A program made the translations under genes and the position numbers. 62,093 nucleotides of DNA from Salipiger bermudensis HTCC2601 (GTDB lineage Bacteria > Pseudomonadota > Alphaproteobacteria > Rhodobacterales > Rhodobacteraceae), in NCBI RefSeq assembly GCF_000153725.1, contig NZ_DS022276.1:531733-593825 (forward strand), in the 5' to 3' direction. The notes beneath the pieces were generated by a model. The model had not been told where the DNA came from and did no database searches. It was given only the letters and a program-made list of their open reading frames with translations. Shown piece by piece: positions 1 through 62,093 of this stretch (position 1 is the first letter of the stretch; each line of letters starts with the position of its first letter).

Positions 1-29
1 CCCCTTCCCTGTCAGATCAGCCGGAGCGC

Positions 30-1136
30 TTATTGCGCCAGCCAGGACTGGAACTTGGCGTCGATGTCATCGCGGTAGTCGGCCCAGAACTCGTAGTTGT
101 AGAGCAGGGTGTTTTCCGCGTTGGCCGGATCGGTCGGCATGTGCGGCGCCATTTCGATGCCGAGCTCCGCGTGCTCTCCGACCAGCGGTGCCGAGGACTG
201 ACGCGCCGGACCGTAGGAGATGTACTTGGCCTGGTCGGCCAGACGCTGGGTGTCGGTGGCGAACATGACGAAGTCCTTCACCCGTGCGAGGCTCTCGTCG
301 GAGAGGCCGGTCGGAATGATCCAGCCATCGAGGTCGAACACCTGCATGTCCCAGAGCATGCCCACCGGCTGGTCCTGCTCCTCGATCACCGAGAACAGAC
401 GGCCGTTATAGGTCGAGCCCATGATGACTTCGCCGTCGGCGAGCAGCTGCGGCGTGTCGGCGCCGGCGGACCACCACACGGTCTCGTCCTTGATGGAGTC
501 GAGCTTGGCGAGCGCGCGGTCCTGACCTTCCGGGGTCTCGAGAACGTCGTAGATCTCGTCCTTGGCGACGCCGTCACAGTACAGCGCCCACTCCATGTTG
601 TTGATCGGACGGCGCTCGAGAGCGCGCTTGCCCGGGTAGGCCTCGAGGTCGAACAGCGCGCAGATGTCGGTCGGCGCGGTGTCGCCCACGAGGTCGGTGC
701 GGTAGCCGACGGTGGTCGAATAGACGATCTGCGGGATGAAGCAGTCGGACACGATCAGGTCGCCGAAATCGTCCTCGGCGGAGGTGCCGTCGTCGCCTTC
801 GGCGAGCAGGTCCTCGGGGTCGTATTCCATCGCCAGGCCTTCGTCGCACAGGCGGATGGCGTCGGCCGCCACCACGTCGACGAGATCCCAGGTGATGTTG
901 CCGGCTTCGTTCATGGCACGCAGACGCGCCACGGCTTCGTTCGAGCTCTCATCCCACGAGACGCTCACGTCCGGGTGCATCTCGAGATAGGGCTTCACAT
1001 AAGCTTCGTCCTGGCTGCGCTGGTAAGCGCCGCCCCAGGAAACAAGCGTCATGCTGTCGGCCATATCCTGTGCAGCCACCGCGCCGGCGGACACGGTCAG
1101 CGCCGTCGAGGCCAGAAGCGTCTTGGTCAGTTTCAT
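30..1136 (-). CDS. ABC transporter substrate-binding protein, PotD/spermidine-putrescine type
   Basis: This 368-residue periplasmic solute-binding protein probably captures a polyamine or related cationic or amino-acid-like solute for the ABC importer whose ATPase lies just upstream. The N-terminus is a Sec signal peptide: MKLTK, a hydrophobic stretch, then AVAAQD with cleavage near residue 22. The mature part has the LVSWGGAYQRSQDEAY opening and the WxxGADTPQLLADGEV and WIIPTG segments of the PotD/PotF family. An in-frame ATG 18 bases further upstream exists. I chose the ATG at 1136 because AGGGAG lies about 8 bases before it and the signal peptide then starts with lysines. It follows the ATPase gene after a gap of about 120 bases holding a strong hairpin. 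The permease genes are expected downstream, beyond the window edge. The ligand cannot be named from sequence. Confidence 0.88.
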   Translation of the reverse strand: MKLTKTLLASTALTVSAGAVAAQDMADSMTLVSWGGAYQRSQDEAYVKPYLEMHPDVSVSWDESSNEAVARLRAMNEAGNITWDLVDVVAADAIRLCDEGLAMEYDPEDLLAEGDDGTSAEDDFGDLIVSDCFIPQIVYSTTVGYRTDLVGDTAPTDICALFDLEAYPGKRALERRPINNMEWALYCDGVAKDEIYDVLETPEGQDRALAKLDSIKDETVWWSAGADTPQLLADGEVIMGSTYNGRLFSVIEEQDQPVGMLWDMQVFDLDGWIIPTGLSDESLARVKDFVMFATDTQRLADQAKYISYGPARQSSAPLVGEHAELGIEMAPHMPTDPANAENTLLYNYEFWADYRDDIDAKFQSWLAQ

Positions 1137-1211
1137 AGGTAACTCCCTTTTCAACCCGTCATTTTATGAGGACGACGCCCGGGTTGCGGCACCGACCTCG
1201 TGGAGAATGCC

Positions 1212-1243
1212 GCCGCGGCGAGGATCCGCAGATCCGCCGCGGC
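1212..1243 (-). promoter_or_regulatory. Intercistronic GC-rich hairpin between transporter ATPase and binding-protein genes
   Basis: GCCGCGGCG-aggatc faces gatc-CGCCGCGGC across a short loop. There is no T-tract on either strand, so a simple terminator is unlikely. Such hairpins between ABC genes often stabilise or process the mRNA so that the binding protein is made in excess. That role is inference. Confidence 0.5.
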
Positions 1244-1256
1244 CGCAATTCACAAT

Positions 1257-2357
<1,101 letters not shown>

Positions 2358-2646
2358 ATCCGGCTCCCCGTTGATGTCTCGCGGATTGTCCCCGCTGTCT
2401 TGTGGGTCAAACTAAACCGCGTCCGACCACGTCTTGCAACCGCATAGACGCGAGAGAAAGCCTAGCCCCGGCAACACGGGAGATCCGGTGCCGAAAGCGG
2501 CACTTTGCAGCCAAAAACGCCACTCTGGCAGCCGGCGCCGGTACATTCGACTTCGATCTTCGAGGCGCCTTACGCTACGGAACCCACCCTCCCGTGGGTG
2601 CCCCTTCTGCCATTTTCCGGAATTCCGGCGCGGTTAGCGCCCACAA

Positions 2647-2656
2647 GTGCACAACT
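2647..2656. promoter_or_regulatory. Operator half-site matching the palindrome at 2727-2744
   Basis: The decamer GTGCACAACT also occurs within the perfect palindrome 86 bases downstream (at 2733-2742). The left arm here is degenerate (CACAA). A second, weaker binding site of the same regulator is plausible, since 86 bases is close to eight helical turns. This is inference. Confidence 0.4.
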
Positions 2657-2726
2657 TCTGACCACCCGCGCGGAATTTCAGCGCCACCATCCCATGAGCG
2701 ACGCGTGATGTCGGTTTTTGACAGCC

Positions 2727-2744
2727 ACAGTTGTGCACAACTGT
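2727..2744. promoter_or_regulatory. Perfect 18-bp palindrome, likely GntR/FCD operator
   Basis: ACAGTTGTGCACAACTGT reads identically on both strands. Its centre TTGTGCACAA fits the nGTnnACn pattern bound by FadR/FCD-type GntR regulators. It lies 36 bases before the hydrolase start in the divergent promoter region, and a GntR/FCD gene closes the hydrolase operon. Autoregulation and control of both divergent units is the simplest reading. Confidence 0.6.
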
Positions 2745-2779
2745 CTAGCTGGGGCGAAGACCACCCCCGGAGACCGCCC

Positions 2780-3976
2780 ATGGACCAGCACCGATTCCAG
2801 AAAGACCTGCCCTTCTCCGAGGCCGAGTATGAACGACGTCTCGCCAAGACCCGCGCCGCCATGGAAAAGGCTGGCGTTGAGGTTCTGCTGGTCACCGACC
2901 CGTCGAACATGGCCTGGCTCACCGCCTATGACGGCTGGTCGTTCTACGTGCATCAGGGCGTGTTGGTGTTCCACGATGCCGACCCAATCTGGTGGGGCCG
3001 CAACCAGGACACAAACGGTGCCGTGCGCACCGTCTGGATGGGCGACGACCGGGTCATCGGCTATGCCGACAACTACGTGCAGTCGACCGAGCGCCACCCG
3101 ATGGAAGATCTCGCCCAGCGCCTGATCGGCATGGGGCACGAGGGCGCGCGGCTCGGCGTCGAGATGGAGAATTACTACTTTTCCGCCAAGGCCTTCATGG
3201 CGCTGGCCGACAGCCTGCCCAGCGCCACCATCGTCGACGCCACCGCGCTGGTGAACTGGCAGCGCAACATCAAGTCCGCCGAAGAGATCGCCTTCATGCG
3301 CAAGGCGGCGCGAATCTCGGAAAAGATCGTCGACGGCCTGCTCGAGCGGGTCGAGCCCGGCGTGCCGAAGAACGAGGTGGTGGCCGAGATCCAGCGTGAC
3401 GCCATCCTCGGCGTGGGCGACGACTGGGGCGACTACGCCTCCATCGTGCCGCTGCTGCCCTCGGGCTCGGATGCCGCCGCCCCGCACCTGACCTGGGACG
3501 GGCGGCCGTTCAAGAAGGGCGAGGCCACCTTCTTCGAGATCTCCGGCTGCTACCGCCGCTATCACGCGCCGCTTTGCCGGACGATCTTTCTCGGCCAGCC
3601 ACCCGACCTGTTCCTCGCCGCGGAGGACGCGCTGGTCGAAGGGCTCGAGGCCGGGCTCCAGGCCGCCCGCGCCGGCAACCGCGCCTGCGACATCGCCAAC
3701 GCGCTGGCCGCGCCGCTCGAGCGCGCCGGGATCGAGCGCGGCGCCCGCTGCGGCTACCCCATCGGCCTGTCCTACCCTCCGGACTGGGGCGAGCGCACGA
3801 TCTCGCTGCGCGCCGAGGACGAGACCATCCTGCAGCCCGGCATGACCTTCCACTTCATGCCCGGCCTGTGGATGTCGGACTGGGGCCTGGAAATCACCGA
3901 ATCGATCCTGATCACCGAAGACGGGGCGGCGGAATGCTTCTGCGACCGTCCCCGCCAGATGTTCGTCAAAGCCTGA
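2780..3976 (+). CDS. M24-fold hydrolase of the EutD/DoeA (ectoine hydrolase) type
   Basis: This 398-residue creatinase/aminopeptidase-fold protein has an N-terminal creatinase domain (DPSNMAWLTAYDGWSFYVHQ near residues 38-57) and a C-terminal M24 domain. Ectoine hydrolases have this length and open with a very similar motif. Where metal-dependent M24 enzymes carry the two aspartates of the D..DxxRT region, this protein reads FEISGCYRRYHAPLCRT, so the metal ligands are absent. That matches the metal-independent EutD/DoeA group. ATG at 2780 was chosen over upstream in-frame starts because GGAGA sits about 8 bases before it and the longer forms add low-complexity residues. It heads an operon with an M20 deacylase and a GntR regulator. 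No ectoine-type AstE-family deacetylase (EutE/DoeB) lies beside it, so another amide substrate is possible. Confidence 0.62.
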   Translation: MDQHRFQKDLPFSEAEYERRLAKTRAAMEKAGVEVLLVTDPSNMAWLTAYDGWSFYVHQGVLVFHDADPIWWGRNQDTNGAVRTVWMGDDRVIGYADNYVQSTERHPMEDLAQRLIGMGHEGARLGVEMENYYFSAKAFMALADSLPSATIVDATALVNWQRNIKSAEEIAFMRKAARISEKIVDGLLERVEPGVPKNEVVAEIQRDAILGVGDDWGDYASIVPLLPSGSDAAAPHLTWDGRPFKKGEATFFEISGCYRRYHAPLCRTIFLGQPPDLFLAAEDALVEGLEAGLQAARAGNRACDIANALAAPLERAGIERGARCGYPIGLSYPPDWGERTISLRAEDETILQPGMTFHFMPGLWMSDWGLEITESILITEDGAAECFCDRPRQMFVKA

Positions 3977-3986
3977 GGAGCCAACC

Positions 3987-5141
3987 ATGCTGAAAGAGAC
4001 CGAAGCGATTCTCGCCGACCTCATCTCCTTCCCCACCGTGTCGAGCGACAGCAATCTCGACATGATGGCGTGGATGGCGAACTGGCTGGAACATCATGGC
4101 GCGAAGGTCGAGCTCTTCGCCGACGCCAGCGGCGCCAAGGCCAACATGTTCGCCACCATCGGCCCCGACGTGCCGGGCGGCGTGGTGCTGTCGGGCCATT
4201 CCGACGTGGTGCCGGTGACCGACCAGGTCTGGCACTCCAACCCGTTCCACCTGACCGAGCGCGACGACCTGCTGCTCGGCCGCGGTGCCTGCGACATGAA
4301 AGGCTTCATCGCCGCCGCCATCGCCATGGCCGATCCGCTGTCGCAGACACCGCTGAAGCGCCCGGTACACCTGTGCTTCACCCATGACGAAGAGGTCGGC
4401 TGCATGGGCGCCCGCGCCCTGGTGCCCGAGCTCGAGCGCCGCGGCTACGCGCCACGGATGGCCATCGTGGGTGAGCCGACCGACATGAAGATCATCGAGG
4501 GCCACAAGGGCTGCTGCGAATACACCTGCCGCTTCCACGGGCTCGAAGGGCACGGCTCGGCCCCCGCGCGCGGCGTCAACGCGGTGGAATACGCGGTGCG
4601 CTACGTCACCCAGCTGATGAGCCTGGCCGAGCAGCTCAAGACCCGGGTGCCGGCCAATTCGCGCTTCGATCCGCCCTGGACCACGGTCAATGTGGGCCGG
4701 CTCTATGGTGGCGTGGCGCACAACGTCATCCCCGGCTTCGCCGAGGTCGACTGGGAGATGCGCCCGGTGCAGTCGGGCGACGCGCATTTCGTCAAGGATG
4801 CGCTGGAAGCTTATGTCGAAACCGAGCTGCTCCCGGCGATGCGCAAGGTGAACCCGGAGGCCCGCATCGAGACCCAGGTGATCGGCGAGGTGGCCGGGCT
4901 CGAGCCGATGTCCGACAATGCCGCCCGCGATCTGGTGGCGCAGCTCACCGGCAATGACGACTGCGGCGTGGTGCCATTCAGCACCGAGGGCGGCCTGTTC
5001 CAGGAAATGGGCATGTCGGTGGTGATCTGCGGCCCGGGCTCGATCGCGCAGGCCCACAAGCCTGACGAGTTCGTCTCGCGCCAGCAGCTGTCGCAATGCC
5101 TGACCATGCTGGAGGGCATCGGGCGGAGCGTCGCCGCGTGA
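3987..5141 (+). CDS. M20 peptidase family deacylase, ArgE (acetylornithine deacetylase)-like
   Basis: This 384-residue zinc-dependent amidohydrolase probably removes an acyl group from the alpha-nitrogen of an amino acid. The M20 signatures are present: SGHSDVVPV with the first metal ligand near residue 70, GRGACDMKGFIAA with the bridging Asp near residue 100, THDEEVGCMGA with the catalytic and metal Glu, and HKPDEFV near the C-terminus with a further His ligand. The segment HKGCCEY...GHGSAPARGVNAVEY marks the dimerisation domain of the ArgE/DapE branch. It starts 10 bases after the M24 gene and overlaps the regulator by 4 bases. The operon suggests two-step hydrolysis of an imported amide or N-acyl compound rather than arginine synthesis. 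Substrate is not proven. Confidence 0.78.
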   Translation: MLKETEAILADLISFPTVSSDSNLDMMAWMANWLEHHGAKVELFADASGAKANMFATIGPDVPGGVVLSGHSDVVPVTDQVWHSNPFHLTERDDLLLGRGACDMKGFIAAAIAMADPLSQTPLKRPVHLCFTHDEEVGCMGARALVPELERRGYAPRMAIVGEPTDMKIIEGHKGCCEYTCRFHGLEGHGSAPARGVNAVEYAVRYVTQLMSLAEQLKTRVPANSRFDPPWTTVNVGRLYGGVAHNVIPGFAEVDWEMRPVQSGDAHFVKDALEAYVETELLPAMRKVNPEARIETQVIGEVAGLEPMSDNAARDLVAQLTGNDDCGVVPFSTEGGLFQEMGMSVVICGPGSIAQAHKPDEFVSRQQLSQCLTMLEGIGRSVAA

Positions 5142-5779
5142 GCACCGCCGCGGCGCGCCACCAGCGCCTGCATTCAGAACTGCGCGAGCGCATCTGCCTG
5201 CTCGACTACCCGCCGGGCACCAAGCTCTCGGAAGAGGCGCTGGCGGCCGAGTTCGGCACCTCGCGCACGCCGCTGCGCCGGGTGCTGGCGCGGCTCGAAG
5301 ACGAGGGGCTGGTGGAAAGCCGCCACGGCATCGGCACGCTGGTCACCGATGTCGACATGGCACTGATGGCGCAGGTCTACGATCTGCGCCTGCACCTGGC
5401 CGCGCTGGCAGGCCAGCTCGACCCGCTGCCGGTGACCCCCGGGGTGAGGGCCGAGATCCGCGATTTCGTCACCCGCGGCGAGGCGCTGCTCGCCGCCCCC
5501 GATCCGCGCGCCTTCGCCGCGCTCAACAGCGCCTACCACCGCTTCGGCCTGTCGCTCACCGGCAACGCCCCCCTGCGCGAGACCGCGGCCCGGCTCTACT
5601 ACCTCACCGCCCGGATCTGGCTGACCTCGATCCCGCGCATGAACCTGACCTCGGAATGCGCCATCTTCCTCGGCGAGATGCGCGAAACCGAAACCGCTCT
5701 CGCAGCCGGAGACACCGCCGCCGCCGCCCTGATCCGCCGCGCCCACATCTCGATGAGCGTTCACCGCATGACCCGCTGA
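5138..5779 (+). CDS. GntR family transcriptional regulator, FCD/FadR subfamily
   Basis: This 213-residue DNA-binding protein has an N-terminal winged helix (GTKLSEEALAAEFGTSRTPLRRVLARLEDEGLVE) and an all-helical FCD ligand-binding domain. The start is GTG at 5138, overlapping the preceding stop as GTGA, which suggests translational coupling. Longer in-frame starts inside the upstream gene are unlikely. It should sense the compound handled by this locus and bind the GT..AC palindrome at 2727-2744, controlling both the deacylase operon and the divergent transporter. The target site is inferred from family preference and position. Confidence 0.85.
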   Translation: MSTAAARHQRLHSELRERICLLDYPPGTKLSEEALAAEFGTSRTPLRRVLARLEDEGLVESRHGIGTLVTDVDMALMAQVYDLRLHLAALAGQLDPLPVTPGVRAEIRDFVTRGEALLAAPDPRAFAALNSAYHRFGLSLTGNAPLRETAARLYYLTARIWLTSIPRMNLTSECAIFLGEMRETETALAAGDTAAAALIRRAHISMSVHRMTR

Positions 5780-5803
5780 GCCACCGCCGCCACACCGCTC
5801 CAT

Positions 5804-5870
5804 CTTCTCTGGTTCGAAAATACCTCGGGGGGAGTCGCAGCTCCGCTGCGGCGGGGGCGGCGCCCCCTCA
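5804..5870 (+). repeat. Rhodobacteral intergenic repeat, copy 1
   Basis: The unit reads TTCTCTGGTTCGAAAATACC, then a G-run, a short inverted pair, and GGGGGCGGCGCCCCC. Relatives occur at 5969, 13241, 17261, 46876, 54788 and 54876, and a diverged form at 39030. Most lie just after a gene end. Confidence 0.75.
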
Positions 5871-5968
5871 CCGCGCTGCAAGTGGCGCAACGCTCCGCAC
5901 AGCTTCGCGCGCCCGGCTTTGCCAGCCCTTCAACGGTGCGACGCTTCAAGCAGCGCAGCCCCCCAAGC

Positions 5969-6030
5969 TTCTTCTGGCCAGAAATATCCCGGGGGAGGCC
6001 GCGGCACGCGGACGGGGGCAGCGCCCCCAT
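5969..6030 (+). repeat. Rhodobacteral intergenic repeat, copy 2
   Basis: TTCTTCTGGCCAGAAATATC is followed by a G-run, an inverted pair and GGGGGCAGCGCCCCC. It has the same orientation as copy 1 and lies between the GntR gene and the convergent FAD oxidoreductase gene. No gene is visible in the 292 bases between them. Confidence 0.75.
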
Positions 6031-6071
6031 CCCCCCTCTCCAACCTCCAAGGCGTCAGGACATCGCCCGAA

Positions 6072-7112
6072 CTACAGCGAATCCTCGACCCGGAACCCCT
6101 GCGGGATCCCATCCTGCCCGTTCAGCATAAGGTCCGCCATCACCCCGGCCACCTTCGGCGCCATGCCGAAGCCGATCTTGAAGCCGCCATTGGCGATGAA
6201 ATGCCCCTCCCGCCCGGGCCAGCCCCCGAGCATCGGCGCCCGGCTCTTTGCACGGGGCCTCACTCCGGCCCAGCGCTCGACCACCTCGGCACCATGCAGG
6301 AGCGGCATCGCCGTCACCGCGCGCTCGACCAGCGCCTCGCATTGATCGTCGCAGGAGGTCGGGTCTTCGAAGTCGCGCTCCGAAGTCGAGCCGATCGCCA
6401 CGGTGCCGTCGTGATGCGGCACGATGTGCAAACCGCCGGCAAAGACCTGAGGCGCATCGCCAGCATCGAACCGCAGCAGCGCCGACTGGCCCTTCACACC
6501 CGCCCCCACCGGCTTGCCCAAGGCCTCCGAGAGCGCGATCAGCCCCTGCCAGCCGGTGGCCCAGAGCACCTGCCCGGCATCCTCGGCCTCGCGCACCACC
6601 TCGACACCCATCGCCGAGAGCGCCGCCACCAGCGCCGCCGAGGCGCGCCGCGGCGACATCCGGGCGCTGAGCGTGTCGCGGATCAGCCAGCCCGTGGGGG
6701 TCAGCGGCGCGAAGGGCCCGGCCTCCTCGGCGCGGATCACCTCCCAGACCGCGGCCTCGCCCCAGAGGTCTCGCGCCGTGATCTCGCGTCCGCGCGCCAA
6801 TTCAAGCCCCTTGTCGTCGGCCACCGGCTGCAGCCGGCCGCTGCGGGCGTAGTCGGGCGAGACGCCGCCCACCGCCTCGACCTCGGCCCAGAAGGCTTCG
6901 GCCATCAACAGGCTCTCGAGCTGGAACGCCTTCTTCGGGTTCCAGTTCTCCGGCACGTGCGGGGCCAGCGCGCCGACGATGCCGCCGCTCGATCCGGCCC
7001 CCGGCCCGTACGGGTCGACGACCTGGACCGTTGCCCCGGCCCGGGCGCAGGCCCAGGCGATCGAGAGGCCGAAGATCCCTGCCCCGCGCACTGTCACGTC
7101 GATGCTTGCCAT
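6072..7112 (-). CDS. FAD-dependent oxidoreductase, DAO/MnmC-oxidase-like
   Basis: This 346-residue DAO-fold flavoprotein starts with a dinucleotide-binding motif (VRGAGIFGLSIAWACARAG) and ends with the FAD-contacting ANGGFKIGFGMAPKVA segment. It is divergent from mnmD, with only 47 bases between the two starts. In enterobacteria these two activities are fused in MnmC, where the FAD domain demodifies cmnm5(s2)U34 of tRNA to nm5(s2)U before methylation. Here the pair is split into separate genes, so an MnmC(o)-like role in tRNA wobble modification is plausible. A glycine-oxidase-type function is the alternative. The start at 7112 gives the usual short N-terminus before the GxG motif. Confidence 0.72.
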   Translation of the reverse strand: MASIDVTVRGAGIFGLSIAWACARAGATVQVVDPYGPGAGSSGGIVGALAPHVPENWNPKKAFQLESLLMAEAFWAEVEAVGGVSPDYARSGRLQPVADDKGLELARGREITARDLWGEAAVWEVIRAEEAGPFAPLTPTGWLIRDTLSARMSPRRASAALVAALSAMGVEVVREAEDAGQVLWATGWQGLIALSEALGKPVGAGVKGQSALLRFDAGDAPQVFAGGLHIVPHHDGTVAIGSTSERDFEDPTSCDDQCEALVERAVTAMPLLHGAEVVERWAGVRPRAKSRAPMLGGWPGREGHFIANGGFKIGFGMAPKVAGVMADLMLNGQDGIPQGFRVEDSL

Positions 7113-7159
7113 TCGTCTGCCCTCCGGTCATGGTCGCGCCAGTTCTAGGACAGACCATC

Positions 7160-7831
7160 ATGACGAACCAGCCCGACGCCCCTCTCTGGCGCGACGGCGA
7201 GGTGCCGGTGTCGCCGCGCTTCGACGATCCGTATTTCTCGCTCGAGAACGGCCTCGCCGAGACCCGACACACCTTCCTCGCCGGCAATGATCTTCCCGCC
7301 CGTTTCCGCGACGGCTTTCACGTGGCCGAGCTGGGCTTCGGCACCGGGCTCAACCTGCTCGCCACGCTGCAGATCTGGCGCCAGAGCGGCACCGCCGGGA
7401 CGCTCCATTTCACCAGCTTCGAGGCCTTCCCGATGACCGGCGCGGACATGATCCGCGCCCAGTCGGCCTTTCCCGAGCTGTCCGCCATCGCCGATGAGCT
7501 GGCGCCGTTCTGGCGCGACGGGGCGCGCGAGATCGACCTGCCCGACCTGCGCTTCCGCATGGTGGAAGGCGATGCCCGCCTTGCCCTGCCCGCATGGCAG
7601 GGCGAGGCGGATGCGTGGTTTCTCGATGGCTTCTCGCCCGCCAAGAACCCCGAGCTCTGGGGCGCGGACCTGATGGAAGAGGTCGGCCGTCACACTGCGC
7701 CGGGCGGCACCATTGCCACCTACACCGCAGCCGGCCACGTGCGCCGCGCACTCGAGGCGGCAGGGTTTGCAGTCGCCCGTGTGCCCGGCTATGGCCGCAA
7801 GCGACACATGACGCGCGCGGAGCTGGCCTGA
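7160..7831 (+). CDS. mnmD: tRNA (5-methylaminomethyl-2-thiouridine)-methyltransferase MnmD
   Basis: This 223-residue SAM-dependent methyltransferase belongs to the DUF752/MnmC N-terminal domain family and catalyses the last step of mnm5s2U34 formation in tRNA. Visible features are the substrate-side motif PRFDDPYFSLENGLAETRHTFL, the SAM-binding ELGFGTGLN near residue 53, and DAWFLDGFSPAKNPELW near residue 155. The C-terminal YGRKRHM tail is typical. The start at 7160 was preferred because the sequence from MTNQPDAPLW matches the usual N-terminus; an upstream extension would run into the divergent gene. It overlaps the transporter gene downstream by one base (TGATG). Confidence 0.88.
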   Translation: MTNQPDAPLWRDGEVPVSPRFDDPYFSLENGLAETRHTFLAGNDLPARFRDGFHVAELGFGTGLNLLATLQIWRQSGTAGTLHFTSFEAFPMTGADMIRAQSAFPELSAIADELAPFWRDGAREIDLPDLRFRMVEGDARLALPAWQGEADAWFLDGFSPAKNPELWGADLMEEVGRHTAPGGTIATYTAAGHVRRALEAAGFAVARVPGYGRKRHMTRAELA

Positions 7832-8697
7832 TGGCGGAACAGAACACCAAATTCGGCATCTGGCTGATGGTCCTGACGACCTTCGTCTTTGCCCTGCAGG
7901 ACGGCATCTCTCGGCACCTGTCGGACAGCTACAACGTCTACATGGTGGTGATGATCCGCTACTGGTTCTTCGCCGCCTTCGTCATGGCCATCGCCGGGCG
8001 GCAGGCGGGCGGGCTGAAGGCCGCCGCTGCCACCACGCAGCCGTGGCTGCAGATCTTCCGCGGCGTGCTGCTGGTGGCCGAGATCTGGGTGATGATCACC
8101 GCCTTCGTGCTGCTGGGCCTCACCGAGAGCCACGCCGTCTTCACCGCCTACCCGCTGCTCGTGGCGGCGCTGTCGGGGCCGATCCTCGGCGAGAAGGTCG
8201 GCTGGCGACGCTGGTCGGCCATTGGCGTGGGCTTCATCGGGGTCGTCATCATCCTGCAGCCCTCGGGCGGTGTGTTCTCGCCTCACGCCGCCGTGCCACT
8301 GGTGGCGGCGCTGATGTTCGCGCTCTACGGATTGCTGACCCGCTACGTGGCCCGGCGCGACACCGCCGCGACCTCGTTCTTCTGGACCGGGGTTTCGGGC
8401 GCGGTGACCGCGACGCTGGTGGGCGCGTGGTTCTGGGAGCCGATGAGCGCACCGGACTGGGGCTGGATGGCGCTGCTCTGCATCACCGGCGCCAGCGGAC
8501 ATTACACGCTGATCAAGTGTTACGAGGTGGCCGAGGCCTCGGCGGTCCAGCCTTTCGCCTACCTGCAGCTGGTGTTCGCCTCGGCCCTCGGCATGACCGT
8601 GTTCAACGAGACGCTGCGGCCCAACGTGGCGATGGGCGCGGTGATCATCGTGGCGGCGGGACTGTTCACCCTCTGGCGTGAGCGGGTGAAGCGCTAG
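7831..8697 (+). CDS. EamA/DMT-family membrane transporter
   Basis: This 288-residue inner-membrane protein has about ten hydrophobic segments in two EamA repeats (residues about 10-140 and 155-285), as in RhaT/YdcZ-like drug/metabolite exporters. It starts with the first base of ATG shared with the stop of mnmD, so it is translationally coupled to it. That coupling is probably genomic economy rather than shared function. Substrate is unknown. The end is followed by about 140 bases without a gene before the sodB terminator. Confidence 0.85.
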   Translation: MAEQNTKFGIWLMVLTTFVFALQDGISRHLSDSYNVYMVVMIRYWFFAAFVMAIAGRQAGGLKAAAATTQPWLQIFRGVLLVAEIWVMITAFVLLGLTESHAVFTAYPLLVAALSGPILGEKVGWRRWSAIGVGFIGVVIILQPSGGVFSPHAAVPLVAALMFALYGLLTRYVARRDTAATSFFWTGVSGAVTATLVGAWFWEPMSAPDWGWMALLCITGASGHYTLIKCYEVAEASAVQPFAYLQLVFASALGMTVFNETLRPNVAMGAVIIVAAGLFTLWRERVKR

Positions 8698-8840
8698 GGC
8701 GCCTGTGGCCTCAGGCTCGGGCCCTGTCGAGCATCGGGCAGCCGGGGTCGTGAAGGCCAGCTGCATGCTGAGCACGGCGCATTCCTGAGGCCCGGAGGCG
8801 GCACCGGTCCTGATCACAGCGCCTCCCGGACCGACAAAAG

Positions 8841-8870
8841 AAAAGCCCCGCGCACTGCGCGGGGCTTCGT
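8841..8870 (-). terminator. Rho-independent terminator of sodB
   Basis: GCCCCGCGC-act-GCGCGGGGC forms a perfect nine-base stem. Read on the reverse strand it is followed by TTTTCTTTT, so it terminates the sodB transcript 26 bases past its stop codon. Confidence 0.88.
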
Positions 8871-8895
8871 CCTGTCAGGAACAGGTCGGTCGCGA

Positions 8896-9495
8896 TCACA
8901 TGCGCGAGGCGACGTTTTCCCAGTTGACCAGGTTGTCGAGGAAGTTGGCCAAGTAGGCCGGGCGCTTGTTGCGGAAGTCGATGTAGTAGGAGTGCTCCCA
9001 CACGTCGCAGCCCAGCAGAGCGGTCTGGCCGAAGCACAGCGGGTTCACGCCGTTCTCGGTCTTGGTGATCTTCAGGCCGCCATCGGCGTCCTTGACCAGC
9101 CATGCCCAGCCCGAGCCGAACTGCCCGGCGCCGGCTGCCGAGAAGTCTTCCTTGAATTTGTCGACCGAGCCGAAGCTCTCTTTTAGGGCCGCTTCAAGCT
9201 CGGACGGCATGGCGTTGTCGCCGGAGCCCATCATTTCCCAGAACTGGGTGTGGTTCCAGTGCTGCGAGGCGTTGTTGAACAGGCCCGATTGCGCCACGGC
9301 GCCAGCTTCGTAAGTGCCTTTCACGATCTCTTCCAGCGACTTGTCAGCCCACTCGGTGCCGTCGATCAGCTTGTTCAGCGTGGTGACGTAGGTGTTGTGG
9401 TGGATGTCGTGGTGGTACTCGAGCGTCTCCTTGGACATGCCCTTGGAGGCAAGCGCGTCGTGTGCGTAGGGGAGATCGGGAAGTTCGAAAGCCAT
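8896..9495 (-). CDS. sodB: Iron (or Fe/Mn) superoxide dismutase
   Basis: This 199-residue cytoplasmic enzyme dismutates superoxide. Metal ligands are visible: His in LEYHHDIHHNTYV near residue 27, His in NNASQHWNHTQFW near residue 74, and Asp and His in CDVWEHSYYIDF near residues 160-164. Length and the AFELPDLPYAHDAL N-terminus fit bacterial Fe-SOD. ATG at 9495 was chosen, with GAGGG about 8 bases upstream; the frame is open further but the added residues are not SOD-like. It is monocistronic, with a candidate promoter at 9533-9560 and a strong terminator at 8841-8870. Confidence 0.95.
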   Translation of the reverse strand: MAFELPDLPYAHDALASKGMSKETLEYHHDIHHNTYVTTLNKLIDGTEWADKSLEEIVKGTYEAGAVAQSGLFNNASQHWNHTQFWEMMGSGDNAMPSELEAALKESFGSVDKFKEDFSAAGAGQFGSGWAWLVKDADGGLKITKTENGVNPLCFGQTALLGCDVWEHSYYIDFRNKRPAYLANFLDNLVNWENVASRM

Positions 9496-9532
9496 GGTGT
9501 TACCCTCTTGGTCCGAGTGAATTTGTATACCA

Positions 9533-9560
9533 TTCCTAGACCCACGTTCAGCGAGGTCAA
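9533..9560 (-). promoter_or_regulatory. Candidate sigma70-type promoter of sodB
   Basis: On the reverse strand TTGACC and TAGGAA are separated by 16 bases, about 38 bases before the sodB start. The -10 is a weak match, so this is a candidate only. Confidence 0.35.
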
Positions 9561-9573
9561 GGAGTGTCATGGT

Positions 9574-10179
9574 TTAAACGTGCGATGACGCGTCCTGTTC
9601 CGAAATCGCCTCGCGCGTGTGGTGGTGCACCTCTCCGCCGGGCCCAGCTGCCAGCGACAGCACCTGGAAGGCGTAGTCGGCTACCGAGCGGAACACGAAG
9701 ACCTGCGCTTCGCTCGCGCTGCGCAGCCAATAGCCCGCCGCCACCTGCGCCAGCCGCGAGCGCCGGACCATACCGGGGGTAAAGGCGTCCGGCGAGATGT
9801 CGGCCGGCGTCACCTTGGAGAGCACGTCGCGCAGATGCGGGCCGCTCAGCCGGAACTGGGCGCGGGCGTCAGAAACATCGGTGATCGCGATGAACCAGCC
9901 CTCGAACGTGGTGTTCAGCCGCGCGAGCATCTCCGGCACCGCATCATAGGGCAGAAGCAGCAGAAGCTCGTCATGCGCCATCCAGAGCAGCGCCCGGTCG
10001 CCCTCCTCCACCGCCGAGAGCGGCTCGGGGATGCCGAGGCCCAGCAGCTCGCCAAGCTTCGCGCGGTAATCGTCCGAGACCTCGCAGCGCAGGGAGATCT
10101 GGCCCTGCGGCGGCAGCGCCTCGATCGAGATCAGGCCCTCGGAGCGGGCGCCCGCCATCGGTGCCATCACATCAGACAT
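9574..10179 (-). CDS. soxG: Sarcosine oxidase subunit gamma
   Basis: This 201-residue small subunit of heterotetrameric sarcosine oxidase shows distant GcvT-like character. Family features are ALLWMAHDELLLLLP, the FRLSGPHLRDVLSKVTPADISP segment near residue 125 and the C-terminal FVFRSVADYAFQVL. It overlaps the end of soxA by 8 bases, the usual arrangement in soxBDAG clusters. ATG at 10179 was chosen because the longer in-frame start gives eight extra residues inside soxA. It works with SoxA, SoxB and SoxD to oxidise sarcosine to glycine, transferring the methyl carbon to tetrahydrofolate. Confidence 0.9.
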   Translation of the reverse strand: MSDVMAPMAGARSEGLISIEALPPQGQISLRCEVSDDYRAKLGELLGLGIPEPLSAVEEGDRALLWMAHDELLLLLPYDAVPEMLARLNTTFEGWFIAITDVSDARAQFRLSGPHLRDVLSKVTPADISPDAFTPGMVRRSRLAQVAAGYWLRSASEAQVFVFRSVADYAFQVLSLAAGPGGEVHHHTREAISEQDASSHV

Positions 10180-13100
10180 CCTGTTTCTCCCCTTTCGGAT
10201 CAAAGAACACCGGGCTCACGATCTTCGCCTCGACGGTGGTCAGCTCGTCGCGGGTCTCGTCCTGTGTCTCGGCGGTGAACGAGAGCACCTCGCCCATACG
10301 GTCGGGCCCGTGTTCGACCAGCCCCATGGCGATGCCCTTGTTCAGCGTCGGCGAGAAGTAGGTCGAGGTCACGCGGCCTTGCGTGTTGCGCTGGCCGTTG
10401 GCGTTCTTGCCCGCCGCGATGGCATAGGCGCCATCAGGCAGCACCGAGCCGTCGAGTGTCTCGAGCCCGACCAGCTGCCAGCGGCCATCGCGCGCCATGT
10501 CGGGGCGCTGCTGCGCGCGCTTTCCAAGGAAGTCCTCTTTCTTCTTCGAGATCGCCCAGTGCAGGCCAAGATCCTGCGGGATCACCGTGCCGTCGCTCTC
10601 GTCGCCGATCATGATGAAGCCCTTCTCGGCCCGCATCACGTGCAGCGCCTCGGTGCCGTAGGGGGTGATGTTCCACTCTGCCCCGGCCTCGAGCAGCTTG
10701 CCCCAGAAGGCGCGGCCGCGATTGGCCGGCACCGCGATCTCGTAGGACAGCTCGCCCGAGAACGAGATGCGGTAGACCCGCACCGGGGTGTCGGCGAGCC
10801 TGCCATCCGCCCAGGTCATGAACGGCATCGCCTCCTTCGAGACATCCATGCCGCCGAGCTTTTCCAGCAGCTTGCGGGCATTGGGGCCGACCACGGCGAT
10901 CTGGGCGTATTGCTCGGTCAGGTTGGCGGTGTAGACCTTCCAGTCCCACCATTCGCATTGCAGCCAGTCTTCCATGTGGGCGTGAACGTGATCCGCGCCG
11001 CCGGAGGTGGTGTGGCAGAGCCAGCTGTCCTCGGAGAGCCGCACCACGACACCGTCATCCATCAGGAAGCCGTTCTCGTTGCACATGAGGCCGTAGCGGC
11101 ATTTGCCCACCGGCAGGGTCGACATCATGTTGGTATACATCATGTCGAGGAACCGGCCCGCGTCAGGCCCCTTTACGAGGATCTTGCCAAGTGTCGAGGC
11201 GTCGAGCAGGCCGAGGCTCTCGCGGGTGGCGCTGATCTCGCGATTGACGGCGGCGTGACGGCTTTCGCCCGGGCGCGGGTAGCAATAGGGCCGGCGCCAC
11301 TGGCCGACAATCTCCCACGCCGCGTTGTTGGCCTCGTGCCAGTCCTGCATCGGGGTGCGGCGCAGCGGCTGAAACACCGCGTCTCGCGCCTCGCCGGCGA
11401 TGGCGCCGAAGCTGATCGGCGTGTAGGGCGGGCGGGAGGTGGTGGTGCCAGTCTGCGGGATGGGCGCGCCGAGCGCATCGGACAGGATCGCCAGACCGTT
11501 GATGTTGCTCAGCTTGCCCTGATCCGTGGCCATGCCGAGCGTGGTGTAGCGCTTGGCGTGCTCGACGCTTTCATAGCCCTCGCGCGCGGCGAGCTGAACG
11601 TCGGACACTTTCACGTCGTTCTGATAGTCGAGAAAGGCCTTCATGCGCAGATCGGCGCGGGCGCCCTGCGGCATCAGCCAGACTGGCAGCAGCGGTGCTT
11701 CCGCGGTGCTCTCGGCCTTCGGCACCGGGCTTTCCTCGAAGCCGCAGCCCATGGCCTCGATCGCCGCCTTGCCGGCGCCGTCGGCGCAGGCCAGCGCCTC
11801 CTGCAGCCCGAGATGGCCATTGGCCGATCCTGCCGCAATCACGAAGGGCTTGCCATCGGCACCGGTGGGCGCGCGGGAGGGGTCGGGGCGGAAGAAGGCG
11901 CCGTCGGCGTCCCATGTCAGCTTGCCGCCGCAATGCGACCAGAGATGCACCACCGGCGACCAACCGCCGGACATCGCCACCGCGTCGCACGCGATCTCCT
12001 CGAGCATCGAGCCGCCGCCGGCCTGATCGCAGATCGCCACGCCGGTGACCCGGGCGCCGCCCAGCACCTTGGAGATGCCGCGGGCAGGCTCGACCCGGAT
12101 GCCGAGATCGCGCGCCTCCTGCATCAGCGCGCCGCCCCCCATCGGGCGGGCGTCGAGGATCGCCGGCACGTCGAGGCCGCTCTGCTTGAGCAGGATCGCG
12201 GTGCGGTAGGCGTCGTCATTGTTGGTGACCACCACGGTGCGGTCGCCGGGGGCGACACCGTAATTGACCACGTAATCGCGCACGGCAGAGGCCAGCATCA
12301 CGCCCGGCACGTCGTTGCCGGCAAAGCTCAGCGGGCGCTCGATGGCGCCGGTGGCGGAGACGATCTGTTTGGCGCGGATGCGCCAGAGCCGATGTCGCGG
12401 CCCCTGCGCGCCCGGCCTGTGGTCGGTGACGCGCTCATAGCCCAGCGCGTAGCCGTGATCGTAAACGCCTGCCCCCATGCAGCGCAGCCTCAGCCGGACA
12501 TTGTCCATCGCCTCGAGCTCGGCGACGGTCTGCGCGACCCATGCCTCGGGGGCGAGCTCCTCGATGGTGCCGCCGTCGACCGGCGCTCGGCCGCCCCAAT
12601 GAGCGGCCTGCTCCATGAGCAGCACCTGAACCCCGGCATGCGCGGCGTTGCGCGCCGCCTGCAGCCCGGCCACGCCACCGCCGACGATCAGCACGTCGGT
12701 ATGGGCATGGAAATGCTCGTAGCGGTCGGCGTCACGCACCTCCGGGTGGGGCGCCTTGCCGAGACCGGCGGATTGCCGGATCACCGGCTCGTAGACGTAT
12801 TTCCAGAACGACCGCGGCCAGAGGAACGTCTTGTAGTAGAACCCGGCCGGCAGGAAGCGCGCGAGCTTGGCGTTGATCTCGCCCACGTCGAAGGCGAGGC
12901 TCGGCCAGTGGTTTTGGCTCTCGGCCACCAACCCGTCGAAGAGCTCGGTGGTGGTGGCGCGCTGATCCGGCTCGAACCGCGCCCCCTGCCCGAGTCCCAC
13001 CAACGCGTTCGGCTCCTCGGCACCAGACGCGACGATGCCGCGCGGGCGGTGGTACTTGAAGCTTCGGCCCACCAGAAGCTGGTCTCCGGCGAGCAGGGCC

Positions 13101-13210
13101 GAGGCCAGCGTGTCGCCCTCGAAGCCAGTGAAGCGGCGGCCGTTGAAGGTGAAGCCGATCTGTTTGCCGCGATCGGTGAAGCGGCCGCCCGTAGCGAGAC
13201 GCGTGCTCAT
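10172..13210 (-). CDS. soxA: Sarcosine oxidase subunit alpha
   Basis: This 1012-residue large subunit starts with a 2Fe-2S ferredoxin-like small domain (TFNGRRFTGFEGDTLASALLA). A NAD-binding pyridine-nucleotide-oxidoreductase domain follows (VLIVGGGVAGLQAARNAAHAG near residue 160), and the C-terminal 400 residues are a GcvT-like tetrahydrofolate-binding domain (LLDASTLGKILVKGPDAGRFLDMMYTN). Length matches known SoxA. The ATG at 13210 gives the standard MSTRLATGGR-like start. Longer in-frame extensions run through an intergenic repeat and were rejected. It is preceded by soxD, with a repeat element in the gap of about 100 bases, and followed by soxG. Confidence 0.96.
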   Translation of the reverse strand: MSTRLATGGRFTDRGKQIGFTFNGRRFTGFEGDTLASALLAGDQLLVGRSFKYHRPRGIVASGAEEPNALVGLGQGARFEPDQRATTTELFDGLVAESQNHWPSLAFDVGEINAKLARFLPAGFYYKTFLWPRSFWKYVYEPVIRQSAGLGKAPHPEVRDADRYEHFHAHTDVLIVGGGVAGLQAARNAAHAGVQVLLMEQAAHWGGRAPVDGGTIEELAPEAWVAQTVAELEAMDNVRLRLRCMGAGVYDHGYALGYERVTDHRPGAQGPRHRLWRIRAKQIVSATGAIERPLSFAGNDVPGVMLASAVRDYVVNYGVAPGDRTVVVTNNDDAYRTAILLKQSGLDVPAILDARPMGGGALMQEARDLGIRVEPARGISKVLGGARVTGVAICDQAGGGSMLEEIACDAVAMSGGWSPVVHLWSHCGGKLTWDADGAFFRPDPSRAPTGADGKPFVIAAGSANGHLGLQEALACADGAGKAAIEAMGCGFEESPVPKAESTAEAPLLPVWLMPQGARADLRMKAFLDYQNDVKVSDVQLAAREGYESVEHAKRYTTLGMATDQGKLSNINGLAILSDALGAPIPQTGTTTSRPPYTPISFGAIAGEARDAVFQPLRRTPMQDWHEANNAAWEIVGQWRRPYCYPRPGESRHAAVNREISATRESLGLLDASTLGKILVKGPDAGRFLDMMYTNMMSTLPVGKCRYGLMCNENGFLMDDGVVVRLSEDSWLCHTTSGGADHVHAHMEDWLQCEWWDWKVYTANLTEQYAQIAVVGPNARKLLEKLGGMDVSKEAMPFMTWADGRLADTPVRVYRISFSGELSYEIAVPANRGRAFWGKLLEAGAEWNITPYGTEALHVMRAEKGFIMIGDESDGTVIPQDLGLHWAISKKKEDFLGKRAQQRPDMARDGRWQLVGLETLDGSVLPDGAYAIAAGKNANGQRNTQGRVTSTYFSPTLNKGIAMGLVEHGPDRMGEVLSFTAETQDETRDELTTVEAKIVSPVFFDPKGEKQDV

Positions 13211-13240
13211 GCCCAAGCTCCCGAGATGTTGCGAGCGGGG

Positions 13241-13309
13241 GCGGGGGCTGTCTGCCCCCTCGCGCGACGGGGCGCGCTCCCCCCGAGGATATTTTCGGCC
13301 AGAAGAAGC
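13241..13309 (-). repeat. Rhodobacteral intergenic repeat, copy 3, inside the sox operon
   Basis: The reverse complement reads TTCTTCTGGCCGAAAATATC, a G-run, then an inverted pair and GGGGGCAGACAGCCCCC. It separates soxD from soxA, so the repeat is transcribed within an operon. Confidence 0.75.
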
Positions 13310-13310
13310 A

Positions 13311-13634
13311 TCAGAGCGCCTCTGCCCAGCCCGGGTGACGGGCGGTGATGCGGTCGACGATCTCCTGCGGCGGCGCGTGGGTCTGGGCCGCGTAGGTGCC
13401 GTAGACCTCCATGGTGACGCTGTCGCGCGCGGCGAGGAACCACTTTCCACAGCCATAGGCGTGGCGCCAGCGCTCGAGCACGACCCCGCGCGGGTTGTCG
13501 CGGGTGAAGAGATAGGTCTCGAGCGCCGCGTCGGAACTGCCGGGGCCTTCGCGTTTCAGATGCGCCTCGCCGCCGGGGGCGAGCTCGATCTCGGCGGCGT
13601 CGACGCCGCAGCAGGGGCAGTGGAGGATCAGCAT
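13311..13634 (-). CDS. soxD: Sarcosine oxidase subunit delta
   Basis: This 107-residue zinc-binding small subunit has the family opening MLILHCPCCG, a lone CGKW near residue 66 and a His before it (ERWRHAYGCGKWF), consistent with the zinc site of heterotetrameric sarcosine oxidase. Its end is followed directly by the repeat element and soxA. Upstream, in place of the usual soxB, there is a small membrane-protein gene and a gene on the opposite strand. Confidence 0.93.
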   Translation of the reverse strand: MLILHCPCCGVDAAEIELAPGGEAHLKREGPGSSDAALETYLFTRDNPRGVVLERWRHAYGCGKWFLAARDSVTMEVYGTYAAQTHAPPQEIVDRITARHPGWAEAL

Positions 13635-13688
13635 GCGAAGGCTCCTTTTGCGACACCACGAGGCAGCGGCGGCGCGATGCCCCCTGCC

Positions 13689-13913
13689 CTAGAGGTCGTC
13701 GAGATTTTCCAGGGCATTGGCGGCATTGTCGAGCGCCGAGGCGCCACCTTCTGTCGGCACCGGGACGCGAACGCCGATGCCCGGCGATCCGGTCGCGCCG
13801 GGGGCAAGCAATGTGTAGAGCAGCACGGCGAGCACCACCGAGAGCACCACGGCGAAGAGGACGGGCGCGAGGCGACGGCCGGGGGCGCGCCGCGGCGCGG
13901 GACGATCTGACAT
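13689..13913 (-). CDS. Small single-span membrane protein, unknown
   Basis: This 74-residue protein has an arginine/proline-rich N-terminus (RPAPRRAPGRR), one hydrophobic helix (APVLFAVVLSVVLAVLLYTLL, residues about 16-36) and a short acidic tail (ASALDNAANALENLDDL). The positive-inside rule puts the N-terminus in the cytoplasm and the tail in the periplasm. ATG at 13913 was chosen because the 30 extra upstream residues look non-coding. It lies 54 bases before soxD on the same strand. No family was recognised; it could be a stray core gene or a membrane anchor. Confidence 0.55.
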   Translation of the reverse strand: MSDRPAPRRAPGRRLAPVLFAVVLSVVLAVLLYTLLAPGATGSPGIGVRVPVPTEGGASALDNAANALENLDDL

Positions 13914-14137
13914 TCGGGCGCTCCTTCGCTGCCTGAGGATGTCAGTCGAACGCGTGTCACGCGCCGGGCGTTCCGTCCCGGGCACGCCGCATCCTGCGCC
14001 CATTCCCGCGCCAGCTGCGCAAAAGACGGGCAGATTCGCGGATTTTCATGCTGAGCCGGCGCGATCCCGGGTCGGATCACGTTGTTTTCTCGTTCGGCCC
14101 CTAGATTGGTCCCGAGGCAACAAGAACGAGAAACTCC

Positions 14138-14554
14138 ATGAGCAGGCTGACCACCCTTACACTCACGAGCCACCGCGGCCGGGACTACCCGGTCGAGCTG
14201 TTCTCTCCCGATACCGGTTTCACCGATACCGGCGCGGTCTACCTCTACCTCAAGCTGCCCGAGGGCCGCTCGCGGCAGGTTCAGGTGTTCTATGTCGGCG
14301 AGACCTGCGCGCTCGACGCGCAGCTGGCCGAGGACCGTCGCCCCGGCGGCCCTTGGGAACGCGCCGAGGCACTCGGCTTCGACGCCATCGGCGGGCTGGC
14401 GCTGGCCCGCCCCGAGGATCGGGCGATGATCGCGGCCGAGTTCATCCACAGCTGGCGCCCGCCCTGCAATGACGGCCACGGCGCGCTGGCCGGGCTCGCA
14501 GGCCTCGCCGCCCCCGCGCCGTTCCGCGTGAAGCGGGCGATGGTCGGCAAGTAA
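14138..14554 (+). CDS. GIY-YIG-like small protein, unknown function
   Basis: This 138-residue protein was not recognised as a named family. The order of motifs resembles a GIY-YIG nuclease core: AVYLYLKL at residues 33-40, FYVGET at 51-56, a following helix with charged residues, EF.HSW near residue 101, then RPPCND. In GIY-YIG proteins the corresponding positions are the two tyrosines, a Glu in a helix and a terminal Asn. The start ATG at 14138 has GAGAAACTCC before it. It lies on the opposite strand between soxB and the small membrane gene, interrupting the usual soxB-soxD adjacency. Function is inference only. Confidence 0.6.
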   Translation: MSRLTTLTLTSHRGRDYPVELFSPDTGFTDTGAVYLYLKLPEGRSRQVQVFYVGETCALDAQLAEDRRPGGPWERAEALGFDAIGGLALARPEDRAMIAAEFIHSWRPPCNDGHGALAGLAGLAAPAPFRVKRAMVGK

Positions 14555-14583
14555 CACCACCGGGAAAGGATCGCGCGGGGCGG

Positions 14584-15828
14584 TCAATGCGCCACCCCCG
14601 CCGCGACGCTCTCGTCGATGAAGCGGCCCTCGCGGAAGCGGTCGAGGCCGAACTCGGCGGTCAGCGGCGAGTGTCCCTTGGCCATGAGCTCGGCAAAGCC
14701 CCAGCCCGAGCCGGGGATCGCCTTGAAGCCGCCGGTGCCCCACCCGCAATTGATGAAACAGCCCTCGAGCGGGGTCTTCGACAGGATCGGCGAACGGTCC
14801 CCGGTCACGTCGACGATGCCGCCCCATTGCCTCAGCATCTTGAGTCGCGAGATCATCGGGAAGGTCTCGACCAGCGCCCGCACCGTCTCCTCGATGTGCT
14901 GGAAGCTGCCGCGCTGGGTGTAGTTGATGTACCCGTCGGTGCCGCCGCCGATCACCATCTCGCCCTTGTCGGACTGGCTCATGTAGCCGTGCACCGTGTT
15001 GGCCATGACGACCACGTCCATGCAGGGCTTGATCGGCTCGCTGACCAGCGCCTGCAGCGACACGCTCTCGAGCGGCAGCCGGAAGCCGGCCTTCTCGGCC
15101 AGCACGCCGGAATGGCCCGCCACCACGATGCCGAGCTTGTTGCACGAGATCTCTCCGAGCGAGGTCTCGACCCCGGTGACCTTGCCGCCGGTCTGGCGCA
15201 CCGCGGTGACCTCGCAGCCCTGCAGGATGTCCATGCCCATGTCGGAGCAGGCGCGGGCGTAACCCCAGGCCACCGCATCGTGGCGCGCGGTGCCGGCGCG
15301 GGCTTGCCAGAGCGCGCCCAGAACCGGGTAGCGGGGCCCGTCGATGTTCATGATCGGGCAGAGCCGCTTGACCTCGCGCGGCGAGATCATCTCGGTGTCG
15401 ATGCCTTGCAGGCGGTTGGCATGCGCGGTGCGCTGGTAGCCGCGCAGCTCGTGCTCGGTCTGCGCCAACATCATCACGCCGCGGGGCGAGAACATGACGT
15501 TGTAGTTGAGATCCTGGCTCAGCCCCTCGTAGAGCGAGCGCGCCTTCTCGTAGAGGGCCGCGGACGGGTCCTGAAGGTAGTTCGAGCGGATGATCGTGGT
15601 GTTGCGTCCGGTATTGCCGCCGCCGAGCCAGCCCTTCTCGAGGATCGCCACGTTGCGGATGCCGAAATTCTTCCCGAGGTAATAGGCAGTGGCGAGCCCG
15701 TGCCCGCCGGCGCCGACGATGATCACGTCGTAATGGGTTTTCGGCTTGGGCTTGCCCCAGGCACGGCCCCAGCCGGTGTGGTAGCGGGCCGCCTCGCGGG
15801 CGATGGCAAATGCGGAATAACGCTTCAT
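14584..15828 (-). CDS. soxB: Sarcosine oxidase subunit beta
   Basis: This 414-residue flavin subunit oxidises sarcosine at a non-covalent FAD and passes electrons to a covalently bound FMN. The DAO-fold nucleotide motif DVIIVGAGGHGLATAYYLGK starts near residue 34. WLGGGNTGRNTTIIRSNYL follows, and ARHDAVAWG near residue 183 contains the histidine expected to carry the FMN. The C-terminal GCFINCGWGTGGFKAIPGSG contacts FAD. ATG at 15828 gives the canonical MKRYSAF-type start; the longer frame was rejected. It is separated from soxDAG by about 950 bases with two other genes, so it may have its own promoter in the 183-base gap before ccmI. Confidence 0.96.
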   Translation of the reverse strand: MKRYSAFAIAREAARYHTGWGRAWGKPKPKTHYDVIIVGAGGHGLATAYYLGKNFGIRNVAILEKGWLGGGNTGRNTTIIRSNYLQDPSAALYEKARSLYEGLSQDLNYNVMFSPRGVMMLAQTEHELRGYQRTAHANRLQGIDTEMISPREVKRLCPIMNIDGPRYPVLGALWQARAGTARHDAVAWGYARACSDMGMDILQGCEVTAVRQTGGKVTGVETSLGEISCNKLGIVVAGHSGVLAEKAGFRLPLESVSLQALVSEPIKPCMDVVVMANTVHGYMSQSDKGEMVIGGGTDGYINYTQRGSFQHIEETVRALVETFPMISRLKMLRQWGGIVDVTGDRSPILSKTPLEGCFINCGWGTGGFKAIPGSGWGFAELMAKGHSPLTAEFGLDRFREGRFIDESVAAGVAH

Positions 15829-16011
15829 CAATCCTCGAATCCGGGGCGCGGCAATGCCCCTGTACAACCAAGATCAGCACGGGAGGCGCCCCGACCGCAA
15901 CCACATCGACGCCTTCGTGACCCGCCACCGGCAATCCGTCGCGCCCTTGAGGCCTTTTTTCCTGCGGCCGCTGCCTATACATGAGGGGCGGACAAAGGGA
16001 CGGAGACAGCA

Positions 16012-17250
16012 TTGACCCTCTTCTGGATCGTGGCGGGCGCGGTGGTGCTCGTGGTAGCGGCGCTGCTGGTGATGGCACTTCTGCGCGGCGAGCGTGCAAC
16101 CGGGCCGGCCGAGGCCTATGACCTGCAGGTCTATCGCGACCAACTGCGCGAGATCGAGCGCGACGCGGCCCGTGGCACCATCGCCCCGGAAGAGGCGGAG
16201 CGACTGAAGACCGAGGTCTCGCGCCGCATTCTCGCCGCCGATGCGCGGATCCAGGGCGGTGCGGCGTCGGCCAGCCGCGGCAGCGGTCCCGGCAAGGTGA
16301 TGGCGGCGGTGATCGTGCTGGCGCTGATCGGTGGCAGCTCCCTGCTCTACCTGCGGCTCGGCGCGCCGGGCTACGGCGATCTCGGCCTCCAGGCCCGCAT
16401 CTCGGCGGCGCAGGAGGCACGGGCCAACCGGCCCTCGCAGGACGAGGCAGAGGCCCAGCTCCCGGCCCAGCCGCCGGTCGAGGCGCCGGAGGACTACCTC
16501 GCTCTGGTCGAGCGCCTGCGCACGGCGGTCACCGAACGCCCCGACGACATCCAGGGCCACATTCTGCTGGCCCGCTCAGAGGCGGCGCTCGGCAACTATG
16601 CCAAGGCCTACGCCGCGCAACGCCGGCTGATCTCGCTCAAGGGCGACAGCGTCAGCGCCAAGGATTACGCCGATCTTGCCGACATGCTGGTGCTCGCCGC
16701 CGGTGGCTACGTCTCGCCCGAGGCCGAGCAGGCGCTCGACGAGGTGATGCGGCGCGATCCCGACAACGGCGTGGCGCGCTATTATGGCGGACTGATGATG
16801 GCGCAGACCGGTCGCCCCGACACCGCCTTCCGGATCTGGGACAAGCTGCTGCGCGAAGGCCCCGCCGATGCCCCCTGGGCCGAGCCGATCCGCGAGCAGA
16901 TCCCCGATCTCGCCTATGCCGCCGGCGTCAACGACTACGAGCTTCCTGCCGCTCCCGGCGCACCGGCCCTCGCCGGCCCTGGCGCGGCGGATGTCGAGGC
17001 CGCCTCCGAGCTCAGCGACGAGGACCGCCAGCAGATGATCGAGGGCATGGTCGACCGGCTCGGCGCCCGCCTCGCCGAACAAGGCGGCTCGCCCCAGGAA
17101 TGGGGCCAGCTTCTCGGCGCGCTCGGTGTGCTCGGCCGCACCGAACAGGCCGCCGCGATCTGGCAGGAGGCCCAGGCGATCTTCGCAGCCCAGCCCGACG
17201 CGCTCGCCATCGTCCGCGCCGGGGCCGCCCGCGCCGGTGTCGTGGAATGA
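16012..17250 (+). CDS. ccmI: Cytochrome c biogenesis protein CcmI
   Basis: This 412-residue inner-membrane apocytochrome c chaperone subunit of the haem lyase has one membrane helix at residues about 3-24 and a cytoplasmic leucine-zipper-like loop ([21 protein letters not shown]). A second helix sits near residues 94-115, and a periplasmic TPR region follows ([41 protein letters not shown]). The start is TTG at 16012, supported by GGACGGAG about 7 bases upstream and by the immediate membrane helix. It is divergent from soxB. A repeat element separates it from ruvX. No other ccm gene is in the window. Confidence 0.88.
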
Positions 17251-17260
17251 CGCCCCCGTC

Positions 17261-17321
17261 TTCTCTGGTTCAAAAATACCTCGGGGGAGTCGCCCTCGGG
17301 CGACGGGGGCAGCGCCCCCTC
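17261..17321 (+). repeat. Rhodobacteral intergenic repeat, copy 4
   Basis: TTCTCTGGTTCAAAAATACC, a G-run, CGCCCTCGGGCG, then GGGGGCAGCGCCCCC. It starts 10 bases after the ccmI stop and ends 23 bases before ruvX. Confidence 0.75.
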
Positions 17322-17344
17322 CGACGCAACGAAAGCCACCTGCG

Positions 17345-17821
17345 ATGATCCATGACGAGATCGAAGACTTCGCCGCCGCCCTGCCCCGCGACCGCGCCCT
17401 AGCCGGGCTCGACCTCGGCACCAAGACCATCGGCGTGGCGGTGTCCGATCGCCTGCTCACCGTCGCCACCCCGCTCGAGACGGTGAAGCGCAAGAAGTTC
17501 ACCCTCGACGCCGAGCGCCTGCTCGAGATCCTCGTCAAGCGCGAGATCGGCGGCGTGGTGCTCGGGCTGCCGCGCAACATGGACGGCTCCGAGGGCCCGC
17601 GCTGCCAGTCGACCCGCGCCTTCGCGCGCAACTTCTCGCGGCTCTGGGACGGGCCGGTCACTTTCTGGGACGAGCGCCTCTCCACGGTCGCGGCAGAGCG
17701 CGCCCTGCTCGAGGCCGACACCTCGCGCGCCAAACGCGCCGAGCTCATCGACCATGTCGCCGCCTCCTACATCCTGCAGGGCGCGCTCGACCGGCTGCGC
17801 CACCTGAGGGCAAACGGATGA
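17345..17821 (+). CDS. ruvX: Putative pre-16S rRNA nuclease / Holliday junction resolvase-like protein YqgF
   Basis: This 158-residue RNase H-fold protein has the YqgF motifs: [18 protein letters not shown] with the first catalytic Asp near residue 23, [17 protein letters not shown] near residue 78, [17 protein letters not shown] near residue 112 with a conserved Glu, and the terminal [14 protein letters not shown] with the last Asp. In bacteria YqgF acts in 16S rRNA 5'-end maturation. ATG at 17345 was chosen; longer frames run through the intergenic repeat. It overlaps the DUF1289 gene by 4 bases. Confidence 0.9.
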
Positions 17822-18045
17822 GCGATGATGTCTGGAAGCGCGACGAGATCGAAAGCCCCTGTATCAAGATCTGCGTCATCCACCCGGAAAGCCGGCTCTG
17901 CACCGGCTGCCTGCGCAGCATCGACGAGATCACCGCGTGGTCGCGGATGAGCCCCGACGCGCGCCGCGCGGTGATGCAGGAGTTGCCTTCCCGCGCCCCG
18001 CGCATCAGCAAGCGCCGCGGCGGCCGCGAGGGACGCCGCGGCTGA
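17818..18045 (+). CDS. DUF1289 domain protein (small Cys-rich)
   Basis: This 75-residue protein has the DUF1289 core: [42 protein letters not shown]. The four cysteines of CxxxC...CxxC type suggest zinc or iron-sulfur binding. The C-terminus is Arg/Gly-rich. It is coupled to ruvX by an ATGA overlap and ends 3 bases before the convergent RTX gene. Function of the family is unknown. Confidence 0.88.
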
Positions 18046-18048
18046 GGC

Positions 18049-19122
18049 TCACGCGCCCCGCACGATGATGTCGTCCGGCTGGATCTCCTCGGCGGTCTGG
18101 ACGAAGATCGAGTAGGTCTGGCCGCCCGCGGTCAGGGCGATCTCCGTCAGGCTCCTGCCGTAGACTTCGCTGAAGGCCGGCTCGCCGATGACCAGCTCCG
18201 CGTCCTCGAGGTCCGGCCCCGGGACATCGAACAGGATCGCGTCCTCGCCGGGCAGGAAATCCAGCACCACCCCCGACATGCTGCGGTCCCCGGTCAGGTC
18301 GCCGACGAACAGGTCGCTGCCGGCCCCGCCATAGATCTCGATGCCCTCCGCCAGGATGACATCGTCGCCGGCATCGCCGCTGACATAGCCACCGGCACCG
18401 ACATCGATGGTGTCGTTGCCCTCGCCACCCGAGGCGTAGATCGACGCGTCGATCCCGGTCTCGCCTGCCACGATCAGGTCGTCCCCCTCGCCCCCGAGCG
18501 CGTCGACATAGGCGTCCTCGTCGGTGAGGTAGATCGCGATCGTGTCGTTGCCCTGATCGCCCGAGACCTGCGCGTTGCTGTTGTCGACCAGCATCAGGTC
18601 ATCCCCCAGCCCGCCATAGACCTCGTTGAAGGGCAGCTCGTCACCGCTTTCTTCGCTGATCACGATGGTGTCGTTGCCCTCGTCGCCCCAGGCGCGGTCG
18701 CCGCCAAGCCCGGTCTCGATCAGGTCGTCCCCCGCGCCGCCCTGGATCAGATCCGGCCCGACCCCGCCACGCAGGAGGTCGTTGCCGTCTTGGCCGTCGA
18801 TCTCGTCGGCGCCCGCATTGCCCGCAAGGAAGTCGTTGCCGTCGCCGCCCAGAAGCGTGTCGTTGCCATCGTTGCCACGTACCCAGTCGGGGCCGCCAAG
18901 CGCGTCGATCAGGTCGTTGCCAGCGCCTCCCTCGACGGAGTCGGCATTGTCGGTGAGCACCGCGGAGTCGTCATCGTCGCCGAGCGTGCCGACGATCGGC
19001 TCTTCGGGATCCGTCTCCGGCGCATCAGAGTCGTCATCGCCACCACCGTCACCACCGTCACCGCTGCCAATCAGAGAAATTCCCAAGACACCAAGCGAAA
19101 GAAGCAAAAGAACTTCGAGCAT
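18049..19122 (-). CDS. RTX/hemolysin-type calcium-binding repeat protein
   Basis: This 357-residue acidic protein starts with a hydrophobic segment (MLEVLLLLSLGVLGISLIG). A Gly/Asp spacer follows, then many GGxGxDxxx nonapeptides (GGAGNDLID, GNDGNDTLL, GGDGNDFLA, GGAGDDLIE), which form calcium-binding beta-rolls. The last 70 residues (VLDFLPGEDAILFDV, TEIALTAGGQTYSIFVQTAEE) resemble the globular end of such proteins. ATG at 19122 has AGGGA upstream at good spacing; a TTG six bases earlier is the alternative. The N-terminal membrane or signal segment is unusual for type I-secreted RTX proteins. No type I secretion genes are nearby. The exact role is unknown. Confidence 0.82.
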   Translation of the reverse strand: MLEVLLLLSLGVLGISLIGSGDGGDGGGDDDSDAPETDPEEPIVGTLGDDDDSAVLTDNADSVEGGAGNDLIDALGGPDWVRGNDGNDTLLGGDGNDFLAGNAGADEIDGQDGNDLLRGGVGPDLIQGGAGDDLIETGLGGDRAWGDEGNDTIVISEESGDELPFNEVYGGLGDDLMLVDNSNAQVSGDQGNDTIAIYLTDEDAYVDALGGEGDDLIVAGETGIDASIYASGGEGNDTIDVGAGGYVSGDAGDDVILAEGIEIYGGAGSDLFVGDLTGDRSMSGVVLDFLPGEDAILFDVPGPDLEDAELVIGEPAFSEVYGRSLTEIALTAGGQTYSIFVQTAEEIQPDDIIVRGA

Positions 19123-19280
19123 TTTCAAATCCCTGTCCCGACCGATTTTCGGCCAGAGATCACGTTAACGAGATTTCTTCACACCGCGCCAGATTTTTCA
19201 TCCGCGTCGATCAATCGACGCGACAATCACGCGATCCGGGCCGGATCACGTCATTTCTCTCCACATTATCAAGACGCTGT

Positions 19281-20102
19281 TCAGAAGAAAGACTTGCGCA
19301 GCATGTTGGCGGCCACCACCAGAATGAACACCGCAAAGGACCGGCGCAGGGTCTTCTCGTCGACCGCGTGGGCAAGCTTCGCGCCAAGCGGCGCGGTGAT
19401 CAGGGTCATCGAGATGGCGATGAAGAAAGCGCCGAGATTGACCGATCCAAGCGTCAGCGGCGGTCGCACCTCTGCGGGCACCGGCACGAAGAGGAAGGCC
19501 AGCACCGAGGGCAGCGCGATCAGCAGGCCGAAGCCCGCGGCGGTGGCCACGGCGCGGTGCATCGGCACCGAGCACAGGGTCATCATCGGCACCCCGAAGC
19601 TGCCGCCCCCGATCCCCATCAGCACCGACAGGAAGCCCACGACCGGCGACAGCAGCGCCCGCATCCCACCGCCCGGCATGGCGCCCGAGAGCCGCCAGTC
19701 GCGGCGCCCGAATGCAAAGTAGAGACCGATGAAGATGGCGATGCAGCCGAACAGCGCCTGCAGGAAATCCGAGCGCAGCCGGGCCGCGGTCAGCACCCCG
19801 ATCAGCGCGCCGATGGCGATGCCCGGCGCCCAGGCGCGCAGGATGCCCCACTCGACCGCGCCCTTCTTGTTGTGCGACAGCACCGAGCGGATCGAGGTGA
19901 CGATGATCGTCGCCAGCGAGGTGGCAAGGCAGATCTGCATCACCTGTGGGCTGCCATAGCCGATGGTCTCGAAGGTGAAGAGAAAGGCCGGCACCAGAAC
20001 GATGCCCCCGCCCACGCCCAGTAGCCCCGCGATCAGCCCGGCAAAGGCGCTGGTGACGACAAGCAGCCCGACAAGGGGCAGCAGCGTGGCAATGTCCGGC
20101 AT
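19281..20102 (-). CDS. TSUP/TauE-SafE family membrane transporter
   Basis: This 273-residue inner-membrane protein has about eight hydrophobic helices and the two family motifs GLIAGLLGVGGGIVLVPAFL (residues 22-41) and GFLSVLMGIGGGSFGVPMM (near 150). TSUP proteins export or import small organosulfur or sulfonate anions such as sulfite or sulfoacetate. The start ATG at 20102 has AAGGA about 8 bases upstream. It stands alone between the RTX gene and dusA. Substrate is not predictable here. Confidence 0.88.
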   Translation of the reverse strand: MPDIATLLPLVGLLVVTSAFAGLIAGLLGVGGGIVLVPAFLFTFETIGYGSPQVMQICLATSLATIIVTSIRSVLSHNKKGAVEWGILRAWAPGIAIGALIGVLTAARLRSDFLQALFGCIAIFIGLYFAFGRRDWRLSGAMPGGGMRALLSPVVGFLSVLMGIGGGSFGVPMMTLCSVPMHRAVATAAGFGLLIALPSVLAFLFVPVPAEVRPPLTLGSVNLGAFFIAISMTLITAPLGAKLAHAVDEKTLRRSFAVFILVVAANMLRKSFF

Positions 20103-20182
20103 GGGGGAGATCCTTGATCTGGTATACCAGCGGCTTAGTCCCCCGCCGCCGCGCGTGCAAGCCTTGCGCCGATGCGCGAAGC

Positions 20183-21190
20183 TCAGGCGGCCGCTGGCAC
20201 CCGCGACAGCGCCTCTTCGACCAGCTCCGGCCCGGCGCCGTCGCGCGTGGCGCCCTCGGACAGCACCCGGCGCCACTGCCGCGCACCCGGTCGCCCGGCA
20301 AAGAGGCCCAACATGTGCCGGGTGATCTGGTGCAGCCTGCCGCCGCTGGCGAGGTGGCGCCCGATATAGGGCAGCATCGCCTGCACCGCCTCCTCAGGGG
20401 ACACCGGCCCGGCCGCCTCGCCATAGATCCGGGCATCGGCATTGGCGAGGATGTCCCAAGGCTGGTGATAGGCGGCGCGCCCGATCATCACGCCGTCGAG
20501 CCCGTCGGCGAGCAGCGCCTCGGCGGTATCGAGATCTGTGATGCCGCCGTTGATCGAGACGTGCAGCTGCGGGAAGGCCCGCTTCATCTCGCGCACGATC
20601 TCGTAATCGAGCGGCGGGATATCGCGGTTTTCCTTGGGGCTCAGCCCCTGCAGCCAGGCCTTGCGGGCGTGGATCACCACGCGCTCGCAGCCCGCGCCCG
20701 AGATCTTCTGGAGGAAGTCGGGCAGCACGTCGCGCGGCTCCTGCTCGTCGACGCCGATGCGGCACTTGACGGTGACGTCGATCTTCACCGCCTCGCGCAT
20801 AGCGGCGACGCAGTCCGCGACGAGCTCCGGCGACCGCATCAGCACAGCGCCGAACGTGCCCGATTGCACCCTGTCCGACGGGCAGCCACAATTGAGATCG
20901 ATCTGATCATAGCCCGCCTGCTCGCCAAGCGTCGCCGCCCGCGCGAGCTCCTCCGGATCCGACCCGCCAAGCTGCAGCGCGACAGGGTGCTCCTCAGGGT
21001 TATAGTCGAGCAGATGCAGCGCCCCGCCGCGCACGAGCGCCGGGGCCGTGACCATCTCAGAATAAAGCAGTGCCCTCCGCGACAGCAGCCGGTGCAGATA
21101 ACGGCAGTGCCGGTCGGTCCAATCCATCATAGGTGCAACCGACAAGCGGGACGCATTGAGAACACTATATTTTATTTTTTTATCAGCCAT
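20183..21190 (-). CDS. dusA: tRNA-dihydrouridine(20/20a) synthase DusA
   Basis: This 335-residue FMN enzyme reduces U20/U20a in the tRNA D-loop. Motifs: RLSVAPMMDWTDRHCRYLHR near residue 15, QIDLNCGCPSDRVQSG near residue 96 with the catalytic Cys, VTVKCRIGVDEQE near residue 140, VVIHARKAWLQGLSPKENR near residue 170, and INGGITD near 213. The first 13 residues (MADKKIKYSVLNA) are encoded by an AT-rich stretch unlike the rest of the gene, exactly where the integrase-bearing island abuts. The start may therefore have been supplied by the island. dusA 5' ends are well-known integration sites for islands and prophages. Confidence 0.94.
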   Translation of the reverse strand: MADKKIKYSVLNASRLSVAPMMDWTDRHCRYLHRLLSRRALLYSEMVTAPALVRGGALHLLDYNPEEHPVALQLGGSDPEELARAATLGEQAGYDQIDLNCGCPSDRVQSGTFGAVLMRSPELVADCVAAMREAVKIDVTVKCRIGVDEQEPRDVLPDFLQKISGAGCERVVIHARKAWLQGLSPKENRDIPPLDYEIVREMKRAFPQLHVSINGGITDLDTAEALLADGLDGVMIGRAAYHQPWDILANADARIYGEAAGPVSPEEAVQAMLPYIGRHLASGGRLHQITRHMLGLFAGRPGARQWRRVLSEGATRDGAGPELVEEALSRVPAAA

Positions 21191-21225
21191 TTACCGCTCA
21201 TCTATCCGCCCTGTTACCGTCTCAT

Positions 21226-21294
21226 ATGTTGTAATTCGCGCCGATTTTTGGCATGATTTACAACAAATGTTGTAACTTGAGCCAAATGTTGTAA
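21226..21294. repeat. Three ATGTTGTAA boxes and an 18-bp inverted repeat before the integrase
   Basis: ATGTTGTAA occurs at 21226, 21267 and 21286. TTACAACAAATGTTGTAA at 21258-21275 pairs an inverted copy with the second box. The set lies between dusA and int, where an attachment site, integrase arm sites or int operators are expected. Confidence 0.6.
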
Positions 21295-21298
21295 CCCC

Positions 21299-22474
21299 AT
21301 GGGTACCATCATCAAGCGAAAGCGCAAAGACGGCTCCGCCGCCTGGCTTGCCCAGATCGCCGTTCGGCGGGCTGGAAAAACTGTCTGGCGCGAGAACCGG
21401 ACCTTCGAGCTGCGTTCGACCGCCGCGGCCTGGATCGAGAAGCGCGAGAAGGACCTTGCCAAGCCCGGCGCTCTTGAAAACCTGCCCATCGGAGAGACCC
21501 GCCGCCGCGAAGTGACCCTCGGCGACGCAATCGACAAATATGTCGAAGACAGCGCGAAGGCAATCGGTCGGACCAAGGCGCAGGTTCTCAAGAGCATCAA
21601 GGAGTTCGACATCGCGAACAAGCTTTGCGCCCAAATCGACAGCGCCGACATCGTGGCCTTCGCTCAGGAGAAGCTGAAGACGGGTGTCTCGCCGCAAACC
21701 GTGGCCAACTACCTCTCCCATCTCAGCGCGGTCTTCACGGTGGCCGGTCCGGCCTGGAACTATCCGCTGGACGAACGCGCGATGCGCAATGCGATGATCG
21801 TCGCGAAGAAGCTAGGGCTGACGCAGAAGAGCCGCCACCGCGATCGCCGACCGACGCTGGACGAACTCGACCAGTTGATGGCGCATTTCCTCGATCGCTC
21901 GATCCGCCGCCCTTCCTCCGTCCCAATGCATCGCGTCATCGCCTTTGCGATTTTCTCAACACGACGACAGGAAGAGATCACGCGGATCACATGGGCGGAC
22001 CTCGACAAGGACGGCAAACGCGTCCTTGTGCGCGACATGAAGAACCCCGGCGAGAAGATTGGCAACGACGTCTGGTGCGACCTGCCCGATCCGGCGCTGG
22101 CGATCATTGAGGCGATGCCGAAACACGCGAGCCAGATCTTCCCCTACTCCACCGATGCAATAAGCGCGGCCTTCACTCGGGCGACGCAGCTTCTCGGCAT
22201 CGAGAATCTGCGCTTCCACGACCTGAGGCACGAAGGCGTCTCGCGCCTGTTCGAGATCGGCTACAACGTTCCTCACGCGGCTGCTGTTTCCGGCCACCGG
22301 TCATGGACGTCGCTCAAGCGCTACACCCATCTGCGCCAAACCGGCGACAAGTTCGCAGACTGGACCTGGAATGCCGAAGTCACAACACGAGACCCGAGGC
22401 AGCGCATGCGGCGTCCATCACGGCCAGGTTCTGCGACGCGGATCAGAATAAAACCGGTTCGACGCTCGGGCTGA
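21299..22474 (+). CDS. int: Tyrosine recombinase/integrase, dusA-associated type
   Basis: This 391-residue site-specific recombinase opens with MGTIIKRKRKDGSAAWLAQI, an arm-binding-type N-terminus common in integrases found beside dusA. A SAM-like core-binding domain spans about residues 75-160. The catalytic domain shows Arg in FSTRRQEEITRI (near 222), HDLRHEG (near 306), HRSW (near 330) and the nucleophile Tyr in SLKRYTHL (near 341). The last 40 residues are basic and poorly conserved, and may reflect read-through past the original end. The gene is divergent from dusA, as expected for islands integrated there. Confidence 0.9.
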   Translation: MGTIIKRKRKDGSAAWLAQIAVRRAGKTVWRENRTFELRSTAAAWIEKREKDLAKPGALENLPIGETRRREVTLGDAIDKYVEDSAKAIGRTKAQVLKSIKEFDIANKLCAQIDSADIVAFAQEKLKTGVSPQTVANYLSHLSAVFTVAGPAWNYPLDERAMRNAMIVAKKLGLTQKSRHRDRRPTLDELDQLMAHFLDRSIRRPSSVPMHRVIAFAIFSTRRQEEITRITWADLDKDGKRVLVRDMKNPGEKIGNDVWCDLPDPALAIIEAMPKHASQIFPYSTDAISAAFTRATQLLGIENLRFHDLRHEGVSRLFEIGYNVPHAAAVSGHRSWTSLKRYTHLRQTGDKFADWTWNAEVTTRDPRQRMRRPSRPGSATRIRIKPVRRSG

Positions 22475-22749
22475 AAAGGAGCGATTTTTTCAATCAGACA
22501 AATCGTACTTTGCCTCTTTCGTGAACATGTAGGAGCACCAATTGACTTGGAGACAGTGTCGTCGGTGGCGTTCACGTGTTGAACACCCTGCCAAAGGCAA
22601 CCTGCTGATAGAACACGGCTGGACGTTGTCACCGGACCAGCAATCTCTTTTTGTTACGGGGGGCGATCTGAACGCCTCTCGGCGAATGCAGCCAATGACT
22701 GCGAGGCGTTGGTTGCGGGGGCGCGCAACTCGCGATACTTGCGATTGGT
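22475..22749. other. Gene-poor spacer between integrase and IS1380-type element
   Basis: Short reading frames exist on both strands, but none has a recognisable domain, a good ribosome binding site or consistent codon use. No excisionase-like helix-turn-helix gene was found. Confidence 0.5.
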
Positions 22750-22754
22750 TTAGA

Positions 22755-24414
22755 CCCAGATTTCCCAAGTGACCTGAACATTCCGCTCTGTTGATGGCCG
22801 TATTTCTGTTATTCTCCAGTTAGTTGGGCGGCATGAGGGCGACGTTTCATGGCTCACCTATCGGGTGCGGGGTCTCGGGACGATCTGAGGCTGGATTTCG
22901 ACCGGCGGGTGCGGCTGGAGTTCCGGGGATCGCAGCTCAGTTCGGATGGTGGCCTGCTGATCGTCCGGGAACTCGATGATGCGCTCGGACTGTCCGATCT
23001 GACGAGCGCAGCGCTGGTCGACAATCGAACGGGTGCTAACCGAGTTCACCAGTTGGCCGGGCTGTTCCGTCAAGCCGTCTATGGTCGCCTCGCCGGATAC
23101 GAAGACGTCAACGACGCCGAGCGGCTGGCCCATGACCCGGCGATGCGGCAGGTGGTCGGTCACCGCGCCATCGATGGGCAGGCCGCGTCAACGTCGCAGA
23201 TGAGCCGGTTCGAGACCGAGGGGCTGGCGACAGAGAGCAACCGCGCGGCGCTCGCCGATCTGAGCGGCCAGTGGATCGACCGCTCCCTCGACCGGGCGGG
23301 TCTGAAGTACATCGTGCTCGACATGGATAGTTCGGTCAGCCCGACCCACGGCGAGCAGGAGGGCACCGCGTGGAATGGCCATTTCGGCTGCGCCTGCTAC
23401 CACCCGCTCTTCCTGTTCAACCAGTTCGGGATGCTGGAACGCTGCTCCCTGCGCCCTGGAAACGTCCACAGCGCCGACGGCTGGAAGGCGGTTCTGGAGC
23501 CGGTGATGCAGCGCTACGCCGACCGCGACATGCTGAAGTTCTTCCGCGCGGACGCCGCATTCGCGCTGCCCGATCTGTACAAGACGCTGGAGGCAGCGGG
23601 GTACTTTTACGCGATCCGGCTGCCCGCGAACGCCGTTCTGCAGGAGCATATAGCGCATCGGCTGAAGCGCCCGGTCGGACGGCCACCGAAGCACGCCCGA
23701 CGGTTCTACGAGGACTTCGAGTATCAGGCGAAGAGCTGGGACAAGCCGCGCCGCGTGGTCGCGAAGATCGAGTGGCATCCGGGCGAGTTGTTCCCTCGCG
23801 TCGGTTTCGTGGTGACCAACCTGCCGATGGACCCCGAGTGGATCAGCGGGTTCTACAACCGTCGCGGCACCGCCGAGCAGCACATCCGTGAGGGCAAGTA
23901 CGCCATCCGCTGGACGCGCCTGTCGTGCCGCCGGTTCCGGGATAACGAGGTGCGGCTCCAGCTGCACGCGCTGGCGTACAACCTCGCCGTCTTCCTCGCT
24001 CATGTCGGCCTGCCAGAGCCCATGTCGGCATGGTCGCTTACCAGCCTGCAGCTCAAGCTCATCAAGATCGGCGCGCGGGTTGTTCGGCATGCCCGCGCCA
24101 TCATCTTTCAACTTGCCGAGGTCGCGGTGACAGGGCCGATGGTACGCGCCGTCATTGCCGCAATCCAACGGCTGCGGGCGCCTCCAGCGGCGACATGCTG
24201 ACTGCGCTGACCATCAAGATCGAAGAAACCCGGCTCGACCATTGCGTCTGCGGCCTGCAGTCGATGGGCATCTGGCTGCCAATGGCGTCCGACAAGGGCC
24301 CCCGTCCGGGGCGTAGGCTGATCACCCACGGCGTCTCCGTTCGAAAAAAACGTTGTCAGGGCGTGGTGCATGCGGCACCATGGCCCTCAACGAAGCCAAC
24401 TTGGGAAAGACCGG
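22755..24414 (+). mobile_element. IS1380-family insertion sequence with 5-bp target duplication
   Basis: The ends are imperfect inverted repeats: CCCAGATTTCCCAAGT on the left, and the right end read inward is CCGGTCTTTCCCAAGT. The direct repeat TTAGA flanks the element at 22750-22754 and 24415-24419. The length of 1,660 bases and the 450-residue transposase suit IS1380. The intact duplication indicates a relatively recent, undisturbed insertion. Confidence 0.85.
22849..24201 (+). CDS. IS1380-family transposase
   Basis: This 450-residue DDE transposase carries the catalytic residues: Asp in YIVLDMDSSVSPTHGEQEG near residue 160, Asp in FFRADAAFALPDLY near residue 233, and Glu in RRGTAEQHIREGKYAIRW near residue 345. 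The N-terminal QLSSDGGLLIVRELD is typical of the family. The gene appears full length and uninterrupted, so the element may be active. It lies within inverted repeats at 22755-22770 and 24399-24414. Confidence 0.95.
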   Translation: MAHLSGAGSRDDLRLDFDRRVRLEFRGSQLSSDGGLLIVRELDDALGLSDLTSAALVDNRTGANRVHQLAGLFRQAVYGRLAGYEDVNDAERLAHDPAMRQVVGHRAIDGQAASTSQMSRFETEGLATESNRAALADLSGQWIDRSLDRAGLKYIVLDMDSSVSPTHGEQEGTAWNGHFGCACYHPLFLFNQFGMLERCSLRPGNVHSADGWKAVLEPVMQRYADRDMLKFFRADAAFALPDLYKTLEAAGYFYAIRLPANAVLQEHIAHRLKRPVGRPPKHARRFYEDFEYQAKSWDKPRRVVAKIEWHPGELFPRVGFVVTNLPMDPEWISGFYNRRGTAEQHIREGKYAIRWTRLSCRRFRDNEVRLQLHALAYNLAVFLAHVGLPEPMSAWSLTSLQLKLIKIGARVVRHARAIIFQLAEVAVTGPMVRAVIAAIQRLRAPPAATC

Positions 24415-24713
24415 TTAGAGGGTCGTCCCGCGAGTTGCGTAGGATTCGCGGGCGCGGCGTAGAGATGTGCGGGGCGCGCGATTTCAGCTTTCTCGACTAC
24501 AGAGAAGCGCGCCGATATGCCTTCTGCACACGATCCGCAAATGAGACTCCCTAGGCTCAGGACTCATAGCCAATAGATGACAGTTGCGGCGAGAGCGATG
24601 GCTGAGAAGAAGGCCTTTGGGCATCTGTCATATCTGGTCGCGACACGGCGCCAGTCCTTGAGCCTGCCGAACATGATCTCGATACGGTTCCGGCGTTTGT
24701 AGCGGCGTTTGTC

Positions 24714-25004
24714 CCTTGCCCGGCAGGGCATTGCGCAACAATGTCCCGTGTATGGACGCCCCCGGGGCTGCAAGCGATTTTTTGACTTTGGCAACAGCAT
24801 TGCGGTCGAGTTCCTTCGTGTATCCGGCCTCTGGTTGCGACCTTCAATGCCGCGGGCCCTCATGGTGAGTTCGAGGAACAGGTCCAAAACGAGAGGCCGT
24901 AGTACAAGCTACTCGGGACATTACTGGTTTTCCCATTCCTGATCTCGTCGACGCTTTGCCATGACCTCCATTCAGAACCACCGCACCCCAGCCTGCCTTC
25001 GCGC
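24714..25004 (-). ncRNA. Candidate guide (seek/bridge) RNA region of the IS1111-like element
   Basis: The 291 bases between the transposase stop and the 3' end of the element have no plausible gene. In the IS1111 group this 3' end encodes the RNA that selects the target. Location is the only support here; I could not find guide segments complementary to the target flanks by eye. Confidence 0.4.
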
Positions 25005-26030
25005 TCAGGCGTTGGCAGGGGTCTCGTAGACGCCGCCATGAGCCATGATCGCCCAGGCCATCCGCGCCATCTTGTTTGCCAGCGCAACTGCAACCAGCAT
25101 TTTAGGTTTGCGAGCCAACATACGGGCCAGCCACGACCCATCTGGCGCGCCGCCGCGTTTTTGCGCGGCTTGGATCGCGGACATTGCACCGATGATCAGC
25201 AAACGCCGCAGGTCGCGCTGACCCATTTTTGATATCTTGCCCAGCCTTGTTTTACCGCCCGTAGAATGCTGGCGTGGTGCCAGCCCGATCCAGGCTGCGA
25301 AGTCGCGCCCCTTGCTGAACATCTCTGGCGGTGCCGCCAGCACGGCAATCGATACCGCCGTCACCGGGCCGATCCCCGGCATGGTCATCAACCTGCGCGC
25401 CACATCGTCCTGTCGGGCAATCTGTCGAAGTTGCCGGGTCAGCGCGTCAATGCGCGCGCTTAGCCCGGCGATGAGATCGAAGAATATTTGGCAAAGGCCG
25501 GTGACTTCGGGCGGCAATCGTTCTCCATTCTCAGCCACAGCCTTTTCCAACCGAGGCAGATGCTGAGGGCCTTTCGGCGCGACAATCCCATGTTCAGCCA
25601 GATGCCCTCGCAATGCGTTGATCGCCTGGGTACGTTGCCCTGTCAAAAGATCGCGGGTCTTGAGTACCATCGACTGACCTTGTTGCTCGGTTGTCTTGGT
25701 CGTCACAAAGCGCATGGTCGGTCGGGACGCTGCTTCAGCGATGGCTTCGGCATCATTCGCATCGTTCTTTTGCCGCTTCACATAGGGTTTGACGTATTGC
25801 GGGGCGATGAGCCTGACATCGTGGCCAAGTCTGGAAAGCTCCCGGCTCCAGTGATGCGCACCCGCGCAAGCCTCCAAAGCGATGGTGCAAGGCTCAATCT
25901 GACCGAAAAACTCTAGCACCCGCCCTCGCGGCAACGCCTTGCTAAAGACCTTAGATCCATTTGCCGCCGCGCCATGCGCGTGAAACGAACTCTTGGCAAT
26001 ATCCAGCCCTACAATGCTAACCTTCTCCAT
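25005..26030 (-). CDS. IS110-family transposase (DEDD/Tnp_IS116)
   Basis: This 341-residue RNA-guided recombinase has an N-terminal RuvC-like DEDD domain: VGLDIAKSSFHAHG with the first Asp near residue 9, IALEACAGAHHWSREL with Glu near residue 53, and KNDANDAEAIAEAA with the paired Asp near residues 89-92. The C-terminal Tnp domain shows LMTMPGIGPVTAVSIAVLAAPPEMFSKGRDFAAWIGLAPRQHSTGGK, with the serine region in QHSTGG. It appears full length. The start at 26030 is 60 bases inside the subterminal repeat. Confidence 0.95.
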   Translation of the reverse strand: MEKVSIVGLDIAKSSFHAHGAAANGSKVFSKALPRGRVLEFFGQIEPCTIALEACAGAHHWSRELSRLGHDVRLIAPQYVKPYVKRQKNDANDAEAIAEAASRPTMRFVTTKTTEQQGQSMVLKTRDLLTGQRTQAINALRGHLAEHGIVAPKGPQHLPRLEKAVAENGERLPPEVTGLCQIFFDLIAGLSARIDALTRQLRQIARQDDVARRLMTMPGIGPVTAVSIAVLAAPPEMFSKGRDFAAWIGLAPRQHSTGGKTRLGKISKMGQRDLRRLLIIGAMSAIQAAQKRGGAPDGSWLARMLARKPKMLVAVALANKMARMAWAIMAHGGVYETPANA

Positions 26031-26787
26031 GGACGCTTCCTCCTCGTAGCGAATTTCGACACCGCTACCTTGGCACAGCGATGCCGTGAGGGGGCGTCCA
26101 CACCATCAAGAGGGTATTTCACGGTTGTTTTGCGTTGTTTCCGACCCGGGATGCAGGCGCGTATCCCTTTGTCTTGCAACGCTTCTCGGAACCAATCGGC
26201 GTCGTAGCCGCGATCCCCGAGCAGCCAGTCGACATCGGGCAGGCTGCTGAGCAACGCTCGCGCCCCGATGTAATCACTGACTTGGCCAGCGGAGACGAAG
26301 AAACTGATCGGGCGGCCGTTGCTGTCGCAGATGGCATGCAGCTTGGTGTTCATGCCGCCCTTGGTGCGACCGATCAGGCGGCCACGCCCCCCTTTTTCGC
26401 GCCCAGGCTGGACGCGGTGCGATGTGCCTTCAGGTACGTCGCATCAATCATCACCGTTTTCTTCTCGCCGTGCTCGGCAGCCAACCCGGCCATCATGTGA
26501 GCAAAGATGCCTTTGTCGCTCCATCGCTTCCAACGATTGTAGAGCGTCTTATGAGGGCCATACTCTTTCGGCGCATCCCGCCAGCGTAAGCCATTACGGT
26601 TTATGAAGATAATCCCGCTCAGCACACGTCTATCATCGACGCGAGGCTTGCCGTGGGACTTCGGGAAATAGGGTTCAAGACGCGCCATCTGCGCGTCGTT
26701 CAGCCAGAAGAGATCAGACATGTCACCGCTCGTTTTCCGAACGCTGAATCACGCTGCTCAGGGAAAATCAATGGGGCCTGAGCCTAG

Positions 26788-27557
26788 CGAAGAACGTCAA
26801 TTTCCGGCCAACGCACCGCCGATCTAAGCCTAGTCGGTAAGTCGACCCCCCTATGACAATTTGTCGCATGATACTTTGGGAAATAGAGGTCGGGGTTCTT
26901 AAGCACACCAAATCAGGTTGCTCTCTGAGATGCCGCCATAAAGTGTGTGAGCTCAACATTGTGCGCCTCTTGTGGACTGTGCACATTCTTGCCGTCCGAT
27001 AGGTGCCGGGTCGGATGCCGCGCGGCGTGCCACGTTCTCCAGCATTGCCTTGCCGTCACTCGGCCAATCCCGACGTTCGCAAGGGCCACCACTGCAACAG
27101 GCCGGCTTCCCACACCGGACATTTATGACACCGCGCGGCATCGTCCAAGTGAACGAGGACCGCAGTGCGCACCTTCCAGCCGTTCGCCGCGAGTGCTTGA
27201 TTTACACTGCGGCTGCGACGACCCTCAGGAAAGAAGGGCGGGGAGCGTTCATTCGCTGCCGGGACAACGTACAGCCGCTTTGGTACCGTTTGCGCCCTGA
27301 CGGAATGCGAGCGATCCGTGGTGGCGTGCATGAACTCATTCATTGGGCAGGAGTGTTCCGCATTAAGATGAGCGCTGCTTGGGCGGGACCCTTATGCAAC
27401 AGTGACTCAAAAAGGCTCCTGCAAGAATCGCAGAGAAATCGACTACAGGGCAATCATGCGGTTCTCCAAATAATGAATGGGCTCGCGTGGTCCGCTAGAC
27501 TCTGCGAGCAGAAAATTTAACTCGGTTGCACCGACCCTCCTGAAGGACGGCCATTCG
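26788..27557. other. 770-base stretch without a recognisable gene
   Basis: Several short frames overlap on both strands, none with a recognised domain or clear start signal. Composition is intermediate between island and core. It may hold decayed genes. Confidence 0.5.
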
Positions 27558-27896
27558 ATGTCCCGCTTTGCAAGCTTCAAATATGCGCCGAGCGAGACGC
27601 GCCAAGTTCTTCGGGACCGCCTCTCGCGCAAGCTCTCCGTCATACCGCAAGATCGTTATCTCGACCCGAACCAAGCCTACACGCCCGACGTGGTGGCACT
27701 GCGTCTTCTTCAGGATATGAAGATATCGCCAGCTTCAGCTTGGGACGTAGCTGAGGCCGCTTACGAGTTCGACCCGGGCGGTCCGAAAGAGGCGGCCACT
27801 CTACCAGACCTCTTATCGTCCGGTCTTGTGCGCTTGGTTTGGGGAAGAGTCATAATCTCGGCGGGCGTCAGGGCTAGGGCGCTTAGGGCACCTGAA
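27558..27896 (+). CDS. Hypothetical protein, 3'-truncated by IS insertion
   Basis: From ATG 27558 (AAGGA about 10 bases upstream) the frame encodes 113 native residues, beginning MSRFASFKYAPSETRQVL, before it runs into the IS903-like element at 27897 and stops inside it. The sequence is rich in charged and aliphatic residues (TPDVVALRLLQDMKISPASAWDVAEAAYEF) and looks like a genuine soluble protein. No family was recognised. The right flank of the IS does not continue this gene. Confidence 0.5.
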
Positions 27897-28948
27897 GGGC
27901 TCTGTTGCACAAATCGGGTGATGGCCGAGGTTCCCCTTTCCCCGGACGGACTTATCCCACGGCTTCCGTGACGGGTATGCCAAGCGCGGTATAGCGGTTG
28001 AGCACGGCGATGCGGACTTGGAGCTCGGCGACCTGTCGGTCGAAGTCCCGCGCCATGAGCCGTTGACCCAGCAGTTTGACACAATGCATTTTCGTTTCGA
28101 CGCGGCTTCGGCGGTGGTATCCGCTCCATCGTCGCCACAGGGCACGGCCGAGGTATCTTGATGCGCGCAGGGCCTCGTTTCGGGCGGCCGCGCCAGCGGT
28201 GACGGTCTTCCATGGCTTGGCGTTCTTGCGGGGCGGGATGACGGCGTGGGCGCCGCGGTCAGCGATGGCATCGTGGCATTTGCGTGTGTCGTAGGCCCCA
28301 TCTGCCGTGACGCTGCCGATTTCCTGGTCCGCCGGGACCTGGCCGAGCAGGTCGGGCAAAACCGGTGCATCGCCAATGTGGCTCCCGGTGATCTCAACAG
28401 ACCGGATCTCCAGCGTTTCCTCATCAATCCCGAGGTGGATCTTGCGCCAGACGCGACGTTTCCGGCCACCATGCTTGCGGGCGTGCCATTCTCCTTCGCC
28501 CTCGACCTTGATGCCGGTGCTGTCGATCAGCAGGTGCAGCGGCCCCTTGGAGCCGCGATACGGGATATTGACGGCCAGCGTCTTCTGGCGGCGCGACAAC
28601 GTGCTGAAGTCGGGCACCGTCCAGTCAAGGCCAACCAGTCGCAGCAGACTTTCGACGAACCCGGTTGTCTGCCGGAGGGCCATCCCGAACAGCACCTTTA
28701 TCGAGAGGCAAGTCTGTATGGCGGCGTCGCTGTAGCTCTGACGGCGGCCACGCCTGCCTGTCGGCACTGCATCCCAGCTCATCTCGGGGTCGAACCAGAT
28801 CGTCAGCGAACCTCGGCGCTTGAGCGCTTCGTTATAGGCTGGCCAGTTCCTGGTCCTGTAGGTTGGGAGTGTAGGTCTGCTCATGCATCACAGCTACCAT
28901 GCTGGATTCACGAGATGAATCCCTTACGCGATTTGTGCAACAGAGCCC
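27897..28948 (-). mobile_element. IS5-family (IS903-like) insertion sequence
   Basis: It has perfect 20-base terminal inverted repeats GGGCTCTGTTGCACAAATCG at 27897 and 28948, a total length of 1,052 bases and one transposase gene. No target duplication is visible: the nine bases on the left (GCACCTGAA) differ from those on the right (TCAGACGCT). That suggests a deletion or recombination involving the element. Confidence 0.9.
27952..28884 (-). CDS. IS5-family transposase (IS903-like)
   Basis: This 310-residue DDE transposase shows Asp in HLLIDSTGIKVEGEGEW near residue 124, Asp in GSVTADGAYDTRKC near residue 190 and Glu in RSRVETKMHCVKLLGQRLMAR near residue 258. The N-terminus is in the usual form (YRTRNWPAYNEALKRRGSLTIWFDPEM). 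It is full length and could supply transposition function for related elements. Confidence 0.95.
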   Translation of the reverse strand: MSRPTLPTYRTRNWPAYNEALKRRGSLTIWFDPEMSWDAVPTGRRGRRQSYSDAAIQTCLSIKVLFGMALRQTTGFVESLLRLVGLDWTVPDFSTLSRRQKTLAVNIPYRGSKGPLHLLIDSTGIKVEGEGEWHARKHGGRKRRVWRKIHLGIDEETLEIRSVEITGSHIGDAPVLPDLLGQVPADQEIGSVTADGAYDTRKCHDAIADRGAHAVIPPRKNAKPWKTVTAGAAARNEALRASRYLGRALWRRWSGYHRRSRVETKMHCVKLLGQRLMARDFDRQVAELQVRIAVLNRYTALGIPVTEAVG

Positions 28949-29891
28949 TCAGACGCTGCCGTTGCGGCTGGAAAACGCCAGCAGCCTCGTGATCGCCGGT
29001 GACACCCTTTGGGGTGCCTTCGACCTGGAAGCGGCAACCTCGAGCCTGCGTGCGCTGCGCCGCTGGCTCGACGAGGATCGTCGACGCAAGGTCGAATTGC
29101 TGATCCCTGAAGATACGGATCGGGTGGGGGCGACCGCCACCGGCCTGGATCGGCGGTTGGTCGATGGCCTGGTTGAATACGAGCGCAATGGTCAGATGTC
29201 GGTCTATGCGGCAGATTCAGGACGGCTGGCCCGCGCGCCCCGGATGATCGTCATCAAGTCCGAAGGGATGGACGAATTCTGGGGCGAGATGGATCACACC
29301 TCGGTGCTGGGTGGGCCGCTGAGCGGTGTCTCGCATCTGGGACGGACAGCCCCGCAGGACAGCTGGATCCATGCTAATATCGGCGGCATTCGTCGTCTTG
29401 ACGGCGTGCTCGACACTTTCAATGCACGAATCCGGAAAATCGACTACCGGCCCGGCGATCCGCGCGATCACGCCCAGCTTTTCGAGGCGATCGTGGACCG
29501 TGAAGTCGATCTGCATGTCGAGGACCCCTGGTGCATCGCCCGTCCCGCCAATCGCGAACGTTTCGAGGCACTTCTGACGACCTTGCACCGGATCGGGGTG
29601 AAGGTCGGCCGTCTTAACCTCGTGTGGCAACCGGGCAATTGCCCGGAGCTCGATGCTCGGGCCCAGAGCGAACTGCTGAGCCGCCTTCTTTCCGGCAAGG
29701 GGCTGTATCGTGAGCTGCGCTTCGATCCGGCAGATCATCGCCGCAAGCATTTCCATGACCGCTTCATCGAGGCGGTGACTATTGATTGTCTGTCGCCGCT
29801 GGAGGTCCGCTACGATATCACCTCGGGGATCGACAACCTGATGGCGCGTCAGAAGGAATGCATCGTCTTCATGACGATTGACAGGCATTGA
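28949..29891 (+). CDS. PLD-like (MIT_C-like) protein, 5'-truncated by IS
   Basis: The native start is lost. The frame now opens at an ATG inside the IS end (28899), giving a hybrid of about 330 residues. The C-terminal part has RELRFDPADHRRKHFHDRFIEA, then RYDITSGIDNLMARQKECIVFM. This HDR-plus-glycine-rich-helix order resembles phospholipase D-like domains of the MIT_C type. The middle contains a conserved-looking DSWIHANIGGIRRLDGVLDTFNARIRKIDYRPG. It is the first of three genes in the same direction (PLD-like, DUF262-HNH, pRiA4b-like). Not recognised with certainty; a nuclease or effector role is inference. Confidence 0.5.
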
Positions 29892-30235
29892 GCCTTGCCC
29901 GAACCGTCCCGCGGAGGCTTGCCTGGCGGGACGGAGCATGAAACCTCGGCGCGTCGGCTCGGAAGAACCGCGCGCCGTTCCGGCTATCGCCGCGGGCGGC
30001 TTGGTCTCGCCGCTCGCCGATTGCCTAATAGCTGCCCCGCTGGTCATCACGGCGCTGCAATTGACGCGTACTTCTGGGCATCGGCAGCACGCTAAGTTCA
30101 TCGCATCCCTTGGCCCCGGCCTCGCTTCGTGACCGGCCAACCCGGTTTCGGCCCTGATTCATCATAAGCAACCTTGTGCAATCAGGCGGATGCAGGCCAT
30201 TCTGTCTCAACGCCCAGTATATTATCGGTTGCCCA
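29892..30235. other. 344-base gap before the DUF262 gene
   Basis: No gene with support is seen. A GC-rich first half and an AT-richer second half near 30200 suggest that the promoter of the DUF262 gene lies in the second half. No clear -35/-10 pair could be fixed. Confidence 0.4.
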
Positions 30236-32194
30236 ATGCAGATCTCTTCAATTCTCGAATATATCGACAAAGGCCACATGGCCCTTCCAGAATTCCAGCG
30301 TGGGTATGTCTGGGGGCGTGAACAAGTCCGCGGTCTTTTCCAATCGCTGTACAGAGGGCATCCGGTTGGCAGTCTTTTGGTCTGGGCGACCGATGCATCA
30401 ACGGCAACCCATCGTGGCGACGGCCAACTGGCACCCGGTGTCGTGAAGCTGCTCCTGGACGGACAACAGCGGATCACCTCGCTCTATGGCGTGATCCGTG
30501 GCAAGCCGCCACGCTTCTTCGATGGAAACGCCAAGGCCTTCACCGACCTGAGGTTCAACCTCGAGACCGAGGAATTCGCGTTCTTCCAGCCGATCAAGAT
30601 GGGGGACGACCCGCTTTGGATCGACGTGACCCAGGTCCTGCAGAAGGGGAACGCGGGGATCGGTGCCTTTGTGGCCACCCTGAGCCAGAACCCGGATACG
30701 CAAGCGAAAGTCGGCGACTACATCGGCCGCCTGAACCAGCTGCTGGGCATCCGTGAAAAGAACTTCCACATCGAAGAGGTCACCGGTCCGGACAAGACGC
30801 TGGACGTCGTCGTCGACATCTTCAATCGCGTGAACAGCGGCGGCACCAAACTGTCGAAGGGCGATCTGGCCTTGGCGAAGATCTGCGCGGACTGGCCGGA
30901 AGCCCGTGATACGATGAAGTCCAGCATCGGCCGCTGGCGTTCGGAAGGATATGACTTCACGCTCGATTGGCTGCTCCGCTCCGTGAACACGATCCTGACC
31001 GGAGAGGCGAAGTTCCTCTACCTTCACAGCCAGGATGCTGGTGACATTGAAGGCGCTCTGAAACGCGCTGTGAAGCATATCGACAGCAGCCTGAACATGA
31101 TCGGAGGTCGCCTTGGCCTCGATCATAACCGTGTCTTGTTCTCGAAGTTCGCCATTCCCGTCATGGTGCGCTTCCTCGACTCCCACGGCGGCAAGCTGGA
31201 CGAGAAGACCCGTGACAAACTCCTCTTCTGGTTCGTCCAAACCGGCATGTGGGGGCGCTTCTCGGGATCCGTGGAGAGCTTCATCGACAAGGATCTCGGC
31301 ATTCTCGACCAGAGCGGGGGCGACCTGGACAAGCTGATTGGCGAGCTCCGGCTCGCCCAGGGCGGGCTGCGCGTTGAACCAGGGCATTTCCACTCGTGGA
31401 GCGTTGGTGCGCGTTTCTATCCCGTCCTGTACATGCTGACGCGGATGACCGAGGCGCGCGACTGGGGCACGGGCCTTCCGTTGAAGAACAATCTTCTAGG
31501 GAGAATGAGCCGGCTGGAAGTTCACCACATCTTCCCCCGCGCCCGCCTCTATGAAGCCACATATGCACGGTCTGAAGTTAACGCGCTGGCCAACTTCTGC
31601 TTCTTGACCAAGGATACCAACCTTTCGATCTCGGATCGTCGCCCCGAGGAATATTTCCCAGAGATCGAGGCGGCGCACCCCGGCGCCCTCCAATCGCAGT
31701 GGATCCCGCAGGACCCCGAGCTTTGGAAGATCGATAAGTACCGCGACTTCATCGAAGCCCGGAAGGAACTCTTGGCCGACGCTGCCAATGAATGCCTCGC
31801 CTCTCTGCTCCATGGCGACACTGCGATCCTGGAAGGATCGCGCTCGGCCAAATTGACCGACAAGGTTCTTCTCGGCGGCATCGCCAGCGAAGAGGAAGCC
31901 AATGAATTGGAAGCCCTTAACGACTGGGTGGCGCAGCAAGGCTTCGCGCAAGGTGAGATGTCCTTCGACTTCGTTGATGCCGAAACCGGCGAACAACGCG
32001 CGATCCTCGACCTAGTCTGGCCGAATGGTGTCCAGACCGAATTGTCCGAACCCGTCGCTGTTCTTTTGGGCGAGAGCGCGGAGTTGATCTCACTCGCAAG
32101 CTCAGCCGGGTATCGGTGTTTCACCTCGACGCGCGAGTTCAAGTCCTACGTCAACCGCCTTTCGGCATCCGGACAGGGCATCGCGGCGGAATAG
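30236..32194 (+). CDS. DUF262 domain protein with C-terminal HNH (GmrSD-like endonuclease)
   Basis: This protein of 652 residues (672 if an upstream ATG at 30176 is used) has the DUF262 fold at the N-terminus: LPEFQRGYVWGREQVRGLFQSLYRGHPVGSLLVW (residues 17-50) and the nucleotide-binding LLDGQQRITSLYG near residue 75. FNRVNSGGTKLSKGDLALAKI lies near residue 200. A DUF1524/HNH-like nuclease segment, LEVHHIFPRARLYE, is near residue 425, followed by ALANFCFLTKDTN. DUF262-DUF1524 proteins include the type IV restriction enzyme GmrSD, which cleaves modified phage DNA. ATG 30236 matches the usual start of the family. A defensive role is likely but unproven. Confidence 0.82.
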   Translation: MQISSILEYIDKGHMALPEFQRGYVWGREQVRGLFQSLYRGHPVGSLLVWATDASTATHRGDGQLAPGVVKLLLDGQQRITSLYGVIRGKPPRFFDGNAKAFTDLRFNLETEEFAFFQPIKMGDDPLWIDVTQVLQKGNAGIGAFVATLSQNPDTQAKVGDYIGRLNQLLGIREKNFHIEEVTGPDKTLDVVVDIFNRVNSGGTKLSKGDLALAKICADWPEARDTMKSSIGRWRSEGYDFTLDWLLRSVNTILTGEAKFLYLHSQDAGDIEGALKRAVKHIDSSLNMIGGRLGLDHNRVLFSKFAIPVMVRFLDSHGGKLDEKTRDKLLFWFVQTGMWGRFSGSVESFIDKDLGILDQSGGDLDKLIGELRLAQGGLRVEPGHFHSWSVGARFYPVLYMLTRMTEARDWGTGLPLKNNLLGRMSRLEVHHIFPRARLYEATYARSEVNALANFCFLTKDTNLSISDRRPEEYFPEIEAAHPGALQSQWIPQDPELWKIDKYRDFIEARKELLADAANECLASLLHGDTAILEGSRSAKLTDKVLLGGIASEEEANELEALNDWVAQQGFAQGEMSFDFVDAETGEQRAILDLVWPNGVQTELSEPVAVLLGESAELISLASSAGYRCFTSTREFKSYVNRLSASGQGIAAE

Positions 32195-32236
32195 AGAGAC
32201 GCCGGTCACTCGTTCGGCCGTGTGGAAGGAGCCTTC

Positions 32237-32845
32237 ATGGCACATCAGATCGCTCGACTGCGCGTGGAGCTCTTGCATATCGAGCCAACCATATGGCGAC
32301 GGGTCGAGGTCAGCCTGACCACGAACCTACGCGCCCTCCATGAACTCATCCAGGGCGTAATGCCTTGGGAGAACTACCACCTCTATCAGTTCACGGTCGG
32401 GGAGCGTGACTACGGGGAACCCAGTCCGGAGGACGCGGCATGGGGCCACAAGGTCTACCATGCCAAGAACATGCGCCTGGAAACCTTGGTCGGGCGTAGC
32501 GTAGCAGACTTCGAATACACCTACGATTTCGGTGACAACTGGCAGCATCGCGTCGTCATCGAACATGTCGGAGTCGCGGATCCAGACGTCGACTATCCCC
32601 TCTATCTGGGTGGCGAGCGCACCGCGCCGCCGGAAGACGTCGGTGGCCCGCCCGGTTTCTTCGATTTCGTAGAAGCCATGGCCAATAGCCGTCACCCGGC
32701 GCACAAGGACATGATCCGTTGGTACGGGCGCCCCTTCAATCCAAGGGAATTCGGTGAGTCAGCAGTTGCCACGACCGTCCGCGACATCGCGGCCAAGAGG
32801 AAAGTGGCGATGCTGGCGTTCGAGCGGAATCGCCAGACGAGATAG
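32237..32845 (+). CDS. Plasmid pRiA4b ORF-3-like family protein
   Basis: This 202-residue protein begins MAHQIARLRVELLHIEPTIWRRVEV and has FEYTYDFGDNWQHRVVIEHVG near residue 95 and PPEDVGGPPGFFDFVEAMAN near residue 137, the signatures of the PF07929 family found on plasmids and islands. ATG 32237 has AAGGAG six bases upstream, the best ribosome binding site in the island. It starts 42 bases after the DUF262 gene, so the two may be co-transcribed. Its biochemical function is not known. Confidence 0.88.
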   Translation: MAHQIARLRVELLHIEPTIWRRVEVSLTTNLRALHELIQGVMPWENYHLYQFTVGERDYGEPSPEDAAWGHKVYHAKNMRLETLVGRSVADFEYTYDFGDNWQHRVVIEHVGVADPDVDYPLYLGGERTAPPEDVGGPPGFFDFVEAMANSRHPAHKDMIRWYGRPFNPREFGESAVATTVRDIAAKRKVAMLAFERNRQTR

Positions 32846-32864
32846 GGTGAGCGCGCTGGCAGTT

Positions 32865-33122
32865 TCACTCGTCTATGATGTCGAAGTCATCTTCTTCGGT
32901 CGAAGGCTTGCTGCGCCTTTGTGGCTTCGGCGCACCTGCCCTCTTCTTTCCTAGAGCGTAGTCCGCCATGGAGGAAGACGGATGGCCGGGAAACCCTCCC
33001 TCGAAGCCCTGCACCATCTCCTTGTAGCTGAGGCCCAATGCAGACATCTTGCAAAGCTCGCGCCCATCGGTCCCGTCCTTGAGCACGAGGCCACCACCCT
33101 TGGGCGCCACTTCAAGACCTCG
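32865..33122 (-). pseudogene. Hypothetical protein, 5'-truncated by IS3-family element
   Basis: The reverse frame encodes LCKMSALGLSYKEMVQGFEGGFPG and ends with the acidic tail EEDDFDIIDE. It looks like the natural C-terminus of a protein whose beginning was displaced by the IS at 33123. Codon use resembles the neighbouring genes. No family was recognised. Confidence 0.4.
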
Positions 33123-33206
33123 TGTCCGGCGTCAGCGCCCATGGGACATCTGAATTGATTTCGGAAAGGAGGGTTTCTGGCTCATCGTAACCACCAAGGA
33201 GTGGAG

Positions 33207-33581
33207 ATGAGACAGAAACCCGGAACACCCAAGCCTTCCGCCGAGAAGGTTGTGAAGGACATCCGCCGACGCACCCGCAAACAGCATTCGGCGGAGGAAA
33301 AGATCCGCATCGTGCTTGAGGGGCTTCGCGGCGAGGAGAGCATAGCCGAGCTTTGCCGGCGCGAGGGGATTGCGACGAGCCTGTACTACAGTTGGTCCAA
33401 AGAGTTTCTTGAGGCCGGCAAGAAGCGGCTTGCTGGTGACGCAGCGCGCCAGGCGAGCAGCCCGGAAGTGAAGGTCCTGCGGGCTGAAGCCAGCGCGCTG
33501 AAGGAAGCCTTGGCAGAGGCCACCCTTGAGAACCGGCTGCTCAAAAAAAGTATGATCGGGGATGGGGGAGACCACGAATGA
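33207..33581 (+). CDS. IS3-family transposase OrfA (helix-turn-helix)
   Basis: This 124-residue DNA-binding protein has a transposase-8 type helix-turn-helix (EEKIRIVLEGLRGEESIAELCRREGIATSLYYSWSKEFL) and a C-terminal leucine-rich coiled coil (VLRAEASALKEALAEATLENRLLKKS). ATG 33207 has AAGGAG five bases upstream; a GTG two codons earlier is the alternative. It overlaps orfB as ATGA, so orfB is probably translated by coupling. Confidence 0.92.
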   Translation: MRQKPGTPKPSAEKVVKDIRRRTRKQHSAEEKIRIVLEGLRGEESIAELCRREGIATSLYYSWSKEFLEAGKKRLAGDAARQASSPEVKVLRAEASALKEALAEATLENRLLKKSMIGDGGDHE

Positions 33582-34558
33582 GGTACCCTGCATCCGAAAA
33601 GCTCGAGATTATCCGGCTCGTCGAGAGATCACATCTGCCCGCGGCGCATACGCTGGAGATGTTCGGTATTCCGAAGACAACTTTCTATCGTTGGTACGAC
33701 CGATACCGATCCCTTGGGGAGGCCGGTCTCGAGGATCGCCGACCCCATCCGGGTCGGGTCTGGAACCGCATCCCTGATGCTGTCCGGCAGGATGTGGTCG
33801 GCTTGGCGCTGGAGGAGCCCGACCTCTCTCCACGGGAGCTTGCGGTGCGCTTCACAGATACGAAGAAGTACTTTGTCTCAGAGGCTTCGGTGTATCGCAT
33901 CCTCAAGGCACACGACCTGATCCCGAGCCCTGCCTTCATCGTGGTCAAGGCTGCGGACGAGTTCCGCAATAAGACGAGCCGGCCAAACCAGCTCTGGCAG
34001 ACCGACTTCACGTACCTGAAGGTGATCGGTTGGGGGTGGTACTATCTGAGCACCATCCTGGATGACTTCAGCCGATATGTGATCGCCTGGAAGCTCTGCA
34101 CGACCATGCGGGCCGAAGATGTCACTGACACGCTCCAGCTCGCGCTGGAGGCGTCCGTTTACGACCAGCCGACCGTGCTACACCGACCACGACTTCTCAG
34201 CGACAACGGCTCATCCTACATTGCAGGCGATCTCGCAACCTGGCTGGAGGACAAGCAGATGGAGCATGTGCGCGGGGCCCCCAACCATCCGCAGACGCAG
34301 GGCAAGATCGAACGCTGGCACCAGACCCTGAAGAACCGCATCCTGCTGGAGAACCACTACCTCCCCGGCGCACTCGAGGCCGCGATCGAGACCTTCGTCG
34401 ACCACTACAACCATCAACGCGTCCATGAGAGCCTCGGAAACGTCACCCCGGCCGACGTCTACTTCGGTCGCGCCAAAGCCATCTTAGCCGAACGAAGGAG
34501 GATCAAGTCCGACACCATCCGCCAGCGCCGCTTGCTCAACCGAACTCAGGCGGCCTAA
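33578..34558 (+). CDS. IS3-family transposase OrfB (rve integrase core)
   Basis: This 326-residue protein has an N-terminal helix-turn-helix (PAAHTLEMFGIPKTTFYRWYDRYR) and an integrase catalytic core. Asp is in LWQTDFTYLKVIGWG near residue 145, Asp in HRPRLLSDNGSSYI near residue 210 and Glu in HPQTQGKIERWHQTLKNRI near residue 245. The terminal FVDHYNHQRVHESLGNVTPADVYFGR is characteristic of the family. It appears complete. Confidence 0.94.
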   Translation: MRYPASEKLEIIRLVERSHLPAAHTLEMFGIPKTTFYRWYDRYRSLGEAGLEDRRPHPGRVWNRIPDAVRQDVVGLALEEPDLSPRELAVRFTDTKKYFVSEASVYRILKAHDLIPSPAFIVVKAADEFRNKTSRPNQLWQTDFTYLKVIGWGWYYLSTILDDFSRYVIAWKLCTTMRAEDVTDTLQLALEASVYDQPTVLHRPRLLSDNGSSYIAGDLATWLEDKQMEHVRGAPNHPQTQGKIERWHQTLKNRILLENHYLPGALEAAIETFVDHYNHQRVHESLGNVTPADVYFGRAKAILAERRRIKSDTIRQRRLLNRTQAA

Positions 34559-34630
34559 CCTCGAACAGTATGAGCCAGACCCTCCTGACCGGCTGAGCAT
34601 TCCGGGTCCCAAATTATTTGATGACGGACA

Positions 34631-35100
34631 GCGTTTCATATTGAGAGTGAGTACATCATGCAGCTCAATCCAAGGGTTTTCGATAGTGTGCCCGCCTATG
34701 TAATAGATGGTCTATCTGCTTCAATTGGCGCAGATTGATCTATGACTTACTCCACCAAAACCTACTAGGTTTATTTGAACTGGGTGTGTTCCGTGGTTGC
34801 CCCTCTTTGCTCAATTGGCAAAGTCGTGACGCCTGAGATGAACTACGAGTGCAGCTACGATAATCGAGCTATCAATGCTGCCCACTCGTTGTCGGCTTCG
34901 CTGCGCAGAGCTCCCGCTCGCCCAGGGCGCAGCGAAAGCTGGCAGTCCGCCCTTCGTGCCAGGTCAGTTTGCCTTCCTGCGCCGGACGTGAGCGGTGTCT
35001 ATGGGCCGGTTGAGGCCATCACTCTGTTCCAAGAGCTGCGACGCTCAGTGTCTTCCTGGGTAGCGTTGTGTCAACTGGATCAGGAAGCCCTCGCGAGGCG
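34631..35100. other. 470-base stretch without a recognisable gene
   Basis: It starts AT-rich next to the IS3 element and becomes GC-rich. Frames on both strands lack recognisable domains. It may hold the eroded right end of the island. Confidence 0.45.
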
Positions 35101-35361
35101 TCACTCAGGTCTGATCTCGCGCTGGTGGCGGCCAAGAAGGGCGACCAGTCTTCGGCCAGAAATTACCTTCTGACGCTTGAGGTGGATAAGGCCTCGTTCG
35201 ACCGGGTCGAGGTCAACGTCTTCTCCACAGACGCGCGCAATGGTGTCGGCGTAGACATCGGTTGCCGTGATGGGCACCTGACAATTTCTCCGACGCTGAT
35301 ATCGGTTCAGGATCGTAGCGACAGTTTGCGTCTGCATCATAGTCTTCGTCAGAGCTTCCAC
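35101..35361 (-). CDS. Small hypothetical protein
   Basis: This 86-residue frame has a balanced, protein-like composition (TATDVYADTIARVCGEDVDLDPVERGLIHLKRQKVISGRR). Two in-frame ATGs occur at residues 8 and 9. No family was recognised; a small antitoxin-like or DNA-binding role is only a guess. No toxin gene is visible beside it. It may be chance. Confidence 0.35.
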   Translation of the reverse strand: MEALTKTMMQTQTVATILNRYQRRRNCQVPITATDVYADTIARVCGEDVDLDPVERGLIHLKRQKVISGRRLVALLGRHQREIRPE

Positions 35362-35495
35362 CGTTTCAAAGCAACCTTGTGTTCAGGGTCTCACCATCGC
35401 GAGCGCCGCTGCGCCCTGCTCAGGAGCGCATAGCGACGGCACGACGGCCCTCCGTGACTTCATATCACGAACCGCACATCCCCTTCATACGCGAA

Positions 35496-35523
35496 AGGCG
35501 CCGGAGCGTCTGCTCCAGCGCCT
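35496..35523 (-). terminator. Terminator-like hairpin downstream of nrdJ
   Basis: On the reverse strand AGGCGCTGGAGC pairs with GCTCCGGCGCCT across a four-base loop, with one mismatch, followed by TTTCGC. It lies 130 bases beyond the nrdJ stop. It marks the likely end of core sequence on this side. Confidence 0.55.
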
Positions 35524-35652
35524 CTATCACCGTCCTTCAGAGAGCAGCCCAGGGGCACCAGGCGGTACGTTTCGCCCTTGACACCCCTTGCGCAGACTTA
35601 TGCTTCCGTTTGCGCATTCATCTGCTTTCTCTGACTAAGTAACCCCTTCAGC

Positions 35653-37941
35653 TCACCCACACTTCGAGTGCCCGCAGCTCGAGCAGGTCATGCAGCCCTC
35701 GACCATCATCATCGAGAACTGGCCGCAGGACGGGCACGCCTTGCCGCGGGGCGCGTCGAGGCCGACGACCTTGGCCTGCGGATCGGTCTTGAGACCCATG
35801 CCCTCGCCCTCGAGAAAGCCGGTGGCGATCAGGTGACGCTCGATCACGCCGCCGATGGCCGCCAGGATCGACGGGATGTACTTGCCCTGCACCCAGGCGC
35901 CGCCGCGCGGGTCGAACACCGCCTTGAGCTCCTCGACCACGAAGGACACGTCACCGCCGCGCCGAAACACCGCCGAGATCATCCGCGTGAGTGCCACGGT
36001 CCAGGCGTAGTGCTCCATGTTCTTCGAGTTGATGAAGACCTCGAAGGGGCGGCGATGACCGCCGACGATGATGTCGTTGATCGTCAGGTAAATGGCGTGC
36101 TCGCTGTCGGGCCACTTGAGCTTGTAGGTCTGGCCCTCGAGCGCCTGCGGGCGATCCAGCGGCTCGGCCATGTAGATCACGTCGCCATGCGGCTGGTTGG
36201 GCTCTGCCGCCGGCGTCGCGACCGCCTCGGGCGCCGCCTTCTTCTCCTCCGACACCGACAGGACCGAGCCGGTCACGTCGTTCGGACGATAGGTGGTGCA
36301 GCCCTTGCAGCCGGTCTCGTAGGCCTGCATGTAGACGTCCTTGAACGCCTCGAAGGAGATGTCCTCGGGGCAGTTGATGGTCTTCGAGATCGAACTGTCG
36401 ATCCATTTCTGCGCCGCCGCCTGCATGCGCACGTGATCCTGCGGATCAAGCGTCTGGGCGTTGACGAAGTAGTCCGGCAGCTCGGCGTCGCCCTTCAGGT
36501 CGCGCCACATCTGGACCGCGTAATCGACCACCTCTTCCTCGGTCCGGGTGCCGTCCTTCTGCAGCACCTTGCGCTTGTAAGCATAGGCGAAGACCGGCTC
36601 GATGCCCGACGACACGTTGCCGGCATAGAGCGAGATCGTGCCGGTGGGCGCGATCGAGGTCAGCAGCGCGTTGCGGATGCCGTGGGTGCGGATCGCCTCG
36701 CGCACGTCCTCGTCCATGTTCATCATGTTGCCCGAGGCGAGGTACTTCTCGGCGTCGAAGAGCGGGAAGGCACCCTTCTCTTTCGCCAGCTCGACCGAGG
36801 CAAGATAGGAGGCGCGGGCGATGCGGTGCAGCCAGTCCTCGGTCTGGGCGGCGGCCTCCTCGGAGCCGTAGCGCAACCCCTTCATCAGCAGCGCGTCGGC
36901 TAGGCCGGTGACGCCAAGGCCGATGCGGCGCTTGTTCTGAGCTTCTTCTTCCTGCTCGGGCAGCGGGAAACGCGAGGCGTCGACCACGTTGTCCATCATG
37001 CGCACGGCGGTGGCGACGAGCGTTTCCAGCGCCGCGTCGTCGATCTCGGCCGCGTCGGTGAACGGGTCGGTGACCAGCCGCGCGAGGTTGATCGAGCCGA
37101 GCAGGCAGGCGCCGTAGGGCGGCAGCGGCTGTTCGCCGCAGGGGTTCGTCGCGGCGATCTGCTCGACATAGTTGAGGTTGTTGGCCTCGTTGATGCGGTC
37201 GATGAAGATCACGCCCGGCTCGGCGTAATCATAGGTCGCCTTCATGATCTTGTTCCACAGGTCCCGTGCCTTGACGGTGTGATAGACCTTGCCGTCGAAC
37301 TTGAGATCCCAGGAGCCGTCCGCCTTCACCGCTTCCATGAACGGATCGGTGACCAGCACCGACAGGTTGAACATGCGCAGCCGCGCGCTGTCGGACTTGG
37401 CGGCGATGAACTGCTCCACGTCGGGGTGGTCGCAGCGCATGGTGGCCATCATCGCGCCGCGGCGCGAGCCCGCCGACATGATGGTGCGGCACATGGCGTC
37501 CCAGACATCCATGAACGAGAGCGGCCCGGAGGCGTCGGCGGCAACCCCGTGCACAATCGCGCCCTTGGGCCGGATGGTCGAGAAGTCGTAGCCGATTCCC
37601 CCGCCCTGCTGCATCGTCAGCGCGGCCTCCTTGAGCATGTCGAAGATGCCCGACATGCTGTCCGGCACGGTGCCCATGACGAAGCAGTTGAACAGCGTCA
37701 CCGAGCGCGCGGTGCCGGCGCCGGCGGTGATGCGGCCTGCGGGGAGGTATTTGAAATCCTCAAGTGCCTCGAAAAACGTCTCTTCCCAGCGCTCGGCGTC
37801 TTTCTCGACAGAGGCGAGCGAGCGCGCGATGCGGCGCCAGCTGTCCTCGACGCTCATGTCGATCGGGGTACCGTCCGCCTCCTTGAAGCGGTACTTCATG
37901 TCCCAGATCTGTTCGGCAATGGGGGCGGCGAAACGGCTCAT
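35653..37941 (-). CDS. nrdJ: Adenosylcobalamin-dependent ribonucleotide reductase (class II)
   Basis: This 762-residue enzyme makes deoxyribonucleotides with a B12-derived radical, independent of oxygen. Motifs: LPAGRITAGAGTARSVTLFNCFVMG near residues 66-90 with one substrate-binding Cys, QQGGGIGYDFSTIRPKGA near 112, ATNPCGEQPLPPYGACLLGSINL near 268 with the thiyl-radical Cys, and APTGTISLYAGNVSSGIEP near 432. The C-terminus has CPSCG...CMTCSSCGHSKCG, a zinc ribbon with the cysteines that re-reduce the active site. The start ATG at 37941 has GGATTCCGC before it. It is divergent from the DUF1489 gene. No cobalamin riboswitch was recognised upstream. Confidence 0.96.
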   Translation of the reverse strand: MSRFAAPIAEQIWDMKYRFKEADGTPIDMSVEDSWRRIARSLASVEKDAERWEETFFEALEDFKYLPAGRITAGAGTARSVTLFNCFVMGTVPDSMSGIFDMLKEAALTMQQGGGIGYDFSTIRPKGAIVHGVAADASGPLSFMDVWDAMCRTIMSAGSRRGAMMATMRCDHPDVEQFIAAKSDSARLRMFNLSVLVTDPFMEAVKADGSWDLKFDGKVYHTVKARDLWNKIMKATYDYAEPGVIFIDRINEANNLNYVEQIAATNPCGEQPLPPYGACLLGSINLARLVTDPFTDAAEIDDAALETLVATAVRMMDNVVDASRFPLPEQEEEAQNKRRIGLGVTGLADALLMKGLRYGSEEAAAQTEDWLHRIARASYLASVELAKEKGAFPLFDAEKYLASGNMMNMDEDVREAIRTHGIRNALLTSIAPTGTISLYAGNVSSGIEPVFAYAYKRKVLQKDGTRTEEEVVDYAVQMWRDLKGDAELPDYFVNAQTLDPQDHVRMQAAAQKWIDSSISKTINCPEDISFEAFKDVYMQAYETGCKGCTTYRPNDVTGSVLSVSEEKKAAPEAVATPAAEPNQPHGDVIYMAEPLDRPQALEGQTYKLKWPDSEHAIYLTINDIIVGGHRRPFEVFINSKNMEHYAWTVALTRMISAVFRRGGDVSFVVEELKAVFDPRGGAWVQGKYIPSILAAIGGVIERHLIATGFLEGEGMGLKTDPQAKVVGLDAPRGKACPSCGQFSMMMVEGCMTCSSCGHSKCG

Positions 37942-38098
37942 GGCAGCGGAATCCTCTTTGGCAGAACAGGCCTGATAGCAGGCACGAAGCTAGCACGTCC
38001 AGAGCCTTCGAGACAGACTCGCATCGACGTTACGCCACCACTACTTGCAACCGGTCCGGGGCAAACTACAATATGCTGCGGCATCTGTGGAGGACTCT

Positions 38099-38530
38099 GT
38101 GGACAAGTTCACGCACCTGATAAAGCTCAGCGCCGGGACCGAAAGCCTCGAGACGCTCGCGGCCTGGCAGGCAAGCCGCGCCGCCCAGACCGAGGACGGC
38201 CTGCCGCGCCACGTCACCCGGATGTGGCCGCGCCGCGAGGCCGAGGTGCTGAACGGCGGCAGCATCTACTGGGTCTTCAAGGGTCTGATCCAGTGCCGCC
38301 AGCCGATCCTGCGGCTCGATCCGGTGACCGGCTCGGATGGCGTGGAGCGCTGCGCCATCGTGCTGCAGCCGGGGCTGATCCGTGTCACCACGGCGCCGCG
38401 GCGGCCGTTTCAGGGATGGCGCTACCTCGCCCCGGAGGATGCCCCCCGCGATCTTCCAGCCAACCGCCAGGACGAGGACGCGCTGCCGCCGGAACTGGCC
38501 GGTGCGCTGGCCGAGATCGGCGTGCTCTGA
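38099..38530 (+). CDS. DUF1489 family protein
   Basis: This 143-residue protein opens with DKFTHLIKLSAGTESLETLAAWQ and contains RMWPRREAEVLNGGSIYWVFKGLIQCRQPILRLD and RPFQGWRYL, the signatures of DUF1489. GTG at 38099 is chosen because GGAGG lies five bases upstream and the residues from here match the family start; an upstream in-frame ATG at 38045 would add 18 atypical residues. Function is unknown. It converges with the YdcF gene, with 9 bases between their ends. Confidence 0.88.
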   Translation: MDKFTHLIKLSAGTESLETLAAWQASRAAQTEDGLPRHVTRMWPRREAEVLNGGSIYWVFKGLIQCRQPILRLDPVTGSDGVERCAIVLQPGLIRVTTAPRRPFQGWRYLAPEDAPRDLPANRQDEDALPPELAGALAEIGVL

Positions 38531-38539
38531 GCGACCACA

Positions 38540-39097
38540 CTAGCGTCCTGCCCCACGCAGCCAGTACCAGACAAACGCCGGGATCTCGCGCAGCATCGCC
38601 CTTGCCTGAGCGCCCATCCGCGCGCCCCCGAGGCCCGGCGCCGCCCCGCGTGCCCTGAGCCCCAGCCGCCGCGCCACCAGCAGCGCTCGCGGCAAGTGAT
38701 AGGCCTCGCTGACGATCACCACGTCGTGCGCGCCCATCTCTTCCAGAACCGGGAGCGCGAAACGCAGGTTCTCCTCCGTCGTGGTCGACCGGTCCTCCCG
38801 GAAGAGCGCCTCCTCCGGCACCCCCGCCTCGCGCGCCAGCCGGCAGATCACCTCGGCCTCGGACGGCGCATGCGCGCCCTCTCCTCCACAGCCGAGGATC
38901 GCCCCGACCTCGCCCGACTGCCACAGCGCCACCGCGCGCTTCGCCCGCCGCCGCAGCGTCGGAGACGGCTCGCCCCCCGGCCACACCGCTGCCCCGAGCA
39001 CCACCGCCACCGGCAGCGCCGACCTCTGCTCTTCTCTACGTCGACAAATACTCAAATCCCGACCATCCCGGCCCTCACCACCACTGGGCACACGCAC
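38540..39097 (-). CDS. YdcF/SanA-like DUF218 family protein
   Basis: This protein of up to 185 residues has the DUF218 core: VAVVLGAAVWPGGEPSPTLRRRAKRAVALWQSGEVGAILGCGGEG, then EDRSTTTEENLRFALPVLEEMG and VVIVSEAYHLPRALLVARRLG. DUF218 proteins act in or near the envelope and some influence vancomycin or envelope tolerance. The start is uncertain. The ATG at 39097 lies beyond a copy of a local repeat (39030-39070), and the family core begins near an in-frame GTG at 39010. A missing N-terminal membrane helix suggests possible truncation or repeat insertion at the 5' end. Confidence 0.72.
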   Translation of the reverse strand: MRVPSGGEGRDGRDLSICRRREEQRSALPVAVVLGAAVWPGGEPSPTLRRRAKRAVALWQSGEVGAILGCGGEGAHAPSEAEVICRLAREAGVPEEALFREDRSTTTEENLRFALPVLEEMGAHDVVIVSEAYHLPRALLVARRLGLRARGAAPGLGGARMGAQARAMLREIPAFVWYWLRGAGR

Positions 39098-39203
39098 CGC
39101 AGCGCCCGCCCGATCCCGCAGCCACCCCGCGCCCCACCTCCCCCGAGACGCGCCGCGCTCCTGTCTTCTCTACGTCGGTAAATACTCACATCCCGACCGC
39201 CCC
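39030..39203 (+). repeat. Diverged intergenic repeat, two copies
   Basis: TCTTCTCTACGTCG, a two-base difference, AAATACTC and ATCCCGACC occur at 39030 and 39165, 135 bases apart. The pattern TTCTCT..CG..AAATAC.TC is a diverged version of the repeat family seen at 5804 and 17261. Confidence 0.6.
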
Positions 39204-39265
39204 AAGCAAAAGCACCGCCGGGCAGATGCGCCGGCGGTGCCAGTGACCAGTCAAAGCCCAAGAGC

Positions 39266-40342
39266 TCAGTTCGGGATCGAGCCGCTCACGCCTTCGACGT
39301 AGAAGTTCATGCCCGCCAGCGTGCCGTCATCGGCGACTTCGCCCTCGGCGAGCCAGGCCGAACCGTCCTGCTTGTTGATCGGGCCGGTGAACGGGTGGTA
39401 GGCGCCGGACGCGATGTCGTCCTTCATCTGCGTCACGTGGGCCAGCACGTCCTCGGGGATCGGGCCGGTGAACTCGCCGATGCCGACCATGCCGTCACCA
39501 ATGCCCTGCCAGGTGTTGTGGCTCTCCCAGGTGCCGTCGAGGACCGCCTGCACGCGCTCGATGTAGTAGGGCGCCCAGTCGTCGATGATCGACGAGATCC
39601 GCGGCGTCGGCTTGTACTCGGCCATGTCGGCGGCCTGGCCGAAGCCGTAGGCGCCGGCCTTCTCGAGCACCGCGAGCGGCGCGGTGGAGTCGGTGTGGGC
39701 CAGCACCACGTCAGCACCCTGGTCGAGCAACGCCTGCGTTGCGTCGGCTTCCTTGGCCGGGTCAAACCAGGTGTTGAGCCAGACCACGGCGATCTCGACA
39801 TCGGGGTTGGCCTGCTTGGCGTGAAGGTAGGAGGAGTTGATGCCGCGGATCACTTCCGGGATCGGGAAGGAGCCGATATAGCCGATCTTGTTGGTCTCGG
39901 ACATCGCGCCGGCAAGATAGCCGGTGATCGCGCGCCCCTCGTAAAAGCGCGCCGAGTAGGCCGAGACGTTGTCGGCGGTCTTGTAGCCGGTGGCGTGCTC
40001 GAACTTCACGTCAGGGAACTTCTCGGCGACGTTGATGGTGGGGTCCATGTAGCCGAAGGAGGTGGTGAAGATCAGGTCGGCGCCGGACAGCGCCATCTGG
40101 GTCAGCACGCGCTCGGCATCGGCGCCCTCGGGCACGCTCTCCTGCTCGATCACCTCGATGGCATCGCCGAAATGCTCCTTCATCTGCATCGCGGATTCGT
40201 GGTGGTGCTGCGACCAGCCCCCGTCGTTCACCGGCCCCACATAGACGAAGCCGATCTTCGGCACGTCCTGGGCGAAGGCGGTCCCGCCCATCACGAGGCC
40301 GAGCGCCGCGGAGGCGGCGAGAAGCGTTCTGCGTTTGATCAT
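39266..40342 (-). CDS. BMP family ABC transporter substrate-binding protein
   Basis: This 358-residue periplasmic binding protein of the PnrA/BmpA family binds purine nucleosides in characterised members. The signal peptide is MIKRRTLLAASAALGLVMGGTAFA with cleavage before QD. The mature protein has IGFVYVGPVNDGGWSQHH near residue 30, ADLIFTTSFGYMDP near 86 and DVVLAHTDSTAPL near 210. It is last in the operon xdhABC-ATPase-permease-permease-K+ channel-BMP protein. It overlaps the channel gene by 4 bases (ATGA), with GGGAG seven bases before its start. Co-location with xanthine dehydrogenase points to purine nucleoside or nucleobase import. Confidence 0.9.
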   Translation of the reverse strand: MIKRRTLLAASAALGLVMGGTAFAQDVPKIGFVYVGPVNDGGWSQHHHESAMQMKEHFGDAIEVIEQESVPEGADAERVLTQMALSGADLIFTTSFGYMDPTINVAEKFPDVKFEHATGYKTADNVSAYSARFYEGRAITGYLAGAMSETNKIGYIGSFPIPEVIRGINSSYLHAKQANPDVEIAVVWLNTWFDPAKEADATQALLDQGADVVLAHTDSTAPLAVLEKAGAYGFGQAADMAEYKPTPRISSIIDDWAPYYIERVQAVLDGTWESHNTWQGIGDGMVGIGEFTGPIPEDVLAHVTQMKDDIASGAYHPFTGPINKQDGSAWLAEGEVADDGTLAGMNFYVEGVSGSIPN

Positions 40343-41136
40343 TCTTGGTCTCCCATTGGTTTTTCAGTCTTTGTTGGTGTTTCGGTCTGCGTACCCTGCG
40401 AAGGGCGCTCCGGGCGCGGCTTCTGCCGCAGCAGTTCCGAGGTGATGATCCCGGCCGGGATGGCGACGATACCCACCCCGATCAGCACCGTGAGCCCAGT
40501 GAAGATGCGCCCCCCCGCGGTGATCGGGTAGACATCGCCATACCCCACCGTGCTCAACGTTGCGAGCGCCCACCACATGCATTTCGGGATCGACCCGAAT
40601 TTCTCCGGCTGCGCCTCGTGCTCGAAGAAATGGATCCCCACCGACGCCACGAAGAGCACCAGCACCGCCACCGCGGTGAACAGGATCAGCTCCTCGCGCG
40701 AGGCGCGCAACGCGTCCTCGAGCCGGCGCGAGGCGCGGCGCAGACGCAGCAGCTTCAGCAGCCGGAACACCCGCATCAGGCGCAGCACGCGCAGGCTCTG
40801 GGTCTGCGGTTGCAGAAGCAGCAGCCCCGGCAGCACCGAAAGCAGGTCGACGATGCCCCAGAAGCTCAGCGCGTAGCGCCATCGCGACGGCGCCGCCCAG
40901 AGCCGCAGAAGGTACTCCCCTGCGAACACTCCGAGGATGGCGAACTCGGCCCAGCCGAGCAGGCGATGGATCAGCGGAGGCAGGCTGTCCATGCTCTCCA
41001 GCGTAAGCACCACCGCCGAGAGGATGATGACCCCGTAAAGCCCCCAGAGAATGCGCGCGCCGAAGCGCGGGTCGCGCCCGTCGAGCGCCGCCTGCACCCG
41101 CGCCTTGCCCTTCGTATGCCTTTCCCTCCCCGGCAT
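40339..41136 (-). CDS. Voltage-gated-type potassium channel (six-TM, Kv-like)
   Basis: This 265-residue membrane protein has six hydrophobic helices. S4 carries a regular arginine pattern (LRVLRLMRVFRLLKLLRLRR, about residues 115-134), and the pore loop has the selectivity filter STVGYGDVYP near residue 203 preceding S6. The C-terminus is a Thr/Lys-rich tail. It lies between the second permease gene (6 bases after its stop) and the BMP binding-protein gene (4-base overlap), an unusual place in a nucleoside ABC operon. The sequence supports K+ selectivity; physiological role is unknown. Confidence 0.92.
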   Translation of the reverse strand: MPGRERHTKGKARVQAALDGRDPRFGARILWGLYGVIILSAVVLTLESMDSLPPLIHRLLGWAEFAILGVFAGEYLLRLWAAPSRWRYALSFWGIVDLLSVLPGLLLLQPQTQSLRVLRLMRVFRLLKLLRLRRASRRLEDALRASREELILFTAVAVLVLFVASVGIHFFEHEAQPEKFGSIPKCMWWALATLSTVGYGDVYPITAGGRIFTGLTVLIGVGIVAIPAGIITSELLRQKPRPERPSQGTQTETPTKTEKPMGDQE

Positions 41137-41142
41137 CGCGCC

Positions 41143-42051
41143 TCACGAGCTGGCGTGGAACGGCCGGCCGAGCGAGCCCGGCGCGCCATGCGCCCCGCGC
41201 GCCGAGATGACGACCAGCACGAGGATGGTGATCAGGTAGGGCGACATCGACAAGAGTTCGACCGGCACCGTGGTGCCAGCAGCCTGCAGGTTCAGCTGGA
41301 TCACCGTGACGCCGCCGAACAGGTAGGCCCCCACCAGAACGCCCAGCGGCCGCCACGACGAGAACACCACGATGGCCAGCGCGATCCAGCCAGCGCCGGC
41401 GGTCATGCCCTCGGTCCATTGCGGCACCCGCACGAGGCTGACATAGGCGCCGCCGAGCCCGGCGCAGGCGCCGCCGAAGGCGATCGCCGCCATGCGCACC
41501 CGCACCACCTTGTAGCCCAGCGCATGGGCGCTCTCGTGATCCTCCCCCACCGCGCGCAGGATCAGGCCGGCGCGGGTGTACTTGAGGAAGGCCCAGACCG
41601 CGACGACCAGCGCGAGGCTCAGGTAGACGACAAAGTCATGCGAGAACAGCATCCGCCCGAGCACCGGGATGTCGCTTAGCACGGGGATGTCGAGCTTGGG
41701 CAGGTTCGGCGCCCGCTGTCCCTCGTAGTTGGAGCCGATCAGCGCCGAGAGGCCAAGCCCCACCAGCGTCAGCCCGAGGCCGGTGGCGACCTGGTTCGAC
41801 AGGAGGTACTGGGTCAGCAGGCCGAAGCTCAGCGACAGCACCGCCGAGGCGACGGCCGCGCCGAGAAAGCCCAGCAGCGGCGAGCCGGTCGAGACGGCGA
41901 TGGCAAAGCCCATCACCGCGCCGGTGATCATCATGCCCTCGACCCCGAGGTTCAGCACGCCGGATTTCTCGGTCACCAGCTCGCCGATGGCGGCCAGCAG
42001 GATCGGCGTCGCCGAAACCATGATCGAGGCAACGAGAAGAACGGGATCCAT
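41143..42051 (-). CDS. BMP-type ABC transporter permease (YufQ/NupQ-like)
   Basis: This 302-residue inner-membrane permease of the branched-chain/ribose superfamily has ATPILLAAIGELVTEKSGVLNLGVEGMMITGA near residue 14, as in nucleoside permeases. VGEDHESAHALGYKV near residue 165 is the coupling segment for the ATPase. Its start overlaps the stop of the partner permease as TGATG, with ATG 42051 preferred; a GTG one codon upstream is possible. It forms the membrane channel with the preceding permease. Confidence 0.92.
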   Translation of the reverse strand: MDPVLLVASIMVSATPILLAAIGELVTEKSGVLNLGVEGMMITGAVMGFAIAVSTGSPLLGFLGAAVASAVLSLSFGLLTQYLLSNQVATGLGLTLVGLGLSALIGSNYEGQRAPNLPKLDIPVLSDIPVLGRMLFSHDFVVYLSLALVVAVWAFLKYTRAGLILRAVGEDHESAHALGYKVVRVRMAAIAFGGACAGLGGAYVSLVRVPQWTEGMTAGAGWIALAIVVFSSWRPLGVLVGAYLFGGVTVIQLNLQAAGTTVPVELLSMSPYLITILVLVVISARGAHGAPGSLGRPFHASS

Positions 42052-43136
42052 CACGCCACCTCCCGTCCGACAAAGCGGATGCGGTAATTCGTGAACACGT
42101 CCGTGGCGAGCAGGAAGAACAGCAGCATGCCCTGGAACAGCTGGATCGATGCGCCGGGCAGGCCGAGCATGAGCTGCGCCAGCTCGCCGCCGATATAGGT
42201 CAGCGCCATCAGCAGCCCGGCAAGCAGGATGCCGAACGGGTTCAGCCGCCCGAGGAACGCCACGATGATCGCGGTGAACCCGTAGCCCGAGCCGAAATCG
42301 ATGCTGATCTGGCCAGCCGGCCCGGTGACCTCGAACAGCCCCGCCATGCCGGCCAGCGCGCCCGAGACGCCGAGGCAGAGCAGCACGATGCGCACCGGGT
42401 TCACCCCCGAGAAGCGCGCCGCCCGCGGCGCCTCGCCGGTCAGGCGGATGTTGAAGCCCTGGATGTGGCGCGCCATCAGCACGTAGGCGCCGATCACCGC
42501 GATGAAGGCCGCGACCACGCCCCAGTGCATGCCGGTATTGGCGATAAGCTCGTCATTGAATACCGCCGGCCATTGCTTGAAGTTGCGCGAGCCCGGAAAG
42601 CCCTGCCCCTCGGGATTGCGCAGCCAGCTCGAGGAGGCCGAGGCGAGGATGTTCTCGGCCACGTAGACCAGCATCAGCGAGACGAGGATCTCGTTGGTGC
42701 CGAAGCGGGTCTTGAGCAGTGCCGGGATCATCGCCCAGAGCCAGCCGCCCAGCGCGCCCGCCACCACCATCAGCGGAAACAGCAGCACGCTGTCGGACGG
42801 GTAGAAGGCCAGCCCCACCGCGGCGCCGATCACCGCCCCCATGATGTATTGTCCCTCCGCCCCGATGTTCCAGATCCCCGCCCGGAAGCCGACCGAGAGC
42901 CCGATGGCAATGAGGATCAGCGGCCCCGCCTTCACCAGCAGCTGCGGCCGCGAATACGAAGCGAATTGCGGGTGAAACAACGGATCCCAGAAGATCGTGC
43001 GGATCGCCTCGAGCGGCGGCTTGCCGAGCGCAGCGAACATGATGCCGCCGACGATCATCGTCAGCAGCACCGCCAGCACCGGCGTCAGCGCGGTCCAGAG
43101 CGTCGAGGGCTGCGGGCGTTTCTCCAGCCGGATCAT
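42051..43136 (-). CDS. BMP-type ABC transporter permease (YufP/NupP-like)
   Basis: This 361-residue inner-membrane permease has a long first periplasmic loop and the family motif GPLILIAIGLSVGFRAGIWNIGAEGQYIMGA near residue 70. RLTGEAPRAARFSGVNPVRI near residue 230 is the ATPase-coupling loop, and FTAIIVAFLGRLNPFG lies near residue 300. It follows the ATPase gene after a gap of 87 bases holding two strong hairpins. Paired with the downstream permease it would form the nucleoside import channel. Confidence 0.92.
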   Translation of the reverse strand: MIRLEKRPQPSTLWTALTPVLAVLLTMIVGGIMFAALGKPPLEAIRTIFWDPLFHPQFASYSRPQLLVKAGPLILIAIGLSVGFRAGIWNIGAEGQYIMGAVIGAAVGLAFYPSDSVLLFPLMVVAGALGGWLWAMIPALLKTRFGTNEILVSLMLVYVAENILASASSSWLRNPEGQGFPGSRNFKQWPAVFNDELIANTGMHWGVVAAFIAVIGAYVLMARHIQGFNIRLTGEAPRAARFSGVNPVRIVLLCLGVSGALAGMAGLFEVTGPAGQISIDFGSGYGFTAIIVAFLGRLNPFGILLAGLLMALTYIGGELAQLMLGLPGASIQLFQGMLLFFLLATDVFTNYRIRFVGREVA

Positions 43137-43149
43137 GCGCGCGCCTCCG

Positions 43150-43218
43150 GAAGATTTTTCGCAGGAAAAATCTTCGCGCCCGGGGTCGGGTCGCAGAGTT
43201 TTCGGACGAAAACTCTGC
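43150..43218 (-). promoter_or_regulatory. Two tandem AT-stemmed hairpins between ATPase and permease genes
   Basis: GAAGATTTTT-cgcagg-AAAAATCTTC (43150-43175) and GCAGAGTTTTCG-ga-CGAAAACTCTGC (43193-43218) are both perfect stems. They share the TTTTCG...GAAAA centre and fill the 87-base gap within the operon. They could attenuate, stabilise or process the message. Confidence 0.6.
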
Positions 43219-43223
43219 TGCGG

Positions 43224-44747
<1,524 letters not shown>

Positions 44748-45653
44748 GCCTGTCCATCCCCTGTTTCACGGTTGAGTAGATGCGCAGCCACCCCGATGGC
44801 AATGGCCTGCGGGTGCTTGCCGTAGGATTTCTGCCCAATTGGGCAGCAGATGCGCGCGATCCGGGCATCAGGATGACCCAGCGTAGCCAATCGCTTGCGG
44901 AACCGGGCCCATTTCGTCTCGGACCCGATCAGCCCGGCAAAGCCGAACCCGTGCTCCAGCAATGCATGGCACAGCGCGAAATCGATCTCGTGGCTGTAGG
45001 TCAAGATCAGGTGCTCGGCGCTCTCGGGCGCGTGGCGCACCAGCCGCTCCGGCTGCGCCGCCGGCACCACGGTCACCCCCTCGGGCACCTCCTGCGGAAA
45101 CCGCTCGGGCGCGGTGTCGATCCAGGTGAGCGCCAGCTCCGGCAAGGGCGCCAGCGTCTCCACCACGGCGCGTCCCACATGGCCCGCGCCCCAGATCCAG
45201 AGCTGCCGCTCGGCCCGTGCCACCGGCTCGACCATCCAGCCCTGCACCAGCTGCGGCTCGGGGCGCACGCCCTGTCCCCGCGCCCGGTCGATGAGCCGCC
45301 GCACCGCCAGCGGCATCTCCCCCGGCCCGCGCGCGATCACCTCCTGCCCCTCGAGCGCCGCGACCCGCGCGGCATCGAAATGCTCGGTCAGCAGCACCAC
45401 CGCGCCGCCACAGCACTGCCCCAGAGACGGCCCCAGCGGATGGCGTGTCAGCCCCTCGCGACCCAGCGCTGCCTCCGCCGCCGCCAACTCGAGCGCGCCG
45501 CCGCCGATGGTGCCGGACTGCGCCAGGCCACCGCCCTCGGCCCAAACCAGCATCGCCGTGCCGGGACCGCGTGGCACCGAGCCCGCGACCTCGGCCACGA
45601 CCACACGCGCCACCCGCCCGTGCCGGTCCACCGCGCGGCGCAACGCCTCCAGA

Positions 45654-48110
45654 TCAAAGCTCATCGCGCACCGCCCGGATTGCCCTCAGCACGCGCTCCG
45701 GTGTCGCCGGCGCGTCGAGTGCCGGATAGCGCGTGCCGCAGGACGCCACCGCGTCCGACAGTGCCAGGAAGGCCGAGATGCCCAGCATGAACGGCGGCTC
45801 GCCCACCGCCTTGGAGCGATAGATCGTCTCTTCCTCGTTGCGCCCTTCCCAGAGCGCCACGTTGAATATCTCGGGCCGGTCGGAACAGGCCGGGATCTTG
45901 TAGGTCGAGGGCGCATGGGTGCGCAGCCGCCCGTCTTCGTCCCAGACCAGCTCCTCGGTGGTGAGCCAGCCGGCGCCCTGCACGTAGCCGCCCTCGATCT
46001 GGCCGATATCCAGCGCCGGGTTCAGCGAGGCGCCGCAATCGTGCAGGATGTCGGTGCGCAGGATGCGGTACTCGCCGGTCAGGGTGTCGAGCACCACCTC
46101 GGTGCAGGCCGCGCCATAGGCGAAGTAGAAAAACGGCCTACCCTGCCCCTTGATCCGGTCCCACGCGACCTTGGGCGTCTTGTAGAACCCGGTCGACGAC
46201 AGGCTCACCCGCCCCTCGTAGCAAAGCTTGGCCGCCTGCGCGAAGCTCATCGTCTCGCTTCCGACCGTGACCTCCCCGCCGGCAAAGGCGACCTCCGAGG
46301 TCTTGGCCTGGAATAGCCCCGCCAGATGCTCGGCCATGCGGTCGCGGATGGTGTCGCAGGCGGCCTTGACCGCCATGCCGTTCAGGTCCGAGCCCGAGGA
46401 GGCGGCGGTGGCCGAGGTGTTGGGCACCTTGGCGGTGTCCGTTGCGGTGATCCGCACCATATCGAGCGGCAGGCCGAATCGCGCCGCCGCCACCTGCGCC
46501 ACCTTCTGGAACAGCCCCTGCCCCATCTCGGTGCCGCCATGGTTCAGCGCCACCGAGCCGTCCTGGTAGACATGCACCAGCGCACCGGCCTGGTTGAGGT
46601 GGGTGAGCGTGAACGAAATGCCGAACTTCACCGGCGTCAGCGCGATGCCGCGCTTCAGCAGCGGCGTGCCCACGTTCCACTCTGCCACCCCCGCGCGCCG
46701 CGCCGCGTAGTCGCAGCTCTCGGCCAGCCGTTCGGTCAGTCCGCCAAGGATGAAATCCTCCACGGGCTGGCCGTAATGCGTCACCTGCCTGTCCGCCGGC
46801 ACGCTGGGCGCAGGTCCCGCGGGCACGCTCGACACCGCCCCGCGCGAGGTCAGGTCCTCTTCCGCGGCAGCCTGTTTCTTCTGGCCGGAAATATCCTCGG
46901 GGGGAGGTGCCTGCTCCGCAGGCGCCCGGGGGGCAGACAGCCCCCCGTCCAAACTCTCCACCGCGCCGACATCCGAGTAGTAGTTCAACCGCCGGATCTC
47001 CAGCGGATCGCGCCCCAGCGCATGGGCCACGTGGTCGAGCACCCGCTCGATCCCCAGCATGCCCTGCGGCCCGCCAAAGCCGCGATAGGCGGTGGCGCTC
47101 TGGGTGTTGGTCTTCAGCCGGTGGCTCTCGACCCGCAGGCTGGGAATGTCATAGGCGTTGTCCGAGTGCAGCATGGCCCGGTCCGCCACCGGCAACGACA
47201 GATCCTGCGCCCAGCCGCAGCGGGCATATTGCACGAAATCCACCGCCTTGAGGCGCCCGTTGCCGTCGAAACCGGCGCTGTACTCGATACGGAAATCATG
47301 GCGCTTGCCGGTGATCACCATGTCATCGTCGCGGTCGTAGCGCATCTTGGCGGGCCGTCCGGTCTCGGCCGCCGCCACGGCGCAGGCAATGGCCAGCGCG
47401 TTGCCCTGGCTCTCCTTGCCGCCGAAACCGCCGCCCATGCGCCGGGTCTCGACCCGCACGCCATGCATCGGCAGGTGCAGCGCGTGCGCAACCTTGTGCT
47501 GGATCTCGCTCGGGTGCTGGGTCGAGCTGTGCACCAGCAGGTCGCCGTTTTCCTGCGGCAGCACCATGGCGGCCTGCCCTTCGAGGTAGAAATGCTCCTG
47601 CCCGCCCATCTCGAGCGTGCCCGAGACCGTGTGCTCCGCCTCGGCCATGGCGGCGTCGGCGTCGCCCTTCTCCCAGATCCGCGGGCCGTCCTCGAAGCGG
47701 CTGTCGGCGGCCATCGCCTCGTCGACGGTCAGCACCGCGTCGCGCGGCTGGTAGCTGATCTTCGCCTTGCGCACCGCCTTGCGGGCGGCGAGGTGGCTGG
47801 TGGCCGCGACCATGAAGATCGGCTGGCCGACGTAATGCACCGAGGCCCCGGAAAGCAGCGGCTCGTCATGCAGCGAGGGAGAACAGTCGCAATCCGAGGG
47901 CAGGTCCTTGGCCTCCCAGACCTTCACCACGCCGGGCGCACGGCGCACCTCGGAAAGGTCGATCTCGCGGATCCGGCCCGAGGCGATCTCCGACAGACCG
48001 AAGGCCATGTGCAGGCAGTTCGACGGCACGGGGATGTCGTCGATGTAGCGGGCCTTGCCGGTCACATGCAGCGGCGCCGCGTCATGCGGCAGCGGTTTCG
48101 TAACGCTCAT
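45654..48110 (-). CDS. xdhB: Xanthine dehydrogenase molybdopterin-binding subunit, with in-frame repeat insertion
   Basis: This 818-residue catalytic subunit oxidises hypoxanthine and xanthine. It begins with the small hammerhead domain (TGKARYIDDIPVPSNCLHMAFGLS), then shows GQPIFMVAATSHLAARKA, RMGGGFGGKESQGNALAIACA near residue 240, and the C-terminal LNHGGTEMGQGLFQKVAQVAA, YGAACTEVVLDTLTGEYRI, GGYVQGAGWLTTEELV and KAVGEPPFMLGISAFLAL with the active-site Glu. Rhodobacter XdhB is about 777 residues. The excess of about 40 lies near residues 387-430 (APRAPAEQAPPPEDISG, QKKQAAAEEDL) and is encoded by the intergenic repeat. Start ATG 48110 overlaps xdhA as ATGA. Confidence 0.94.
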   Translation of the reverse strand: MSVTKPLPHDAAPLHVTGKARYIDDIPVPSNCLHMAFGLSEIASGRIREIDLSEVRRAPGVVKVWEAKDLPSDCDCSPSLHDEPLLSGASVHYVGQPIFMVAATSHLAARKAVRKAKISYQPRDAVLTVDEAMAADSRFEDGPRIWEKGDADAAMAEAEHTVSGTLEMGGQEHFYLEGQAAMVLPQENGDLLVHSSTQHPSEIQHKVAHALHLPMHGVRVETRRMGGGFGGKESQGNALAIACAVAAAETGRPAKMRYDRDDDMVITGKRHDFRIEYSAGFDGNGRLKAVDFVQYARCGWAQDLSLPVADRAMLHSDNAYDIPSLRVESHRLKTNTQSATAYRGFGGPQGMLGIERVLDHVAHALGRDPLEIRRLNYYSDVGAVESLDGGLSAPRAPAEQAPPPEDISGQKKQAAAEEDLTSRGAVSSVPAGPAPSVPADRQVTHYGQPVEDFILGGLTERLAESCDYAARRAGVAEWNVGTPLLKRGIALTPVKFGISFTLTHLNQAGALVHVYQDGSVALNHGGTEMGQGLFQKVAQVAAARFGLPLDMVRITATDTAKVPNTSATAASSGSDLNGMAVKAACDTIRDRMAEHLAGLFQAKTSEVAFAGGEVTVGSETMSFAQAAKLCYEGRVSLSSTGFYKTPKVAWDRIKGQGRPFFYFAYGAACTEVVLDTLTGEYRILRTDILHDCGASLNPALDIGQIEGGYVQGAGWLTTEELVWDEDGRLRTHAPSTYKIPACSDRPEIFNVALWEGRNEEETIYRSKAVGEPPFMLGISAFLALSDAVASCGTRYPALDAPATPERVLRAIRAVRDEL
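46876..46950 (+). repeat. Rhodobacteral intergenic repeat, copy inside the xdhB coding sequence
   Basis: TTCTTCTGGCCGGAAATATC, a G-run, an inverted pair (GTGCCTGCTCCGCAGGCGCC) and GGGGGGCAGACAGCCCCCC lie in frame in xdhB. The reverse-strand translation is APRAPAEQAPPPEDISGQKK. It is the same family as the copies at 5804, 5969, 13241, 17261 and 54788. Confidence 0.85.
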
Positions 48111-49489
48111 GCCCGCACCTCCCGGACGTCTGTGGCCGCGCCCATGTCCTCGAGCAGGCAGCGGGTCAGCATGTTGCGCGCCGCGGCGAGCCGGTACTCG
48201 GCACTCGCCCGCATGTCCGAAAGCGGCGCGAAATCCTGCTCCCACGCGTCCCACGCGGAAACCACCGCCTCGTCGGTCCACGGCTTGCCGGTCAGCGCCG
48301 CTTCGACCGCCGCTGCGCGCTTGGGGATGCCCGCCATGCCACCAAAGGCGATGCGGGCCGTCACGACCTTGCCGTCCTCGACGGTAACGTTGAACGCGCC
48401 GCAGACCGCCGAGATGTCCTGATCGAAACGTTTCGAAAGCTTGTAGACCTTCAGCCGATCAGGCTGGCGCGGGATCGTCACCGCCTCGACGAACTCGCCC
48501 GGATAGCGATCCTGCTTGCCGTACTCGATGAAGAACTCCTCCAGCGCCATCTCGCGCCGCGTGTCGCGGAAACGCAGGCGCAGCCGCGCGCCCAGCGCGA
48601 TCAGCGCCGGGGGGTTGTCCCCGATCGGTGAGCCGTTGGCGATGTTGCCGCCGATGGTGGCGGCGGCGCGCACCTGCGCCGAGCCGTAGCGGCGCAGCAT
48701 CCCGGCATAGCTCGGGTAGTGCTCCCGCATCAGATCGAGCACCCGGTCCATGGTGACGCCGGCCCCGATCCGGATGGCCTCATCCCTGACCTCGATCTGC
48801 TGCAGGTCCTCGCAGCGGTTGAGAAAAATCACCTCTGGCAGCTCGCGCAGCTGCTTGGTAACCCAAAGCCCGACATCGGTGGCGCCGGCAACGATGGTTG
48901 CCGAGGGGTGCTTGGCCACCAGCTCGGCCAGCTCATCGCTGCTTGAGGGCGAGTGCGCGCTGAGATCGGCAGAGGAGACCTGCCCGGCCACCTTGGGAAG
49001 CGCGGGCTCTTCCATCCAGTCCGGCACCGGCGCGTCGGCGGCGGCCTCGGCCGCGCGCACGATGGGGGCGTAGCCGGTGCAACGGCAGAGATTGCCCGCC
49101 AGCGCATCGTCGTATTGGGTGTCGCCGACCTTGTGCGCCTTGGCCATCGAGACCACGAATCCCGGCGTGCAGAAGCCGCATTGCGAGCCATGATGCGTGA
49201 CCATCGCTTCCTGCACCGGGTGGAGGCTGCCATCGGGCCCGGCGAGCCCCTCGACGGTGCGCAGCGCCTTGCCGTGCAACTGCGGCAGGAACAGGATGCA
49301 GGCGTTGAGTGCCCGCGAGCCGTGCGCGTCGGTGACCATCACCGTGCAGGCGCCGCAATCGCCTTCGTTGCAGCCTTCCTTGGTGCCGCTCAGACCACGC
49401 TCCTCGCGCAGCCAGTCGAGAGCCGTGCGCGTCGGGGATACGCCGCGCAGCTCCACTCTTTCCCCGTTCAGAAGAAAGCAGATATCCAT
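48107..49489 (-). CDS. xdhA: Xanthine dehydrogenase small subunit (FeS/FAD)
   Basis: This 460-residue electron-transfer subunit has two 2Fe-2S domains: TKEGCNEGDCGACTVMV near residue 37, and HHGSQCGFCTPGFVVSM with NLCRCTGYAPI near residues 100-140. An FAD-binding domain (IVAGATDVGLWVTKQL near 203; ATIGGNIANGSPIGDNPPALIALGA near 295) and a CO_deh_flav_C-like end follow. It closely resembles XdhA of Rhodobacter capsulatus. ATG 49489 (MDICFLLNGERV) matches the usual start; an ATG 39 bases upstream has a slightly better ribosome binding site and cannot be excluded. It is first in the eight-gene purine operon. Confidence 0.95.
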   Translation of the reverse strand: MDICFLLNGERVELRGVSPTRTALDWLREERGLSGTKEGCNEGDCGACTVMVTDAHGSRALNACILFLPQLHGKALRTVEGLAGPDGSLHPVQEAMVTHHGSQCGFCTPGFVVSMAKAHKVGDTQYDDALAGNLCRCTGYAPIVRAAEAAADAPVPDWMEEPALPKVAGQVSSADLSAHSPSSSDELAELVAKHPSATIVAGATDVGLWVTKQLRELPEVIFLNRCEDLQQIEVRDEAIRIGAGVTMDRVLDLMREHYPSYAGMLRRYGSAQVRAAATIGGNIANGSPIGDNPPALIALGARLRLRFRDTRREMALEEFFIEYGKQDRYPGEFVEAVTIPRQPDRLKVYKLSKRFDQDISAVCGAFNVTVEDGKVVTARIAFGGMAGIPKRAAAVEAALTGKPWTDEAVVSAWDAWEQDFAPLSDMRASAEYRLAAARNMLTRCLLEDMGAATDVREVRA

Positions 49490-49638
49490 ATGAAGAACCC
49501 GCCGCGATACCCCGTCCCTGTCATGCACACCCTCGATGCGGCGTAGAAAGCGTGCGGACCTTTATCGATCCGCTACAGGCTAGGTTCCGGGTTTCCCGCT
49601 TGGCAAGAGGAAAATGCCCATTTGAGAGGCAGATGGGC

Positions 49639-49670
49639 GGAGGGTGCCACCAAACTTGGCGTCACCCTCC
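49639..49670 (-). terminator. Hairpin downstream of the alpha/beta hydrolase gene
   Basis: GGAGGGTG pairs with CACCCTCC around an inner CCA...TGG stem. It lies 12 bases past the hydrolase stop and about 150 bases before xdhA. No T-tract follows on the reverse strand, so factor-independent termination is uncertain. Confidence 0.5.
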
Positions 49671-49682
49671 AAGGTCGCGCCA

Positions 49683-50663
49683 TCAGCTGGCGCCGGCCTC
49701 ATCGGGTTGGCGGAAATCGCGAGTGAGGAAGTCGGTGATGCACTGCACCGGCGCGGACTGGCCGACGATGGTGTTGTGATCCGCGTTCTCGAAGATCTCG
49801 ATTCGACCTTCGGCCCAAACATCCGCCAGCGGCTCGAGATCCTCTGCCGGAGCAGCGTAGTCGTTGCGCGCATGCACGGCGAGCATCGGCTCGGAACGCG
49901 TTGCGGCGATGGCACGCCACGGCGCCTCGGCCGGGTACGGGGCGCTCAGACGGACGACCTCGTCGACGAAGCGCTCGAGACAGTCGCCTTCAATGCCGTA
50001 TTGGGAGCCGCCGAGCCGCAGCAGCTTGCGCTGGTCGAGTGGCGCCGAGATGAGTACCACGCGGCCGCATTCCAGCCCGTCCTCGAGCGCGAAGATCAGA
50101 CCGTTGGCACTGACGCAATGGGCGATCGCCCCGTCATAGGGGCCATGGGTCCGGGCGCAGTCGTGGATCGCACGGGTGATGTCGGCGATGCTGCACGGGT
50201 CCCGATCGGGCTCGATATGGCCCGGAAGCAGCAGCGCATCGACTTCGGCGCCCGCGTTCTGCAGCGCGCGGATCATGCGGCCGAACTGGCGCACATTGCC
50301 GTCATGGCCGTGCACCAGCAGGATGCGCTGACCGGTGGGCTCGGCCATCGGAGCGTGGCGCAGCACCGCCGCCGCCTCGCCCGAGGGCAGGAACTCGGCC
50401 TTGCCCGCACCGCAGAGCCGGGCACGGTCGATATTGGCCGCAGAGCAGAGGTAGCGCTTCGCCAGATGCCGGGCGGTCAGGCCCGGTGCCAGCTTCGCTG
50501 CAGCCAGAAGCGCCTTGCGGCGGCGCTCGCTGGTCCGGGTCGAGAGGCCCGCGCGCCGCTCGGGCGTTTGGCCGTAGGTCGGCATCTGGCCGGCGCCGGT
50601 CTCGGCGAAGGTCATGCCAGTGATGTCGGGAGAATAGGAATCGAGAGCCTTGTCCATTGCCAT
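49683..50663 (-). CDS. Alpha/beta hydrolase family protein
   Basis: This 326-residue protein has a predicted hydrolase fold in its C-terminal two thirds: QRILLVHGHDGNVRQFGRMIRALQNAGAEV near residue 132 (oxyanion HGHDG), AIAHCVSANGLIFALEDG near residue 190 with Ser in CVSANG as probable nucleophile, EPMLAVHARNDYAAPAEDL with Asp near 262, and ENADHNTIVG with His near 293. The N-terminal 110 residues (ERRRKALLAAAKLAPGLTARHLAKRYLCSAAN) form a basic helical region unlike the hydrolase. ATG 50663 lacks a strong ribosome binding site. Substrate is unknown. Confidence 0.75.
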   Translation of the reverse strand: MAMDKALDSYSPDITGMTFAETGAGQMPTYGQTPERRAGLSTRTSERRRKALLAAAKLAPGLTARHLAKRYLCSAANIDRARLCGAGKAEFLPSGEAAAVLRHAPMAEPTGQRILLVHGHDGNVRQFGRMIRALQNAGAEVDALLLPGHIEPDRDPCSIADITRAIHDCARTHGPYDGAIAHCVSANGLIFALEDGLECGRVVLISAPLDQRKLLRLGGSQYGIEGDCLERFVDEVVRLSAPYPAEAPWRAIAATRSEPMLAVHARNDYAAPAEDLEPLADVWAEGRIEIFENADHNTIVGQSAPVQCITDFLTRDFRQPDEAGAS

Positions 50664-50935
50664 ATGCCGCGCTCGGAAGGGGGAGAAACCCGGACCGTCT
50701 ATGTAGGACCGCAGCGCAACACAAGGCGCCACGGCAGGTAAGAAGTGTCGTGTCACCCAAAGTCACCAGAAACTGAGGGGAAAATTGGGCAAACTCGCTA
50801 TCGAAATGTGGTGATTGGGATGGATTCCGTCCGACCATGGCCTTTACCGAGCGATGCCGCAGGCGCGCGGCGCGAAGACACCGGGGCGTGAGTCGGGTCT
50901 TTCGCCGGGCGCGGGCGCGCCATAATGTCGGGCGC

Positions 50936-53900
50936 ATGGCAGATCCCCGATTCATCCACCTCCGCGTTCACACCGAATACTCCCTGCTCGAAGGCGCCAT
51001 CCGCCTGAAGAAGCTTCCCGGCCTCTGCGAGGCCATGGAGATGCCCGCCGTGGCGGTGACCGACACCAACAACCTGTTCTCGGCGCTCGAGTTCTCGGTG
51101 ACCGCGAGCGGCGCCGGGGTGCAGCCGATCGTCGGCTGCCAAGTCGATCTGCGCTACGTGCAGCCGGCCCCGGGAGAACGCCCGAAGGCGCCGGCGCCGG
51201 TGGTGCTGCTGGCCCAGAACGAGCGCGGCTACGAGAACCTGATGAAGCTCAACTCGTGCCTCTACCTGCGGCGCGACGGCGAGCTGGCACATGTGCTGCT
51301 GGACGAGCTCGAAGAGTATGGCGAGGGCGTGATCTGCCTCTCCGGCGGACCAGACGGCCCGGTCGGCCGCCTCCTGCGCGAGAACCACCGCGCCGCGGCG
51401 CAGACCCTGCTGACCCGGCTGCACCAGATCTATCAGGACCGGCTCTATGTCGAATTGCAGCGTCATCCCGGCGAGGACGGCCTGCCCGAGGCCGAGCGCC
51501 TGACCGAGCGCGGCCACGTGGAGATGGCCTACGAGATGGGCATCCCGCTGGTCGCCACCAACGACGTGTATTTCCCCAAGGAGAACATGTACGAGGCGCA
51601 TGACGCGATGATCTGCATCGCCGAGGGCGCCTATGTCGACCAGCAGGAGCCGCGCCGGCGGCTGACCCCGCAGCACTACCTCAAGACCCCGCAGGAGATG
51701 GCGACGCTCTTCGCCGATTTGCCCGAGGCGCTGGAAAACACCGTCGAGATCGCCAAGCGCTGTGCCTTCATGGCCTACCGCCGCGATCCGATCCTGCCGA
51801 AATTCGCAGATGACGAGGTGGTCGAACTGCGCCGTCAGGCCAACGAGGGTCTGCAGAAGCGCCTCTCGGTGATCCCGCACGCGGTGACGGTGGAGAAATA
51901 CCAGGAGCGGCTCGATTTCGAGCTCGGCATCATCGAGGGCATGGGCTTTCCGGGCTACTTCCTGATCGTTGCCGACTTCATCAAGTGGGCCAAGGATCAC
52001 GACATTCCCGTCGGCCCCGGCCGGGGCTCGGGTGCGGGCTCTCTGGTGGCCTACGCGCTGACCATCACCGACCTTGACCCGCTGCGCTATTCGCTGCTGT
52101 TCGAGCGCTTCCTCAACCCCGAACGGGTCTCGATGCCGGACTTCGACATCGACTTCTGCATGGACCGCCGAGAAGAGGTGATCCGCTACGTTCAGGAGAA
52201 ATACGGCCGCGACAAGGTGGGCCAGATCATCACCTTCGGCGCGCTGCTCTCCAAGGCCGCGGTGCGCGACATGGGCCGGGTGCTGCAGATGCCCTACGGC
52301 CAGGTCGACCGGCTGTCGAAGATGATCCCCGTGGAGGGCGTGAAGCCTGTCTCGATCGAGAAGGCGCTGCAGGACGAGCCGCGCCTGCGCGAGGAAGCCG
52401 AGCGCGAGGAGGTCGTCGACCGGCTGCTGAAATACGGCATGCAGGTCGAGGGGCTGCTGCGCTCCGCCGGCACCCACGCCGCCGGCGTGGTCATCGCCGA
52501 CCGCCCCACCGACGAGCTGGTGCCGCTCTACCAGGATCCACGCTCGGACATGCCGGCGACCCAGTTCAACATGAAATGGGTGGAACAGGCGGGTCTGGTG
52601 AAGTTCGACTTCCTCGGCCTGAAGACGCTGACGGTGATCCAGAACGCCGTCGACCTGATCCTCAAGTCCGGCCGCCCGATCCATGTCGCCGCCGACGGAA
52701 GCCAGCTCTACGAGCCGGCCGAGGGCGGCGAGAACCAGATGAACCTCATCCCGCTGGATGACGACAAGACCTACAAGCTCTACGCCTCGGCCAAGACCGT
52801 CGCCGTGTTCCAGGTGGAATCCACCGGCATGATGGACGCGCTCAAGCGCATGAAACCGACCTGCATCGAGGACATCGTGGCCCTCGTGGCGCTCTATCGT
52901 CCCGGCCCGATGGAGAACATCCCGGTCTATTGCGAGGTCAAGAACGGCCAGCGCGAGATCACCTCCGTGCACCCATCGATCGACCACATCCTTGCCGAAA
53001 CCCAGGGCATCATCGTCTACCAGGAACAGGTGATGCAGATCGCCCAGGAGATGGCGGGCTACTCGCTCGGCGGCGCCGACCTGCTGCGCCGCGCCATGGG
53101 CAAGAAGATCAAGGAGGCGATGGACGCCGAGCGCCCGAAATTCGAGTCCGGCGCCGCCAAGAACGGCGTCGAGAAGAAGAAGGCCACCGAGGTCTTCGAC
53201 CTGCTCGAGAAATTCGCCAACTACGGCTTCAACAAGTCCCACGCCGCCGCCTACGCGGTGGTGAGCTACCAGACCGCCTGGCTCAAGGCGAACCACCCGG
53301 TCGAGTTCATGGCCGGCGTGATGAACTGCGACATCCATCTCACCGAGAAGCTGGCGGTCTATTTCTACGAGACCAAGAAGGGCCTCAAGCTCGACTACAT
53401 CCCGCCCTGCGTGAACCGGTCCCAGGCGAGCTTTGACGTCGAGGACGGCAAGCTGGTCTATGCGCTCGGCGCGCTGAAGAATGTCGGGCTTGATGCGATG
53501 CGGCTGGTGGTCGAGGGGCGCCGCTCGGTGCCCGAGGACCCCAGGAGCCCCGACAAGCCCTTCGTCAACGTCTACGATTTCGCCCGCCGGGTCGATCTCA
53601 AGCGCGTCGGCAAGCGGCCGCTCGAGATGATGGCGCGGGCCGGCTGCTTCGACCAGCTCGACCGCAACCGCCGGCGGATCTTCGAATCGCTCGACGCGCT
53701 GGTCGCCTATTCCGCCGCGATCCACGAGCAGAAGGCCTCGGCGCAGGTCTCGCTCTTCGGCGAGGCCGGCGACGACCTGCCCGAGCCGCGGCTGTCGCCG
53801 GCGCCCGACTGGCTGCCCGCCGAGCGGCTCTCGGAGGAGTTCAAGGCGATCGGCTTCTATCTCTCGGGCCACCCGCTCGACGATTACATGCCGGCGCTCA

Positions 53901-54460
53901 AGCGGCGCGACGTGCTGACGCTGGACGAGGTCGAGGACAAGGCCCGAGGCGGCGCCTGCATCGCCAAGATGGGTGGCGTGGTGGCCGGCCGTCAGGAGCG
54001 CAAGTCGGCCAAGGGCAACCGCTTCGCCTTCGCCCAGCTCTCGGACCCGAGCGGCGCCTACGAGGTGACGATCTTCTCGGACACGCTGGAAAAGGCGCGC
54101 GACCTGCTGGAGACCGGCACCAAGGTGGTGGTCACCGTCGAGGCGACGATGGAGTCGGACCAGCTGAAGCTGCTGGCCCGCTCCTTCGGACCGGTCGAGC
54201 AGGTCGTGGCCGATGCCGGCGCCGCGGGCATGAAGATCTACATCGAGAATCCCGACACCGTGGCGCAGGTCGCCTCGGTTCTGGGCCGCGCTGCCGAGCA
54301 GATGCCGCGCGCCGGGCGCGGCCCCGTGCGGCTTTGCTTCGCGGGCTCCGGCTTGCCGGGTGAGGTCGAGATGGATCTCAGGCAGGAATTCCCCGTCACC
54401 CCCGAGATCAAGGGCGCGGTGAAATCGCTCGACGGGGTGATGGCGGTGGAGGATTTCTGA
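50936..54460 (+). CDS. dnaE: DNA polymerase III subunit alpha
   Basis: This 1174-residue replicative polymerase begins with a PHP domain (FIHLRVHTEYSLLEGAIRL near residue 5; AVTDTNNLFSALEF). The catalytic palm shows GPGRGSGAGSLVAYAL near residue 362 and PDFDIDFCMDRREEVIRYV near residue 400 with the metal-binding Asp residues. A helix-hairpin-helix region follows (NYGFNKSHAAAYAVVSYQTAWLKA near 762), then an OB-fold (KMGGVVAGRQERKSAKGNRFAFAQLSD near 1010). ATG 50936 gives the canonical MADPRFIHLRVHTEYS start; the longer open frame upstream was rejected. Gene length is normal. Confidence 0.97.
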   Translation: MADPRFIHLRVHTEYSLLEGAIRLKKLPGLCEAMEMPAVAVTDTNNLFSALEFSVTASGAGVQPIVGCQVDLRYVQPAPGERPKAPAPVVLLAQNERGYENLMKLNSCLYLRRDGELAHVLLDELEEYGEGVICLSGGPDGPVGRLLRENHRAAAQTLLTRLHQIYQDRLYVELQRHPGEDGLPEAERLTERGHVEMAYEMGIPLVATNDVYFPKENMYEAHDAMICIAEGAYVDQQEPRRRLTPQHYLKTPQEMATLFADLPEALENTVEIAKRCAFMAYRRDPILPKFADDEVVELRRQANEGLQKRLSVIPHAVTVEKYQERLDFELGIIEGMGFPGYFLIVADFIKWAKDHDIPVGPGRGSGAGSLVAYALTITDLDPLRYSLLFERFLNPERVSMPDFDIDFCMDRREEVIRYVQEKYGRDKVGQIITFGALLSKAAVRDMGRVLQMPYGQVDRLSKMIPVEGVKPVSIEKALQDEPRLREEAEREEVVDRLLKYGMQVEGLLRSAGTHAAGVVIADRPTDELVPLYQDPRSDMPATQFNMKWVEQAGLVKFDFLGLKTLTVIQNAVDLILKSGRPIHVAADGSQLYEPAEGGENQMNLIPLDDDKTYKLYASAKTVAVFQVESTGMMDALKRMKPTCIEDIVALVALYRPGPMENIPVYCEVKNGQREITSVHPSIDHILAETQGIIVYQEQVMQIAQEMAGYSLGGADLLRRAMGKKIKEAMDAERPKFESGAAKNGVEKKKATEVFDLLEKFANYGFNKSHAAAYAVVSYQTAWLKANHPVEFMAGVMNCDIHLTEKLAVYFYETKKGLKLDYIPPCVNRSQASFDVEDGKLVYALGALKNVGLDAMRLVVEGRRSVPEDPRSPDKPFVNVYDFARRVDLKRVGKRPLEMMARAGCFDQLDRNRRRIFESLDALVAYSAAIHEQKASAQVSLFGEAGDDLPEPRLSPAPDWLPAERLSEEFKAIGFYLSGHPLDDYMPALKRRDVLTLDEVEDKARGGACIAKMGGVVAGRQERKSAKGNRFAFAQLSDPSGAYEVTIFSDTLEKARDLLETGTKVVVTVEATMESDQLKLLARSFGPVEQVVADAGAAGMKIYIENPDTVAQVASVLGRAAEQMPRAGRGPVRLCFAGSGLPGEVEMDLRQEFPVTPEIKGAVKSLDGVMAVEDF

Positions 54461-54493
54461 GCCGGGCGCCTCACCCCGGCCGCGCGCCGCTCC

Positions 54494-54700
54494 TCAGTAG
54501 TGCGGCGGGCGCTCGTCGCCCATCACCACCGCGCCGACCCCCTCGTCCTGCCGCGCCGCCTCGCGCTCGAGCAGCAGCGCCACGCGACGGGTGAGCAGCG
54601 CGATGTCGCGGTCCTGACGCGCCACGGTCTCGGAAAGATCGTCCACCGCCCGCTCGAGATGGGCGATGCGTTCCTGCAGGCTGTCGGTGTCGCTTGGCAT
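54494..54700 (-). CDS. slyX: SlyX family protein
   Basis: This 68-residue coiled-coil protein has the SlyX pattern: LQERIAHLERAVDDLSETVARQDRDIALLTRRVALLLERE, ending ERPPHY. ATG 54700 has GCCGGAGAC before it (GGAG at about 6 bases). It converges with dnaE, with 33 bases between the ends. Function of the family is unknown. Confidence 0.88.
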   Translation of the reverse strand: MPSDTDSLQERIAHLERAVDDLSETVARQDRDIALLTRRVALLLEREAARQDEGVGAVVMGDERPPHY

Positions 54701-54715
54701 GTCTCCGGCTCCTTT

Positions 54716-54768
54716 TGTCGCGCCACATAGGCCGCGCCGCTTATGTCGCGCCACATATGCCGCGCCGC
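54716..54768 (+). repeat. Tandem 25-bp direct repeat upstream of slyX
   Basis: TGTCGCGCCACATAG followed by GCCGCGCCGC occurs at 54716 and again at 54744 with one change (T for G at position 15), with three bases between the units. It lies directly before the slyX start and could include its promoter. Confidence 0.75.
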
Positions 54769-54787
54769 GCGGCTTGGAAAGGGCGCA

Positions 54788-54910
54788 TGGGGGGCGCTGC
54801 CCCCCGGCCTGGCGGCCTCCCCCGGGATATTTTGTGCCAGAAGAAACCAGGGCGGGTGGGGAGTGCGGCGCCCCTGTCTTCTTCTGGCTCTAAATATCCC
54901 CGCCGGAGGC
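54788..54910 (-). repeat. Rhodobacteral intergenic repeat, full copy and half copy
   Basis: At 54788-54846 the reverse complement reads TTCTTCTGGCACAAAATATC, a C/G-run, an inverted pair and a GGGGGCAGCGCCCCCC hairpin. At 54876-54910 a forward half copy reads CTTCTTCTGGCTCTAAATATC. The two heads point outward from a short spacer. Confidence 0.7.
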
Positions 54911-55025
54911 ATCCGACACAAGCCGCAGGATGTAACGCCGGGCCGCTGCACACCGCCGGTCGCTTGCCCCCGCACGCGCAAGCGGCTAAGGGGGGCGCGC
55001 AATCTGGACGAGCCCGGAGCCCGCC

Positions 55026-56498
55026 ATGGCCAAAGTGAAAAAAGCCCCCCGCCCCAAGGCACAGACGCCGAAGGGCTTCCGCGACTATTTCGGTCCCGAA
55101 GTGACCGAGCGCGCCGAGATGCTCGAGGCCATCGCCGGGGTGTATCATCGCTACGGCTTCGACGCGCTGGAATCGAGCGCGGTGGAGACCGTCGAGGCGC
55201 TCGGCAAGTTCCTTCCCGATGTCGACCGGCCCAACGAGGGCGTGTTCGCCTGGCAGGACGAGGACGAGAGCTGGATGGCGCTGCGCTACGACCTGACGGC
55301 GCCGCTGGCCCGGGTCTATGCCCAGCACCGCAACGACCTGCCCCTGCCCTATCGCCGCTACGCCATGGGCCCGGTCTGGCGCAACGAGAAGCCCGGCCCA
55401 GGCCGCTTCCGCCAGTTCTATCAATGCGACGCCGACACCGTGGGCGCCGCGAGCGTCGCCGCGGATGCCGAGATCTGCGCCATGCTGGCGGACACGCTGG
55501 AAGTGGTCGGGATTCCGCGCGGCGACTACCTGGTGCGGGTCAACAACCGCAAGGTTCTGAACGGCGTGCTCGAGACCATGGGGCTCGAGGATGACGCGCA
55601 GCGCGACGCGGTGCTGCGCACCATCGACAAATTCGACAAGGTCGGCGAGGCCGGCGTGCGCGAGCTGCTCGGCAAGGGCAGGCTCGATGCCTCGGGCGCC
55701 TATATCGACGGCGTGGGCCTGAGCGAGGCGCAGGCCGAGCCGGTGGTCGCCTTCCTGACCTCTAAGGGTGCCGATGCCGCCGCCACGGTGGCCAACCTCC
55801 GCGCCGCTGTCGGCAGCTCCGAGATCGGCGCCGAGGGGGTCGACGAGCTCGAGGAGATCGGCGCGCTGCTGGCGGCGCAGGGCTATGGCCCCGACCGTAT
55901 CGAGATCGACCCCAGCGTGGTGCGCGGCTTGGGCTACTACACCGGCCCGGTCTTCGAGGCCGAGCTGACCTTCGAGATCTTCGACGAGAAGGGCCGCAAG
56001 CGCCAGTTCGGCTCGGTCGCCGGCGGCGGACGCTACGACGATCTCGTCAAGCGCTTCACCGGTCAGGCGGTGCCCGCGACCGGCGTCTCCATCGGCGTCG
56101 ACCGGCTGCTCGCGGCGCTGCGCGAGAAGGGCCGCATCGGCGGCACCGTGCAGGGCCCCGTGGTCGTGACGGTGATGGATCGCGACCGCATGGCCGATTA
56201 CCAGGCGATGGTGGCCGAGCTGCGCAATGCGGGCATCCGTGCCGAGGTCTATCTCGGCAATCCGAAGAATTTCGGCAACCAGCTCAAATATGCCGACAAG
56301 CGCAGCTCGCCGGTCGCCGTCATCGAGGGCGGCGACGAGAAGGAGCGCGGCGTGGTGCAGATCAAGGACCTGGTCCTCGGCGCCAAGCTGGCCGAAAGCG
56401 CCAGCCTCGAGGAATGGAAGGAGCGCCCCTCTCAATACGAGGTGGCGCGCGGCGATCTGGTCGCCAAGGTGAGAGAGATCCTGAACCAATGGGCGTGA
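55026..56498 (+). CDS. hisS: Histidine--tRNA ligase
   Basis: This 490-residue class II aminoacyl-tRNA synthetase has [12 protein letters not shown] near residue 14 and motif 2 [33 protein letters not shown] near residue 107. The HisA-type motif [17 protein letters not shown] is near residue 298 and motif 3 [33 protein letters not shown] near residue 335. The C-terminal anticodon-binding domain is [24 protein letters not shown]. Its start has GCCCGCC rather than a strong Shine-Dalgarno. It overlaps hisZ by 10 bases. Confidence 0.96.
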
Positions 56499-57577
56499 CC
56501 ACCGCGCAGGAACGCGCCGAAGCCGTCCGCCTGCGGGCCCGGTTTCTCGAGGCCGGGGCCGAGAATGTCGACTGCGCCATCCTGCAGCCGGCGGAAACCC
56601 TGCTCGACCTTTATGGCGAGGACATCCGCGCCCGCACCTACGTGACCCACGACCCCGCCCGCGGCGAGGTCATGCTGCGGCCCGACTTCACCGTGCCGGT
56701 GGTTCAGATGCACATGGAGACCGGCGCCGCGCCGTCGCGCTACACCTATGCCGGCGAGGTCTTTCGCCGCCAGGAAGAGCATCCCGAGCGCGCGCCGGAG
56801 TATTTCCAGGTCGGCTTCGAGCTGTTCGCCGATGACGATCCGGCGCAGGCCGATGCCGAGGTCTTCGCGCTTTTCGCCGAGACGCTGGCGCCCTATCGGC
56901 TGCGCGCGGTGACCGGCGATATCGGCATCCTGACCGCTGCGGTCGCGGGGCTCGAGACCTCCGAGCGCCGCCGGTCCGCGCTGATGCGCCACATCTGGCG
57001 TCCGCGCCGGTTCCGCGCCCTGCTCGACCGCTACTCGGGCCGCAGCCCGGTGCCGCCGTCGCGCAAGGCCTTGCTGGCCGCAGAGAACCCGATGGACACC
57101 GCAGCCCCGGCGATCGGCCTGCGTTCGGAGACCGAGGTCGCCGCGCGCATCGCCGCGCTGCGCGAGGACGCCGCCGAAGGCCCGCTCTGCGAGAGCCAGG
57201 TGGCGCTGATCGACACGCTGCTGGCGGTGCGCGAGACCTGCTCCTTTGCATTGGAACAGCTGCATGACATCGCCGTCGATATGCCGGCGCTGCTGCCGGC
57301 GGTGGACCGCTTCGAGCGCCGCTGCGAGGCGCTGACTGCCCGCGGGGTCGACGTGGCCGCGCTGGAGTTCGAAGCAAGCTACGGCCGCAGCTCGATGGAA
57401 TATTACGACGGCTTCGTCTTCGGCTTCGTGCCGACGGCGCGGCCCGACCTTCCCCCGGTGGCCACCGGGGGGCGCTATGACGCGCTGACAGAGCGGCTGG
57501 GCAATGGCCGCGCCGCCCCGGCCGTGGGCGGGGTCATCCGTCCGGGGCTGCTTCTGCAGACGGGAGAGCGGGCATGA
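56489..57577 (+). CDS. hisZ: ATP phosphoribosyltransferase regulatory subunit
   Basis: This 362-residue HisRS paralogue lacks aminoacylation function and forms the catalytically required complex with short-form HisG. It retains [51 protein letters not shown] near residues 53-105, and the glycine-rich [29 protein letters not shown] near the end. ATG 56489 lies inside the end of hisS, giving a 10-base overlap. The next gene, hisG, overlaps by 4 bases, so hisS-hisZ-hisG are co-translated. Confidence 0.94.
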
Positions 57578-58266
57578 GTGTGAAGCTTGGGGTGCCCTCG
57601 AAGGGGCGCCTGATGGAGAAGACCTTCGACTGGTTCGGAGCCCGTGGCGTGGGCCTTGCCCGCACTGGCAACGACCGGGAATATGCCGGCGCGGTGGACG
57701 GGGTCGAAGGCGTCGACCTGGTGCTGCTCTCGGCAGGAGAGATCCCGCGCGAGCTGGCTGCCGGGCGCATCCACCTTGGCGTCACCGGCACCGATCTCAT
57801 CCGCGAGAAGCTCGTGCAGTGGGACCAGAAGGTCGAGCCGTTGGCCGAGCTGGGCTTCGGACAGGCCGACCTGATCGTCGCGGTGCCCGCCTGCTGGGTC
57901 GATGTCGATACGCTCGACGATCTCGACGCGGCGGCGGCGGCGTTCCGCGCGGAACACGGCTTCCGGATGCGGATCGCCACCAAGTATCACCGGCTGGTGC
58001 GCGAGTATCTGCGCCATGGCGGCGTGGCGGATTACCAGCTCGTGGACTCGCAGGGCGCCACCGAGGGCACGGTGAAGAACCTTACCGCCGAGGCGGTGGC
58101 CGACATCACGTCGACCGGAGACACGCTGCGGGCCAACCACCTCAAGGTGATCGACGATGAGCCCGTGCTGCGCAGCCAGGCGACGCTGTTCCGCAGCCGC
58201 ACCGCGAAGCTCGACGAAGACGAGCGCACGGTGCTGCGCACGCTGATGGCAAAGCTCGACGTATGA
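57574..58266 (+). CDS. hisG: ATP phosphoribosyltransferase, short form
   Basis: This 230-residue enzyme catalyses the first step of histidine synthesis, joining ATP and PRPP. Motifs: LGVPSKGRLMEKTFDWF at the N-terminus, SAGEIPRELAAGRIHLGVTGTDLIREKL near residue 53, MRIATKYHRLVREYL near residue 130, and VDSQGATEGTVKNLTAEAVADITSTGDTLRANHLKVI near residue 152, which is the PRPP-binding region. It lacks the C-terminal regulatory domain of the long form, so it depends on HisZ. Confidence 0.96.
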   Translation: MSVKLGVPSKGRLMEKTFDWFGARGVGLARTGNDREYAGAVDGVEGVDLVLLSAGEIPRELAAGRIHLGVTGTDLIREKLVQWDQKVEPLAELGFGQADLIVAVPACWVDVDTLDDLDAAAAAFRAEHGFRMRIATKYHRLVREYLRHGGVADYQLVDSQGATEGTVKNLTAEAVADITSTGDTLRANHLKVIDDEPVLRSQATLFRSRTAKLDEDERTVLRTLMAKLDV

Positions 58267-58439
58267 AGGGCGCTGGGACCGCGGCCCTTTCATTCTCAGG
58301 CACTGCAGATCGAGGCGGGCTTGAATCCGCGGAGGCGGCGCTCGCAGCTTTGCCGAGGCCACTTCTCGCCAATTCTCTGGGCCATCCCTGCCCCGAAGAC
58401 CCGCACAAGGACCCCCGCCCCTATCGCCCTCGCCGTTAG

Positions 58440-59408
<969 letters not shown>

Positions 59409-59415
59409 GCAGCCC

Positions 59416-59640
59416 TCAGGCGATGATGTCGGGGGTCAGCCGGTCTTCGATGAGGGCGATCTTGTCCTTCAGGAACAGCTTCTTCTTCTTCAGGCGTTGA
59501 AGCGTCAGCTGGTCGCCCATGCCGCGGTCCTGCAGGGCCGCGATGGCTTCGTCGAGATCGCGGTGTTCGCGTTTGAAGACCTCAAGCTCGACACGCAGCA
59601 CTTCCTCGGTTTTCATCGAGATGTCTTGCGGCGTCTCCAT
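59416..59640 (-). CDS. DUF465/YdcH family protein
   Basis: This 74-residue helical protein has VELEVFKREHRDLDEAIAAL and LTLQRLKKKKLFLKDKIALIEDRLTPD, the DUF465 pattern. ATG 59640 has AAGGAG nine bases upstream; a second in-frame ATG at residue 9 is less well placed. It converges with ldh, with 7 bases between the ends. Function is unknown. Confidence 0.9.
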   Translation of the reverse strand: METPQDISMKTEEVLRVELEVFKREHRDLDEAIAALQDRGMGDQLTLQRLKKKKLFLKDKIALIEDRLTPDIIA

Positions 59641-59702
59641 GCGGGCAAACTCCTTGCGATACAGACCCCTTAGATAGCAAGTCCAATCGCTCTGGCAAAG
59701 CC

Positions 59703-59731
59703 CTTGCGGATATTCCGGGGGCTTCCCATAT
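59703..59731 (+). promoter_or_regulatory. Candidate sigma32 (RpoH) promoter of hsp20
   Basis: CTTGCGG and TCCCATAT are separated by 14 bases, close to the RpoH consensus CTTGAAA and CCCCATNT. It lies 65 bases before the hsp20 start. The -10 matches at 7 of 8 positions, the -35 at 4 of 7. Confidence 0.5.
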
Positions 59732-59795
59732 TGATTTCAGTCGGGTTGCCGAATGCGGGGCCCGGCGGACGGTCGCTTTCTGCAAAGGACATGTC

Positions 59796-60206
59796 ATGAG
59801 CAAGATGACTTTGGGTTCCTACCCGCACATGCTCGGCTTCGAGCAACTCGAGCGCCTGCTGGAACGCACGGCGAAATCGAGCGAGGGCTATCCGCCCTTC
59901 AATATCGAACAGACCTCGGAACGCTCCTACCGGATCACGCTTGCCGTGGCCGGGTTCTCGGAAGACGACCTGTCGATCACTGTCGAGGATCGCCAACTGG
60001 TGATCCGCGGGCGGCAAGGTGACGACGGCAGCGAACGCATATTCCTGCATCGTGGCATTGCCTCGCGACAGTTCCAGCGCAGTTTCGTCTTGGCCGACGG
60101 CGTAGAAGTGGGCGAGGCTGTCATGGAGAATGGCTTGCTGCACGTGGATCTGACCATCTCCCGACCCGAGACGGTGGTTCAGACGATCTCGATCAGAAAG
60201 GGGTAA
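59796..60206 (+). CDS. Small heat-shock protein, Hsp20/IbpA type
   Basis: This 136-residue chaperone of the alpha-crystallin family opens with a short hydrophobic N-terminus (MLGFEQLERLLERTAKSSEGYPPFNIE). The ACD core is YRITLAVAGFSEDDLSITVEDRQLVIRG near residues 46-74, followed by FLHRGIASRQFQRSFVLADGVEV. MENGLLHVDLTISRPE carries the G-L-L motif of the core end. A C-terminal ISIRKG follows. It has AAGGA about 9 bases before ATG and is followed after 4 bases by the DUF1150 gene. Confidence 0.94.
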   Translation: MSKMTLGSYPHMLGFEQLERLLERTAKSSEGYPPFNIEQTSERSYRITLAVAGFSEDDLSITVEDRQLVIRGRQGDDGSERIFLHRGIASRQFQRSFVLADGVEVGEAVMENGLLHVDLTISRPETVVQTISIRKG

Positions 60207-60210
60207 TTCG

Positions 60211-60438
60211 ATGAATACCAAGTACGAATTCCAGACACCGGGCGAAGAGCGCATTGTTTACGTGCGTGCCGTCGCCGCCGGAGACCTCCCGGAAGAGATC
60301 CAGGGCCAGCTTGGCGGGCTTGAGACGCTCTATGCGGTGCACAATGCGGAAGGCGAGCGTCTTGCGCTGGTCAAGGACCGCAAGCAGGCCTTCATCCTCG
60401 CGCGGCAGAACGATTTTGCGCCGGTGACGGTGCACTGA
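60211..60438 (+). CDS. DUF1150 family protein
   Basis: This 75-residue protein has the DUF1150 pattern IVYVRAVAAGDLPEEIQ, LYAVHNAEGERLALVKDRKQAFILARQND. In alphaproteobacteria this family often follows hsp20, as here (4-base gap), so a role in the heat-shock response is likely. Mechanism is unknown. A terminator follows 11 bases after its stop. Confidence 0.9.
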   Translation: MNTKYEFQTPGEERIVYVRAVAAGDLPEEIQGQLGGLETLYAVHNAEGERLALVKDRKQAFILARQNDFAPVTVH

Positions 60439-60448
60439 GTGCACATGC

Positions 60449-60467
60449 GGCGGGGCTGAGCCCCGCC
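60449..60467. terminator. Bidirectional terminator-like hairpin between DUF1150 gene and ribD
   Basis: GGCGGGGC-tga-GCCCCGCC is a perfect eight-base stem between convergent genes. T-tracts are weak on both sides. Confidence 0.65.
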
Positions 60468-60481
60468 AGCCTTGGGGCCGG

Positions 60482-61588
60482 TCAGCGTGATGCGGCCCCG
60501 CCGCGGCGCCAGCGATGCAGCACATCGCCGCCGACCGCCCGAACCTCTTCCAACTCGAAACGTGGTGCCTCGGCCAGGCGGTCGACACCCATGGCGCCGA
60601 TCCCCGGACGGCCTTCGGCGCCCACGGCGATGCCAGCGGTGAAGCCTACAAGCTCGTCGACCAGATCCGCCGCCAGAAGCGAGGCGGCCAGCTGTCCGCC
60701 GCCCTCGCAGAACACCCGCGTGAGCCCTTCCTTGCCCAGAGCCGAAAGCAGCGCATGGGGGTCGATGCGGCCACCGGAGACCTTGCACTGAAGCAGCTTG
60801 GCGCCGCAACTCTGCCATGCCCGCTTCGTCATCGACGCGGCATCCGAGCCGTGTGCCAGCCAGACTGGCACCTCGCGTGCAGAGCTGGCCAGCGTGCTCA
60901 TCAGCGGCACGTCGATGAGCCGCGAGACGATCACCCGCACCGGCTGCTGCACCTCGCCCCAGCCGCGCACAGTAAGCGCCGGATCGTCGGCGCGCGCCGT
61001 CCCTGCCCCCACCATCACCGCGTCATGGCTGGCCCGCAGGCCGTGCACGTAGCGCCGCGCCTCGGGTCCGGTGATCCACTGGCTCTCGCCCGTGGCGGTG
61101 GCGATGCGGCCGTCGAAACTGTTCGCAAGCTTCAGCGTCACCAGCGGCCGCCCGTGATCGTTGCGCAGGAAGAAGCCGGCGTGATCGCGGGCCGCATCCT
61201 CTGCCAGCACGCCCGTGGTCACCTCGATGCCATGCTTGCGCAAATGCGCAAACCCCTGCCCCGAGACCCGCGCGTCATTGTCCGCAAGCGGTGCGACGAC
61301 CCGCGCCACGCCGGACTTCACCAGCGCCTCGGCACAAGGCGGCGTCTTGCCGTGATGCGAGCACGGCTCGAGCGTCACGTAGGCGGTGGCGCCGCGCGCC
61401 GCCTCGCCGGCCTGTGCCAGCGCCTGCGGCTCGGCATGGGGCCTGCCCCCGGGCGCGGTGGCGCCACGTCCGACGACGCGTCCATCCTTGACGATGACAC
61501 ACCCAACCGCCGGGTTGGGCCAGCACTGGCCCATCCGTCTCCGGCCCAACCGCAGGGCGTGGGCCATGTGCCGGAGGTCGTCGGTCAC
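60482..61588 (-). CDS. ribD: Riboflavin biosynthesis protein RibD (deaminase/reductase)
   Basis: This 368-residue bifunctional enzyme catalyses the second and third steps of riboflavin synthesis. The N-terminal cytidine-deaminase-like domain has [11 protein letters not shown] with the zinc His and catalytic Glu near residue 51, and [19 protein letters not shown] with the two zinc Cys near residue 75. The C-terminal reductase domain has [24 protein letters not shown] near residue 150, [19 protein letters not shown] near residue 190 and [12 protein letters not shown] near residue 297. It overlaps nrdR by 4 bases. Confidence 0.95.
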
Positions 61589-62055
61589 TTCTCGGCAGTC
61601 GTCGCGTCAGGGCGCAGTTCGCTGACGAACTTGTCGAAATCGTCCGCCGCCTGGAAGTTCTTGTAGACGCTGGCAAAGCGCACATAGGCGACAGTGTCGA
61701 TGCGGGCGAGCGTCTCCATGACGATCTCGCCGATCTGCTTCGAGGGGATGTCGGTCTCGCCGAGGCTCTCGAGGCGGCGCACGATGCCGCTGATCATCTG
61801 ATCCACGCGCTCGGGCTCTATGGGGCGTTTCTGCAGCGCGATGCGGATCGAGCGTTCGAGCTTGTCGCGATCGAAATCCTCGCGCCGTCCGTTCGACTTG
61901 ATCACCACGAGATCGCGCAGCTGCACCCGCTCGTAGGTGGTGAAACGGCCACCGCAGGCCGGGCAGAAGCGACGGCGCCGGATCGACACGTGCTCTTCCG
62001 CCGGTCGGGAATCTTTCACCTGCGTGTCGATATGTCCGCAAAACGGGCAGCGCAT
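61585..62055 (-). CDS. nrdR: Transcriptional repressor NrdR
   Basis: This 156-residue repressor of ribonucleotide reductase genes has an N-terminal zinc ribbon, [18 protein letters not shown] and [20 protein letters not shown], with four cysteines. An ATP-cone follows ([30 protein letters not shown] near residue 50). It senses ATP/dATP and binds NrdR boxes. The nrdJ gene of class II reductase, a likely target, is about 24 kb away, but I found no convincing NrdR box before it. The gene is coupled to ribD, a common pairing. Confidence 0.97.
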
Positions 62056-62093
62056 GCCTGTCCCCCTATCCGTTTGGTGTCTGCCTCGGCGTG

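Follow-up and report, generated by a model that had tools for sequence, protein, structure and literature searches.

The gene for the molybdopterin subunit of xanthine dehydrogenase (xdhB) of Salipiger bermudensis HTCC2601 contains a complete REP-like element that is read in frame as part of the protein. We consider it probable that a member of a REP-like family of the Rhodobacteraceae was inserted long ago into a linker of the enzyme and has since changed together with the other copies in its genome, most likely via a putative trans-acting factor that the copies share. The gene and the element are found in the window, the stretch of 62,093 nucleotides that was analysed, at the following positions:

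45654..48110, minus strand: xdhB, molybdopterin subunit of xanthine dehydrogenase, 818 amino acids, 2457 nucleotides (Pfam; 1JRO chain B)
46875..46946, minus strand: complete REP-like element in frame, 72 nucleotides, XdhB residues 389-412, GGLSAPRAPAEQAPPPEDISGQKK
46928..46946, minus strand: hairpin 1, GGGGGGCTGTCTGCCCCCC, GGGGGG-CTGTCTG-CCCCCC, encodes GGLSAP
46909..46923, minus strand: hairpin 2, GCCTGCGGAGCAGGC, GCCTGC-GGA-GCAGGC
46875..46896, minus strand: tail GGATATTTCCGGCCAGAAGAAA, encodes DISGQKK; a C run lies between hairpin 2 and the tail

XdhB has the Pfam domains PF01315 (Ald_Xan_dh_C), PF02738 (MoCoBD_1) and PF20256 (MoCoBD_2), and its best match, by sequence as well as by fold, is chain B of 1JRO, the xanthine dehydrogenase of Rhodobacter capsulatus. 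A preliminary description of this region had assigned positions 46876-46950 to a repeat family and had them translated as part of XdhB at residues of about 387-430. Both assignments hold, since 46875-46946 is a full member with two hairpins and tail and encodes residues 389-412. The proposal that the insert forms a tolerated loop agrees with the AlphaFold model (alignment of 38 sequences, mean pLDDT 73), in which residues 382-436, located between MoCoBD_1 and MoCoBD_2, have a pLDDT below 50 and are without secondary structure. The repeat-bearing linker is modelled as disordered, and the protein would tolerate the element because the linker is such a disordered surface loop. The length of the protein had also been taken as a sign of an insertion of about 40 residues. 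It is indeed longer than its counterpart in R. capsulatus (818 versus 777 amino acids), but this is poor proof of an insertion, because equal lengths are reached by linkers that lack the repeat (53 amino acids from NYY to TPY in most Ruegeria) and because the R. capsulatus linker, GGLSAPPSPPEPIATKK (protein only), itself looks like a decayed copy, judging from its residues.

The repeat family has a layout of two hairpins and the tail GGATATTTnnGGCCAGAAGAAG. It was defined with 49 distinct copies from the S. bermudensis genome, obtained from 55 places listed at up to three mismatches and aligned on the tail. GGATATTT and GCCAGAAGAA are near-invariant across these copies, partly because the search pattern fixed those letters, and the two to three letters between them are free; the hairpins upstream of the tail differ in sequence from copy to copy. 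Genome-wide, 51 copies were found at up to one mismatch versus none for the reversed control. The core TTCTTCTGGCCnGAAATATCC has five sites in the window at up to three mismatches (5969+, 13287-, 46876+, 54825- and 54879+), and none were found in 100 shuffles of the window. The other copies listed in the preliminary description, at 5804, 5969, 13241, 17261 and 54788, are all real. Two of them (5804 and 17261) represent a sister variant of the same layout, with the tail CTTCTCTGGTTC..AAAATACC and then the hairpins. The copies outside xdhB are:

5804..5868, minus strand: sister variant between predicted genes, tail CTTCTCTGGTTCGAAAATACC
5968..6028, minus strand: intergenic family copy, tail CTTCTTCTGGCCAGAAATATCC, then hairpins
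13243..13308, plus strand: copy between genes, CTGTCTG subtype, the closest in type to that in xdhB
17259..17319, minus strand: sister variant between predicted genes
54788..54846, plus strand: copy between genes that forms one arm, the first, of an inverted pair
54878..54912, minus strand: CCTCCGGCGGGGATATTT type, second arm of this pair

The sites 54825- and 54879+ form this inverted pair, and more such pairs occur genome-wide; the xdhB copy stands alone. Members of the repeat superfamily are common in the family: a general tail pattern matched once or more in 105 of 198 family genomes (nearly one per genus), where genomes with one or two matches may owe them to chance, because the reversed control also gave one match each in 4 of the 198. 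Two 84-nucleotide copies at 39016-39233, which are 74% alike, lie 134 nucleotides apart and contain CTTCTCTACGTCGACAAATACTC, may represent another, third tail variant of this superfamily. Another set of repeats in the window, four direct repeats of 32 nucleotides with GTGTCGTTGCCCTC or near it, is found inside a predicted gene at 18405-18937; presumably these resemble calcium-binding nonapeptide repeats. A known RNA family was also considered and rejected: Rfam gave no match at the gathering score in the window, and two sub-threshold matches over 46840-46990.

The location of the copies relative to genes was determined with gene calls from a simple gene finder of our own, whose codon model had been trained on the window. 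In S. bermudensis 47 of the 49 copies are located between genes, 18 of them in convergent, 25 in tandem and 3 in divergent gaps, and one next to masked sequence, with a single flanking gene. The two copies in gene calls are the one in xdhB and L027, the latter probably the result of a mispredicted start. Thirty of the 91 copies in the congener G017 were looked at, of which one is in xdhB and one in a weakly scored gene call. Coding copies outside xdhB look rare. Within the tandem gaps, 13 copies are oriented along transcription and 12 against it (counted by eye); because this orientation is even, we regard a role as RNA terminator or as strand-specific mRNA element as unlikely.

Within xdhB the DNA itself is conserved, not the peptide alone, and the peptide is not the main conserved thing. 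Pairwise comparison of the window genome, G004 and G005 gave 0 differences in the 72 nucleotides of the repeat versus 8-9% over the rest of xdhB, and at third positions 0 of 24 versus 17-19% elsewhere in the gene. Only 6 of the 2359 segments of 72 nucleotides in this trio are without variation, and all six lie over the repeat. Codon choice points in the same direction. If the motif x-Ile-Ser/Leu is defined at the protein level, it is found in 41 linkers, and its Ile codon is ATT in 37 of them (35 repeat-bearing linkers and 2 worn copies), the other four being the unrelated KIS of Nioella; elsewhere in the same xdhB genes ATT has a share of 15% of the Ile codons. Six of the 41 repeat copies have lost Ile-Ser/Leu and have another residue there. 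A chance resemblance was rejected on account of the shuffles without a match, the invariance of the 72 nucleotides in the trio and the choice of ATT.

The pairing of hairpin 2 is a supporting line of evidence, not a decisive one. The stems differ in sequence among the orthologues and pairing is mostly kept. The stem was tested in 26 linkers (24 distinct) of the 41, a sample without six tail-only linkers and without those that its pattern missed or that were extracted later; its mean length is 5.25 bp versus 2.86 bp for shuffled bases, and 17 of the 24 distinct copies have at least 5 bp, the stem being shorter or absent in seven (L099, L101, L130, L142, L151, L156 and L048). The stricter null, in which random codons encode the same peptide, gave P <0.05 in 5 of 18. 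Since this peptide-preserving null is unimpressive, the evidence from the stems rests on the shuffled-base test and the variety of pairs. The same result would fit a purely protein-level explanation, in which an ordinary Pro/Ala/Glu linker resembles the repeat by accident, as would the disordered and variable nature of the linker. This explanation is nevertheless extremely improbable, since ATT is used in 37 of 37 Ile-Ser/Leu of the repeat type, synonymous changes are entirely missing in the trio, the core has no chance matches in shuffles, and the tail letters follow those of the own genome, as described below.

The protein also leaves a mark on the element. The base after TATTT is C (mostly giving a Ser codon) in 37 of the 41 xdhB copies versus about 30% of the 49 S. 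bermudensis copies, and the second base after TATTT, which is a third codon position, varies among the xdhB copies. All that XdhB seems to need is that the frame stays open and, in most cases, that Ile is followed by a Ser codon.

The insertion is not confined to this strain: a recognisable copy was found in 41 of 95 XdhB linkers, all from Rhodobacteraceae in the broad sense. The 95 distinct genes come from 20 congeners and 80 named loci, with 5 duplicates removed, and the set is biased to close relatives, because the named loci were limited to the best 80 of 573 relatives; closest among these 80 is XdhB of Salipiger bermudensis (94%). A frame-blind DNA pattern identified 38 of the 41 repeat-bearing linkers and three were added by eye, while nine doubtful remnants were scored as being without repeat. 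Copies are present in Salipiger, Roseivivax, Mameliella, Roseovarius, Pseudooceanicola, Actibacterium, Thalassovita, Pelagimonas, Marinovum and others. Of the 20 Salipiger genomes, nine have the repeat, G003 has a worn copy, in three (G001, G002 and G014) a copy cannot be recognised, and the remaining seven have another palindrome in the linker. The element is dispensable for the enzyme, since these three genomes are without it and the seven others have a different palindrome instead. The xdhB gene of G015 (L048/L051) has its halves in different frames, with the break near the end of the linker, and looks frameshifted or wrongly assembled.

The second palindrome, GTCCCCGCGGGGAC or near it (VPAGT), occurs with one to five units in the xdhB linkers of G006, G007, G010, G011, G012, G016 and G018 (L042-L047 and L050). 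With the xdhB units counted, GTCCCCGCGGGGAC has 33 sites in G010, 42 in G006, 43 in G012, 52 in G011, 53 in G016 and 57 in G018; there are 4 in G007 and 15 in S. bermudensis, and the reversed control gave none in the same eight genomes. Six of the sites in the window genome (G000) are located within 2.7 kb at C3:48761-51484, and similar clusters are present in G004:C9, G005:C12 and G001:C7.

The tail of the xdhB copy tends to carry the variant of the own genome's repeats. The tails differ between lineages, with GAAC-AGAAGAAG in Thalassovita, ACCA-AGAAGAAG in one MAG, GACG-AGAAGAAG in Roseivivax, GACG-AGATGAAG in Pseudooceanicola pacificus, GGGC-AGATGAA in Puniceibacterium, and GCAG or GCCA in two Mameliella. 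The P. pacificus tail GACGAGATGAAG was noticed in xdhB first and afterwards in the genome, which has 46 pattern matches; five of the five among the matches listed have GACGAGATGAAG. Agreement was tested with only those four letters that every search pattern leaves free, using 16 genomes (G000 and 15 reached via loci; G022 and G032 were left out) with 5-14 listed copies per genome. The xdhB tetramer is found exactly among the listed copies of the own genome in 11 of the 16, versus 11% in other genomes, and none of 100,000 label permutations reached this value; the five without a match are G024, G030, G034, G035 and G036. A cruder test with 14 columns also beat all of its 20,000 permutations, but in it the own genome is not always the best match, being first in only 6 of 16 cases by mean identity and in 11 of 16 by nearest copy. 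We infer from this a concerted evolution of the xdhB copy with the genomic family, brought about by selection through a factor or by gene conversion.

How many insertions underlie these copies can be judged from their position and their type. Place, orientation and codon phase are the same in all 41 recognisable copies, and a strict pattern applied to all 95 linkers found 33 forward tails, all in one phase, and no reverse one. Since place, orientation and phase are common, and since 19 of the 41 also have the hairpin-1 subtype CTGTC[TC]G in common, we infer that one old insertion underlies most copies. At an early time, probably prior to the separation of many of the genera compared, a REP-like element would have been inserted into the flexible linker that joins the two molybdopterin-binding domains, and it would have been inherited, replaced or lost since then. 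Replacement is suggested by the different 5´ arm in the linkers L145, L146 and L157. On a quick XdhB tree, built without the linker, presence and absence of the repeat require a minimum of 13 changes, which rises to 18 if three states are distinguished, gains and losses not being told apart and a second count omitting the nine doubtful remnants; repeated entry or exchange is therefore possible.

It might also be that the linker is a hot spot into which resident repeats insert again and again, so that tails match the own genome because each copy is young. The changes on the tree and the different 5´ arms would fit such recurrent insertion, and so would the own-genome tail match and the unrelated palindrome GTCCCCGCGGGGAC that fills the same linker in seven Salipiger, six of them with 33-57 sites in the genome. 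Still, we regard this as unlikely, because orientation and phase agree in 41 of 41 copies although the core looks open in six frames (by eye), because the subtype of hairpin 1 shared by 19 of the 41 xdhB copies occurs as CTGTCTG in 3 of the 49 S. bermudensis copies, the one in xdhB counted, and because xdhB is the only clear intragenic one of these 49. In addition, the xdhB copies of the two Mameliella, G021 and G028, have common junctions: the 3´ flank of 17 nucleotides, CCCAGGAATGTCACGCC, is identical, and the 5´ flank, GA.CCGATGG.G, differs at 2 of 12 positions. This agreement looks like one insertion. The tails and hairpin 2 of the two copies differ between the species, and the tails follow the respective genomes.

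As to what changes the copy together with its genomic relatives, most likely all copies would be sites for the same putative trans-acting nucleic-acid-binding factor, the preference of which would shift from lineage to lineage. Nearly as likely as a cause would be ectopic gene conversion among the copies. The full alternative, in which ectopic recombination with other copies, or replacement of the whole element, overwrites the old insertion and the site is not selected at all, seems rather doubtful to us. It would account for the Mameliella copies, where hairpin 2 and tail both differ next to an identical 3´ flank, as a replacement tract would give. However, homology between copies is short (about 22-75 nucleotides), and potential donors are missing among the copies compared: the xdhB hairpin 2 is absent from 19 others of 41 copies in G021 and from 20 of 40 in G028, a comparison by eye that covered about half of the copies, and none of the 49 S. 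bermudensis copies is a donor identical over the whole element (by eye).

A search for other coding copies, as had been suggested, gave a limited yield: nothing clear among the 49 copies of S. bermudensis apart from xdhB, and one further gene in the two Mameliella. This second coding copy, consisting of the tail only, is located in the acyltransferase region of a polyketide synthase (PKS) and encodes Ile-Ser:

G021:C35:228500-230600 and G028:C2:1107900-1110000: PKS coding copies L251 and L252

The frame is open across the whole 2.1 kb examined. The tail has GGAG, a variant also common in G021, versus GCCA in G028, a switch that parallels the one in xdhB and that gene conversion would explain as well. 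Since the PKS copy shares this codon phase although its gene is unrelated to xdhB, the common phase of the xdhB copies is no proof of a single insertion; the protein may favour this phase.

These coding copies lead to a further idea, which we put forward tentatively. They might be working DNA or RNA sites, whose hairpins and tail are recognised by a putative factor of the Rhodobacteraceae, and a drifting preference of this factor would force the codons of XdhB and of the Mameliella PKS. If true, part of the amino-acid sequence of an enzyme would be dictated by a genome-wide non-coding site. With a copy in 41 of 95 orthologues and a coding copy that tends to change together with the intergenic ones, xdhB offers a natural experiment on the upkeep of a REP-like family, which poses the question of selection by a binding factor versus recombination. 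It is also a case of a protein sequence following a nucleic-acid constraint, and the sequences of XdhB linkers should not be taken as protein adaptation.

Neither this repeat nor one inside xdhB is described among the papers listed by our search of the open-access literature, with subscription papers mostly outside it. Intragenic REPs are already known and, in the portions of the literature available to us, are treated mainly as tolerated insertions where they are discussed; one that is this old and homogenised is new within the open-access literature searched. According to the available text of PMC3733652, GTAG/CGTC-tagged REPs are short, palindromic and mainly intergenic, have convergent or tandem neighbours and form inverted dimers. 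Some are located inside ORFs, and different REPs were found at about the same recB site in two Xanthomonas species (PMC3733652, same text). The Salipiger family is similar in being short, palindromic and mainly intergenic, in its neighbours, which are mostly convergent or tandem, and in having inverted pairs and an intragenic copy, and the features of REP/BIME in the broad sense, many mostly intergenic copies, palindromic stems and inverted pairs, are all present. No GTAG/CGTC tag stands out at the stems in the consensus of the 49 copies; in a non-systematic look, several copies then have an arm CTTCTCTTCGTCAAAAAT that contains CGTC. In contrast to these REPs, S. bermudensis is without a PF01797 transposase, and the coding copy in xdhB is spread across many genera and tends to follow the variant of each genome.

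PF01797, which we take to be the Y1 transposase family that includes RAYTs, is absent from 17 of the 20 genus genomes, S. bermudensis among them, and present in G003, G008 and G009; among 14 other genomes tested it is absent from 11 and present in G026, G031 and G033 (G017 is in both sets). A usual RAYT-mobilised REPIN was rejected for the S. bermudensis genome, which is without PF01797. In other respects the family is similar to the REPIN/RAYT systems, which, as far as the consulted part of PMC8049555 describes them, consist of inverted pairs of a conserved core, have lineage-specific variants and persist as a sequence population. Inverted core pairs, lineage-specific variants and persistence as a sequence population are likewise found here.

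The preliminary description had also drawn a parallel to the palindromic elements of Rickettsia (RPEs), which occupy many Rickettsia genes. RPEs are repeats inserted in frame in protein-coding genes, as stated in the available text of PMC3733652. The analogy is fair for the phenomenon, since a coding insertion in frame is seen here too, in xdhB and in the PKS gene of two Mameliella. Unlike RPEs, the repeat described here occupies one or two genes, but it does so across a family and with a constraint at the DNA level.
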